A stretch of 26,741 nt of DNA from a virus, in the IMG/VR virus record IMGVR_UViG_3300031787_000707, positions 1 through 26,741 of that record; one strand, 5' to 3'. Positions 1-26,741 of this stretch are shown here, one piece after another. Both the position numbers and the translations under genes were made by a program. Below the pieces are notes generated by a model, which was not told where the DNA came from, did not search any database, and saw nothing but the letters and a program-made list of their open reading frames with translations. How positions within the stretch are numbered: the first letter of the stretch is position 1; every line of letters begins with the position of its first letter.

Positions 1-2
1 CC

Positions 3-3000
3 GAGCCGATCCGGATGCCGGACCAGAGCGGCACGCCGCCTGTCGTCGGCAACCCGCCTCCTCCGCCGTCCATGCCGCGCATGACGGAAGCAGGCATCCG
101 CGCGCAGAACCCGGCATCGCCGGACTACCGCGCGCCGGGCGCCCCTCCGCAGCCCACGGCGCCGCAGCCTCCGACCCCGCCCGCGCCCCGTGCGCGCGAG
201 GTCAACGTCACCAGCGTCACGCGCCCGCCCGAGCCCCGTCCGGAAACCGGACCCGCGCCGCAGGCGGAGGGCGCCCCACCCCCGCGCGCCACGACCCCCG
301 AGCGCGCCGCCGAGTTTACCCGGCTGGCCGAGCGTTCCGAGGCGGCAGCGGCGAAGCTCGATGCCCAGGTGGCGCAGTTACAGCAGGCGCGCGAGCGGTT
401 CTTTGACCGCAACACCGGCACGAACATGCTTGCCGCGAAGGGCGCGAAGGCACCGCGCGACAAGGCGAGCCGCGAGCTTGCGGCGCTGGCCGGCAAATAC
501 CGGACGGCGACCGAGATTGACCGCGCCATCACGACCCGTCAGCGCGAAGCGGAAGCCGCGCGGGGCCGAGCGGCGATCCAGCGGCGAGGCGCCGAGCGCG
601 CCGGCACGCCGGATGACGTGCCTTATCGCCCGTCCTACGGCGACCCGAAGCTGGACGCACCGGCCGCGCGCACACCGCCCAAGGCTCCGACCTCGCTCAC
701 CGCAGCGGTGAAGGCGAACGGCGGCATGAAGGGCGGCGGCGACCTGGAAGGTATGGCGCCCGGCGTCCGCAACGACAAGGCCGGCCTATCGCCGGACATG
801 ATGGTGGAGCGGCTTCAACAGGACGGGTGGTTCCCGAACCTGACGGGGCTCGATGCCGAGCGCGCCCTGTTCAATGCGCTGCGCGAGGAACGATCCGGCC
901 GTCCGCAATATCGGGACGGGGACGGCGTGGAGTTTCGCGCCGCGCAGGAAGCCTACGACGCCGATGTGACGCGCATGAACGACATGGCGCGCGAAATGGG
1001 CCTGTCTCCGGACGAGGTTCGCGGCATGTCGCGCGGGCAGTTTGAAGACCTGATGCGCGAGCGGCTTTCCCAGGAGGAAGCCGCCAACATGCACCGGCAG
1101 CAGGCCGAGGCGCTTGAGGCTGAGGTTGTTGACCTCCGCCGCGCGTTGCAGGATGAAATGGAAGCCCGGGGCGACGCCTGGGAGCCGGACATTCTCCGGA
1201 CCCTGGACGATTACCTGGACGCCTACGGGGCAAGGAGCCTGGAAGATGCAGAGGCAGAGTGGCGAGGCGCTGTCGCTGATGCAGAAGGGGGAGCGCAGCG
1301 CGGCGGAACTCCGGAGGTTGCTGCGCGACCCGAACCTGAGCGTGGCGCTCCGGGAGAAGATCGAACGGGTGCTGGACCTGGGCGAGCGACAGAAGATGCT
1401 CCGCAACAGCCAGAAGGGAGCCGCGCCGAAACCGAAGGAGGACGCGGCCCCGGCGAACAGGGTGGAGAAGTAGCGCGCGGGCGCGACCCGCTCCGCAAGA
1501 CCGTCGAGGATGACGGGCAGAACGTCATGCCCGGCATGGAAGCCAGCACGAAGCAGGCGGTGCAGGCCCGCGCCGAGGCGCGCAACAACGGCGACGTGCC
1601 GCAGCGTGCGCTAGGGGATGCCGATACGCCGCTCTTTGACGTGAGCGCGCGGGATCAGATGGACATTATGCGCGAGACTGGCGATCGGGGGCTGGGCGGC
1701 AAGCTCTACTCCGGCGGCATCTTCGATCCCGCCGTGTGGCGCCTCGTCCTGGGGCCGGCGGCGCGCTACGTCACCAAGTCCTTCACGGACGCATGGGATC
1801 AAGCAACGAGCGCGCTCAAGGGCTCGATGGACAATCCCAGCCGCGAGGCGCGCGTCCCGCGCGATCCGGCGCAGCCGCAGCGGTCGCCAAAGATCATCCG
1901 CCGTCCGCTTCGCGCGATCGGCTCTTTCATGCGCGCGGCCCTCTATGCGGACGACGCGCGGATGCGCGCCATGGCGGACACGCTCCCGCCCGCCTCGCGC
2001 GAGGCAATGCGGACGTTCCTCGACAAGTGGCACGCGCGAGCGGGCGACGCTCGCGGCGCTGGCGACGCCTACGACGAGTTGGTGAATACCAACACGAACC
2101 GCCACATGCAGGCGTTGGGCAAGGCGCTGGGGGACGACATTCTCCGCGACAAGGCCGCACTCGCGCAGCTTGCCCGCATGGTGCAGAACCCGGGCAGCAT
2201 CCGCGCCGGGACGAAAATGGGCGACGCCGCCCTCGCCCTCACGAAGCTCCTTCGCGAGCTTCACGACTACCAGCGGCAGGCCGGCGTCGAAATGGGCCAG
2301 ATCAAGAACGGGTATTGGCCGCGCGTCATCAACGACAATGCCGTGTGGGATAACTCGGCCGGGTTCCTGCGCGACGCCGAGAAGGCTTACAGGCTGGCCG
2401 GCGAACCGAACCCGAAGGAAGCCGCGCAAGCGTGGCTCAACAACATTCTGGCCGGCGGCAAGCACGATGATGTTCTGTCGCCGCCCATGTCCGGCATCCA
2501 GGCGGATCATGTGAACGGGCGCACGCTGCCGAAGGAAGCGGACAACATCCTTCGCGACTATCTGCATCAAGACCCGCTGCACGTCCTGACGACCTACATC
2601 ACGGCCGCCGCGCGCCGGGCGGAGTTTGCTCGCGCGGTCGGGCAGAAGGTGCAGCCCGGCGGCAAGGTGGTGCAAACCAACTGGGATGCGCTTGTGAAGG
2701 CGCTTCGCGCCGATGGCGCCGACGCGCGCATTGACGATGTGCGGAGCTATGTCGGGAGCGTCACGGGCGCCAAATACGCCGGCACCAACCGGAGCTACGT
2801 CCGCGCGTCCGCGAATATCCGCATGTGGACGACGCTGGGGATGCTGGAAAAGGCAACCATCGCCTCGCTCGCGGAAGCCTTCATGCCCGCCGTGCGACAG
2901 GGCAACCTCTTGAAGATCGGGGAAAGCCTCTATCGGACGGTTGATGACCTTGTGCGCGGGCACAAGGGCAAGGGCGAAGCCGGGCGCCTGCGTGAGCTTG

Positions 3001-4121
3001 CGGAGGATATCGGCGTGATCGCGTCCGCTTATGCGGGCTCACTCAACGCCGCGCGGTGGACCGGCGGTGATGCCACGTCCAGCTTCCAGAGCCACGTCCT
3101 CGACGTGTATTTTCGCCGGACGGGGCTGGAACAGTGGACGCGCGGCACGCGCGTTGCTGCCGTCTCCGGGGCTGAGGTTTTCCTTCGCCGGCTTGCGAGC
3201 GACCTGGGCAAGACGGGCACGCGCCATGAGCGCATGGCCGGTGTGCTGCTTGCGGAGCTTGGCATCCCGAAGGCGCAGCAGGCCGCGTTCGCACAGTGGA
3301 TGCGCGGATCGGCGGGCAACGGCATGACGGCTGCGGCGCTGCATCTGGCGCCGAAGGCGCAGGCGGAGCTTTTCCGCCGGGCGGTGCAGCGGTTCGTGTG
3401 GCAGAGCATCATGAGCCCGAACGCCTCGACCCGCCCGCGCTGGGCGTCGCATCCGGTGGGTGCCGTGGCGTTCCAGTTGTCCAACTTTGCCTGGGCCTTC
3501 CACAAGAACGTCCTGGCGCGGCCGTTTAATCTCGCCAAGAGCCCTGACCTGACGCGCATGGACGCGGCGATCATGGCGGGCAGCTACCTGACCATGGCTG
3601 CTGCTGCGATGCTGCCGGCGCAGATCGTGGTGTCCTATCTGCGCTCCGAGCTTCTGGACAGCGAAGACAGCAAGCGCAAGCGACGCGAGCAGGCTGCGCG
3701 CGATCCAATCTTCCGGTCCCCGATTACGGACGAGCCGGTTGGCACCGATCAAGCCCTGTTGGTCCTGTCGCGTTCCGGCCTGCTTGGCGCGTTCGACCCA
3801 GCGTTCAACCTTGTCACGGGCGTCCGTTATGGGCGCGACCTTGCAACGAGCCTCGCCGGCCCGTCCGCCGGCCTGTTGCTGGGCGCCGCGCAGACCGGCC
3901 TTGATAGCGTCGTGGGGCGGAATAGCCCCAACACGAACGCCTCTGAGCGGCGCGTCGCGCGTGCGGTGTGGGATGCCGGCATCGAGCCCGCCGCCAACTG
4001 GGGGCTCACCTTCCTGCCGATCCCGCTTGCGGCGATCCTGACGCAAGCGGCCGGCCATGGCGGGGTGCGCGGCGCCTTTATTGACGGCGTGGCAGGCCCG
4101 GAGCAGCGCCAGCGTCGCTAA
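3..4121 (+). CDS. Very large virion-associated (polyvalent-type) protein, 5' end outside the window
   Basis: The frame is open from the first complete codon at 3; the first ATG is at 15, but the gene probably begins upstream. The visible part is about 1,370 residues. It has a Pro/Ala-rich N-terminal stretch (about residues 1-95), a coiled-coil-like Ala/Gln/Glu segment (about 100-130), a Gly/Pro/Glu-rich linker (about 410-490), and then a long helical region with the ASTKQAVQAR and GYWPRV-type stretches that I associate with large phage internal or polyvalent proteins. A hydrophobic Ala-rich segment (about 1182-1208) and another near 1335-1350 could contact membrane. I infer an internal virion or ejection protein at the end of the structural module; no catalytic motif is evident. 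The linker is odd: its codon usage fits a different frame (see 1246-1473). Family placement is by general appearance only. Confidence 0.75.
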   Translation, partial: EPIRMPDQSGTPPVVGNPPPPPSMPRMTEAGIRAQNPASPDYRAPGAPPQPTAPQPPTPPAPRAREVNVTSVTRPPEPRPETGPAPQAEGAPPPRATTPERAAEFTRLAERSEAAAAKLDAQVAQLQQARERFFDRNTGTNMLAAKGAKAPRDKASRELAALAGKYRTATEIDRAITTRQREAEAARGRAAIQRRGAERAGTPDDVPYRPSYGDPKLDAPAARTPPKAPTSLTAAVKANGGMKGGGDLEGMAPGVRNDKAGLSPDMMVERLQQDGWFPNLTGLDAERALFNALREERSGRPQYRDGDGVEFRAAQEAYDADVTRMNDMAREMGLSPDEVRGMSRGQFEDLMRERLSQEEAANMHRQQAEALEAEVVDLRRALQDEMEARGDAWEPDILRTLDDYLDAYGARSLEDAEAEWRGAVADAEGGAQRGGTPEVAARPEPERGAPGEDRTGAGPGRATEDAPQQPEGSRAETEGGRGPGEQGGEVARGRDPLRKTVEDDGQNVMPGMEASTKQAVQARAEARNNGDVPQRALGDADTPLFDVSARDQMDIMRETGDRGLGGKLYSGGIFDPAVWRLVLGPAARYVTKSFTDAWDQATSALKGSMDNPSREARVPRDPAQPQRSPKIIRRPLRAIGSFMRAALYADDARMRAMADTLPPASREAMRTFLDKWHARAGDARGAGDAYDELVNTNTNRHMQALGKALGDDILRDKAALAQLARMVQNPGSIRAGTKMGDAALALTKLLRELHDYQRQAGVEMGQIKNGYWPRVINDNAVWDNSAGFLRDAEKAYRLAGEPNPKEAAQAWLNNILAGGKHDDVLSPPMSGIQADHVNGRTLPKEADNILRDYLHQDPLHVLTTYITAAARRAEFARAVGQKVQPGGKVVQTNWDALVKALRADGADARIDDVRSYVGSVTGAKYAGTNRSYVRASANIRMWTTLGMLEKATIASLAEAFMPAVRQGNLLKIGESLYRTVDDLVRGHKGKGEAGRLRELAEDIGVIASAYAGSLNAARWTGGDATSSFQSHVLDVYFRRTGLEQWTRGTRVAAVSGAEVFLRRLASDLGKTGTRHERMAGVLLAELGIPKAQQAAFAQWMRGSAGNGMTAAALHLAPKAQAELFRRAVQRFVWQSIMSPNASTRPRWASHPVGAVAFQLSNFAWAFHKNVLARPFNLAKSPDLTRMDAAIMAGSYLTMAAAAMLPAQIVVSYLRSELLDSEDSKRKRREQAARDPIFRSPITDEPVGTDQALLVLSRSGLLGAFDPAFNLVTGVRYGRDLATSLAGPSAGLLLGAAQTGLDSVVGRNSPNTNASERRVARAVWDAGIEPAANWGLTFLPIPLAAILTQAAGHGGVRGAFIDGVAGPEQRQRR
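1246..1473 (+). CDS. Candidate nested gene in the +1 frame inside the large virion protein gene
   Basis: A 75-codon frame lies wholly inside the large virion gene in another frame. AAGGAG at 1232-1237 sits 8 nt before its ATG, an ideal Shine-Dalgarno. By hand count only 6 of its 75 codons end in A or T, as in the other genes of this window, while about 44 of 76 codons of the enclosing frame end in A or T over the same bases. The peptide looks like a helical soluble protein (motifs SAAELRRLL and ALREKIERVL) with a Lys/Pro-rich tail; the enclosing frame reads as Gly/Pro/Glu low-complexity linker. It resembles no family I recognise. Alternatives are a pair of compensating indels in a once continuous polyprotein, or a programmed +1 frameshift near 1250 that ends the long protein at 1473. 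Confidence 0.5.
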   Translation: MQRQSGEALSLMQKGERSAAELRRLLRDPNLSVALREKIERVLDLGERQKMLRNSQKGAAPKPKEDAAPANRVEK

Positions 4122-4130
4122 TGATATAGG

Positions 4131-4159
4131 TTGCCGTGTTGGGTGTTGTTGGTCATACT
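4131..4159 (+). promoter_or_regulatory. Candidate sigma70-type promoter for the 4212-6261 operon
   Basis: TTGCCG (4131-4136) and CATACT (4154-4159) are separated by exactly 17 nt in the only gap between the virion gene and the next gene. It would drive the three-gene operon that ends at the 6324-6361 terminator. Assigned by resemblance to the consensus only. Confidence 0.5.
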
Positions 4160-4189
4160 CTGTCGCGTTGGCGGAGACAGGCCAACATT

Positions 4190-4211
4190 CCACCACCACG
4201 GGAACCCACCA
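4190..4211 (+). promoter_or_regulatory. CCACCAC leader element around the ribosome binding site
   Basis: Immediately before the ATG at 4212 there is a CCACCACCAC run, a GGGAA (weak Shine-Dalgarno) and a second box, CCCACCA. The same arrangement precedes several other unit-leading genes (8364, 17818, 19314, and 26595 on the minus strand). See findings. Confidence 0.5.
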
Positions 4212-4592
4212 ATGGCAGATATCGAACCGGCGAACACCAGGGCGGGCGCGATCTTGCGCGAGGCCGCCTCGATCGTGGACGGCGCGCGGAACGTCACGCA
4301 CGGGGACAAGGAGCGGAGCTTCCTGGCGATTGCATCGCTGTGGGAGGCTTACCTCCGGCAGCGCCCCCGGGGCATGAGCGCCGGCATCACGGCGGCGGAC
4401 GTGTGCGCCATGATGGTCCTCCTCAAGTTCGCGCGCTCGCACCACGGGCAGCACATCGCGGATCACGGCCTGGACGCCACCGGCTACGCCGCCATTTGGG
4501 GCGAGCTTCGCGAGGCGGAGGGCGCACATGAGCGCGCGGTGAAGGAAGCCCAAGGGCTCCTGTTCTACGGCGTCGGCGGGGAGCCGGACTAA
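4212..4592 (+). CDS. DUF6378-like small phage protein
   Basis: A 126-residue protein. The N-terminal half carries an ILREAASIVDG segment followed by HGDKERSF and LWEAYL, the pattern I associate with DUF6378 proteins of phages, in which an ILxEAxxLVxGxR motif precedes a YGD/HGD motif and a helical domain. The AADVCAMMVLLKFAR helix fits the rest of that family. The biochemical role of the family is not known to me. I chose ATG 4212 rather than the upstream TTG at 4131, because the family motif begins soon after it and the CCACCAC leader ends directly at it. Its TAA overlaps the ATG of the phosphoesterase gene by one base, so the two are probably coupled. Confidence 0.75.
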   Translation: MADIEPANTRAGAILREAASIVDGARNVTHGDKERSFLAIASLWEAYLRQRPRGMSAGITAADVCAMMVLLKFARSHHGQHIADHGLDATGYAAIWGELREAEGAHERAVKEAQGLLFYGVGGEPD

Positions 4593-5923
4593 TGGCGACG
4601 CGAGCCCCCACGAAGGAACAACTTAAGCTCGCGAACAAGTATCTGGACGAAATCGAACGCGCCGTCCGCGACGGCTATTTGCTCGATGAGCGTCAGCGCG
4701 AGAACAAGCGCGAGCCCACGGCATACCGCATGGCGGCCGACCGGCTGAAAATCCCCACGGGATCGCGGCATAGCTTTCTCGGGCAGGCGCTCCGCTGGAC
4801 CGGCCGCAGCATCGAGGGGATCGAGAAGGCGCAGCGATCCGGGGACAGGAACAACACCCCCAGCGAGAAGCGTCCGCCCGCCGGCACGCTGGACGAGCGG
4901 GTGCTTGCGGCGCTCCGGAAGGAGCGCAAGGGCATCCATATCCCGTCGCTCGCCGGGATGCTGGCGATCACTGACCGCGATGTGGTCGCGACCGCCAAAG
5001 CCCTGCAAGCCAAGGGCTACAACATCATTCTCGACAAGCGGCGCGGTCACGTCGCGCTCGCCATGGACCTCAAGCCCGCTTTCTCCATGGAGGACGGGCA
5101 CATCATCCTTCGGTCGGACGCCAACAACCGCTTTCTGTTCGGGGCGGTGGGGGACAACCACCTGGGCTCCCGCTACGAGCGGCTGGACGCGCTCAACGAC
5201 CTCTACGACCGGATGCACGATGCCGGTGTGCAGCACGTCATGAACACCGGCAACTGGATCGACGGCGAGGCGCGCTTCAACCGGCATGAGTTGCACGTTC
5301 ACGGCATGGACGCGCAGCTTGCCTATCTCGTCCGGAACTACCCGAAGCGCGAAGGGATCACGACCTACGCCGTAACCGGCGACGATCACGAAGGGTGGTA
5401 TGCCCAGCGCGAGGGCATTGATATTGGCGTCCGCGCCGAGCAGGACATGCGCGCCGCCGATCGCTGGGATTGGGTGAACCTCGGCTACCAGGAGGCGCAC
5501 GTCATCCTGGAAAACGCCAACACCGGCAAGCGCGCCGTGCTGGCGGTGGTGCATCCCGGCGGCGGCAGCGCCTATGCGCTTTCCTACTCCATCCAGAAGG
5601 TGATCGAGAGCCTGGACGGCGGCGAGAAGCCGGGCGTCGCGCTCTACGGGCACTACCACAAGCTGCACGGCCCCATGAACATCCGAAACGTGTTTGCGAT
5701 GCAGACCGGATGCACGCAGGACCAGAGCTTGTTCATGCGGAAGCGCCGCCTTGAGGCGCATGTCGGCGGCATCCCAACGATCAAGCTGGAACAAGACCCG
5801 GCCACGGGCGCGATCGTCGGGTGCGAGGCGCAAGTCGTCCGGTATTTCGTCAAGGGCTACTACAACGAGCGGTTCGCGGCGCCCGGGCGCGGCGTGACCC
5901 AGGCGCGGCGGGGTGTCGCATGA
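4592..5923 (+). CDS. Calcineurin-like metallophosphoesterase with N-terminal winged-helix-like region
   Basis: The 443-residue protein has the motif series of the calcineurin-like phosphoesterase superfamily: GDNH (187-190), GNWIDGE (220-226, the usual GDxxD/E position), GDDHEG (263-268, in place of GNHD/E), a VVHP histidine (321) and GHYH (353-356). These residues would bind two metal ions and hydrolyse phosphodiester or phosphomonoester bonds. About 160 N-terminal residues contain a LPSLAGML/DRDVVATAKAL stretch that reads like a winged helix and may bind DNA. Phage members are often near DNA metabolism genes, but the substrate here is unknown. Asn in GNWID and Asp in GDDHE are unusual choices and could alter activity. 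It overlaps its neighbours at both ends (TAATG and ATGA). Confidence 0.85.
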   Translation: MATRAPTKEQLKLANKYLDEIERAVRDGYLLDERQRENKREPTAYRMAADRLKIPTGSRHSFLGQALRWTGRSIEGIEKAQRSGDRNNTPSEKRPPAGTLDERVLAALRKERKGIHIPSLAGMLAITDRDVVATAKALQAKGYNIILDKRRGHVALAMDLKPAFSMEDGHIILRSDANNRFLFGAVGDNHLGSRYERLDALNDLYDRMHDAGVQHVMNTGNWIDGEARFNRHELHVHGMDAQLAYLVRNYPKREGITTYAVTGDDHEGWYAQREGIDIGVRAEQDMRAADRWDWVNLGYQEAHVILENANTGKRAVLAVVHPGGGSAYALSYSIQKVIESLDGGEKPGVALYGHYHKLHGPMNIRNVFAMQTGCTQDQSLFMRKRRLEAHVGGIPTIKLEQDPATGAIVGCEAQVVRYFVKGYYNERFAAPGRGVTQARRGVA

Positions 5924-6261
5924 TCGGCCCCGATCCCCGCCCGGAGGAGAACGCAGTCGGGCGCCGCTGGCGTCCGGACTGCGACCTCACCATCCGACAG
6001 GTGCGCCGCGTGCGGCGCCTCCGCCGAAAAGACCTCGGCCCCGCCGCCATCGCGGAGCGGATGAAGGTCGAGCTTCGGGACGTGGAGCTTGCCATGGCCG
6101 CCATGCGCGGCCGGCGGGCCGCCGCCACGAACCACGCCACGCTCAACGTCCGCCGCATGACCGCCGAGAGGATCAACCGGGAGCGCCTTCCGGGGGAGCC
6201 GATCTGGCAGACGGTGGACCGCCTGCTGGACGAGTTGGAGGCCCAGCGGGCGGGGGCGTAA
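5920..6261 (+). CDS. Small basic HTH-like protein
   Basis: A 113-residue protein starting at the ATG that overlaps the phosphoesterase stop (ATGA). An Arg-rich segment with TIRQVRRVRRLR and LGPAAIAERMKV resembles a resolvase/HTH_7-type helix-turn-helix, in which a short helix precedes a GxxxxxIA turn. The C-terminal part (WQTVDRLLDELEAQ) is helical. I infer DNA binding, possibly as a regulator or small packaging or structural accessory protein; family not identified. It is the last gene before the terminator at 6324 and lies directly beside the attachment site. Confidence 0.6.
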   Translation: MIGPDPRPEENAVGRRWRPDCDLTIRQVRRVRRLRRKDLGPAAIAERMKVELRDVELAMAAMRGRRAAATNHATLNVRRMTAERINRERLPGEPIWQTVDRLLDELEAQRAGA

Positions 6262-6278
6262 CGCCGGGATAACGCCGG
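6259..6278 (+). repeat. Two TAACGCCGG direct repeats, candidate integrase arm-type sites
   Basis: TAACGCCGG occurs at 6259-6267 and again at 6270-6278, 11 bp apart, about one helical turn. Near-copies with one mismatch lie on the other side of the attachment core, at 6493-6501 (minus strand) and 6521-6529 (inside the end of int). Arm sites on both sides of a core are typical of lambda-type attP. Functional assignment is inference. Confidence 0.45.
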
Positions 6279-6323
6279 TTTCGCGCTTCGTTCGCCTTTC
6301 TCCGGATTGGTCCGGTTCAACGA

Positions 6324-6361
6324 AAAACCCCTGGAAAGCGTTGGCTTTCCAGGGGTTTTTG
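6324..6361. terminator. Strong rho-independent terminator
   Basis: AACCCCTGGAAAGC and GCTTTCCAGGGGTT form a perfect stem with a GTTG loop, with an A-run before it and a T-run after it. It can therefore work in both directions: for the operon ending at 6261 and for anything arriving from the int side. Confidence 0.92.
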
Positions 6362-6375
6362 CTTGCCTTGGCGTA

Positions 6376-6422
6376 TCGGAGTGAGAGGATTTGAACCTCC
6401 GGCCCCTGCGTCCCGAACACAG
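6376..6422 (-). other. attP core: 3' half of a tRNA-Pro(CGG) gene
   Basis: On the minus strand this is the 3' half of a tRNA. It has an anticodon arm of CTGTG / TTCGGGA / CGCAG (6422-6406) with anticodon CGG, a short variable loop, a T arm with TTCAAAT (about 6400-6384), the acceptor strand CACTCCG (6383-6377) and an A discriminator. The 5' half (the matching CGGAGTG strand and D arm) is absent, so this is not a working gene. Phages that integrate into the 3' end of a tRNA carry exactly such a fragment so that the host gene is restored. It lies 84 bp from the 3' end of the integrase gene and is flanked by repeated arm-like sites. The exact crossover limits cannot be read from one sequence. 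Confidence 0.85.
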
Positions 6423-6505
6423 GCGTCCGGAATGCCGATATGCCTCCGGATGCATATTCTCAGCGGGTTAGCTCCGCATTGTTGGGCGTTGTCCGGCGTA
6501 AATCG

Positions 6506-7609
6506 TCACCGATCGGCGCGTAACGCAGGCTGTTGCGCCGGCCCCCAAGCCCCCTCAACCGCGTCCCGCAGATGGTGCGGCATCAGGTGCTTGTAGTTCC
6601 GCATGATCGTCTCGATGGTGTCCCCGACAATCTCCGCGACGAGCGCGGGCGGGACGCCGTTGGCGATCGCGTTGGTGATGTAGGTGTGCCGCAGAACGTG
6701 CGGCGTGACACCCTTCACGCCGGACTGCCGCATGAGCGTCGCGAAGGTCTTTTTGATCGAGCCCGGGTTGTCCAGGACGTATTCGCTTTTCCGCTCCGCG
6801 TGGGCGCGGACGATGATCGGCCAGAGCGCGGACGAGATAGGGACCGCCACGCGCCGCTTCTTGGTCCGCTGCCGCCCCGGCATCCGGTAGTCGATGAGGC
6901 GCTTTTCGAGGTCCACCTGAAACCACGTCAGCGTCTCGATGGCGCGGCGCCGGGCTGGCGCATGGAGGGCAAGCGCGGCGAAGCGGTGGACCCGCGACAG
7001 GCGCAGCGGCGTGTCGTCGTCCGCCTTCCGCCCCTGGCGGATCATGTCGTGGCGGTCCTCCTCAACGTAGGTTGTGAGGATCGCGCGCATTTCGTCCGGC
7101 GTCAGCACGCGGTTGCGGGGCTCCACCTTCGGAGGAAGCGCGATGTGCGGCACGTCGCCCAGGCGGAGGCGCCGGTTCCGGACGGCGTGGTTGAGCGCCG
7201 CGCGAAGATGCTCAAGCTCGCGGCGGATCGTCGCGTCGGAGCGACCGGCGCGGCTGCGGCGATACTTGAGAAGGATGGCGTCCGTAATGTCCGTGGGCAG
7301 CATCGGCCCGAAAAACGCCTTGATGGGCTGGCCGCACATCAGGGCGCGCTCCACGTCCACGGCGCGCTCCCTGATGTGTTCGTCCTCGTAGAGCGAGACG
7401 AGCGCCGCGATATCGGGCGGGCCTTCCTCGGCCTGCTCGATCCGCTCGCGCTCTATAATGAACGCGGCGAGGAACTTTTCAGCCGAACGGCGGCTGCGCG
7501 TCCCCGTCGAGCGGCGGCGTGATCTGCCGTTCTCGGTCCAGGTGATTTCCCAGTAACCGTCACTGTTGGGCCTGTCGGCAAGTCGTGTGCCTCGGTTCTC
7601 GCGGGGCAT
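6506..7609 (-). CDS. int: Phage tyrosine integrase
   Basis: A 367-residue tyrosine recombinase that would insert and excise the phage at tRNA-Pro. An N-terminal arm-binding/SAM-like region (about 1-165) precedes the catalytic domain. The catalytic residues are visible: an Arg cluster at 220-222 before AIETLTW, Lys 250/251, His304 and Arg307 in HVLRH, and nucleophile Tyr339 in NYKHL. The usual second His/Trp (GH motif) appears to be Asp330 (VGD), a variation seen in some integrases. The ATG has AAGGAG followed by a CACCAC spacer. The 3' end abuts the tRNA-derived attP, the normal order for this family. Its 5' end is overlapped by the Xis-like gene. Confidence 0.93.
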   Translation of the reverse strand: MPRENRGTRLADRPNSDGYWEITWTENGRSRRRSTGTRSRRSAEKFLAAFIIERERIEQAEEGPPDIAALVSLYEDEHIRERAVDVERALMCGQPIKAFFGPMLPTDITDAILLKYRRSRAGRSDATIRRELEHLRAALNHAVRNRRLRLGDVPHIALPPKVEPRNRVLTPDEMRAILTTYVEEDRHDMIRQGRKADDDTPLRLSRVHRFAALALHAPARRRAIETLTWFQVDLEKRLIDYRMPGRQRTKKRRVAVPISSALWPIIVRAHAERKSEYVLDNPGSIKKTFATLMRQSGVKGVTPHVLRHTYITNAIANGVPPALVAEIVGDTIETIMRNYKHLMPHHLRDAVEGAWGPAQQPALRADR

Positions 7610-7767
7610 GTGGTGCTGCTCCTTATGTAAGCCTGTAGCGCGTCGTCCGGAATAAGGACGGGCCGACCGGGGATGTATCCCAGCTTGCCGTCCAGCCGGA
7701 GGCGATAGACCGTCGCGGCGCTCTTGCGGAGGATGGTGGCGACCTCCGCCTGAGTGTGCAGTTTCAC
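7453..7767 (-). CDS. Excisionase-like MerR/HTH_17 protein overlapping int
   Basis: The first 50 or so residues follow the excisionase-family HTH pattern: HTQAEVATIL, a SAATVYRL recognition helix, a LDGKLGYIPGR wing and a PDDALQAYI helix. Such proteins bend attachment-site DNA and set the direction of recombination. The GTG start at 7767 overlaps the TGA of the repressor gene (GTGA), implying coupled translation. The frame has no stop until 7453, so the 104-residue product overlaps the int coding region by 157 bases; the last half is Arg/Pro-rich shadow-like sequence with no recognisable domain. Only the N-terminal domain is well supported. Confidence 0.7.
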   Translation of the reverse strand: MKLHTQAEVATILRKSAATVYRLRLDGKLGYIPGRPVLIPDDALQAYIRSSTTCPARTEAHDLPTGPTVTVTGKSPGPRTADHAAARRGRAAAVRLKSSSPRSL

Positions 7768-8186
7768 CGCACGCCCATGAGGATCGCGGTGATGGCGGCG
7801 GCCTGATCCTTCGACACGGGCTGGTTGACCGTGAGCCAGACCCGATCCGCGCCGGCCATCTGGCGCACCTGGAAGGCGGGCGCCTCGTTCTCGTTGCTGG
7901 CGCCGGGCGGCATCAGGTCTTCCGGCTGGCACCCCAACGCATCCGACAACTGCTTGAGAGCCTTCGGGCCGGGCATGGAAATGCCGCGCACATAGGTAGA
8001 GACGGCATCGCGCCCGCAATGCGAGGCGCGGGCAAGGTCCGCCTGCGAGAACGGAAGTGGCTTGTGCGACAGCATCCTCTCTTGCAGGCGGCGGGCGAAC
8101 TCCGATCGCACGGCGGCGCGCGGCCCAATGTCGGGCTCGGGCTCCGGTGCGGTCTGCTGGCGTGGCGGGAGTTTCTTGGCGCTCAT
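7764..8186 (-). CDS. XRE-family (CI-like) lysogeny repressor
   Basis: A 140-residue protein with a helix-turn-helix of the XRE/Cro-CI type at about residues 46-95 (FSQADLARAS, GRDAVSTYVRG, LKQLSDALGCQPEDLMP). The C-terminal part (DRVWLTVNQPVSKDQAAAI) is short and lacks the Ser-Lys peptidase of LexA/CI proteins, so RecA-stimulated self-cleavage is unlikely. It is divergent from a Cro-like gene, which is the classic immunity arrangement, and is followed by the Xis-like and integrase genes in one leftward unit. GGAGGAA lies upstream of ATG 8186, with a CCCACC spacer. It probably represses lytic promoters through the TGTCA-N3-TGACA sites described below. Confidence 0.85.
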   Translation of the reverse strand: MSAKKLPPRQQTAPEPEPDIGPRAAVRSEFARRLQERMLSHKPLPFSQADLARASHCGRDAVSTYVRGISMPGPKALKQLSDALGCQPEDLMPPGASNENEAPAFQVRQMAGADRVWLTVNQPVSKDQAAAITAILMGVR

Positions 8187-8363
8187 GGTGGGGTTCCTCC
8201 GGCGCGAGCCGCTAATGTAGGGCACAAGCGGGTGGCCTCTGTCAAGCTGACATATTCTGCCCAACGCGGCACGTCGCCTATTGTTTCCGACAAAATGACG
8301 GACTACACTCCGGAGTGTCGGGCGGCAAACCCGACAACGACCACCACACCACCACAGGGAACC
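8187..8363. promoter_or_regulatory. Divergent immunity control region
   Basis: The region lies between the repressor (leftward) and the Cro-like gene (rightward). Rightward promoter: TTGTTT (8281-8286), 17 nt, TACACT (8304-8309). Leftward: a perfect TTGACA -35 on the minus strand (8245-8240) with a poor -10 near 8217-8222. Palindromes: CTGTCA-N3-TGACAT (8239-8253) on the leftward -35; perfect ACACTCCGGAGTGT (8305-8318) on the rightward -10; TGTCGGG-N7-CCCGACA (8316-8336) just downstream. The last 24 bases are rich in CCACCAC before AGGGAACC and the ATG at 8364. Confidence 0.7.
8239..8253. promoter_or_regulatory. Candidate repressor operator, copy 1
   Basis: CTGTCAAGCTGACAT, a palindrome of the form TGTCA-N3-TGACA, covers the -35 of the leftward promoter. 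A second copy with the same arms and flanking bases but a different centre is at 17772-17786. Confidence 0.55.
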
Positions 8364-8633
8364 ATGACCACCACAAGAGAGAAAGAGGCGCCACGGCTTC
8401 GCGTGCGGCTCAAGGCGGCGGACCTGATCCGCTCCCTTGGCGGCACGGCAAAGATCGTGGCGCTGGCGGAGGAGCATCGCATCCTCGGCCTCACCACGGA
8501 CGCAATCGCCAAGTGGATCGAGCGCGACCGCATCACATTGACGGGGCTGCTGGCGCTGGACGCGCTGCGCCGCCGTCGCGCGATCCGGTATCGCCTCCAT
8601 CAGCATATCCGAGAGGAGAAAGTCGCGGCATGA
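8364..8633 (+). CDS. Cro-like HTH regulator
   Basis: An 89-residue protein, the first gene of the rightward lytic operon. The segment IRSLGGTAKIVALA followed by TTDAIAKWIERDRI matches Cro-type proteins, in which an LGG-x-(A/K)-x-(V/L)-A helix precedes a recognition helix and a W. It would bind the same region as the repressor and tip the balance toward lysis; this is inference from position and motif. The ATG at 8364 follows AGGGAACC. The stop overlaps the next ATG (ATGA). Confidence 0.7.
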   Translation: MTTTREKEAPRLRVRLKAADLIRSLGGTAKIVALAEEHRILGLTTDAIAKWIERDRITLTGLLALDALRRRRAIRYRLHQHIREEKVAA

Positions 8634-9532
8634 GCGGCCTTCGCATCATCACGGCTGACGAGCGCCTTGCTCGCAAACCAAAGATCAACATTGCCGTGTT
8701 CGGCCCGTCCGGCGTTGGCAAGACGACCCTGGCGCGCACGCTGGACCCGGACACGACGCTGTTCCTGGACGGCGAAGCTGGGACGCTGGCGCTGGGCGAT
8801 TGGCGCGGGCGCGTGGTGGACCTTCGCGGCGCCGCCGCGTCGCTCGGTCAGCATCCGTGGGTCATGTGTCGCGCCATCGCGTCGCTGCTCGCCGGCCCCG
8901 ATCCTGCCGACACGTCCGGCCCCTACAGCGCGGCGGCCTACGAGCAATACAAGGGCGCGTTGGGCGACCCGGCGGCGCTGTTCAAGGGTGTGGACACGCT
9001 GTTCATGGACAGCATCACCGTCGCGAGCCGGTGGGCTTTCGAGTGGTGCCAGATGCAGCCGGAGGCGTTCTCCGAGAAGACGGGCAAGCCGGACACTCGC
9101 GGCGCCTACGGGCTGCTGGGTCGCGAAATGACCAAGTGGCTCACCGTCCTACAACATGCGCCCTACAGCGTGATCGTCGTCGGCATCATGGACGAGGACA
9201 AGGACGACCTGGGGCGCATCACCTATCAGCCGCAGATCGTGGGATCGTCCACGGGCCGCGCGCTGCCGGGTATCTTCGATACCGTTCTGACGCTCTCCCG
9301 CTTCGACGTGGGCGACGGCGGCATCACGCACAACATGATCGGCGGCACCCGCCGCGCGCTGGTGTGCGATGCGAACCCGTGGGGCCTGTTGGCGAAAAAC
9401 CGCAGCGGGAACCTCGACACGATCGAGCCCCCGAACCTGGGCGAGCTTGTCCGCAAGATGCGGACGGCGCCTCGCCACGACGCGACCCTCTCCTCCTCCA
9501 TCGCGACCCCCGCCGCTCCGGCGGCGGCCTAA
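8630..9532 (+). CDS. Sak4-like RecA-fold ATPase (AAA_24 type), single-strand annealing
   Basis: A 300-residue protein with Walker A GPSGVGKT (25-32), a Walker B-like LFMDSIT (Asp127) and a RecA-core layout without the other domains of RecA. Phage proteins of this type (Sak4, or 'phage nucleotide-binding protein') promote annealing or strand exchange together with a cognate single-strand binding protein. The next gene is just such a protein, which supports the call. VVGIMDEDKDDLGR and the SSTGRALPGIFDTVL region fit the same family. The C-terminus is Ala/Pro/Ser-rich and probably flexible. The start ATG overlaps the stop of the Cro-like gene. Confidence 0.85.
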   Translation: MSGLRIITADERLARKPKINIAVFGPSGVGKTTLARTLDPDTTLFLDGEAGTLALGDWRGRVVDLRGAAASLGQHPWVMCRAIASLLAGPDPADTSGPYSAAAYEQYKGALGDPAALFKGVDTLFMDSITVASRWAFEWCQMQPEAFSEKTGKPDTRGAYGLLGREMTKWLTVLQHAPYSVIVVGIMDEDKDDLGRITYQPQIVGSSTGRALPGIFDTVLTLSRFDVGDGGITHNMIGGTRRALVCDANPWGLLAKNRSGNLDTIEPPNLGELVRKMRTAPRHDATLSSSIATPAAPAAA

Positions 9533-9550
9533 GAAGGACTGCCAGAACCG

Positions 9551-10225
9551 ATGATCGGATTTTCCCAGGACACCGCCAAGATCGGCAATATCGAGCTTGT
9601 CCCCCAGGGCACGCTCTCGCGCGCGATCCTCTCCGTGGAGAAGCAGGGTTTCTCCAAGCCGAACCCGGAGAAGGGCACGGCCGGCGGCGGCGAATACTAC
9701 GAGTGCAAGATCACGCTGGTTGGCGCGCCCTACGAGAAGCGCACCATTTTCCACTACCTCCTCAACCCGGAAGACCCGAAGCACACACAGCAGGGCCGCG
9801 ACCTGGGCCTGGGCGCGCTCGTCCGGATGCTGGAAGCGACCGGCGTGTTCGAGCCGGCCAACCCCGCGTCCTACCGCAGCATGACCTTCCGCGATGCGGT
9901 GGGCGCGCTGCTGGCGGCGCAGGGCGCCGGCAAGACCATCGCCATCGAGGTCGGCGTGCAGAAGGGCACGGGCGGCTATCAGGACAAGAACGTGATCCGC
10001 GCGTTCCTGTCCCCGAACCCCAAGAGCGACAGCTACAAGAAGTGGCAGAAGTTGCAGGAGGGCGGGCAGGCGATGGCGGCTCCGGCGTTGCCGGCGTCCG
10101 GCTTCATGCAGTCCGCGCCGGCTCCCGTCGCCGCCGCGCCGGCCGGCTTCGGTTCCTCCGCTCCGGGGTGGCTTGGCGGCGGAGGACAGGCGACAAAACC
10201 GATGGACGACGCCATCCCATTCTGA
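9551..10225 (+). CDS. DUF669-like single-stranded DNA-binding protein
   Basis: A 224-residue protein with a beta-rich N-terminal domain (KNVIRAFLSP, TIFHYLLN) like DUF669 phage proteins, then a Gly/Ala/Pro-rich linker from about residue 170, and a terminal MDDAIPF. An acidic DDxIPF tip after a flexible linker is the hallmark of SSB proteins and recruits partner proteins. It would coat single strands and cooperate with the Sak4-like annealing protein encoded just upstream. AAGGA lies about 12 nt before the ATG, in the 18-nt gap. Confidence 0.82.
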   Translation: MIGFSQDTAKIGNIELVPQGTLSRAILSVEKQGFSKPNPEKGTAGGGEYYECKITLVGAPYEKRTIFHYLLNPEDPKHTQQGRDLGLGALVRMLEATGVFEPANPASYRSMTFRDAVGALLAAQGAGKTIAIEVGVQKGTGGYQDKNVIRAFLSPNPKSDSYKKWQKLQEGGQAMAAPALPASGFMQSAPAPVAAAPAGFGSSAPGWLGGGGQATKPMDDAIPF

Positions 10226-10236
10226 CATGATCGTTT

Positions 10237-10270
10237 CGCCCGGCGCTGCGCCACCACGTCGCGCCGGGCG
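10237..10270. repeat. Perfect 10-bp inverted repeat between SSB and the next gene
   Basis: CGCCCGGCGC (10237-10246) and GCGCCGGGCG (10261-10270) flank a 14-nt loop that contains CCACCAC. There is no T-run, so it is not an intrinsic terminator. It may be an mRNA processing or stability hairpin, or an operator. Confidence 0.5.
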
Positions 10271-10309
10271 ATGCCTCTGCCCATCCACCACTGGACCGAC
10301 AGGCCGCCG

Positions 10310-10546
10310 ATGACCAAGCCAACGTGCGCGACGAGCGCACTCTTTGAAGCCCTGCGCGCTCACGGCGCGGGTGACGTGAAAACCGCATGTCGCATCTGCC
10401 TTGATCTGGCGTGGCACTCGTCCGCGCCGATCCGCGAGCGTGCGCGCAAGGTGCTTGCAGAATACGGCATGGAGATTAGCGGGGCGCCCGTGCTGGCGGA
10501 GGATGCGCCGGCCGCGACCGATCTGACGGCGGGAGAGGTCGCATGA
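10310..10546 (+). CDS. Small hypothetical protein
   Basis: A 78-residue, mostly helical protein (TSALFEALRAH, IRERARKVLAEYGM) with a Cys pair in TACRIC. I do not recognise it. An alternative ATG at 10271 would add 13 residues, but it starts directly at the foot of the 10237-10270 hairpin, so 10310 is preferred. Its TGA overlaps the ATG of the next gene (ATGA), so it is part of the rightward operon. Confidence 0.6.
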   Translation: MTKPTCATSALFEALRAHGAGDVKTACRICLDLAWHSSAPIRERARKVLAEYGMEISGAPVLAEDAPAATDLTAGEVA

Positions 10547-10737
10547 GCTTCGACCCCAAGAGCGCGACGATCGGAGAAATGGAGGCGTGGAGGGCGGCGC
10601 AGAGGCAAGCCGCGAAGCTGTGTGATGGCGTGGCGATGAGCAGCGACGGCGACAACACTACTGAGCGCACAATCCGCGCGACGGCGCGAAACATCCGCAC
10701 CGGCGTCCTTGCCATGCAGCCCGAAGCGCAACCATGA
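10543..10737 (+). CDS. Small hypothetical protein
   Basis: A 64-residue protein starting at an ATGA overlap and ending in another ATGA overlap. Helical and charged (EMEAWRAAQRQAAKL), no motif recognised. Supported mainly by its tight coupling on both sides and by codon usage like its neighbours. Confidence 0.55.
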   Translation: MSFDPKSATIGEMEAWRAAQRQAAKLCDGVAMSSDGDNTTERTIRATARNIRTGVLAMQPEAQP

Positions 10738-10952
10738 TTTCTTCCGGCAAGATGTGGGCCGTGGCGGTAAAGCCCAACCATAAGCCCGGCTGCACAAACA
10801 AGCGGCGTTACGCGACCAAGCAAGAGGCGCTGGCGGCGATCAAGAAACTGCCCCCGCATTTTACTGGCCGCCACCTTTACGCCTGCATGTGGTGCGGAGG
10901 CTGGCACGCTACCTCCGCGCACCTTCCTCTCGCTGACGGGGAGACGTTGTGA
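10734..10952 (+). CDS. Small zinc-finger-like protein with CGGWH motif
   Basis: A 72-residue protein. KRRYATKQEALAAI followed by YACMWCGGWHATS is a pattern found in many small phage proteins (KRRY, then Cys-x-x-Cys-GGWHLTS); the Cys and His residues probably bind one zinc ion. Function unknown; nucleic-acid binding is likely. It overlaps the previous gene by ATGA and ends one base before the helicase ATG. Confidence 0.7.
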   Translation: MISSGKMWAVAVKPNHKPGCTNKRRYATKQEALAAIKKLPPHFTGRHLYACMWCGGWHATSAHLPLADGETL

Positions 10953-10953
10953 C

Positions 10954-12633
10954 ATGCAACTCCGCCCCCGCCAGCGCGAGTTTGTTGACCGCTGCCACAA
11001 CGCCCTTGCGGCGGAGCGCAACACTCTCGGCATAGCCCCGACCGGCGCCGGCAAGACGGTCATGCTCTCTGCGACCGCGCTGCACATGCCGAAGCCGATC
11101 CTGGTTGTGCAGCACCGCATCGAGTTGGTCGCGCAGAACCATCGCACCTACCGGCGGATGAACCCGTCCGGAATGACGAGCGAGTGGACGGCGGACAAGA
11201 AGCGCATCGAGCGCGACGGCGTTACGTTCGGCATGATCCAGAGCCTTACCGGGCACCTGGACGAGCTACCGCCGCTGGGCTCGATCATCGTGGACGAGGC
11301 GCACCACGCCAGCGCGGACGGCTACCTCCGGCTCATCAACGGCGCCCGCAAGCGCAACCCCGAACTGCAACTACTGGGCGTCACCGCCACCCCCGGGCGC
11401 GGCGACAAGCGCACGCTCCGGACGGTGTTCTCGAACGTCGCGGACCAAATCTCCGTCCGCGAGCTAATCGCGGGCGGGCACCTTGTCCGGCCGCGAACCT
11501 TCGTCCTCGACGTGGGGGTGAAGGACAAGCTGCGCGGCGTGAAGCAACTCGCGACCGACTACGACATGGATGCGGTCGCGGAAATCATGGACCAAGCTCC
11601 GCTCAACGAACGTGTCGTGGAGGAGTGGCGCAAGATCGCGGGCGAGCGGCAGACGGTGGTGTTCGCCGCCAACGTCGCGCACTCGAAGCACGTCACGGAG
11701 GCTTTCCGGACGGCGGGCGTCGCCGCCGCACACATCGACGGGACCATGCCGGACGGCGAGCGCGCCGCGATCCTGCGCGCGTTCGATCGGGGCGAGCTTC
11801 AAGTCATCGTCAACGTCGCGGTCCTGACGGAAGGCTGGGACTGCCAGCCGGTGTCGTGCGTGATCCTGTTGCGCCCGTCCTCGCACCGCTCAACCATGGT
11901 GCAGATGATCGGGCGCGGGCTCCGCAAGCTGGACCCGGAGTTGTATCCCGGCCGCACCAAAGACGATTGTTTGGTTTTGGATTTCGGCACGTCCGTATTG
12001 CAGCACGGCTCGATCGAGGCGGAGCAAACGCTAGGGGAGGGCGGCACGGTCAAGTGCCACGCCTGCGATAGCACCGTCCCGAAGGTCTGCATCGAGTGCC
12101 CGTTGTGCGGGGCGGAGCTACGCAAGCCGGCCGAGGCCGGCGAGCGCGGCGAGCGCCAGGAGCGGGACGCGGGCGACAAGGAGGTTCTGTCCGATTTCGT
12201 CCTGACGGAAGTGGATTTGCTCAAACAGAGCCCCTACCGCTGGGAGGAGTTTTGGGACGGCGCGATGATGATGGCGTGCGCGTTCGACGTGTGGGCGTGC
12301 ATGATTAACCTCCGGGGGCGCTGGATCGCGGTAGGCGGAGCGAAGGGTCAGCCCGTCCGGCTGCTGGCGACGGAGGCGGAGCGCCTTGTCGCGCTCTCCA
12401 CGGCGGACGACTACATGCGCGAGCATGGCGACGACGACGCCGCGAGCAAGACGAAGCGGTGGCTTTCCCTGCCGCCGTCCGACAAGCAGCTACACCACCT
12501 TGGATACAAGAGCCCGCTCGAAGCGCCGGGGCTAACGCGCTATCGCGCGGCGTGCCTGTTGACGTGGCGGTGGGCGGAGGGCGCCATCAAGGCGCGCGTC
12601 ATGGAGGCCGGCAATGCTCGCATTGCTGCCTAA
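10954..12633 (+). CDS. SF2 DEAD/DEAH-box DNA helicase with zinc ribbon
   Basis: A 559-residue superfamily 2 helicase. Motif I APTGAGKT (28-35), motif II DEAH (114-117), motif III TATP (144-147), a helicase C domain with HIDGTMP and motif VI QMIGRGLRK (317 onward). After the motor, a Cys cluster (C-x2-C and C-x2-C-x2-C spacing, about 368-386) forms a probable zinc ribbon, and a helical C-terminal domain follows. It resembles phage homologues of RecG/UvsW/type III Res-like helicases. It would unwind or remodel branched DNA during recombination-dependent replication, fitting the Sak4, SSB, nuclease and RusA genes in the same window. The 3' end overlaps the next gene by 20 bases. Confidence 0.9.
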   Translation: MQLRPRQREFVDRCHNALAAERNTLGIAPTGAGKTVMLSATALHMPKPILVVQHRIELVAQNHRTYRRMNPSGMTSEWTADKKRIERDGVTFGMIQSLTGHLDELPPLGSIIVDEAHHASADGYLRLINGARKRNPELQLLGVTATPGRGDKRTLRTVFSNVADQISVRELIAGGHLVRPRTFVLDVGVKDKLRGVKQLATDYDMDAVAEIMDQAPLNERVVEEWRKIAGERQTVVFAANVAHSKHVTEAFRTAGVAAAHIDGTMPDGERAAILRAFDRGELQVIVNVAVLTEGWDCQPVSCVILLRPSSHRSTMVQMIGRGLRKLDPELYPGRTKDDCLVLDFGTSVLQHGSIEAEQTLGEGGTVKCHACDSTVPKVCIECPLCGAELRKPAEAGERGERQERDAGDKEVLSDFVLTEVDLLKQSPYRWEEFWDGAMMMACAFDVWACMINLRGRWIAVGGAKGQPVRLLATEAERLVALSTADDYMREHGDDDAASKTKRWLSLPPSDKQLHHLGYKSPLEAPGLTRYRAACLLTWRWAEGAIKARVMEAGNARIAA

Positions 12634-12889
12634 GCCGGACGGATGCCAGCAATGCGGAGCGCCGAACCCGCGCATCCTTCTGACGGCGCCGATCGTCCGG
12701 AAACCGGAGTGGCTTTGCCGGACGTGCTTCGTGCTGCACCCCACAAGCGCCGACTTTCGAGACGCGGAAATGGAGCGCGTCCGAGAGGCGACGTTGGAGG
12801 GGCTGGATGAGGATGCGTGTCAACAAACTTGTGCGGAAACCGATCTGGCTCATGTGACACAATCGAGGACGACAGGAGAAGGCAAATGA
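12614..12889 (+). CDS. Small Cys-rich (zinc ribbon-like) protein
   Basis: A 91-residue protein starting inside the 3' end of the helicase gene. It has a CQQCG pair near residue 11 and a CRTC pair near residue 35, spaced as in a treble-clef or zinc-ribbon fold, then an acidic helical tail with two more Cys. No named family recognised. Its TGA overlaps the next ATG (ATGA). Confidence 0.6.
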   Translation: MLALLPKPDGCQQCGAPNPRILLTAPIVRKPEWLCRTCFVLHPTSADFRDAEMERVREATLEGLDEDACQQTCAETDLAHVTQSRTTGEGK

Positions 12890-13269
12890 CGCAACCACAG
12901 ACTGATTGCCCAGCAGGCGGGCGCTGCGACCACGACGAGGCGTGCAACACGCGCGGGTGCTTGCGTCTTGACCCGCCGCTGATAGGAGCGCCGCCAGTTC
13001 GCGAACCCACGCCTGTGCGTGCCGCGCTTGAAGCGGCTGGGCGGGCGCTCTGCTTTGGCCAGAACGGCATTGACTGCGATACCTGCCTGACGGCGGATCA
13101 GTGTCGCAAGCCGGGCCACTGGAATGTGGAGGCAGCGGCAACGGTCGCGGCATTCCTGCGCGCCATCACCACCGACGCAGAGCCGGGCCGCATTCACGCG
13201 CCGGGGATCGGCTGGATGCGCGTGCAAGACCTCGCCGCCGCAGCAGAGGAGGCCGCCAATGTCCGATGA
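12886..13269 (+). CDS. Hypothetical protein with Cys-rich N-terminus
   Basis: A 127-residue protein. I chose ATG 12886 over the upstream 12817 because AGGAGA lies just before it and it makes the usual ATGA junction. The N-terminal 80 residues hold about nine Cys (CDHDEACNTRGC and IDCDTCLTADQC), suggesting zinc binding. The C-terminal half is helical (AAATVAAFLRAI). Family unknown. Confidence 0.6.
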   Translation: MTQPQTDCPAGGRCDHDEACNTRGCLRLDPPLIGAPPVREPTPVRAALEAAGRALCFGQNGIDCDTCLTADQCRKPGHWNVEAAATVAAFLRAITTDAEPGRIHAPGIGWMRVQDLAAAAEEAANVR

Positions 13270-13501
13270 AGCCAAGTCGACCCCGCCGATGCCCGCGGTA
13301 GCCTACGCGCCCGCGCCGTGTCCGACGTGCGGCGCGCGGACGGTCAAGGAAGCCAACGGCCTGTGTCGCCCCCGCTTCGATGAGACGGGCGAGGCGACTT
13401 GCGCCGGGCAGGACGAGGACGAGAGCGGTAACCTGACCCAGCCGACGCCCGAGAGCGTCGCCGCGCTGGATGAGTGGATCGAGCGCCATGGCCGACATTG
13501 A
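13259..13501 (+). CDS. Small zinc-ribbon-like hypothetical protein
   Basis: An 80-residue protein with a CPTCG pair and two later Cys (LCRPRF, TCAG), followed by an acidic C-terminus ending in a helix (VAALDEWIERH). The ATG at 13259 overlaps the previous gene by 11 bases. Not recognised. It is the fourth small Cys-rich protein in a row, which suggests a family of accessory metal-binding proteins in this operon. Confidence 0.55.
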   Translation: MSDEAKSTPPMPAVAYAPAPCPTCGARTVKEANGLCRPRFDETGEATCAGQDEDESGNLTQPTPESVAALDEWIERHGRH

Positions 13502-13709
13502 GAAGCGGACCACCTTCAAGCCGCCGGGCGCGATGATGCTGGAAGGGATGGCGCTTTATGGCGCCCCGGTGTGGCGCCCGCTTGTGCGGCGGCTTGATGA
13601 AGCGGTCATCACGGTTACGCAAGAGCCCGCGGAAAGCGGCTTCGTGATCCGCGCGACGATGAAGCTGCCGCGCATGGCGGCGGTGAGGGTGCCAGCCGAT
13701 GACCGATGA
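13488..13709 (+). CDS. Small hypothetical protein
   Basis: A 73-residue protein; ATG 13488 preferred to 13470 because of the MADIEKRTTF start and the small overlap. Beta-strand-like segments (AVITVTQEP, GFVIRATMKLP) suggest a compact soluble fold. No family recognised. It overlaps genes on both sides. Confidence 0.5.
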   Translation: MADIEKRTTFKPPGAMMLEGMALYGAPVWRPLVRRLDEAVITVTQEPAESGFVIRATMKLPRMAAVRVPADDR

Positions 13710-13902
13710 AGCGGAACCGACCGACCAACGCACCGACGCCGCCGAACGCAGCGCACACGTCCTGCGAGGGGGCGCCCCGGAGCCGGTGAATGTCCTGCCG
13801 GTGGTAGAGGTATCCCCCGGCGTGTGGCGGCTGCGCGTGTTGGTGGAGTTGGAAGCCGAGAACGCCCGCCTCCGCGCCCGCATCAAGGAGCTTGAGGGAT
13901 GA
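13699..13902 (+). CDS. Small protein with C-terminal coiled coil
   Basis: A 67-residue protein. The acidic N-terminus (TDEAEPTDQRTD) is followed by a short beta-like stretch (VWRLRVLVEL) and a leucine-zipper-like end (ELEAENARLRARIKELEG) that would dimerise. Family unknown. Overlaps both neighbours (11 bases upstream, ATGA downstream). Confidence 0.5.
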   Translation: MTDEAEPTDQRTDAAERSAHVLRGGAPEPVNVLPVVEVSPGVWRLRVLVELEAENARLRARIKELEG

Positions 13903-14744
13903 TCGACTTTGCCCAGGCGACGCAGACGGAGCGTGTCTCGCACGCGCTCTCGACCCTGATCGGCGCGGCGCAGGCAGCGCAGCGGGAGCAGCAGGGCAGG
14001 CGGGACTACCTGGGCGCGTCCCTGTTGGGGGAGGAGTGCCTTCGGCGCCTGCGCTACGAGTATGAGGGGGCGCCGGCCGACCCAGGGCGTGAGCCCTCGC
14101 CCGAAATCCTGCGGGTGTTCCAGCGCGGCCACGACGCAGAAGCCCGCATGGCGGGGTATCTTCGGGCCGCCGGGTTCGACTTGCGGACGGAGAAGCCGGA
14201 CGGCGGACAGTGGGGGTTCTACGCCGCCAAAGACCCGGAGACAGGCAAGGCGCGCATCCAGGGCCACGCGGACGGGATCATTCGGGGGTGGAGCCCGACC
14301 TATGAAGCTCAGTGGGCGCCGGACGGCTGGACTTGGGCGGACGGCTTAGAGTTCCCGATGCTTTGGGAGAACAAGGGGCTCAAGCATCGGTCCTTCCAAG
14401 ACCTCAAAAACAAGGGGCTCAAGGGCTCCAAGCCGCTCTACTACGCGCAGATCAACCTTTACATGGCCTACCTGGACATCCCTCGCGCTCTGTTCACGGC
14501 GGAGGACCAGGACACATGCGAGATTTGGGCGGACGTGCTGACGCTCGATATCGAGGCCGCGCAGACCGCCTCCGATCGCGGCGTGACCGTCATCACCGCG
14601 CCGTCCGTGGACACCCTCCCCCGGCTGGGGAAGGACAAGGACGCATGGCAATGCCGGTTCTGTTCCTTCCAGGACCGATGCTGGGCCGGCGAGGCGCCGA
14701 AGAACCCGCCCAAAGGCCCTGCGCTTCCGGCCTGGATGAAATAA
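13899..14744 (+). CDS. PD-(D/E)XK nuclease with Fe-S cluster cysteines (Cas4/RecB-like)
   Basis: A 281-residue nuclease of the RecB/Cas4 type. The active-site series is visible: GHADG (Asp125), WENK (Glu157, Lys159) and a QxxxY motif (Gln184, Tyr188). Cys47 together with Cys252, Cys255 and Cys261 matches the one-plus-three arrangement that binds a 4Fe-4S cluster in AddB and Cas4 nucleases. It would resect DNA ends to give single strands for the Sak4/SSB pair encoded upstream. There is no CRISPR array or other cas gene in the window, so a recombination role is more likely than CRISPR adaptation. Confidence 0.88.
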   Translation: MIDFAQATQTERVSHALSTLIGAAQAAQREQQGRRDYLGASLLGEECLRRLRYEYEGAPADPGREPSPEILRVFQRGHDAEARMAGYLRAAGFDLRTEKPDGGQWGFYAAKDPETGKARIQGHADGIIRGWSPTYEAQWAPDGWTWADGLEFPMLWENKGLKHRSFQDLKNKGLKGSKPLYYAQINLYMAYLDIPRALFTAEDQDTCEIWADVLTLDIEAAQTASDRGVTVITAPSVDTLPRLGKDKDAWQCRFCSFQDRCWAGEAPKNPPKGPALPAWMK

Positions 14745-14755
14745 TCGTCCAGCAT

Positions 14756-14793
14756 TCCGGACGGTGGCGGAGCCGTCCGGATGGCGCTATACT
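14756..14793 (+). promoter_or_regulatory. Promoter with overlapping inverted repeat before the tail-fibre genes
   Basis: TCCGGACGG (14756-14764) and CCGTCCGGA (14773-14781) form a perfect 9-bp inverted repeat with an 8-nt loop, followed by the good -10 box TATACT (14788-14793). The -35 position lies inside the repeat and is poor, so the site may need an activator or be blocked by a repressor. The hairpin may also stop transcription from the nuclease gene. Confidence 0.5.
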
Positions 14794-14828
14794 GACACCC
14801 TACACGTTTGGTCGGGGTGTGCAGGCAA

Positions 14829-15152
14829 ATGGGAAGCCCATCTTCCAGGATCGGTGAGCAGGGCCGCGTCGTATCCGGCATCCTGGCTGGCAGCGCGGCC
14901 GCCCCTGTTGGCGTCTGGACCGGCCGCTTCAACCTGACCGTCTCGGGGTCTTTCGTCGGAGGCATCGCCATCGAGCGGAGCTTTGACGGCGGGAGCAACT
15001 GGCACAACTGCACCCTGCCGAACGGCGCGCCGAACTCTTGGACGAGTGCTTTCTCCGTGTCGCTGGACGAGCCGGAGCCGGGCGTCCTGTATCGGCTCAA
15101 CCCCGCGCTGTCGTCCGGAAATCCGACCTATCGCGTCTCGGGAGCCGCCTGA
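14829..15152 (+). CDS. Probable tail/receptor-binding structural protein
   Basis: A 107-residue, beta-rich, Gly/Ser-rich protein. GIAIERSFDGGSNW resembles the ERSFDGGxxW pattern of small phage virion proteins that accompany tail fibres. I prefer ATG 14829 to the TTG at 14808; neither has a strong ribosome site. The position immediately before a tail-fibre-type gene and under its own promoter supports a virion role. Exact role not known. Confidence 0.6.
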   Translation: MGSPSSRIGEQGRVVSGILAGSAAAPVGVWTGRFNLTVSGSFVGGIAIERSFDGGSNWHNCTLPNGAPNSWTSAFSVSLDEPEPGVLYRLNPALSSGNPTYRVSGAA

Positions 15153-15153
15153 C

Positions 15154-15495
15154 ATGAGCATCTTCCAGGGCACCATGGGCGACCTCCGGCTGTTCCAGCC
15201 GGTCGCGTCCGCGAAGCTCGCCGTCACCGCAGCGAGCGGCAACGTCGCCGTCCCCGGCACCTTCCCGGCCGGTGTTCGGCGGAACGTGCGCCTTGTGAAC
15301 GGCGGCGACAACGAGTGCTTCGTCGCCTTCGGGACCAGCAACGGCATCACCGCGACGGTGGACACGACCATGTATATTGGCGCGAACAAGAGCGCCGAAA
15401 TCTTCGAGCTTGCGGCGGATATCACGCACATTGCGGCGATCTGCAATTCGGGCGAGACAACCGACCTGTTCATCACGACCGGCACGGGCATCTGA
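15154..15495 (+). CDS. Small structural protein of the tail-fibre operon
   Basis: A 113-residue, beta-rich protein (LAVTAASGNVAVPG, VRLVNGGDNECFVAFG, FITTGTGI). Such small jelly-roll-like proteins occur beside fibre genes in podoviruses and may decorate the virion. The ATG follows the previous TGA by one base, with GGGAG upstream. Function inferred from fold impression and neighbours. Confidence 0.6.
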   Translation: MSIFQGTMGDLRLFQPVASAKLAVTAASGNVAVPGTFPAGVRRNVRLVNGGDNECFVAFGTSNGITATVDTTMYIGANKSAEIFELAADITHIAAICNSGETTDLFITTGTGI

Positions 15496-15498
15496 TCC

Positions 15499-16467
15499 AT
15501 GGCGTTCGGTGGCGGACGCGGACGCATTGCCCGGCTACGCTCCGGGGGTGTGCTGAGCGGAAGGCTCATCAATGTCGGCGGCTACACCGGCAGCGGCAGC
15601 GCGCGGACCATCCAGACGGGCATGACGCCTGACCTTGTGATGATCAACCGTGGTGCCAACTATACGCGGCTGGGCGGGCCGGCGCTGATCGGCGTGGGCA
15701 ACTTTGGCCTATTCAACGTGTCCGGCGTGGTCCCCTTCGGCGCAGACGCGCAGGGCTTTACCGCGTTCGGCTCTAGCTCGTTCTCGCTGGGAACGGCGAC
15801 CACGGTCAACGCGGCTGCGACTGAATACGTCTGGCAGGCGGTGCAGCGGCGGCGCGGTTTCTTCGACGGGGCGTTTATCAGCGGCAACGGCGCGGCCGGC
15901 CAGACGGTTTCGCACAATCTCGGCGTAGCGCCTGAGATCATGTGGGCGCGCAATATGTCAGCCGCCGCCAACTCGTGGGGCATGTATATCGCGCCATCGC
16001 TGGGTGGCGCTGCCAACCTCTGCTTTTTCCCTGCGAACATCGGCACGGCGACGAACAACTGGCTCAACAATACGAACCCGACCGCCACGCAGGTCACTAT
16101 CGGCAACGTGGCAGGAACCGCGCTCAACGCGACCGGCAATGCGTCGCTGGTGCTGATGTTCGCTTCTCGCCCCGGCGTGTTGAAGATCGGCTCGTATTCC
16201 GGCGACGGCGCGGCCAACGGCGCGACGGTGGAAACCGGCGTCAAGATCAAGTCGCTGTATCTGTTCCAGACGACCGCCGCGAACTGGATGCACAACTACG
16301 AGGCGCAAAGCAATCCGACCTCGCCGTGGACAAAGTATTGGCAACCCTGGTCCAACTCCGCAATCACAACCGATGCGAACGGCGTCATTGTGAGCGGCAC
16401 CACATTTCGACCGCCGTTGTCCAAGAACGCTGCGGGTCAATCCTTCCTCTATATGGCGTTCGGCTGA
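15499..16467 (+). CDS. Tail fibre / receptor-binding protein (DUF7483-like repeats)
   Basis: A 322-residue protein built of repeated units with the pattern YTGSGSART, HNLGVAPEIMWARN and SYSGDGAANG, in which (Y)(T/S)G(S/D)G marks each unit. These match the DUF7483-type domains (YTGNG, VSHNLGVAPE, GSYTGNG) of phage tail-fibre and receptor-binding proteins, which form beta-sandwich tips that contact the host surface. There are about three units (around 28, 120 and 230). The short C-terminal MAFG echoes the N-terminal MAFGGG. Host range is probably determined here. Its stop overlaps the holin start (TGATG). Confidence 0.8.
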   Translation: MAFGGGRGRIARLRSGGVLSGRLINVGGYTGSGSARTIQTGMTPDLVMINRGANYTRLGGPALIGVGNFGLFNVSGVVPFGADAQGFTAFGSSSFSLGTATTVNAAATEYVWQAVQRRRGFFDGAFISGNGAAGQTVSHNLGVAPEIMWARNMSAAANSWGMYIAPSLGGAANLCFFPANIGTATNNWLNNTNPTATQVTIGNVAGTALNATGNASLVLMFASRPGVLKIGSYSGDGAANGATVETGVKIKSLYLFQTTAANWMHNYEAQSNPTSPWTKYWQPWSNSAITTDANGVIVSGTTFRPPLSKNAAGQSFLYMAFG

Positions 16468-16685
16468 TGACGACCCTCGCATGGCTCAAAGAGCGCGCCA
16501 CCGAACGCAACACGAAGCGGGCGGCCGGCGTCATGGCGGCAGTCGGTGGATACTTCGGGTTCATTGATCCGGACGCGCTGACGCAGGCCGGCACCGTGGT
16601 TGCGATCCTGTCCGCAATCTGGCTGGCGGTGGACGCCTTCCTGACCCCTGAGGGGGCGGAGAAGCGGAAGGACTTTTCCAAGTGA
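16467..16685 (+). CDS. Holin-like small membrane protein
   Basis: A 72-residue protein with two hydrophobic stretches: AAGVMAAVGGYFGFI (about 19-33) and AGTVVAILSAIWLAVDAFL (about 41-59), and a charged Lys-rich tail (EKRKDFSK). This is the layout of class II holins, which make holes in the inner membrane at the end of infection. The position right before spanin and endolysin genes supports it. Confidence 0.7.
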   Translation: MTTLAWLKERATERNTKRAAGVMAAVGGYFGFIDPDALTQAGTVVAILSAIWLAVDAFLTPEGAEKRKDFSK

Positions 16686-16957
16686 TCACCGTGACGAGCG
16701 CAATCGCCCTGGCTCGCATGGCGGGCGCGTGGCTCGTCAGCACGAAAGCGGGGCGGATCACGCTCGCTGGGCTCGCCGTCCTGGTGTTCCTGTGGGTTTA
16801 CGGCGAGCGCCGCGAAGCGGACGGGCGGCGCGAGGTCATCGAACAAATCGAGCAGCGCGACCAACGCGCGGTGGAGCGAGCGCATGAGGCTGAACGCGAT
16901 ATCCGTTCTCGCGGCGACAGTGATGTTCTCCGCAGCCTGCGCGATGGCACCTTCTAG
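16682..16957 (+). CDS. Rz-like inner-membrane spanin
   Basis: A 91-residue protein with a single N-terminal membrane segment (ITLAGLAVLVFLWVYG, about residues 26-41), then a long charged coiled coil (EVIEQIEQRDQRAVERAHEAERDIR) facing the periplasm. This is the form of an Rz i-spanin, which joins with an outer-membrane lipoprotein to fuse the two membranes. It starts at GTG 16682, overlapping the holin stop. The lipoprotein partner is encoded from inside this gene in another frame. Confidence 0.75.
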   Translation: MITVTSAIALARMAGAWLVSTKAGRITLAGLAVLVFLWVYGERREADGRREVIEQIEQRDQRAVERAHEAERDIRSRGDSDVLRSLRDGTF

Positions 16958-17120
16958 CCCAGGCGTGTGCGAGGCCCTGCCGATCACCCCCTACTCGGCG
17001 GAGCGCACCACGCGCGCCGCTCTCGAACTCTCATCCCTACCACCTGACGCCGAGCTTCCGCAGATGATGCAGGACTACCGCATCCTGCGCGCCCGCCGTC
17101 GCGCCGTGTGCGGAGAATAA
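16884..17120 (+). CDS. Rz1-like outer-membrane lipoprotein spanin, overlapping Rz
   Basis: A 78-residue protein with a signal peptide (MRLNAISVLAATVMF) and a lipobox-like SAAC at Cys19, followed by a Pro-containing mature part. It starts inside the Rz-like gene in a different frame, with GGAG 8 nt before the ATG, and extends past its end: the overlapped type of Rz/Rz1 pair. The mature protein would be anchored in the outer membrane and bind the i-spanin. The lipobox has Ser rather than Leu at -3, so lipidation is likely but not certain. Confidence 0.75.
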   Translation: MRLNAISVLAATVMFSAACAMAPSSPGVCEALPITPYSAERTTRAALELSSLPPDAELPQMMQDYRILRARRRAVCGE

Positions 17121-17126
17121 TGCTCG

Positions 17127-17732
17127 ATGGCTTGGTTCCTTCCGGCGCGTCGCGCGCCGTCCGTAATCGCGCCTCTCCGCCGGGACGATCCGGACGCGCG
17201 CTTCGCAGCGTGCATCCCGATCATCCTCCGGCACGAAGGGGGCTATGTGGACCACCCCCGCGATCCTGGTGGGGCTACGAACCATGGTATTTCGCTGCGC
17301 TATGCGCGCTCGCGTGGCTCCATGTTCGACCTCGATGGCGATGGGGACGTGGACAAGGCCGATATCGTCCTGGTGACGCCGGAGCTTGCGTCGCGCGTCT
17401 ATCGCGGCTGGTTCTGGCGGGACGTGCGGGGGGACGACCTCCCCGCCGGTATCGACCTCGCGACGTTCGACTTCGCCGTGAACAGCGGGCCGGGGAGAGC
17501 GACGAGGTTTCTACAGGAAGCAGTCGGCGCCGAGGTTGATGGCCTGTTCGGGCCGCGCACGCTGGCGGCAGTCCGCAACGCGGACCCGGCGCTGACGGCG
17601 AAGATCATATGCGGGCGCCGGCTCGCGTGGCTGCAAACCCTGCCCACCTGGGACGACTTTGGGCGCGGCTGGACCCGTCGCGTCGTGGACGTGCGGGACC
17701 GCGCCGAAAAAATGGCGCGGGAGGCAAAATAA
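17127..17732 (+). CDS. GH108-type muramidase endolysin with EF-hand loop
   Basis: A 201-residue endolysin. ILRHEGGYVDHPRDPGGATNHGIS (residues about 33-56) carries the EGGY signature with the catalytic Glu of GH108 muramidases; NSGPGRATRFLQEAVG and DGLFGPRTLAAV form the peptidoglycan-binding C-terminal region. Between them, at about residues 68-79, lies a textbook EF-hand calcium loop (DLDGDGDVDKAD). No clear signal peptide; the holin would release it. It would cleave the glycan strands of the host wall. Confidence 0.9.
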   Translation: MAWFLPARRAPSVIAPLRRDDPDARFAACIPIILRHEGGYVDHPRDPGGATNHGISLRYARSRGSMFDLDGDGDVDKADIVLVTPELASRVYRGWFWRDVRGDDLPAGIDLATFDFAVNSGPGRATRFLQEAVGAEVDGLFGPRTLAAVRNADPALTAKIICGRRLAWLQTLPTWDDFGRGWTRRVVDVRDRAEKMAREAK

Positions 17733-17817
17733 ACCCTTGCCAGGGTAGGGCGTTGTATGGTGTCCTCCGGTCTGTCAGCATGACATTGCTGATAACCCAC
17801 CACGGAGCCCACCACCT
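17733..17817 (+). promoter_or_regulatory. Control region before the HD-domain operon
   Basis: It contains CTGTCAGCATGACAT (17772-17786), the second TGTCA-N3-TGACA palindrome, followed by a two-box leader: ACCCACCAC (17795-17803), GGAG, then CCCACCACCT to the ATG at 17818. A short ACCCT-TGCC-AGGGT hairpin (17733-17746) follows the endolysin stop but has no T-run. I could not place a convincing -35/-10 pair; TATGGT at 17756 is the best -10. Confidence 0.5.
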
Positions 17818-18918
17818 ATGCACGACCCGTTTGTGTTCACCGCCAGCGGAGCGCGGTTCTACCTGAACCGCCCCGACGCCAGCATGATCCGGCTGGACGA
17901 CATCTCTCACTCGCTGGCGAGCATCATCCGCTATTGCGGCTCGCACGCGCACCGCACCCCGGTCGCGGTCCACTCGATCATCGTCGCGGACATTCTGCGC
18001 GCCGAGCATCCGGACGCCGTGCGCCAGACGCCGGAGCTTCTGCTGGCCGCGCTGCTGCACGATGCGGCGGAGTGCTACATGGGCGACGTGCCGGCGCCGT
18101 TGAAGCGCATCCTGCCGAGCTACGCGCACATCGAGAACAACGTCATGGCCGTTGTCGAAGAAGCCTTCGAGCTTCCGCGCGGCATCATGAACCACCCCGC
18201 GCTGCGGGCGGCGGACAAGGAGGCTTTGCGGCACGAAGTCAGCGCGAACGTTCTTTCGTATCGCGAGGCCGCGATGAAGAACGCCAGCGCCGGCCGCATG
18301 AACGAAGCCGCGACCGCCGAGGCCATGGTCGCGAACCTCCGGCCCGTGGACTACGGGCTTCCGGACGGGACGGAATGGCTCGAAGCCCATGACGTTCACC
18401 CCGACGCCGGCAACATGGACGCGCAGGCCGGCCCTCATGCGTCGATGTTGTGGGTGCTGCGGTTTGAGGCGGAGGTCCGGCGCCTGGAAAACGTCGCGCC
18501 GCGCTCCCCCGCGATCGTCCGGGCTCACTCCATGATGGAGGAGGCGCGGACCCGCTCCCTGCGGTGGCGTCCGCTTTCGTCCTCGCGCCTGTTCGGGCTC
18601 GCCTACACCGAGGCGCCGGTCCCCGAACAACTCAAGCTGCCCGCCGCCAAGGCGGCGATCGCGGCCGCCTGCGCGACCACGGGCGACGTTCCGGACGACA
18701 AGCTGCGCGTCGCGGGAGACGATGCGGCGCTCGCCATCGTCCGGTTTGCGAAGAAGTTTCTCGAAGCGATGAGCGCCGACAACCTTCGGGGCGGCCTGGA
18801 CCCGGAGTTGGTCAAGACGGACCCCGCCCGCGCCGCCTTGCAGGCGATGGAAGAAGACGCTGAAAGCCGCCTGATGGGGCTGCTGCGGACGGCGCCGACC
18901 ACCGAGACGCGGCACTAG
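17818..18918 (+). CDS. HD-domain phosphohydrolase (YfbR/dNMP-type) with C-terminal extension
   Basis: A 366-residue protein. The N-terminal 200 residues are a phage HD domain: VHS (51-53), LLHDAAECYMGDVPAPLK (80-96; metal-binding His81-Asp82, then Glu85 and Asp90). Proteins of this type hydrolyse deoxynucleotides (5'-nucleotidase or dNTPase), which could change nucleotide pools in infected cells. From about residue 205 the sequence is different (WVLRFEAEVRRLENVAP, FAKKFLEAMSADNL) and not recognised; single HD proteins are usually about 200 residues. The role of the extension is open. It follows the 17795-17817 leader. Confidence 0.85.
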   Translation: MHDPFVFTASGARFYLNRPDASMIRLDDISHSLASIIRYCGSHAHRTPVAVHSIIVADILRAEHPDAVRQTPELLLAALLHDAAECYMGDVPAPLKRILPSYAHIENNVMAVVEEAFELPRGIMNHPALRAADKEALRHEVSANVLSYREAAMKNASAGRMNEAATAEAMVANLRPVDYGLPDGTEWLEAHDVHPDAGNMDAQAGPHASMLWVLRFEAEVRRLENVAPRSPAIVRAHSMMEEARTRSLRWRPLSSSRLFGLAYTEAPVPEQLKLPAAKAAIAAACATTGDVPDDKLRVAGDDAALAIVRFAKKFLEAMSADNLRGGLDPELVKTDPARAALQAMEEDAESRLMGLLRTAPTTETRH

Positions 18919-18922
18919 CTCC

Positions 18923-19279
18923 ATGTCGCGGCGCACCACCTTGGAGTGCCAATACATCACGGGCGACCCGCAAGAGGCGCACGCCTATTGCGGGGCCGCC
19001 ACGGACGGAGCCTTGCCCTACTGCGGGACGCACGCTGCGCTTGTGTATGACCGCACGCGGAGCGCCGCCAAGCGCGACCGCTGGCTCATGAAGCAGGCGG
19101 AGTGGGCCGCGAAGCGCCAGCGCCAGCCGGACGCTCACGAAAAGAGCGGGATGCTGTCGCGGCGAGGGAACGACCGGAACCCGTCCAACGACACGCCGGA
19201 GCGCGTTATCGCCCTGGCAGGCTACGGCACACTGCAACTACCGCAGCGGTCAGCAACACCTTTCAGCGACGACGAGTAA
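18923..19279 (+). CDS. GcrA-like protein consisting of the sigma-interacting domain only
   Basis: A 118-residue protein. Residues 9-44 follow the C-terminal domain of alphaproteobacterial GcrA: C-x-(Y/W)-x-x-GDP, then (F/Y)CG, then PYC-x-x-H-x-x-L-x-Y (seen here as CQYITGDP, AYCG, PYCGTH, LVYDR). In GcrA this domain contacts domain 2 of sigma70, while the N-terminal helix-turn-helix, missing here, binds promoters with methylated GANTC. The rest is basic and helical (AAKRDRWLMKQAEWAAKR) with a disordered tail. I infer that it binds host sigma70 or RNA polymerase. The alternative is a small zinc protein that only resembles GcrA. Confidence 0.75.
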   Translation: MSRRTTLECQYITGDPQEAHAYCGAATDGALPYCGTHAALVYDRTRSAAKRDRWLMKQAEWAAKRQRQPDAHEKSGMLSRRGNDRNPSNDTPERVIALAGYGTLQLPQRSATPFSDDE

Positions 19280-19313
19280 CCCACCACAACCCCACCACGG
19301 GACACGCCACCAC
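19279..19313 (+). promoter_or_regulatory. Three-box CCACCAC leader
   Basis: ACCCACCAC, CCCCACCACGGGA and GCCACCAC follow one another up to the ATG at 19314. The GGGA is the only Shine-Dalgarno-like piece. This is the longest copy of the recurring leader. Confidence 0.5.
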
Positions 19314-19451
19314 ATGCTCGCAATACCCTACTTGATCCTGGGGATCGCGCTCCTTGCCATCGCCTGGATGGCGACCGCAAGCGGCCCGAACCCCTGGTTC
19401 ATCGGCATCAGCGCCGTTGCCTTCCTCGCGACCGCATGGGTGAGCCGATGA
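19314..19451 (+). CDS. Small membrane protein (45 residues)
   Basis: Starts directly after the CCACCAC leader and ends in an ATGA overlap with the primase gene. Two hydrophobic segments (YLILGIALLAIAWMA and WFIGISAVAFLATAWV) with a GPNP turn predict a hairpin in the inner membrane. No family recognised. The leader, the coupling and the C/G third positions support it as a real gene. Confidence 0.65.
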   Translation: MLAIPYLILGIALLAIAWMATASGPNPWFIGISAVAFLATAWVSR

Positions 19452-21877
19452 GCGTCCCGATCATCCACGCGCCGAGCGTCCATGCGTTCCTGTCGGCGCT
19501 CCTGCCGCCAGGGGCGCGCATCGCCCTGCGAGGGGTGGGGGAGAAGGGCACCGACAAGTTCGGCGCCTTCTCCGAACCCGTCATGTGCGACACGACCCGC
19601 GCCATGGGCCACCTGACCCGGTGGACCGAGAACGGCATCGGCGCGTTCGTGGTGCCCGGCACCATCGCGCCCGGCGTCACCCGCACCGCGCCGCACGACG
19701 ATGACGTGATGGCGTTCACGTCGATCCTCGTTGACCTGGACGACGAGGCGCTGGCGGAGAAGGCCACGCACTACCTGAGCGAAATCCTGGGGCCGCCCTC
19801 GATCATCGTGGCGTCGTCCGGAACCGCGAGCCCGAAGCGCCACCTGTATTGGCTGCTGGACGAGCCCTGCGAGGACACGCGCATGATCGCCGCCACGCGC
19901 CGCCATCTGGCGGAGCTTGTGGGCGGTGACGCGGCGTTCTTCCGCATCCCGCAAATCATCCGCGTGCCCGGCACGACCAACCACAAGGGCGGCGAGAAGC
20001 GTCCTGTCGCGCTGGTCAAGTGCGAGCCGGAGACGCGCTACACCCTGGACGATCTGCTGGCCGCGATTGCGGACGCGGAGCGTCCGGCCTGGGCGCCAGA
20101 GCCGAAGCGCATCAAGCGCCCCACCGTGAACGAGCAAGGCTTGCTGGTGTTCACGCCGGAGACGGGGACGGACACGCGGGCGCCGCTCGCGCTCACGCAG
20201 GATATCACCGAGGGCGGCGGGCCGGACGCGAACCGCTGGTCCGAGTTTTCCCGCGTGGCTGGGCACTACATCCACGCGCTCCGGGCCGGACAGGTCGCGA
20301 CCCCGGAGGAGGCGAAGGCGCTCACCGAGGGGTGGATGCTGGCGCACATGAAGCCGGCATGGCCTGCGGACAGGTTTGAGCGCGAGTGGGCCGCGATCCT
20401 GTCGCGGGACATCAACGACAAGGGACCGATTGCCGCATCCAAGCCGGTGCTGTCGCAGGGGATCAGCGCGAGCGCATGGCAGGCTGCGGCGGAGGAGGGC
20501 GGAGAGGCAGCGTCGGGTGGTGCCGGCGTCGAAGGCGATAGCGGGGGCTCCGTGGCTACCGCCGATGCCTCTCCGCCCCCTGGGAACTTCTTGCAGATGT
20601 TCGCGGCCCGCCGCTGGACGATGAGCGAGAAGCCCGTCCGGAAATGGCTGGTTCAAGGGCTCGTCGCCGCCCGCAAGTCGCACCTTCTTGTGGCCGAGGG
20701 CGGCGCTGGCAAGACCTACGCCGTGTTGGACCTGGGTATGAAGATCGCCGCCCCGCGCATGGGGGACCGCTGGTTGGGCCAGATGGTCAACCGCGAGGCG
20801 CAAGGGACTGTCGTGATCCTGACGGCGGAGGACGACAAGGACGAAATCCACATCCGGCTTGCGGACATGGACCCGGACGGCTCCCGCCGCGCAGCGGCGG
20901 GGGACCGCTTCATCGTCGTCCCATTGATGGAGGCGGGCGGAGCCCTGCGGCTGGTGCAGCGGAACCCGGCGACCGGCGCGAGCGAGGGAACGCCGGCCTT
21001 TGAGAAGACCTTGGCGTGGCTCAAGGAAATCCCCGACCTCCGGCTGGTAATCTTCGACACGCTCGCCAGCACGCTCCATGGGGACGAGAACTCCTCCATG
21101 ATCGCACAGGAATGGGCCTACGCGGCGCAGCGGATTATCTCCGAGTGCCGCGCGGCCTACATGGCGCTGCATCACGTCCGGAAGATGGACCGGCAGCGGC
21201 GAGCCTCGAAGGACGCCGCCCCGCGCACGATCGAGGACGTGCGGGACGATATCCGTGGCTCGAACGCGCTCACGTCCGCCGTCCGTCTGGCAATCGTGAT
21301 CTGGCAACCGGAGGATTGGAAGGACCGCATGGAACGCCTGGGCCTGCCCCCGAAGCGCGGGCACCTGTGGCAGATGGGCGTCGCGAAGGCGAACAACCCC
21401 GAAGCCATGGCCGGCGAGCGGACGCTGATGCGGACGAGCATCGGATCGCTGGAAGATATCACCGAGACGGTGAGGGCCACGAACCAGCGCGAGCGGGATG
21501 GTGAGGCCGAGGTTATGGCCTGGGCGCTCTGGCACATCGAGCAGGCGGCCATTCGGTTCACTCCGTTCACCCGCCACGGGAGCAACAGCATGTTCGCGGC
21601 CCGTGGCCGGCTGCACCCATGCTTGCGGACGCTCAAGCGCGACGAGCTACAGAACGAGCCGAAGGTTGGGCTGGATCGGTCCATCGTCGGGCGGCTGCTG
21701 ACGGCGCCGGAAGGCGGCGGCGAGGCGCCCGTGATGGTGCGGGGCGGCTACATGGACGTGCCGCATGGGCCTATCGCCATGGGCGAGAAGCCGGACACGC
21801 GGGGCCTGCGGCAGACGCCGGATTGGAGCGCGTGGGAATACGACGCGGAGAAAGACATGATCGTGAGGAGGAAGTGA
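19448..21877 (+). CDS. Primase-RepA helicase fusion protein
   Basis: An 809-residue replication protein. The N-terminal part is an archaeo-eukaryotic type primase: ILVDLDD (about 93-99, catalytic Asp pair), SPKRHLYW (about 128-135) and RVPGTTNHK (about 171-179), as in RepB-like and PrimPol proteins. The C-terminal part is a RepA-like AAA_25 ATPase with Walker A GGAGKT (about 418-423), Walker B IFDT (about 535) and LHHVRK (about 574). A 70-residue Gly/Ala-rich linker separates the two. It would open the origin and prime replication. No DNA polymerase gene is visible, so host Pol III is presumably used. The start at 19448 overlaps the small membrane gene. Confidence 0.88.
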   Translation: MSVPIIHAPSVHAFLSALLPPGARIALRGVGEKGTDKFGAFSEPVMCDTTRAMGHLTRWTENGIGAFVVPGTIAPGVTRTAPHDDDVMAFTSILVDLDDEALAEKATHYLSEILGPPSIIVASSGTASPKRHLYWLLDEPCEDTRMIAATRRHLAELVGGDAAFFRIPQIIRVPGTTNHKGGEKRPVALVKCEPETRYTLDDLLAAIADAERPAWAPEPKRIKRPTVNEQGLLVFTPETGTDTRAPLALTQDITEGGGPDANRWSEFSRVAGHYIHALRAGQVATPEEAKALTEGWMLAHMKPAWPADRFEREWAAILSRDINDKGPIAASKPVLSQGISASAWQAAAEEGGEAASGGAGVEGDSGGSVATADASPPPGNFLQMFAARRWTMSEKPVRKWLVQGLVAARKSHLLVAEGGAGKTYAVLDLGMKIAAPRMGDRWLGQMVNREAQGTVVILTAEDDKDEIHIRLADMDPDGSRRAAAGDRFIVVPLMEAGGALRLVQRNPATGASEGTPAFEKTLAWLKEIPDLRLVIFDTLASTLHGDENSSMIAQEWAYAAQRIISECRAAYMALHHVRKMDRQRRASKDAAPRTIEDVRDDIRGSNALTSAVRLAIVIWQPEDWKDRMERLGLPPKRGHLWQMGVAKANNPEAMAGERTLMRTSIGSLEDITETVRATNQRERDGEAEVMAWALWHIEQAAIRFTPFTRHGSNSMFAARGRLHPCLRTLKRDELQNEPKVGLDRSIVGRLLTAPEGGGEAPVMVRGGYMDVPHGPIAMGEKPDTRGLRQTPDWSAWEYDAEKDMIVRRK

Positions 21878-22344
21878 TGACCGCCGAAGACAACGCGCGC
21901 GCGCGCGGCCTGGACACGGGGCGGGAGAACGTCGAGCGGGCCGCCTCGATGCTTCAGACGGGCCGCATGATTTCGGCGCACGACCAGCGCGCCACCGCCG
22001 CGCTTCTGCGCGCGCTGGTGGCCGAGCGTGACGCGGCTGACGCTGAACTGGCAATGTGGAAGCAACGCGCCATCGCCTACGATGGCGAGCGTGACGAACT
22101 GCGCGCCGCCATGGATACCAACGCGGAAGTCGCGGCCGACTTGCTAGACAGGGTTGCGGCCGAGCGTGACGCGGCGCGGGCCGAGGCGGACAGGCTGCGG
22201 GCGGCGCTGGAATACTACGAATACAGCGGCGACGGCTGCGCGGATAATGGGCACGTTGCCCGCGCCGCGCTGTCCGCGCCCGCCGAGGACGAGCAGCCGC
22301 CGACGCTGGACGACCTACTCGCCGCCGTGGATGCCGCGCAGTGA
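21877..22344 (+). CDS. Coiled-coil hypothetical protein
   Basis: A 155-residue protein with a strong Shine-Dalgarno (AGGAGG) and a TGATG overlap with the primase stop. Most of it is Ala/Arg/Glu-rich coiled coil (ERDAADAELAMWK, ERDAARAEADRLRAAL) and it ends in an acidic tail (TLDDLLAAVDAAQ). The first 11 residues (MTAEDNARARG) are nearly identical to those of the protein encoded at 23608. Function unknown. Confidence 0.65.
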   Translation: MTAEDNARARGLDTGRENVERAASMLQTGRMISAHDQRATAALLRALVAERDAADAELAMWKQRAIAYDGERDELRAAMDTNAEVAADLLDRVAAERDAARAEADRLRAALEYYEYSGDGCADNGHVARAALSAPAEDEQPPTLDDLLAAVDAAQ

Positions 22345-23312
22345 CGGTGCAAGTCCTGACCGGCGATTGCATCGCCAGCATGGCAGCGCTGCCCGTCGGC
22401 ACGTTCCAGACGTGCGTGACCAGCCCGCCCTACTACGGGCTGCGGGATTACGGCGTGGCCGGGCAGATCGGGCTTGAGGAAAGCCCGGACGCATACGTTG
22501 CGCGGCTGGTGGACGTGTTCCGCGAGGTTCGCCGCGCGCTGCGCGATGACGGCACGCTTTGGCTAAACTTGGGGGACAGCTACGCGCAGCCGATCAAGGG
22601 CACGGGCGGCACTGCCGTTTCGGGTTCTTTGATGGCCAGGAAATCGGCAGAAGGGGCCGCTAGGACAATCGCGCGGCAGAAAATGGCAGCGCGTCGCGTT
22701 GGCATGGGCGAGGCCAAGCCCAAAGACCTTCTCGGCATCCCCTGGATGGTCGCCTTTGCCATGCGCGCGGACGGGTGGTTCCTCCGCAGCGCCATCGTTT
22801 GGGCCAAGCCGAACCCGATGCCCGAGAGCGTCCGCGACAGGCCGACCAACAGTTACGAGATGGTGTTCCTGCTGACGAAGGCGGCCCGCTACTGCTACGA
22901 CGCGGAGGCGATTGCGGAGCCGGTCGAGGAAAGCACCGTGGCGCGGTTGGCGCAGGACGTAGGCGCGCAGGCGGGATCCATGCGCGCAAACGGCGGCGCG
23001 AAGACGAACGGCCCGATGCGCGCAGTCGGCGGCGCCACCCGCAACGCCCGCAACGTCTGGACCATCGCAACCCAGCCCTACAGCGGCGCGCATTTCGCGA
23101 CCATGCCGCCAGACCTTGCCGAGCGGTGCATTAAGGCGGGCAGCAAGCCCGGCGACCACGTCCTGGACCCGTTCGGTGGCGCAGGCACGACCGCGCTTGT
23201 AGCCGATCGGCTCGGCCGCCACGCGACCATCTGCGAACTCAACCCGGAATACGCGCGCCTCGCCCGTGAGCGCATCACGGCAGACGCGCCATTGCTGGCG
23301 ACCGTCGCATGA
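22341..23312 (+). CDS. Site-specific DNA methyltransferase, beta class
   Basis: A 323-residue methyltransferase. Catalytic motif IV TSPPYYGLRDYG (27-38) comes first and the SAM-binding motif DPFGGAGTT (about 274-282) comes near the C-terminus, the beta-class order of N6-adenine and N4-cytosine enzymes. TSPPY rather than DPPY sets it apart from CcrM, so it is unlikely to be the GANTC methylase. It starts at GTG with a GTGA overlap. No restriction partner is adjacent, so it is an orphan phage methylase that may protect phage DNA or change host methylation. Target sequence unknown. Confidence 0.9.
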   Translation: MTVQVLTGDCIASMAALPVGTFQTCVTSPPYYGLRDYGVAGQIGLEESPDAYVARLVDVFREVRRALRDDGTLWLNLGDSYAQPIKGTGGTAVSGSLMARKSAEGAARTIARQKMAARRVGMGEAKPKDLLGIPWMVAFAMRADGWFLRSAIVWAKPNPMPESVRDRPTNSYEMVFLLTKAARYCYDAEAIAEPVEESTVARLAQDVGAQAGSMRANGGAKTNGPMRAVGGATRNARNVWTIATQPYSGAHFATMPPDLAERCIKAGSKPGDHVLDPFGGAGTTALVADRLGRHATICELNPEYARLARERITADAPLLATVA

Positions 23313-23377
23313 ACACGCTGGATTGGCTGCTGATCGCCGGGCTTGTCGTAACGCTGTGGTTCATGGAGGACGATTGA
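23309..23377 (+). CDS. Microprotein with one membrane segment (22 residues)
   Basis: MNTLDWLLIAGLVVTLWFMEDD overlaps the methyltransferase stop (ATGA) and its own TGA lies directly before the ATG at 23378. One hydrophobic helix with acidic ends. Such a micro-ORF could be a coupling device or a functional small membrane protein; this cannot be decided from sequence. Confidence 0.45.
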   Translation: MNTLDWLLIAGLVVTLWFMEDD

Positions 23378-23608
23378 ATGAGGCAACAGCCAACGCTGGC
23401 GGATCTTCTGGCTCTACCAGCAGATGAAAAAACCAAGCGGTTTGACGCAATGGTGAAGCGCACGTTTTCGCATGTGGACGGGCGCGACCTACTTGCGGAA
23501 ATCCACCCACGCAACACGCTAGACATAAAGCGCAGGGTGGATGGCGTGGAAAAATGGTTTGAGGCCGATTGGCTGACAAACCTGATGGACGCAAGGAATG
23601 GCACGTAA
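23378..23608 (+). CDS. Small hypothetical protein
   Basis: A 76-residue, mixed-charge protein (TLADLLALPADEKTKRFDAMVKR, KRRVDGVEKWFEADWL). No family recognised. Its codon choice is less G/C-biased than that of its neighbours, a possible sign of separate origin. The stop overlaps the next ATG (TAATG). Confidence 0.55.
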   Translation: MRQQPTLADLLALPADEKTKRFDAMVKRTFSHVDGRDLLAEIHPRNTLDIKRRVDGVEKWFEADWLTNLMDARNGT

Positions 23609-23913
23609 TGACCGCCGCAGAAAACGCGCGCGCGCGCGGCGTGACCTTCGACGAAGCCGCCGATGACCTGCGCCGCCGGGCTGTCGAGTTGGAGCGGCGG
23701 GCCGAAATCGAGCGGCTACAGGCGCGCGTCGCGGAGTTGGAGGCGGAAGTTGCGTGGTTGCGCCGCGTTGACCGCGACGTGCGCGCCGAGGGCTTCGCGG
23801 CTGCGCGGGAGATGGCGGCGCGGGTGTGTGAGGGCGATAAGCACGCGCGCACGCCCAAGCACATTGCCGCCGCCATCCGCGCGCTGCGGCCGGACGATAG
23901 CAAGGCGGACTAA
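23608..23913 (+). CDS. Coiled-coil hypothetical protein, 5' paralogue of the 21877 gene
   Basis: A 101-residue protein with a long coiled coil (LERRAEIERLQARVAELEAEVAWLRR) and a basic C-terminal helix (HIAAAIRAL). It begins MTAAENARARG, like the protein at 21877, and its first 33 bases differ at only two positions; beyond that the sequences diverge. Last gene before the non-coding region. Confidence 0.6.
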   Translation: MTAAENARARGVTFDEAADDLRRRAVELERRAEIERLQARVAELEAEVAWLRRVDRDVRAEGFAAAREMAARVCEGDKHARTPKHIAAAIRALRPDDSKAD

Positions 23914-24040
23914 ATATCTGCCCTATCGCGCTTTTGTGCGTCTTGAAGGGAAACCCTTACGCGGCTAAGGGAATGGCGCCGAGGCCCGCCACGGCCCCGG
24001 CGCCGCACCACCACATCCCTACCTCGCGGCAGAGGCAGTG

Positions 24041-24083
24041 AGCATCCCGGGAGCCCACCACGGCGACCGGGATGCTTTGTCTT
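24041..24083 (+). terminator. Rho-independent terminator of the replication operon
   Basis: AGCATCCCGG (24041-24050) and CCGGGATGCT (24067-24076) form a perfect 10-bp stem, followed by TTGTCTT. The 16-nt loop contains GAGCCCACCAC, the same words as the recurring gene leader. Confidence 0.85.
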
Positions 24084-24328
24084 ATGTCAATATGTCAGCG
24101 ATCATTCAAGCACCTGCCCAGGTTACAAGCAGTTAATTACAAAGCGCATTGATCGGTGGGGGCTTCGAGAGTGCCCGGTTTATAAGGTTCCGTGGCTCCG
24201 ATCTGCGTTTCCGGACGAGACAAAATCTTACATGCCCAGCAAATACAGGATTTGGCCGATGTTATTGAAGGAGCGTCACGACCCCGGTATCAGAAAGTAG
24301 ATTTTTAGACGCCTGAAATATCAATGGG

Positions 24329-24412
24329 TTAGAGGGGGTCCCCCCCCTTCGTTTCCTGGGATTAGATTAACGTTTGGGAAGCGTGTCTCAAAAGTCAAGG
24401 GACCCCCCCTAA
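24329..24412. repeat. G-tract inverted repeat
   Basis: TTAGAGGGGGTCCC (24329-24342) recurs in inverted orientation at 24399-24412 as TTAGGGGGGGTCCC (one mismatch in 14), about 56 bp apart. The copies may be protein-binding sites or G-rich structures. Function unknown. Confidence 0.6.
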
Positions 24413-24500
24413 GCCATTGAAGAATAAGGCTCCTAGGTTTTCCGGATTTCCAAGAGTAGGCGTTTTCGAGCCTTATAGAATGGGCGTTTCTGACTTTCCC

Positions 24501-24574
24501 CTATACCTATAGGTATAGAGGCAGAGAGCCTCATATACCTCTTAGGGAGAGGCTATACCTCTACCTATAGGTAG
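24501..24574. repeat. Cluster of TATACCT repeats and palindromes
   Basis: CTATACCTATAGGTATAG (24501-24518) and CTACCTATAGGTAG (24561-24574) are perfect palindromes sharing TACCTATAGGTA. Between them lie GAGGC-N5-GCCTC (24518-24532) and CCTCT-N5-AGAGG (24538-24552). TATACCT occurs three times in direct orientation (24502, 24534, 24554) and once inverted (24511). Repeats this dense suggest iterons for an initiator protein, or a partition or resolution site. Confidence 0.6.
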
Positions 24575-24663
24575 GGCGCGATCCGGATGCGTTCGTCGGC
24601 GGCGCTGGCGAGTGCGGGGAGGAGCGTGATATCCTCCGGCGCACGAACGGAGGACGCCCCACC

Positions 24664-25008
24664 ATGGCCCACACCATCGTTACCACCGAAGCCCGCAACG
24701 GAACCTCCCACACCTACACCCACGCTGAGAGCGGACTGACGGCTGACGGAACCGATGGGCTGGCGAGGTTGTGCCGGAAGCTGGGCGCGCTGGGGTATTC
24801 GGGGCCGGCCGAAATCAAGGGCGAGGATGGGCGGCTGCACTACACCGTGCGGGGCGTCGAGCGGGTGGCGAAGCTGACGCTGACGGAGGGGGACCGGAGC
24901 GGCCTCAAGTGGCAGACCTACAGACCGAACCCCATGGCCGCCGCGAGGATGGCCGGTTCCGCTGGTGCGGGGGCGACCGAGAACGGCTTTTCGGGGGAGG
25001 GGAGCTAG
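24664..25008 (+). CDS. Hypothetical phage protein
   Basis: A 114-residue protein with a clear start: GGAGG, a CCCCACC spacer and ATG. Segments HTIVTTEARNGTSHTYTH, EIKGEDGRLHYTVRG and RVAKLTLTEG look like a small beta-rich domain, and the tail is Gly/Ala-rich. Not recognised. First gene after the non-coding region and directly upstream of the RusA-type gene, with which it is probably co-transcribed. Confidence 0.65.
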   Translation: MAHTIVTTEARNGTSHTYTHAESGLTADGTDGLARLCRKLGALGYSGPAEIKGEDGRLHYTVRGVERVAKLTLTEGDRSGLKWQTYRPNPMAAARMAGSAGAGATENGFSGEGS

Positions 25009-25761
25009 GTGGGTAGCGGCGAGGAGCAAAAAGCCGCTGGCGAGGCTCCTGAGAGGGAAATCGAAATCGAGGCGGAGGCGCTTCTGTGCGAGGCGCCGTC
25101 GTGTGCTCATCTGGCCGACACGCCACGGGCGGCGAGCGTCCCGGTCGCGAGCCTCTACGTCTCCGGCAAGCCACGCCCGAAGCAGTCGGGCCGGATGGTG
25201 CGCGGCGCGTTCGGGCGGTCGCGCTTTGTGAGCCAAGCCACGGCGGACAAGGGGATCAAGCTCTACCGGGAGCGGCTGACGCGCAGAGCACGGGAGGTCA
25301 TGGATATGATGGGCGGGCCGGAGAACGTCGCGGAGTGGACGAAAGCGCGAGGCGGCACAGCCGGGCTCTGGCTCATCGTGCGGTGGACGTTCGAGACGCC
25401 ACGGCGCGAGCGGTGGGGCGAGCCGCACACGGCGAAGCCAGACGCGGACAACCTGAGTAAGCTCCTTCTCGATGCGCTGTCTGACGGCGGCTGGTTCACG
25501 GGCTGGCGGAACGACGACGCGGCCGGCGCGAGGCTGTCCCTGGAAAAAACCTGGGGGCAGACGAGCGGGGTGGGCGTGGAAATGCGCGCCCTGGTGCCGG
25601 GCTCCCGCGAGAAGCGCGAGGCGCCGTCGTGTGCCTACGGGGAGCCGCCCGCGTGGCTGGCCGATGACGGCGTGCCCGCCTGGGTGCTGGCGGGAGCGGG
25701 CGAGGGGGTCGTGATAGACCCCCTGGGGGATCTAGTTCCGGACGGCGACGGGACGGATTAG
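25009..25761 (+). CDS. RusA-like Holliday junction resolvase with extensions
   Basis: A 250-residue protein. The RusA core spans about residues 48-185: VSGKPRPKQSGR, then KPDADNLSKLLLDAL (143-157) and WRNDDA (166-171), whose Asp145, Asp147 and Asp169/170 match the metal-binding residues of RusA. It would cut Holliday junctions produced during recombination-dependent replication. It begins with GTG directly after the previous TAG, with GGGGAG upstream. RusA proteins are usually about 120-140 residues; here about 45 residues precede and 65 follow the core. A 19-bp direct repeat (25088-25106 and 25616-25634) encodes EAPSCA in both extensions. Confidence 0.85.
   Translation: MGSGEEQKAAGEAPEREIEIEAEALLCEAPSCAHLADTPRAASVPVASLYVSGKPRPKQSGRMVRGAFGRSRFVSQATADKGIKLYRERLTRRAREVMDMMGGPENVAEWTKARGGTAGLWLIVRWTFETPRRERWGEPHTAKPDADNLSKLLLDALSDGGWFTGWRNDDAAGARLSLEKTWGQTSGVGVEMRALVPGSREKREAPSCAYGEPPAWLADDGVPAWVLAGAGEGVVIDPLGDLVPDGDGTD
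25088..25634 (+). repeat. 19-bp direct repeat flanking the RusA core
   Basis: GCGAGGCGCCGTCGTGTGC occurs at 25088-25106 and 25616-25634, in the same reading frame, encoding EAPSCA. It brackets the conserved catalytic domain. It may mark a duplicated linker or a recombination junction. Confidence 0.6.
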
Positions 25762-25788
25762 CGGACGGGCTGCCAGACCTGGTGCCGG

Positions 25789-25856
25789 GCTTGTTCGGTA
25801 GCTTGTTCGGTCCCGTCCGGAATGGGTTGCAGACGGGGCGGACGGTGCCATACAAT
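25789..25856 (+). promoter_or_regulatory. Promoter with tandem GCTTGTTCGGT repeats
   Basis: GCTTGTTCGGT occurs at 25789-25799 and 25801-25811 (12-bp period). Downstream, TTGCAG (25827-25832) and TACAAT (25851-25856) are 18 nt apart. CCGTCC (25813) and GGACGG (25840) flank the -35 region. The repeats may be an activator or repressor site. No coding start follows, so the product is probably an untranslated RNA. Confidence 0.5.
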
Positions 25857-25862
25857 CCGGGG

Positions 25863-26006
25863 GCTTGGCCCGGCTCTCGTGGTGGGGAGGCCGAGGCGGC
25901 GCGGCGGGTTGGACCGCCAGCGCGACAAGCGGGCGGCTGGTGGGCGTGATGGTGGCACCACAAGCGCAACGGGCCGGGGGAGTGATCCCTCGGCCCGTTT
26001 TCTTTT
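25863..26006 (+). ncRNA. Candidate small RNA, about 140 nt
   Basis: A promoter-like pair ends at 25856 and a strong terminator ends at 26006, with no ATG-led reading frame of note between them. The transcript would be G-rich with a GGTGGCACCAC-type hairpin (about 25951-25961) before the terminator stem. It contains GGTGG runs that could pair with the CCACC leaders of several phage mRNAs. That pairing is a hypothesis, not evidence of function. Confidence 0.4.
25968..26006 (+). terminator. Strong rho-independent terminator
   Basis: AACGGGCCG (25968-25976) pairs with CGGCCCGTT (25991-25999); an inner GGGA/TCCC stem closes a GTGA loop; TTTTCTTTT follows. It ends rightward transcription just before the convergent leftward genes. 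Confidence 0.9.
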
Positions 26007-26036
26007 CCGGACGGCGCGATGCGCTGGGCTTGTGGT

Positions 26037-26276
26037 CTAGAGGATCGGGGCGCCTTTGCGCCAGCGGGGGCGCGGGTCCAGTTCCGCGCGGTGCGTCGGG
26101 CGGACGATGCGCGATCCCCACTGGTGGGGCTCAGTTGCCTGTCGGATCGGGCGCCCTGGCGTGGCGTAGTAGTCGCCTGGGCGCGGCGGGCGGATCGGGC
26201 CGCGCTCGTAGAAGCAGAGGCCCAACCCTGGAAAGGGGGCGGGGCTGTCTGCGGGGGTCCAGGGCTCGCTAGTCAT
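26037..26276 (-). CDS. Small hypothetical protein
   Basis: A 79-residue, Pro/Arg-rich protein. I chose ATG 26276, which overlaps the end of the next gene by a few bases, over the earlier ATG at 26306. Motifs PFPGLGLCFYERGPI and YYATPGRPIRQ are distinctive but not recognised. Last gene of the leftward unit. Confidence 0.5.
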   Translation of the reverse strand: MTSEPWTPADSPAPFPGLGLCFYERGPIRPPRPGDYYATPGRPIRQATEPHQWGSRIVRPTHRAELDPRPRWRKGAPIL

Positions 26277-26595
26277 TGGTTGCCTTGGCAATGGCGATAT
26301 TCGCAAGCGAGGCGCTGTCCTGCCATGCGGCGTGGTCCGCGTCGGTCATGCTGTCGTCGCCGTTCATCCCGTGGCGCTCCACCATGCGAGAGGCGAAGGC
26401 GTGCAGGGCGCGAAGGGCGTCCAGCAACTCGGGCGCGGCGGCGATGAGGCGGGCGTTGGCCTCGGTGATGCCGTCAACATTGGTCGCATAGACTGCGGCC
26501 ACACTGTCGGCGGCTGCGAAGCCTGCGCCAATGCGCCAGCGCGAAAGGCTGGGCTCCTGTAGCGCAGTCCACGGGCCGGGGGTGTGCTTGGTCAT
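26269..26595 (-). CDS. TPGPW-type phage protein
   Basis: A 108-residue protein that begins MTKHTPGPW and contains VDGITEANARLIAAAPELLDALRAL, a pattern shared by many small phage proteins of unknown function (HTPGPW, then ANARLIAAAPELLEAL). The ATG has a strong AAAGGAG 8 nt upstream, embedded in the CCCACCA-type leader (26596-26620). I would expect a soluble accessory protein. The family is common and not functionally characterised as far as I know. Confidence 0.85.
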   Translation of the reverse strand: MTKHTPGPWTALQEPSLSRWRIGAGFAAADSVAAVYATNVDGITEANARLIAAAPELLDALRALHAFASRMVERHGMNGDDSMTDADHAAWQDSASLANIAIAKATND

Positions 26596-26619
26596 GTGGT
26601 GGGCTCCTTTGATGGTGGG

Positions 26620-26727
26620 TCAGATGAGCGGAAGGGCGATGGCCGCCGCCGCCCATAGGGCGGCGAGGGCCAGGGCTTCGGCGGCGGTGCCAGCGGCTTT
26701 GGCCGCTGCGCGGGCTAGGCGGGCCAT
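26620..26727 (-). CDS. Small Ala-rich membrane-type protein (35 residues)
   Basis: Leftward frame starting at ATG 26727; the product is basic at its start (MARLARAAAKAAG) followed by a hydrophobic Ala/Leu helix (ALALAALWAAAAIALPLI). The third positions are almost all C or G. No clear ribosome site is visible in the 14 bases before it, and the window ends there, so it may be coupled to a gene outside. Its TGA overlaps the start of the leader of the TPGPW gene. Confidence 0.4.
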   Translation of the reverse strand: MARLARAAAKAAGTAAEALALAALWAAAAIALPLI

Positions 26728-26741
26728 GCGGTGAGGCTCGC

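Follow-up and report, generated by a model that had tools for sequence, protein, structure and literature searches.

The question raised by this locus is what function resides in a gene-free, repeat-bearing region (about 24076-24576, hereafter the element) of a viral genome. An earlier note on the same DNA had proposed that it is the phage origin of replication, with a packaging (cos or pac) site or a partition site as the alternatives. We analysed the whole stretch of 26,741 nt (the window; IMG/VR record IMGVR_UViG_3300031787_000707), which two near-identical overlapping contigs extend by 4.3 kb to the left and 8.6 kb to the right. The window encodes an integrase next to tRNA-Pro, a CI-like repressor, Sak4, a helicase, a Cas4-type exonuclease, a lysin, a primase-helicase, a methyltransferase and RusA, and the overlapping contigs add a CobS-like ATPase, a tail fibre and a terminase; judging from this gene content, its source is a temperate phage. 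The gene for the RusA-type Holliday junction resolvase (25009-25761, plus strand; Pfam RusA and phrog_140, synteny) serves as a positional marker, the element being located just upstream of it in the window's phage family; in the window one ORF of 114 aa (24664-25008) separates the two, and the terminase lies about 8.4 kb downstream of the element. Elsewhere in the window, the tRNA-Pro (cgg) and integrase genes (6318-6448 and 6506-7609), together with a strong inverted repeat (6318-6365), make up the probable attP and terminator region. Past the window's right end, the CobS-like AAA ATPase gene adjoins a DUF7192 gene (L061, 5320-7620, minus strand).

Over a 250-bp segment of the element (24076-24326), GC falls to 0.46, its minimum for the whole window (versus about 0.67), and no ORF of at least 50 aa is present within about 23970-24560, so that the lower-GC, gene-free character noticed earlier is borne out. 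Stop-to-stop frames in this region have neither a Pfam match nor a significant phage match. One protein-like open stretch on the plus strand (24060-24300, including CPGYKQLITKRIDRWGLRECPVYKVPWLRSAF) has no usual start codon and no significant relatives, and is perhaps a gene remnant or due to chance.

The right part of the element is occupied by palindromes and short repeats, most of which the earlier note had listed. Two perfect palindromes sharing TACCTATAGGTA (24504-24515 and 24562-24573, 58 bp from start to start) were found as described, and no third copy with up to two mismatches exists anywhere in the window (chance mean 0.04). Inverted-repeat and motif scans delimit them as CTATACCTATAGGTATAG (24501-24518) and CTACCTATAGGTAG (24561-24574), the former containing two inverted TATACCT half-sites (24502 on the plus and 24511 on the minus strand). 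The two short hairpins reported between the palindromes can be seen in the sequence as well, GAGGC-AGAGA-GCCTC at 24519-24533 and CCTCT-TAGGG-AGAGG at 24539-24553. All three direct TATACCT copies are present, two of them outside the palindromes (24534-24540 and 24554-24560, plus strand, motif scan), but the count was incomplete, the inverted copy at 24511 being the fourth; no further copy of the motif exists in the window (chance mean 0.12 for its whole length) or in the flanking DNA added by the overlapping contigs. Repeats of the element are 7-9 bp long and stand in both orientations. Further upstream, inverted-repeat scan and folding revealed the G-tract inverted repeat with 22-bp arms (24321-24342 and 24399-24420), two mismatches and a span of exactly 100 nt (24321-24420); the start that the earlier note gave for the region as a whole, 24329, cuts off the outer part of the first arm. 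Folded as DNA, this hairpin has a z of -3.2, and only two inverted repeats of such quality are present in the window (the other at 6318-6365), with none in 30 shuffles. A match of the region to wcaG RNA (RF01761) was rejected, as it scored 24.5 bits against a gathering cut-off of 42 and had broken pairs.

The stem-loop arms coincide with binding-site-like boxes for the integration host factor (IHF). The only exact match of the window to the IHF consensus, TATCAATGGGTTA (24319-24331, plus strand; chance mean 0.06), lies at the first arm, and a second, inverted box with two mismatches to the consensus, CTTCAATGGCTTA (24410-24422, minus strand), lies at the second. A TTAAGTNRTTGA-like box recurs among the elements of related phages described below, and its reverse complement agrees with the IHF consensus WATCAANNNNTTR. 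With up to one mismatch, the consensus was detected in 29 of the 31 elements compared, at 1.29 per 550 bp versus 0.19 elsewhere, a sevenfold higher density; in the complete genome G013 the exact consensus occurs once, inside the element. A weight matrix of the box, trained on relatives with the window and G013 left out, gave 28.5 bits at the element of G013, its top hit in that genome (the next hit scoring 17.8). In the window its best hit was at the second stem arm (24408), with a weak score of 7.3 bits, and the first arm ranked fifth.

The replication gene of primary interest codes for a primase-helicase (19436-21877, plus strand). The product matches Pfam AAA_25 and, by profile, RSF1010 RepA (1g8y, E 1e-8), and its C-terminal half is, on these matches, homologous to RepA. 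In the predicted model (mean pLDDT 70.6, pTM 0.43), residues 8-212 carry an archaeo-eukaryotic primase fold resembling cyanophage S-2L PrimPol (Z 21.4, 2.3 Å over 183 residues); residues 8-238 resemble the catalytic domain of RSF1010 RepB' (3h25; Z 17.7, 2.9 Å over 178 residues), and residues 399-687 resemble RSF1010 RepA (Z 19.8, 3.4 Å over 226). The protein is therefore predicted to fuse the folds of two RSF1010 enzymes, the primase RepB' and the hexameric helicase RepA, both of them clear in the model; the arrangement of the domains towards each other is unreliable, since pTM is only 0.43. The earlier note had placed the element close to this gene: it is near, but not adjacent, the gene ending about 2.45 kb upstream. 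We presume that the primase-helicase is the initiator for the element. No RepC match was obtained among the proteins scanned, a subset of the window-phage ORFs, no initiator of RepA-N or Rep_3 type was recognised in the window phage, and our search found no solved structure that tells what binds the iterons.

At the DNA level, homologues of the element were detected neither in phages nor in E. coli genomes or viral contigs (the overlapping contigs of the same phage excepted), and plasmids gave only short matches (E = 2 to 6). A scan of genome contigs yielded no relatives. Pairs of TACCTATAGGTA do occur in five other viral contigs (L062, L063, L064, L065 and L066, with two to three palindromes at short spacing); they were discounted, their contexts being unrelated. 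What is conserved is the layout, with other iterons. Alignment of the primase-helicase protein yielded 69 loci, two of them from the window's own phage, and where contigs reach, the gene order is (Int, CI) - Sak4 - helicase - Cas4 - primase-helicase - RusA. A gene-free, mostly AT-richer element precedes RusA in the lineages related to the window, and in nearly all relatives examined it is built alike, with inverted repeats, a conserved IHF-type box and a 7-8-mer that stands in both orientations and is peculiar to the lineage. The iterons differ completely among lineages, being GAGGACAC in L127-L142, GAGGACGC in L126, L148 and L153, GAGGAAG in L090, L098, L105, L109, L111, L117, L120, L143 and G013, and GAGGAT-like in L088 and L094; the element of L089 fits the shared design weakly.

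How strongly are these repeats confined to the element? An unbiased scan for the top 7-mer put the element in first place in just two genomes, owing to competition from repeats in coding regions, and was replaced by counts expressed relative to the remainder of each contig. By this measure GAGGACAC, GAGGACGC, GAGGAAG and the TATACCT of the window are enriched, with Poisson P from 5e-4 to <1e-13, values that are optimistic because the repeats were chosen after inspection; related phages carrying elements are moreover non-independent observations. The density of inverted repeats with a length of 16 bp or more is about twentyfold higher in elements (1.82 per kb) than outside (0.095 per kb), with 15 of 28 elements having any that pass the cut-off.

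Outside the window's family, the isolated Rhizobium phage RHph_Y3_1 carries an element with eight GGGAACG repeats and two boxes, GTTAAGTCATTGAAAA and GCTAAGGCATTGAAAA, directly 3' of its annotated DNA primase/helicase gene, at about 12.93-13.24 kb of MN988490. Similarly, an Azospirillum oryzae replicon has three GGGGATC repeats and two boxes directly 3' of the primase-helicase gene. Within the window's family the element lies close to RusA, at a distance from RepA that can amount to kilobases. It follows that the element tracks the primase-helicase across families, and RusA within the family of the window.

This tie to RusA raises the possibility that we are dealing with the promoter and operator, or the transcript leader, of the RusA operon, the palindromes binding a regulator and the hairpins acting in the transcript. 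A terminator-like hairpin (24041-24084, plus strand; 15-nt arms, 6-nt loop and T-rich tail), seen in the sequence and by inverted-repeat scan and missed by a simple terminator scan owing to two mismatches in the stem, closes the upstream operon, so RusA probably needs a promoter of its own here. In favour of this reading, too, compensatory changes at 7 pairs preserve the hairpins of the GAGGACAC lineage. Yet a simple scan revealed no sigma-70-like promoter, the element of RHph_Y3_1 follows the primase-helicase gene with the next two ORFs past it matching no RusA family, and iteron arrays in two orientations together with IHF boxes exceed what a promoter needs. A purely regulatory role is thus rather unlikely; a promoter within an origin would be compatible with our main reading, and that of RusA is probably also located in the element.

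The position of the terminase bears on the second explanation, a cos or pac site at which terminase would bind the repeats, IHF bend the DNA and packaging start. The cos site of lambda also combines repeats with an IHF site, and the terminase context of the window phage is only partly known. However, the terminase is not adjacent, being 8.4 kb away in the window phage and 6-8 kb downstream of the element in relatives with a homologous terminase, and the element is retained in the GAGGACAC lineage, whose terminase is of a different family; both facts argue against packaging, which we regard as very unlikely. Nearer to the terminase, at least one relative has other IHF-like sites accompanied by inverted repeats. 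As judged from these genomes, the element accompanies the replication module rather than the terminase. A candidate packaging site of the phage L153 lies at 18540-18680 (in G008 at the corresponding position, about 12270), where a second IHF-like box, CGTAAGTCGTTGATCGGA, is flanked by inverted repeats some 2.7 kb ahead of the terminase match.

Two perfect palindromes with half-sites also resemble operators, and the phage encodes a helix-turn-helix repressor (the CI-like protein, 7764-8606), for which the element might be an operator array, e.g., one serving immunity or silencing. As a rule, CI repressors bind at their own promoters, and the absence of any palindrome copy (up to two mismatches) near the repressor gene, or anywhere else in the window, argues against it; besides, the GAGGACAC contigs searched have no match to the integrase or repressor of the window, yet keep the element, which makes this explanation highly improbable. 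There is hardly any chance that the element is a centromere-like partition site of a prophage kept as a plasmid, since, for all its iteron-like repeats without coding function, no partition gene was found among the subset of ORF products scanned and an integrase is present.

Taken together, the anatomy of the element, the confinement of its repeats, its recurrence in relatives and the enzyme folds suggest that the region is probably the replication origin of this temperate phage, all the more so because elements of the same layout directly follow the primase-helicase gene in RHph_Y3_1 and Azospirillum. These features favour an origin with iterons, IHF sites and stem-loops over a packaging, operator or partition site, and elements of the same architecture at the same place in related phages support the original proposal. 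The element displays what characterises iteron origins: a cluster of short repeats restricted to a single intergenic region near replication genes, an AT-rich segment and an IHF site. Many, but not all, iteron-type origins have a DnaA box, an optional feature of the class; the window has none. The mechanism we infer would combine iteron binding, IHF bending, melting and priming at the stem arms. The TATACCT iterons would be bound by an initiator, for which the phage primase-helicase itself is the simplest candidate and a partner protein the alternative, and host IHF would bend the DNA at the two inverted boxes in the stem-loop arms. The AT-rich and stem-loop DNA would then open and the RepA-type helicase load on the opened element, and the fused primase would start primers on the exposed arms, one per strand, in the manner of RSF1010 RepB' at ssiA and ssiB.

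Known systems share parts of this arrangement. In RSF1010 (IncQ), RepC binds the iterons, RepA unwinds and RepB' primes at ssiA/ssiB (PMC4234260). Its oriV likewise has an iteron array and stem-loops, which in RSF1010 are primase start sites, and the RepA and RepB' folds recur in the phage protein; in the phage, however, primase and helicase are fused, no RepC was seen and IHF-type boxes are present in the stem arms. The 20-bp direct iterons of RSF1010 contrast with the shorter, two-orientation repeats of the phage, and the inverted stem arms of the window may be the counterpart of the two inverted ssi stem-loops of RSF1010, their use by the primase being putative. The plasmid pRN1 requires for replication a 100-nt stem-loop 3' of its primase-helicase gene orf904, of which an equivalent was proposed in phage BIP-1 (PMC4234260). 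The window has a stem-loop of the same length downstream of an archaeo-eukaryotic primase-helicase fusion gene; unlike that of pRN1 it stands about 2.4 kb away from the gene, and whereas the helicase of pRN1 and BIP-1 is of SF3 type and both lack an iteron array, the phage has a RepA-type helicase and iterons. In phage P4, one multifunctional protein, alpha, primes, unwinds and is thought to bind repeats (PMC4234260). The presence of a single phage protein with primase and helicase is common to both, but the domain folds differ, the P4 primase being of Toprim type. The phage element also resembles origins of pSC101/R6K type in its repeats, IHF site and AT-rich DNA, and differs in the lack of a DnaA box and of a recognised RepA-N or Rep_3-type initiator. 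Both pSC101 and R6K are examples of iteron origins with IHF.

We tentatively raise the possibility of an undescribed class of origins, in which a single fused primase-helicase would do without any separate initiator or loader and itself recognise inverted iterons, specific to each lineage, around stem-loops bent by IHF, and in which iterons switch between lineages and so set which phages share or block each other's replication. In any case, the element provides a concrete, testable origin candidate for uncultivated phages of a group whose primase and helicase are fused. The sharp differences in iterons among otherwise similar phages offer a natural series for identifying the iteron-reading protein and for following changes in origin specificity, and the same layout in the isolated RHph_Y3_1 makes a cultured phage available as a starting point.

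GC skew, which the earlier note had named as a check, was uninformative: no sign change or classical switch occurs at the element. A block of strong positive skew (about +0.2 over some 6 kb) does start near it, from 24664 to the right end of the window and in L061, and continues across minus-strand genes; such a local block after the element is confined to the window and the GAGGAAG lineage. Finally, more distant phages with RepA-type helicases (L010, L012, L022, L023, L028, L030, L036 and L050) carry similar clusters, such as GGGGGGTGACGTAGGTGACGTAAAATAACGTATTGAT or TGTCAC repeats with TAACCTATTGAT, located 4-7 kb from the helicase match.
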